This document shows positions 1-11,201 of a stretch of 11,201 bases of DNA, one piece after another. The translations under genes and the position numbers were made by a program. The DNA comes from a bacterium (GTDB taxonomy: Bacteria > Bacteroidota > Bacteroidia > Bacteroidales > Bacteroidaceae). How positions within the stretch are numbered: the stretch's first letter is position 1; each line of letters begins with the position of its first letter. Where the stretch lies: assembly GCA_004562975.1 (NCBI GenBank), contig SFQP01000066.1, forward strand, positions 1 to 11,201. The letters are read 5' to 3'. Below the pieces are notes generated by a model. It was given only the letters and a program-made list of their open reading frames with translations, was not told the DNA's origin and searched no databases.

Positions 1-1065
1 CTGGGCACGCTCACACGCTCCATGAAGGGGCTATGCGTGGCGGGCACGCACGGCAAAACCACCACCACCTCGATGTGCGCTCACCTGCTCCACGAAAGCC
101 ACGTGGGATGCAACGCTTTCCTCGGCGGCATCACGAAGAATTACGGCACGAACTACCTGCTCAGCAAGGACAGCCCGTACGTGGTCATCGAAGCGGACGA
201 GTTTGACCGCTCCTTCCACCACCTGCGGCCCTATGCCACGGTGATCACGGCCACGGATGCCGACCACCTGGACATCTACGGCACGGAGGAGGCTTATCTG
301 GAGAGCTTTCGCCACTACACCTCGCTGGTGCAGCCCGGAGGCGCGCTGATTGTCCACCGGGGACTGCAAATGCAGGAGAACCTGCAACCGGGGGTCAGAC
401 GCTACGACTACAGCCGCACGGAAGGCGACTTCCACGCTGAAAACATACGCATCGGCGGCGGACACATCGTGTTTGACTTCGTCTCGCCCTTGGGCAACAT
501 CGCCGATGTGGAACTGGGCGTGCCGGTGAGCATCAACATCGACAACGGTATCGCCGCCATGGCACTGGCTCAGCTGGCCGGTGCCACGGAAACGGAAATC
601 CGGCAGGCCATGGCTTCATTCGCCGGGGTGGACCGCCGCTTTGACTTCACCCTGAAAACGGACCGCCACGTGCTGCTATCCGACTATGCCCACCATCCGG
701 AAGAGATACGCCAAAGTATCCTCTCCGTGCGCGAGGTGTTCACGGGACGGAAAATCACCGGCGTGTTCCAGCCTCATCTCTTCACGCGCACGCGCGATTT
801 TTATAAGGAGTTCGCTGACAGCCTCTCGCTGCTCGACGAGGTGATACTGACAGAAATCTACCCGGCACGCGAAAAGCCTATCGAAGGGGTGAGCAGCCGG
901 CTCATCTTCGACAACCTGAGAAGCGGTATGCCGAAACAGCTGATTGAAAAGAAGGACCTGCCCGAACTGGCCCGGCAACGGGACTTCGACGTGCTGATAG
1001 TGCTGGGTGCAGGCGACGTGGTGGACTTCATGCCGCAACTGAAGGCTGCCATGGAAAGCAAATGA
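1..1065 (+). CDS. murC: UDP-N-acetylmuramate--L-alanine ligase MurC (5' end outside window)
   Basis: Cytoplasmic ligase that uses ATP to add L-alanine to UDP-N-acetylmuramic acid, the first amino acid step of peptidoglycan precursor synthesis. The reading frame is open from base 1, and the seven codons before the first ATG (at 22) continue the protein, so the gene is cut by the window edge and ATG 22 is not its start. Visible are 354 residues; MurC is usually about 455-460, so roughly 100 N-terminal residues (the UDP-binding Rossmann part) are missing. The ATP P-loop GTHGKTTTT lies at visible residues 15-23. Further Mur ligase marks are EADEFD, the DYAHHPEEI motif, FQPHLFTRTRDFYKEF and LGAGDV near the end. 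It is 34 bases upstream of ftsQ, the usual dcw cluster order, and probably cotranscribed with it. Identification is firm; the C-terminus is complete. Confidence 0.96.
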   Translation: MGTLTRSMKGLCVAGTHGKTTTTSMCAHLLHESHVGCNAFLGGITKNYGTNYLLSKDSPYVVIEADEFDRSFHHLRPYATVITATDADHLDIYGTEEAYLESFRHYTSLVQPGGALIVHRGLQMQENLQPGVRRYDYSRTEGDFHAENIRIGGGHIVFDFVSPLGNIADVELGVPVSINIDNGIAAMALAQLAGATETEIRQAMASFAGVDRRFDFTLKTDRHVLLSDYAHHPEEIRQSILSVREVFTGRKITGVFQPHLFTRTRDFYKEFADSLSLLDEVILTEIYPAREKPIEGVSSRLIFDNLRSGMPKQLIEKKDLPELARQRDFDVLIVLGAGDVVDFMPQLKAAMESK

Positions 1066-1099
1066 CAACGCTTCTTTCAACCTACAACGCCCCACGGAC

Positions 1100-1828
1100 A
1101 TGAAGACGTTTCTCAAACTCGTGCTGCTCGTCGGTCTCATCGTCTACCTGGTCTTTGCCTTCGGCAGCTTTACCAACCATACCGACAATACCGTTTGCCA
1201 ACAGGTGAACTATACCATCGCGGACAGCTCGCACGCCGGATTTATCACAGCCGACGAGGCGGACCGCCTGCTGCAGGCCTCGGGAAGCTACCCCGTGGGA
1301 CGACAGGTGAAGGACATCGACGTGACTGCCATCGAAAGGACGCTGAAAAAGAACAACTTCATTGACTCGGTGTCGTGCTACAAATCGCCCAACGGCACCG
1401 TGAACGTGCTCATCGCACAACGCCTGCCGCTCATGCGCATCAAAGCGGAAAACGGCGATGACTACTACATCGACAGCCGGGGGAACATGATGAACCCGCT
1501 GAACTATGCCGCCGACCTCGTGGTGGCCACCGGAAACATCGACCGGAAATTCGCACGGCAGGAACTGGTGAAAATCGGACGCTTCCTGCACGACGACCCT
1601 TTCTGGAACGCTCAAATAGAACAAATACACGTGATGCCCAACCAACACCTGAAAATGGTGCCGCGCGTGGGCGCACACATCATTGACTTCGGAACGCCCG
1701 ACAGCATCTCACAAAAGTTCCGCAACCTGTACATGTTCTACGAAAAAGTAATGCCCCAGGCGGGATGGAACAAGTACAAGGAAATCTCCGTGGAACACGT
1801 CACGCAAATCGTGGGACGGAAAGGATGA
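1100..1828 (+). CDS. ftsQ: Cell division protein FtsQ
   Basis: Bitopic membrane protein of the divisome that links early cytoplasmic components to the septal peptidoglycan machinery. The 242-residue product starts MKTFLKL, followed by one hydrophobic segment at about residues 5-22, giving a short cytoplasmic tail and a large periplasmic part. A POTRA-like region follows (about residues 35-115), containing FITADEADRLL, the stretch on IERTLKKNNFIDSVSCYKSPNGTVNVLIAQRLPL, and then YYIDSRGNMM, typical of Bacteroidetes FtsQ. FtsQ is poorly conserved in general, so the call rests on this topology, the recognisable POTRA pattern and its place between murC and ftsA. It lies 34 bases after murC and 82 bases before ftsA. 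No separate promoter is evident, so it is probably part of the dcw operon. Confidence 0.9.
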   Translation: MKTFLKLVLLVGLIVYLVFAFGSFTNHTDNTVCQQVNYTIADSSHAGFITADEADRLLQASGSYPVGRQVKDIDVTAIERTLKKNNFIDSVSCYKSPNGTVNVLIAQRLPLMRIKAENGDDYYIDSRGNMMNPLNYAADLVVATGNIDRKFARQELVKIGRFLHDDPFWNAQIEQIHVMPNQHLKMVPRVGAHIIDFGTPDSISQKFRNLYMFYEKVMPQAGWNKYKEISVEHVTQIVGRKG

Positions 1829-1910
1829 AAAACCGACCCGCAACCGGACGGTAAGGGCAAAACGAAACCATCAACCTATCTTCCCTAAGAAACAACAAAC
1901 GAACAAAATA

Positions 1911-3344
1911 ATGGCAACAGAAGACAAATTTATCGTAGCTATCGAGCTGGGGTCCTCTAAGGTGACCGGCATTGCAGGCCGCAAACAGCCCGACGGCGCC
2001 ACCCAAATCCTTGCCTTCGCTCAAGAGCCCTCAACCACCTTCATACGCAAAGGACGCATCAACAACGTGAACAAAATGACACAGTGCATCCTGAACATGA
2101 AGGAAAAGCTGGAGCAGAAAATGCAGAAAAGCATCAGCCGTGTCTACGTGGGCATCGGAGGCATGGGAATGCACACCGTGGCCAACAGCGTGATACGGCA
2201 TTTCGACTCTAAGGTGGAAATCACACAGGACATGGTGGATGACATGTGCGACGAAAACCGCAATTCCACCAGCCCCGACCGCGACATACTGGAATCGGTG
2301 CCCCATGAATACCGGCTCGGCACGCAAATACAGACCGACCCCGTGGGTATCCTGGCCGACAGCATCGAAGGACATTTCCTCAACATCGTGGCCAACTCGT
2401 CCGTACGCGAGGAAATCAGAAACTGCTTCCGCACGGCAGGGGTGGCCATCGCCGACCTGCCCATCACCGTGCAGGCTCTGGCCGACGCCATGCTGACGGA
2501 ACCGGAAAAGCGTTCGGGATGCGTGTTCGTCGACATGGGCTCGGAAACGACCTCGGTGGCTGTCTACAAAAACAACCGCTTGCGCCACCTCGCCGTCATT
2601 CCGCTCGGAGGGGCTAACGTGAACCGCGACATCATGTCGCTGCAAATCGAGGACGACGAGGCGGAAGAGCTGAAACTGAAATACGGTGCCGCCATCGCCG
2701 ACAACTCGGGCGAAAAACACGCACCCATCCCCCTGCGCGACGGACGGCACGTGGACTACGACGATTTCAGCGGACTGGTGGAGGCACGCGTGGAGGAAAT
2801 CATCCTCAACGTGAAAAACCAGATTGCCCTGTCGAAATATGACAAGGGACAACTCATCGGAGGTCTCATCATCACCGGAGGGGCTTCGCACATGAAGGAT
2901 ATCGACAAGGCTTTCGTGCGCAACACGCAGTTTGAGAAAATACGCTTCGTACGCAACATACGCATTCCGCTCCGCTCGGGAGAATACAGCAACTTCAACG
3001 CCGACGGCGACTGCAACGCTGCCATCGCGCTCATCGACAAGGGAGAAATGAACTGCTGCGGTGGACCGCTCGGACAGCCGGGATTGTTCGAAGAACCGGC
3101 AGAGGAGGAAGAACACGTGCCCACTCCCGAAGAAATCGCCGAAGAAGAAAGAAGAAAGGCGCAAGAGGAGGAGGAAAGACTGCAAAGGGAGGCTGAAGAA
3201 AGAGCGGCAGCCGAAGCAGCCGAAGCACAAAGAAGAAAAGAAGAAACCGAAAGAAAGCGGAAGGAACGCAAGGCCGTTTTCACCAAGGGCATGAAGCGCA
3301 TCAGTTCCTTCTTCTCCGGACTGGTCAACGAAAAGGATGACTAA
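1911..3344 (+). CDS. ftsA: Cell division protein FtsA, with long charged C-terminal linker
   Basis: Actin-like ATPase that tethers FtsZ filaments to the inner face of the cytoplasmic membrane and recruits later divisome proteins. The 477-residue product opens with the phosphate-1 motif IVAIELGSSKVTGIAG (about residues 8-23). Phosphate-2 is VFVDMGSETTSVAVY and the adenosine motif is GLIITGGASHMKDI, so the SHS2/FtsA and actin-fold core spans about residues 1-385. Residues about 390-453 form a linker made almost only of Glu, Lys, Arg, Ala and Gln, likely one long helix. The last 24 residues (KAVFTKGMKRISSFFSGLVN and a short acidic end) look like the amphipathic membrane-targeting helix. The start ATG at 1911 follows an A-rich leader without a Shine-Dalgarno sequence, as is usual in Bacteroidota. 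Its partner ftsZ follows after 141 bases. Confidence 0.96.
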   Translation: MATEDKFIVAIELGSSKVTGIAGRKQPDGATQILAFAQEPSTTFIRKGRINNVNKMTQCILNMKEKLEQKMQKSISRVYVGIGGMGMHTVANSVIRHFDSKVEITQDMVDDMCDENRNSTSPDRDILESVPHEYRLGTQIQTDPVGILADSIEGHFLNIVANSSVREEIRNCFRTAGVAIADLPITVQALADAMLTEPEKRSGCVFVDMGSETTSVAVYKNNRLRHLAVIPLGGANVNRDIMSLQIEDDEAEELKLKYGAAIADNSGEKHAPIPLRDGRHVDYDDFSGLVEARVEEIILNVKNQIALSKYDKGQLIGGLIITGGASHMKDIDKAFVRNTQFEKIRFVRNIRIPLRSGEYSNFNADGDCNAAIALIDKGEMNCCGGPLGQPGLFEEPAEEEEHVPTPEEIAEEERRKAQEEEERLQREAEERAAAEAAEAQRRKEETERKRKERKAVFTKGMKRISSFFSGLVNEKDD

Positions 3345-3351
3345 AACCCGC

Positions 3352-3427
3352 CGGATGTTTTCACCAAGTCTGCCAAGCAGCGTCACTGACGGAAAGCTTG
3401 AGTCGGAAACGGACGAGAAAACATCCG
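3352..3427. repeat. 11-bp perfect inverted repeat in the ftsA-ftsZ gap
   Basis: CGGATGTTTTC at 3352-3362 is the exact reverse complement of GAAAACATCCG at 3417-3427. The arms enclose 54 bases that contain further small hairpins, for example CTGC/GCAG and CGTC/GACG. It begins a few bases after the ftsA stop and ends 58 bases before the first ftsZ ATG. There is no T-tract after the second arm, so a simple terminator is not well supported; an mRNA structure separating ftsA from ftsZ, or a processing site, is possible. Function is inferred only. Confidence 0.5.
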
Positions 3428-3485
3428 ACAACGGCGAACTCTCCTTTGCAGGATTACTCACAACGAACCAACAAAGCATATTCCA

Positions 3486-4802
3486 ATGGCAGAAGACAAT
3501 AACGAACTTCTTATAGATATGGGCATACCCACCACCACGCCTTCCATCATCAAGGTGATAGGGGTCGGCGGCGGCGGCGGCAACGCGGTGAACCACATGT
3601 ACCGCGAAGGCATACACGACGTGAACTTCGTGGTGTGCAACACCGACAGCAAAGCACTCACCGACTCGCCCGTGCCCGCCAGGCTGCAACTGGGCCACGA
3701 GGGTCTGGGAGCCGGCAACCGGCCCGAAAGGGCACGTCAGGCGGCCGAAGAGAGCGTGGAGGAAATCAAGAAAATGCTCAACGATGGCACCAAGATGGTG
3801 TTCATCACGGCAGGTATGGGCGGCGGTACCGGTACGGGCGCAGCTCCCGTCATCGCCCGTGAGGCCAAGGCCATGGGCATCCTGACCGTGGGCATCGTCA
3901 CCATCCCGTTCCGGTTCGAGGGCAACAAGAAGATCGACCAGGCTCTCGACGGCGTGGAGGAGATTTCCAAACACGTCGACGCACTCCTGGTCATCAACAA
4001 CGAACGCCTGCGCGAAATCTACCCCGAACTGAACGTGCTCTCGGCATTCGAGATGGCGGACAACACGCTCAGCGTGGCGGCACGCTCCATCGCCGAAATC
4101 ATCACCATGCACGGCATCATCAACCTTGACTTCCGCGATGTCTGCACCGTGCTCAAGGACGGCGGCGTGGCCATCATGTCGACCGGATTCGGCGAGGGCG
4201 ACAGCCGTGTCAGCAAGGCCATTGAGGCTGCCCTCCACTCGCCGTTGCTGAACAACAACGATATCTTCAACTCGAAGAAGGTGCTCCTCTCCATCTCTTT
4301 CTGCGCCGAAAAGGAAGGCGACACGCTGATGATGGAGGAGATGAACGAGGTTCACGACTTCATGTCGAAATTCCACGACGACGTGGAAACGAAATGGGGC
4401 CTCTCCACCGACCCCTCACTCGGCAAGCAGGTGAAAATCACCATCCTCGCCACCGGCTTCGGCATCAGCAATGTGCCGGGCATCAAGAACAAGATCGATG
4501 CGGAGGAGGAACAGCGCAGGCAACGCGATGTGGAGAAACAGGAAGAGTACGAGGAACGACGAGAAGGCTTCTATGGGGGAGACAAGAAAGGTACGCTACG
4601 CAAACGGCCCAAGTTCTTCCTCTTCGGACTCGACGACCTGGACAACGAGGAAATCATCTCCATGGTAGAACTCACCCCTACCTACAAACGCTCCAAGGAG
4701 GTGCTCTCCGACATCAAAGCCAAAGCCTACGGCAACGTGGCCATCGAACCGGAAAGCGCACAGAGTCCCGCCGCAACGCCCGGCTCCGTCATCTCGTTCT
4801 GA
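3486..4802 (+). CDS. ftsZ: Cell division GTPase FtsZ, first copy
   Basis: Tubulin-like GTPase that polymerises into the cytoplasmic Z-ring and directs septal wall synthesis. The 438-residue product carries the T1 glycine loop GVGGGGGNAV (26-35), a T3-type loop GLGAGNRPE, the tubulin signature GMGGGTGTG (110-118), the ribose/phosphate contact region FEGNKK (144-149) and the T7 catalytic loop NLDFRD (213-218) with N213, D215 and D218. After the globular core comes a charged linker (about 340-370, rich in Glu, Arg and Gln) and a conserved tail block from FFLFGLDDLD to TPTYKR (376-402), ending in VISF; I do not see the proteobacterial C-terminal peptide. It directly follows ftsA, so I take it as the ancestral dcw ftsZ. 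A second, diverged ftsZ follows after 130 bases. Confidence 0.97.
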   Translation: MAEDNNELLIDMGIPTTTPSIIKVIGVGGGGGNAVNHMYREGIHDVNFVVCNTDSKALTDSPVPARLQLGHEGLGAGNRPERARQAAEESVEEIKKMLNDGTKMVFITAGMGGGTGTGAAPVIAREAKAMGILTVGIVTIPFRFEGNKKIDQALDGVEEISKHVDALLVINNERLREIYPELNVLSAFEMADNTLSVAARSIAEIITMHGIINLDFRDVCTVLKDGGVAIMSTGFGEGDSRVSKAIEAALHSPLLNNNDIFNSKKVLLSISFCAEKEGDTLMMEEMNEVHDFMSKFHDDVETKWGLSTDPSLGKQVKITILATGFGISNVPGIKNKIDAEEEQRRQRDVEKQEEYEERREGFYGGDKKGTLRKRPKFFLFGLDDLDNEEIISMVELTPTYKRSKEVLSDIKAKAYGNVAIEPESAQSPAATPGSVISF

Positions 4803-4836
4803 CAACCTGAAGCGTACCACGCAAGCTGCATACAAT

Positions 4837-4879
4837 GGAGGGTGAGGTGTTCACACAACACTTGCCCTCCCTTTCTTTC
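4837..4879 (+). terminator. Hairpin with pyrimidine tract between the two ftsZ genes
   Basis: GGAGGG (4837-4842) pairs with CCCTCC (4865-4870), and inside it GTGTT (4847-4851) pairs with AACAC (4857-4861) around a 5-base loop, with a small internal loop between the stems. CTTTCTTTC follows at 4871-4879. The shape resembles a weak intrinsic terminator or attenuator placed 34 bases after the first ftsZ stop. It could lower expression of the second ftsZ relative to the first, or stabilise the upstream mRNA end. The stem is interrupted and the tract is not pure T, so partial termination is the most I would infer. Confidence 0.45.
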
Positions 4880-4888
4880 ACCACCAGC

Positions 4889-4896
4889 GACATTTG
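4889..4896 (+). promoter_or_regulatory. Candidate Bacteroides-type -7 box for second ftsZ
   Basis: GACATTTG matches the Bacteroides -7 consensus TAnnTTTG in all fixed positions except the first. It lies just after the inter-ftsZ hairpin and 36 bases before the second ftsZ ATG, a sensible position. No good TTTG/TTG element sits 19-21 bases upstream (nearest CTTG is about 24 bases away), so support is weak. Confidence 0.25.
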
Positions 4897-4932
4897 CAAC
4901 AACTTTCCCCACCCATCACCAAAAACACACGC

Positions 4933-6186
4933 ATGAACGACAACCTGATAGATCTGGCCATTCCCTCCACACCACACATCATCAAAGTCATAGGTGTGGG
5001 AGGAGGAGGAGGAAATGCCGTGGCACAAATGTACCACGACAACATCCCCGAAGTGCGTTACATGGTGACCAACACCGACACCAAGGCGTTAGAAACCAAC
5101 GTCGTGCCCGACCAACTGCGGCTCGGCCCCGGACTGGGGGCGGGCGGAGACCCCAAAAAGGGCAAAGCCTATGCCGAAGAAAGTGTGGAGAAAATCAGGG
5201 AAGCACTGGACAAGGACACACACATGGTGTTCATCACGGCAGGCATGGGCGGCGGAACCGGAACGGGAGCCTCGCCCATCATTGCACGCGAAGCACAGAA
5301 AAAAGGCATTCTCACCGTCGGCATCGTCACCATTCCTTTCCTCTTTGAAAGGGAAAGGCAAATCAACAAGGCACTCGACGGTCTCGATATGCTGGCCAAG
5401 GAAGTGGATGCACTGCTGGTCATCAACAACCAGCGGCTCATTGACATCTATGGCGACATGTCTATCATCCAAGCCTTCAAACAGGCCGACAAAACGCTCT
5501 CGACAGCCGTGAGATCCATCACCGAAATCATTTCCATGCACGGACGGGTGAACCTCGACTTCGAGGACGTGAAGACGGTGCTCACGAAGGGCGGTGTGGC
5601 CGTCATGTCCACCGGATTTGCCGAAGGGGAGAGACGTGTGACAAGAGCCATCGCGGAAGCACTCAACTCGCCGTTGCTCAACAACAACGACGTGTACCGC
5701 GCAAACCGCATCCTCCTCGCCGTGACGATGGGCACGAACCCCGAATATGAGCTGACCATGAACGAAATGAACGAAATCTCGGAATTCATGGAACGCTTCC
5801 CCAACGACATCCACACCAAATGGGGACTGAAACAGGACGAAACGCTGGGAGCGAAAATCAAAATCACCATCCTCGCCGCCGGATTCGGACTCTACTCCGA
5901 CAGGAAAAACGGCAACCCCCTACCGCAATTCGAGGAAACGCCCGAGCAGCAGGAACGCCGCAACCGCTTCTACACCAAACAGGCACGCCCCATACGGTCG
6001 AAGCCACGCTGCTACCTCTTCACCGAGGCCGACCTCGAAAACACCGAACTGCTGAACCTCGTGGAGCAAACGCCCACGTGGCGACGCACCAACGAACAGC
6101 TGAAGGCCATACAGCAATGCGCCGGAACGGCACTGCCGCATCCGGAAACCGCACCCGAAGCGGGAGATACCATCTCGTTCAGCTGA
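4933..6186 (+). CDS. ftsZ: Second, diverged FtsZ paralogue
   Basis: Full-length FtsZ-family GTPase of 417 residues, directly downstream of the first ftsZ and roughly half identical to it in the core by eye. It keeps the T1 loop GVGGGGGNAV (21-30), GMGGGTGTG (104-112) and the T7 loop NLDFED with N207, D209 and D212, so GTP binding and hydrolysis are plausible. Differences from copy one: GLGAGGDPKK in the T3 region, and FERERQ (138-143) where copy one has FEGNKK, losing the Gly and the last basic residue of a nucleotide contact segment. The charged linker is shorter; the Bacteroidales tail block (359-385, CYLFTEADLE to TPTWRR) and an ISF end are kept. I chose ATG 4933 because MNDNLIDLAIP aligns with the start of copy one; an upstream TTG at 4894 would add 13 unmatched residues. 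It may copolymerise with, or regulate, the first FtsZ; this is inference. Confidence 0.95.
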   Translation: MNDNLIDLAIPSTPHIIKVIGVGGGGGNAVAQMYHDNIPEVRYMVTNTDTKALETNVVPDQLRLGPGLGAGGDPKKGKAYAEESVEKIREALDKDTHMVFITAGMGGGTGTGASPIIAREAQKKGILTVGIVTIPFLFERERQINKALDGLDMLAKEVDALLVINNQRLIDIYGDMSIIQAFKQADKTLSTAVRSITEIISMHGRVNLDFEDVKTVLTKGGVAVMSTGFAEGERRVTRAIAEALNSPLLNNNDVYRANRILLAVTMGTNPEYELTMNEMNEISEFMERFPNDIHTKWGLKQDETLGAKIKITILAAGFGLYSDRKNGNPLPQFEETPEQQERRNRFYTKQARPIRSKPRCYLFTEADLENTELLNLVEQTPTWRRTNEQLKAIQQCAGTALPHPETAPEAGDTISFS

Positions 6187-6228
6187 CAACGGAACTTTTT
6201 CATCCAAACCAACATAACACACAAAAAG

Positions 6229-6675
6229 ATGCTTTTTGAAACCATCAACTCTAACATCACTGCGGCCATGAAGGCCAAGGACAAAGTGCGTCTGGAAGCC
6301 CTGCGCAACATCAAGAAGTACTTTATTGAAGCCAAGACCGCTCCCGGAGCCAACGATACGCTCACCGACGACGCAGCCCTGAAAATCCTGGCCAAGCTGG
6401 CCAAACAGGGACGCGATGCCGCAGCTCTCTTCAACCAGCAGCAACGCCCCGACCTCGCAGAAGCCGAAATGGCACAAGTGAAGGTCATCGAGGAATTCCT
6501 GCCCCAGCCCCTCACGCCCGAAGAACTGGAGGCTGAACTAAAAGCCATCATCGCCGAACAAGGAGCCACCTCTCCCAAGGATATGGGCAAGGTGATGGGA
6601 GCCGCCACCAAGAAACTGGCAGGCCGCGCCGACGGCAAAGCCATCTCAGCCCTGGTCAAACAGCTCCTGGCCTGA
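6229..6675 (+). CDS. yqeY: GatB/YqeY domain protein
   Basis: Small cytoplasmic protein of 148 residues, the usual size for the YqeY family. It is mostly predicted helix: MLFETINSNITAAMKAKDKVRLEALRNIK at the N-terminus (in which KDKVRLEALRNIK is a family hallmark), then KQGRDAAALF, a middle helix ending in EEFLPQPLT, and the C-terminal GKVMGAATKKLAGRADGKAIS segment that resembles the tRNA-binding tail domain of GatB. The family is thought to act around tRNA-dependent amidotransfer, but its exact role is not settled, and no GatCAB genes are visible here. It lies 42 bases after the second ftsZ in the same direction and is followed by a strong hairpin, so it is probably the last gene of the dcw transcription unit. 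yqeY downstream of ftsZ is, as I recall, common in Bacteroidales. Confidence 0.92.
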   Translation: MLFETINSNITAAMKAKDKVRLEALRNIKKYFIEAKTAPGANDTLTDDAALKILAKLAKQGRDAAALFNQQQRPDLAEAEMAQVKVIEEFLPQPLTPEELEAELKAIIAEQGATSPKDMGKVMGAATKKLAGRADGKAISALVKQLLA

Positions 6676-6707
6676 GACACGGCCATCCGGAAACCTTCCT
6701 TATCCCA

Positions 6708-6751
6708 CACGGCGGGGACGCAGACCGCAACCGGTCCGCGTCCCCGCCGTG
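6708..6751 (+). terminator. Strong hairpin closing the dcw-yqeY unit
   Basis: CACGGCGGGGACGC (6708-6721) and GCGTCCCCGCCGTG (6738-6751) form a perfect, very GC-rich 14-bp stem. Within the loop, GACC (6723-6726) pairs with GGTC (6733-6736), leaving a 6-base apical loop. It starts 33 bases after the yqeY stop and lies before the gltX promoter, where a terminator is expected. No T-run follows (the next bases are CATATAGGG), so either termination is not of the classical intrinsic type or the structure protects the 3' end. Confidence 0.7.
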
Positions 6752-6798
6752 CATATAGGGCTGACGGATGGCCAAAGTAAGAAAAAATAGTGCTATCT

Positions 6799-6828
6799 CT
6801 TGTTATTTATAGAAAAGCCTTACCTTTG
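6799..6828 (+). promoter_or_regulatory. Bacteroides-type promoter for gltX
   Basis: TACCTTTG at 6821-6828 is a perfect match to the Bacteroides -7 consensus TAnnTTTG. CTTG at 6799-6802 sits 18 bases upstream and matches the -33 TTTG element in three of four positions. The surrounding bases 6780-6820 are AT-rich in an otherwise GC-rich window. Transcription would start at about 6833-6838, giving a leader of about 65-70 bases before the gltX ATG. This is the clearest promoter in the window and is consistent with recognition by the Bacteroidota primary sigma factor. Confidence 0.75.
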
Positions 6829-6861
6829 CGAGGCTTAAAATGAGCTGAAAACAACACCACT

Positions 6862-6881
6862 ACCGGGCCAAACTTCCCGGT
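6862..6881 (+). other. Small hairpin in the gltX leader
   Basis: ACCGGG (6862-6867) pairs with CCCGGT (6876-6881) around an 8-base loop, in the untranslated leader about 20 bases before the gltX ATG. It is short and no known riboswitch or T-box pattern is visible. It could be chance or a minor translational element. Confidence 0.25.
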
Positions 6882-6902
6882 TCCCTACCTATTTACAAAT
6901 AT

Positions 6903-8247
6903 ATGACCGAAAGAAAAGTCAGGGTGCGCTTTGCACCCAGCCCCACCGGGCCACTGCATATCGGCGGCGTACGTACCGCACTTTACAACTACCTTTTCGC
7001 CCGCCAGCACGGCGGCGACCTCGTTTTCCGCATTGAAGACACCGACTCCCCCTACCGCCAGAGCGAGCGGCGCGACATCTACCGTCAATACGTGCGGCAG
7101 CTGCTTGACAACGGTAAAGCCTATGTGGCGTTCGACACCCCCGAGGAACTGGATGCCAAGCGCAAGGAAGTGGCCAACTTCCAGTACGATGCTCGCACCC
7201 GGATGCAGATGCGCAACTCCCTGGTGCTCGGGGCGGAAGAAACACAACGCCTCATCGATGCCGGCGAGAAGTACGTGGTACGTTTCAAGGTAGAGCCCGG
7301 CGAAGAAATCCACGTGCAGGACATCATCCGGGGCGACGTGCGCATCATGTCGGACATCCTCGACGACAAGGTGCTCTATCCGGGGTGAAGAGTGGCTGCC
7401 CTCGGCCCCGCTCCACGTGCTCCTCTACCGCGCTTTCGGCTGGGCCGACACCATGCCCGCCTTCGCCCACCTGCCCCTGCTGCTCAAGCCCGACGGCAAA
7501 GGAAAGCTCTCCAAGCGCGACGGCGACCGCCTCGGCTTCCCCGTGTTCCCCTTGGAGTGGCACGACCCGAAGAGCGGCAACATCTCGTCCGGCTACCGCG
7601 AAAACGGCTACCTGCCCCACGCCGTCATCAACTTCCTCGCCCTGCTCGGATGGAACCCCGGAACGGACCAAGAAATCCTCTCCATGCAGGAACTCATCGA
7701 GCAGTTCGACCTAACGAAGTGCTCCAAGAGCGGCGCCAAGTTCGACTACATCAAAGGCCAATGGTTCAACCGCGAATACATCCAACGCACCGACAACGCC
7801 CTGCTGGCCCCCACCCTTGACCGCATACTGCGCGAAAACGGCATCGAGCAGCCCATCGAGCGCGTCGAAGCCGTGGTAGGCATGATGAAGATGAAAAAAA
7901 TCAACTTCATCAAGGAACTCTGGCCCCTGTGCGACTTCTTCTTCATCCGCCCCACCTACCAGACCGACGACAAGTTCACGCGCAAGAACTGGAAAGAAGG
8001 TACGGCAGCCGAGATGCGCGAACTGGCCGACCTGCTCGCCGGCCTCGACGACTTCTCCGTGGAGAGCCAGAAATCCGCCGTCGACGCCTGGGCCGCCGAA
8101 GGCAACAAAAAACCCTGGAACCCCTGGCGCGTATGCCTGGTCGGCACAGGCAAAGGCCCCGACATGTACGAACTGGCCGCCTTCCTGGGTAAAGAGGAAA
8201 CCCTCTGCCGCATGAACGCCGCCCTTGAGGCGTTGGCCACCCTTTGA
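6903..8247 (+). pseudogene. gltX: Glutamyl-tRNA synthetase, broken by two internal deletions
   Basis: Class I aminoacyl-tRNA synthetase that charges tRNA-Glu. The 5' part (6903-7388, 161 codons) has [13 protein letters not shown], the HIGH motif, and RIEDTDS. At about 7049 it jumps straight to [11 protein letters not shown]: the family segment between these (RF/VPGAEE... WLG... DEG) is absent, an in-frame loss of about 33 codons. At about 7380 the frame breaks: VLY runs into PG and a TGA at 7386, while the sequence resumes one frame over at 7381 with [21 protein letters not shown]. The missing piece is about 77 bases, encoding the conserved [21 protein letters not shown] region. The 3' part to 8247 is intact, with the KMSKS-type motif KLSKR at 7504-7518 and the anticodon-binding domain. 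Adding both pieces back gives about 508 residues, the usual size. Both losses hit the catalytic core, so an active enzyme is not expected. A sequence or assembly error is a real alternative, because gltX is normally essential. Confidence 0.93.
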
Positions 8248-8260
8248 TGGGAAAACTTAC

Positions 8261-8294
8261 CGCCCGTCCCCGAGCAGCAGCCCGAGGACGGGCG
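8261..8294 (+). terminator. Hairpin after gltX
   Basis: CGCCCGTCC (8261-8269) pairs perfectly with GGACGGGCG (8286-8294) over a 16-base loop; three more pairs (TTA with TAA) are possible outside a one-base bulge. It starts 13 bases after the gltX stop codon. No T-run follows. Position and stability suggest a 3'-end structure or terminator for gltX. Confidence 0.6.
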
Positions 8295-8475
8295 TAACCC
8301 TATCCTACGGTACCTCCCTCGGGTCCACCGGAAAAGAAGCACTCCGCAAGCCGGCGAGACCGCCCGACACCACATCGGCGACAACGCCAGGACAACCGGA
8401 AAACCAAACCGTAAAGCCACAGCCTCCCGCACCGGCCATTCCGGCCTGCCATCCCCCCACTAACCTTCCAGTCCC
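8295..8475. other. Non-coding gap before the glycosyltransferase unit
   Basis: About 180 bases with no convincing gene. It is C- and A-rich on this strand, and no TAnnTTTG promoter box is visible, so the source of transcription for the downstream genes is unclear: read-through from gltX, or a promoter of another type. Small GGCC/CCGG repeats occur around 8433-8450 without clear meaning. Confidence 0.5.
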
Positions 8476-9765
8476 TTGAAAGTACTCCTTGTCAACACAT
8501 CCGACCACACCGGCGGGGCAGCCATCGCCGCCCTGCGCCTGCTCAAAGCCCTGAGGCAGGAAGGCATCGACGCCACCCTGCTCTGCCGCGACCGCAGCCT
8601 GCCGCCCGAACGCACCGACGTGGTTCGGCTCAAGCCATCGCCGTGGCTCAAAGTGAAATTCGCACTCGAAAGGCTCGAAATATTCCTCCGCAACGGATGC
8701 AGCCGGGAGGGCTTGTTCGCCGTCGACACCGCGCGGCTGGGCAACGACATCACGCAGCTGCCGGAGTTCAAGCAGGCCGATGTCATCCACCTCCACTGGA
8801 CCAACCAGGCCATGCTCTCGCTCGCCGGCCTGCGGCGCATCCTGCAGAGCGGCAAAAGGGTGGTATGGACCATGCACGACATGTGGCCCTTCACCGGCGT
8901 ATGCCACAACAGCGACGACTGCACCCGCTGGCTCGCCTCCTGCGGTCAATGCCCGCAGCTGCGGAAACCCTCACGCAACGACCTCTCGGCGCAGACCTTC
9001 GTCCGCAAACAGGCAGCCTATGCCGCCGGACGTTTCACCGCCGTTGGGTGCAGCCAATGGCTGACCGGGCTGGCCGCTCAAGCCCCGTTGCTCAGCACAC
9101 AGCAGGTGACGAGCATCCCCAACCCGCTCGACACCACCTTCTACTCGCCCGCCGAAGCCGAAGGCCAGAACTCCAAGGCCGAAATACGCCGCACGCTCTC
9201 CCTGCCAGCCGACAAGCGGCTGCTGCTCTTCACCGCCTTCAAACTGACCGACCCGAAGAAAGGCATTGACCACCTCATGGAAAGCATGACCCTGCTCTGC
9301 GGCGAACATCCCGAGCTGCGCGACCAGCTGGGCATAGTCCTTGCCGGCCAAGGGGCTGAAGAACTGCGCGATGCCTTCCCCGTGCCGGCCTATCCCCTGG
9401 GCTACATCAGCCAAGAAGAACAGATGCGCAACATCTACCGCGCCTCGGACCTCCTGCTCATGCCCACCCTCATGGACAACCTGCCCAACACCATAGCCGA
9501 AGCCATGGCCTGCGGCATACCCTGCGTGAGTTTCCGCGTAGGCGGCACGCCGCAGATGGTCGACCCCGGCGTGAACGGCTACCTGGCCGAATACCGCAAC
9601 AGCCTCGACTTTGCCCAAGGCATCTACCGCGTGATGTCCTCTCAAAGCTACGCCGCGCTCTGCCGCAACGCACGCGCCAAAGCCGTAACGGCCTATGCCG
9701 AAAAAACAGTGGCCGAAAAGTACATACAGCTGTACGCCGGCCTTTCAACGAACACTAACACTTAA
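8476..9765 (+). CDS. GT4-family glycosyltransferase with TTG start
   Basis: Probable retaining GT-B glycosyltransferase (CAZy GT4) that transfers a sugar from a nucleotide donor to a growing glycan at the cytoplasmic membrane face; donor and acceptor cannot be told. The 429-residue product begins MKVLLVNTSDHTGGAAIAALRL when read from TTG 8476. That start fits because the glycine-rich strand-loop is the family N-terminus, an in-frame stop lies at 8461, and the first internal Met is over 100 residues in. The N-terminal domain includes the HDMWPFTGVCH segment followed by a Cys cluster (CTRWLASCGQCPQL), common in Bacteroidota surface-glycan GT4 enzymes. The C-terminal donor domain has TAFKLTDPKKGIDHL and the EAMACGIPCVSF motif (from residue 342), ending with the VNGYL segment. 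It is 19 bases upstream of a GT2 gene, so both likely serve one pathway such as lipopolysaccharide or capsule. Confidence 0.9.
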   Translation: MKVLLVNTSDHTGGAAIAALRLLKALRQEGIDATLLCRDRSLPPERTDVVRLKPSPWLKVKFALERLEIFLRNGCSREGLFAVDTARLGNDITQLPEFKQADVIHLHWTNQAMLSLAGLRRILQSGKRVVWTMHDMWPFTGVCHNSDDCTRWLASCGQCPQLRKPSRNDLSAQTFVRKQAAYAAGRFTAVGCSQWLTGLAAQAPLLSTQQVTSIPNPLDTTFYSPAEAEGQNSKAEIRRTLSLPADKRLLLFTAFKLTDPKKGIDHLMESMTLLCGEHPELRDQLGIVLAGQGAEELRDAFPVPAYPLGYISQEEQMRNIYRASDLLLMPTLMDNLPNTIAEAMACGIPCVSFRVGGTPQMVDPGVNGYLAEYRNSLDFAQGIYRVMSSQSYAALCRNARAKAVTAYAEKTVAEKYIQLYAGLSTNTNT

Positions 9766-9784
9766 CCATTCATATCCCTATTCC

Positions 9785-10567
9785 ATGCCTCCGCTCAAAA
9801 TCACCGTCGCCACCGTCACCTACCACGCCGGAAAACTCATCGGACGCACCATCCGCAGCGTCGAAGAGCAAACTTACCCCCACGTGGAACACGTGATTGT
9901 CGATGGGAACTCGCAGGACGACACCTTAGAACAAATCCATCATTACCAGGAGCGTAACTCCGTGGCCGGCATTCCCCACGAAATAGCCTGCCTCAGCGAG
10001 CCGGACCACGGCCTCTACGATGCCATGAACAAGGCCCTTGACCTGGCCACCGGCCATTACATCGTGTTCCTCAACGCCGGCGACCGCCTCCACGGCCCCG
10101 ACACGCTGGAACGTGTGGCCCGCGCGGCTCAGTCCGCCTCCTGCCTGCCGGCTGTCATCTATGGCGACACCAACCTCGTGGACGATGCTGGCCGCTTCGT
10201 GCGCCGCCGCCGGCTCACCCCCCCCGAACGCCTCAATTGGCGTTCCTTCAAACAAGGCATGCTCGTATGCCACCAAGCCTTCTACGCCCGCACAGACCTG
10301 GCCCGCAAGTGCCGCTACAATTGCCGCTACCGCTTCTCGGCGGACTTCGACTGGTGTGTACGCATCATGCGCGAGGCCGAACGCAAGCGGCTGCCGATGG
10401 TCAACCTACAGGCCGTGGCGGCAGACTACCTGAACGAAGGGATGACCACGCAGAACCACAAGGCATCGCTGCGCGAACGCTTCCGCATCATGTGCAGCCA
10501 CTACGGCCTCCTGCCCACACTCACACTCCACGCATGGTTCGCCCTGCGCAGCATCACGAAAAAATAA
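9785..10567 (+). CDS. GT2-family glycosyltransferase (WcaE-like)
   Basis: Probable inverting GT-A glycosyltransferase of 260 residues that adds a sugar to a surface polysaccharide. From the ATG at 9785 it reads MPPLKITVATVTYHAGKLIG, the normal GT2 first strand. Then come SVEEQTYPHVEHVIVDGNSQDD (the VDGNSQDD stretch at 39-46), SEPDHGLYDAMNKAL (71-85) and FLNAGD (95-100), the set seen in WcaE-like GT2 proteins of Bacteroidota. A later FSADFDWCVRI is the usual acceptor-side motif. No transmembrane segment is evident. An in-frame upstream ATG at 9695 would overlap the preceding gene by 71 bases and adds 30 residues without family similarity, so I reject it. The gene sits 19 bases after the GT4 gene and 4 bases before recX, suggesting one transcript. 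The specific sugar is unknown. Confidence 0.92.
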   Translation: MPPLKITVATVTYHAGKLIGRTIRSVEEQTYPHVEHVIVDGNSQDDTLEQIHHYQERNSVAGIPHEIACLSEPDHGLYDAMNKALDLATGHYIVFLNAGDRLHGPDTLERVARAAQSASCLPAVIYGDTNLVDDAGRFVRRRRLTPPERLNWRSFKQGMLVCHQAFYARTDLARKCRYNCRYRFSADFDWCVRIMREAERKRLPMVNLQAVAADYLNEGMTTQNHKASLRERFRIMCSHYGLLPTLTLHAWFALRSITKK

Positions 10568-10571
10568 CCGC

Positions 10572-11018
10572 ATGACAACCGATTTGTACACCTGGGCCAC
10601 AGCCCGCTGTGCCAAACAGGAATTCAGCCGCGCCGACATCTGCTCCAAACTGATGGCGAAAGGAGCCTCGGCCGAAGAAGCCCGCGCCCTCACCGAAAGG
10701 CTGGTGAACGAACGGTATGTGGATGATGCCCGCTTTGCCGCAGCCTTCGTGGCGGACAAATTCCGCTTCGACCACTGGGGACGCATCAAGATACGCTATA
10801 TGCTCCACCTCAAGGGCGTGGCCGACAACGTGGTGGAAGAAGCCTTGCAGCAGATTGACGAAACGGACTACACCGAAACGCTGAAACAATTTCTGGAAAG
10901 CAAATCGCGCTCGGTCCAAGCCGCCACCCCCTTCGCACTGCGCCAGAAAGTGGCCCGCGCAGCCATCGGACGGGGCTTCGAACCTGATTTGGTTTTCCAG
11001 GTAATGAACCTGTCATGA
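10572..11018 (+). CDS. recX: Regulatory protein RecX
   Basis: Cytoplasmic modulator of RecA: RecX proteins bind RecA filaments on single-stranded DNA and limit their extension or strand exchange. The 148-residue product is all predicted helix, organised as three-helix repeats. Visible family marks are ATARCAKQEFSRADICSKL at the start, LVNERYVDDARFAAAFVADK (the core RYVDDARFA motif), FDHWGRIKIRYMLHLKGV and RQKVARAAIGRGFEPDLVF at the end. Length is normal. No recA is present in the window. It starts 4 bases after the GT2 stop, so it is probably cotranscribed with the two glycosyltransferases; I see no functional link, so this is likely positional only. A hairpin follows about 90 bases later. 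Confidence 0.93.
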   Translation: MTTDLYTWATARCAKQEFSRADICSKLMAKGASAEEARALTERLVNERYVDDARFAAAFVADKFRFDHWGRIKIRYMLHLKGVADNVVEEALQQIDETDYTETLKQFLESKSRSVQAATPFALRQKVARAAIGRGFEPDLVFQVMNLS

Positions 11019-11107
11019 GGTGGTTTTTCCGCATTGCCGGTAGCCACACAACCCTTGGCTTGACAGGCTCCGCCATGACGGGAGCACCCTCATCTTTCTC
11101 ATAAATA

Positions 11108-11145
11108 AACGCCAATTGCCGGACATCAAATCCGCAATTGGCGTT
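11108..11145 (+). terminator. Hairpin downstream of recX
   Basis: AACGCCAATTG (11108-11118) pairs perfectly with CAATTGGCGTT (11135-11145). With one bulged C (11119), CGGA (11120-11123) also pairs with TCCG (11131-11134), giving about 15 bp around a 7-base loop. It lies 90 bases after the recX stop. No T-run follows; the next bases are CGTGCATATAAAC. It probably ends the glycosyltransferase-recX transcript. Of the remaining bases, 11019-11107 contain only a weak GCTCC/GGAGC hairpin (11067-11085), and I see no gene in 11146-11201. Confidence 0.65.
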
Positions 11146-11201
11146 CGTGCATATAAACAAACCTATCGAAAAGTCGTGTCTTGTCAGTCAGCAGTGAGTT
11201 C

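Follow-up and report, generated by a model that had tools for sequence, protein, structure and literature searches.

A second ftsZ gene, most likely a tandem duplicate, is kept beside the first in the dcw cluster of an Alloprevotella-like genus of Bacteroidaceae

In plastids, an FtsZ without a defined tail peptide is reported to speed up the turnover of the anchored FtsZ, and it has been suggested there that a second FtsZ serves quite generally to make the ring more dynamic (PMC12343686). The two FtsZ of Odinarchaeota differ in how they attach to the membrane, and in vitro they co-sediment in the presence of nucleotide (PMC12583498). Among bacteria, Agrobacterium tumefaciens possesses three FtsZ, of which only one has a linker and a CTP and is essential (PMC13170164). 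A survey published in 2023, whose bacterial tree holds one sequence per order, describes few bacteria with two ftsZ and places the extra copy outside the dcw cluster (PMC9871819).

The window considered here, i.e. the whole stretch of 11,201 nucleotides of Bacteroidaceae DNA that was analyzed, contains two ftsZ genes in direct succession. All its listed genes, from murC to recX, lie on the plus strand. The features up to yqeY are the following.

1 to 1065, plus strand: murC, with Pfam Mur_ligase_M and Mur_ligase_C; 5' end cut by the window
1100 to 1828, plus strand: ftsQ-like gene, an ORF without Pfam family, named from its position between murC and ftsA
1911 to 3344, plus strand: ftsA, above the cut-off of NCBIfam TIGR01174, with a C-terminal amphipathic-helix tail
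3486 to 4802, plus strand: ftsZ1, 438 amino acids, the slow-evolving copy, with the C-terminal end PGSVISF
4803 to 4932, no strand: spacer of 130 bp between ftsZ1 and ftsZ2, without terminator-like or promoter-like site in pattern scans
4933 to 6186, plus strand: ftsZ2, 417 amino acids, the fast-evolving paralogue, with intact T4 loop and T7 aspartates, a GLGAGG T3 loop and the end AGDTISFS
6229 to 6675, plus strand: yqeY, with Pfam YqeY; by synteny it comes after the ftsZ pair in relatives with the window's gene order

An interrupted gltX, two glycosyltransferase genes and recX lie 3' of yqeY. A similar ORF occupies the position of the ftsQ-like gene in relatives. The ATG at 4933 was taken as the start of ftsZ2, giving the count of 417 amino acids, while the mechanical ORF begins with the TTG at 4894. 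The pattern scans of the 130-bp spacer for a promoter belonging to ftsZ2 itself covered sigma-70-like and Bacteroidetes-type sites, the latter pattern being taken from general knowledge, and found neither.

The green-lineage pair FtsZ1/FtsZ2 and the red algal pair FtsZB/FtsZA of plastids resemble the window in that two FtsZ go back to a duplication, most likely so in our case (PMC12343686). However, the plastid proteins work in an organelle with ARC6 as anchor, AtFtsZ1 also touching the membrane via a C-terminal amphiphilic motif, whereas here the two are tandem bacterial genes; and one partner of the plastid pairs bears a C-terminal peptide where the other has no defined one, whereas in the genus of the window the tail is lost in only part of the FtsZ2 clade (PMC12343686). 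The archaeal FtsZ1/FtsZ2 pairs, for example in Odinarchaeota, represent dual FtsZ as in the window (PMC12583498), but their duplication predates the diversification of archaea and one copy lies with protein biosynthesis genes (PMC9871819). The archaeal pair also differs in its anchor, SepF. A. tumefaciens shares with the window the presence of several FtsZ in one bacterium, but the second copy of the window is full length and adjoins the first (PMC13170164). FtsZ2 of the window, with its TISF tail, is likewise unlike the short extra FtsZ of Rhizobiales, which have no linker and C-terminal peptide. The single dcw ftsZ of other Bacteroidaceae follows ftsA as here and ends in a short xIxF tail in 25/31 cases, but it is one copy.

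Both genes of the window are complete ftsZ genes, as the preliminary description had claimed. Each protein contains the Pfam Tubulin and FtsZ_C domains and exceeds the cut-off of the NCBIfam ftsZ equivalog TIGR00065 (295.2 bits; FtsZ1 322.5 bits, FtsZ2 309.4 bits), and both proteins contain the motifs T1 (GVGGGGGNAV), T4 (AGMGGGTGTG) and T7 (NLDFxDV). An AF2 model, made for FtsZ2 only, had a pLDDT of 76.4 and a TMt of about 0.9 to solved FtsZ structures. That the copies differ in about half of their residues agrees with the 52% protein identity measured over 433 columns (dN 0.42 and dS 1.06, both rough), and the difference in T1 glycine codons was found where expected, with GGC in ftsZ1 (loop at 3564) and GGA in ftsZ2 (4996). 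An equal arrangement is present on long contigs of relatives, of 2.92 Mb (G862:C1) and 2.76 Mb (G1006:C6). Since the copies differ in half of their residues and the arrangement is repeated on these two contigs, an assembly duplicate, already excluded by the preliminary description, is ruled out.

Comparison with the relatives indicates that FtsZ2 is under clearly purifying selection, weaker than that acting on FtsZ1. The dN/dS ratios were calculated according to Nei-Gojobori for 11 pairs sharing loci, two of which were saturated, and are rough because several dS exceeded 1; in the nine pairs measurable in both genes they were 0.04-0.35 for FtsZ2 and 0.01-0.19 for FtsZ1, FtsZ2 being higher in 9/9. 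The GGGTGTG of T4 and both T7 aspartates are present in 30/30 FtsZ2, the T7 asparagine in 25/30, and the GTP-binding face is conserved. Relaxed selection, which had been considered as an argument against a maintained second copy, is thus not what these ratios show. An assembly artefact or a second copy in decay is barely credible: the only observation on its side is the higher dN/dS, and it is contradicted by the protein divergence, by the arrangement repeated on contigs of relatives, by the purifying selection and by the conserved T4 and T7 residues.

FtsZ2 nevertheless changes quickly, its crown-to-tip distance in a quick tree being 0.79 vs 0.21 for FtsZ1, i.e. about 3.8 times faster. One position of the T3 loop is N in 53/53 FtsZ1 and single copies of the family set and G in 30/30 FtsZ2, although this G is not private to FtsZ2, as it occurs in 10/25 dispersed copies (see below) and in 6/30 single copies of the order sample. 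The most variable parts of FtsZ2 are S8 and H10, with within-group identities of 0.31 and 0.39 vs 0.71 and 0.72 in FtsZ1, where they also belong to the more variable regions. In the head-to-tail polymer of FtsZ, each active site is completed by the T7 loop of the adjacent subunit. The variability of S8 and H10 and the loss of the FtsZ2 tail while the GTP pocket is retained could point to a negative regulator which caps or poisons FtsZ1 filaments, or times the disassembly of the ring. We regard this as improbable, given that S8 and H10 are fairly variable in FtsZ1 too and that the two T7 aspartates, found in 30/30 FtsZ2, would be superfluous in a pure cap.

The proteins nearest to FtsZ1 and FtsZ2 come mostly from metagenomes, and the names among the matches include Alloprevotella, Prevotellamassilia and Bacteroidales bacterium. 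Relatives were reached via a Prevotellaceae locus, and the search covered three whole-genome samples, the genomes with two or more FtsZ matches being counted by hand from the match tables. An FtsZ match was found in 381/397 genomes from the family of the Prevotellaceae locus (two or more in 21), in 375/393 from its order (two or more in 24) and in 388/399 from the family of G780, which holds window-type pairs (two or more in 96). The initial statement that most Bacteroidota carry one ftsZ is therefore true for most genomes but far from all, as judged by 96/399 in the last family. The positions of the copies were listed for all 96, which comprise 22 genomes with the window order, 11 with the divergent copy first and one (G823) with the second copy on another contig; in most of the other 62 the second copy lies at a different genomic site, and three of the 62 (G895, G987, G1024) resemble mixed or duplicated assemblies.

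A genus sample of 58 genomes was then sorted by hand, the genus being that of G1055, which was the closest relative recovered (FtsZ1 95%). Adjacent ftsZ genes, sought as a conserved neighbourhood, are present in 37/58 genomes, 36 in the window order and one (G1195) with the divergent copy first. The copies are on separate contigs in 2/58 (G823, G1201), in 5/58 a main copy is accompanied by a dispersed one (G1177, G1153, G1043, G1184, G1182), 13/58 have a single copy, including G1019 with a second match of only 24% identity, and 1/58 has none. Close relatives thus carry the second copy as well, and two distinct FtsZ are co-inherited in one clade, as expected of a dual-FtsZ division system. Wherever the sequence examined extends over both ftsA and yqeY, the tandem pair sits between them, and in G823 FtsZ2 and yqeY share a contig separate from that of the dcw cluster. 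It is very unlikely that FtsZ2 has departed from division and builds another structure related to shape, envelope or chromosome. The fast divergence and the separate contig of G823 would suit such a role; the adjacency to ftsZ1 in most of the genus and the conserved GTP-binding face argue against it.

Within the limits of the trees, ftsZ2 is most likely a tandem duplicate of the dcw-cluster ftsZ which appeared in the ancestor of the Alloprevotella-like genus; from there it was passed on vertically and lost repeatedly. A careful tree of 87 rows unites its 25 FtsZ2 rows in one clade (95/99), which makes ftsZ2 an inherited paralogue, and with 96% of the bootstraps in agreement a single origin of FtsZ2 is well supported. 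The forks by which this clade falls among the FtsZ1 and single-copy proteins of its own genus are weak (70/98, 65/54). A quick tree of 223 rows gave again one FtsZ2 clade, but beside the fast copies of a group with the opposite gene order. Uniting the fast copies of both orders in one clade was not rejected by the AU test (p 0.161), so that the age of the duplication and its kinship with the other tandem pairs are uncertain; the opposite gene order of those pairs speaks for separate events.

An old duplication or an acquisition kept under selection had been suggested. The duplication and its retention are supported by the single clade, the tandem pairs of the genus, the dN/dS range and the intact T4 and T7, while horizontal acquisition is not supported, given the nesting of FtsZ2 in the FtsZ of the host family (weak fork, 70/98) and a GC3 of ftsZ2 (0.72) within the range of its neighbours. 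The same nesting, in trees rooted on other Bacteroidales and made without archaeal rows, is what we have to set against an archaeal descent. Seven genomes (L106, L146, L151, L212, L213, L214, L227) have FtsZ1 followed by yqeY without FtsZ2, most likely by loss. Loss is the simplest reading at least in L146 (G908; FtsA 77% and FtsZ1 85% to the window), which stands beside the window in the tree. In L229-L231 neither FtsZ2 nor yqeY follows FtsZ1 within the stretch fetched.

In other bacteria the tail motif of FtsZ binds FtsA. With a loose pattern, by which the two pairs with a tail on FtsZ2 only (L119, L121) look like chance matches, the 28 window-order pairs have the tail on both proteins in 11 cases, the window included, on FtsZ1 only in 8, on FtsZ2 only in 2 and on neither in 7. 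The tail does not strictly mark the main subunit, since 9/28 window-order FtsZ1 are also devoid of it. In 11 opposite-order pairs (leaving out L180, whose slow copy is cut by the contig end), the tail is on the slow copy only in 9 and on both in 2. Mapped on the tree, the tail changed 6 times among the 25 FtsZ2 rows (4 if it is absent from L119 and L121) vs once among 26 FtsZ1 or single-copy rows of the genus; as read from these sequences, the motif is lost several times in FtsZ2. The window FtsZ2 has kept its TISF tail, so no loss of anchoring can be claimed for it. A dosage or backup copy that forms homopolymers, does the same job and is kept for redundancy would be compatible with the tails on both proteins in 11/28 pairs, with the intact T4 and T7 residues and a score above the ftsZ cut-off, and with the fact that ftsZ2 can be missing. 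Neither the 3.8 times faster evolution nor several losses of the tail are expected from a redundancy copy, and we consider this reading unlikely.

We rather favour, as probable, that FtsZ1 is the anchored main subunit and that FtsZ2 is built into the same filaments as an accessory, tuning their dynamics. After the duplication, FtsZ1 would have remained the slow and constrained main subunit, while FtsZ2, still a GTP-binding FtsZ, would have turned into an accessory one. FtsZ2 would most likely join the FtsZ1 filaments via the conserved head-to-tail contacts, would rely less on its own tail for membrane anchoring, presumably through FtsA, and may alter the dynamics or the stability of the filaments during constriction, all this drawing partly on the analogy with plastid FtsZ1 and FtsZ2. 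The conservation of both faces, the fast change and the shedding of the tail are more easily reconciled with an accessory role in mixed filaments than with a backup or a dead copy. A division of labour between FtsZ1 and FtsZ2 is plausible and fits the asymmetry in rate and tail; that seven relatives do without FtsZ2 is an argument against a two-part ring being obligate.

Tandem ftsZ genes also occur in the first family sample, with 6 genomes (L172-L177), and in the order sample, with 19 (L152-L170); four of the latter have three copies. The event in L172-L176 is separate from that of the window, since in the quick tree their fast copies cluster with the family they come from. Amphipathic tails suspected by eye on the upstream copies of L152-L169 were significant in only 2/22. 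From the family of the window, 25 dispersed copies were fetched (three from G840), which form one clade (SH-aLRT 99, quick tree). A significantly amphipathic C-terminal helix is present in 22/25 of them, and in 76/88 FtsA tails taken as control, vs 1/22 FtsZ1, 0/30 FtsZ2, 1/31 single copies and 3/11 opposite-order fast copies; six more dispersed copies from the genus of the window had it in 6/6. No convincing conserved neighbour of the dispersed copies was found, the best shared ORF not overlapping ftsZ (10/24 loci) having no Pfam match. A dispersed copy occurs in 5/18 genomes where FtsZ2 is missing vs 2/37 others (Fisher p 0.03), a lead only, as the genomes were sorted by hand, G823, G1201 and G1186 were left out, and kinship and assembly gaps were ignored. 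It is conceivable, though we hold it for rather doubtful, that Z rings of two and in places of three parts evolved repeatedly within the dcw cluster of Bacteroidales, from a slow anchored and a fast tail-shedding subunit, as a bacterial parallel of plastid FtsZ, and that the separate dispersed class, with its own FtsA-like C-terminal membrane helix, may replace a lost FtsZ2.

The paired ftsZ is real, inherited and selected. Among the open-access papers listed in our literature searches, none was seen to describe a tandem ftsZ pair for this lineage, and in that sense the pair is undescribed. The tandem pair in the dcw cluster qualifies the published generalization that extra bacterial ftsZ lie outside this cluster (PMC9871819). 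The reason why plastids and archaea use two FtsZ is studied in slow or hard systems, and a bacterial genus in which the second ftsZ was kept, changed or lost offers natural experiments on the role of a second FtsZ.

Downstream of the tandem ftsZ genes and yqeY, the window carries an interrupted gene:

6903-8247, + strand: gltX, interrupted

The gltX reading frame stops at 7388, and the remainder resumes near 7417 in a different frame; a segment of the catalytic domain (about profile positions 179-217) is absent. This interruption represents either an assembly error or a broken gene. In one related genome (G823, loci L102 and L103), FtsZ2 and yqeY were found together on a large contig different from the one bearing murC-ftsQ-ftsA-ftsZ1, and the cluster thus seems to be split between ftsZ1 and ftsZ2.

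Within the genus of the window, the xIxF tail was also lost from FtsZ1, the slow-evolving copy, in a subclade comprising loci L110, L116, L119, L121-L124 and L128. The FtsZ of its single-copy relatives, L109 and L125, likewise lacks this tail. Tandem ftsZ pairs were also observed in the opposite order, with a divergent copy, mostly devoid of the tail, placed first and the conserved copy second (loci L104, L105, L107, L108, L111, L112, L117, L133, L134, L179, L180 and L226); in L104, L133 and L134, yqeY is located between ftsA and the pair. Four loci from the order-level sample (L152-L155, genomes G465, G427, G540 and G634) display three tandem ftsZ genes after ftsA. The tails of the upstream products are aromatic and acidic, as illustrated by WIQTTFDSLF among the middle copies, and the last product ends with a NPFLHDxVD-like tail.

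A second class of FtsZ, dispersed outside the dcw cluster, was recovered in Bacteroidaceae (L148, L188-L211 and L220-L225, L184 being excluded; for example L207:5208-6506). At its C-terminus, an FtsA-like amphipathic helix replaces the xIxF tail; the amphipathic character was significant in 22 of the 25 proteins tested in a first set and likewise in six additional ones (6/6) from the genus of the window. The T4 motif GGGTGTG of the GTP-binding loop was unbroken throughout the first set (25/25) and not intact in L221 and L222. These dispersed proteins are possibly self-anchoring forms of FtsZ.
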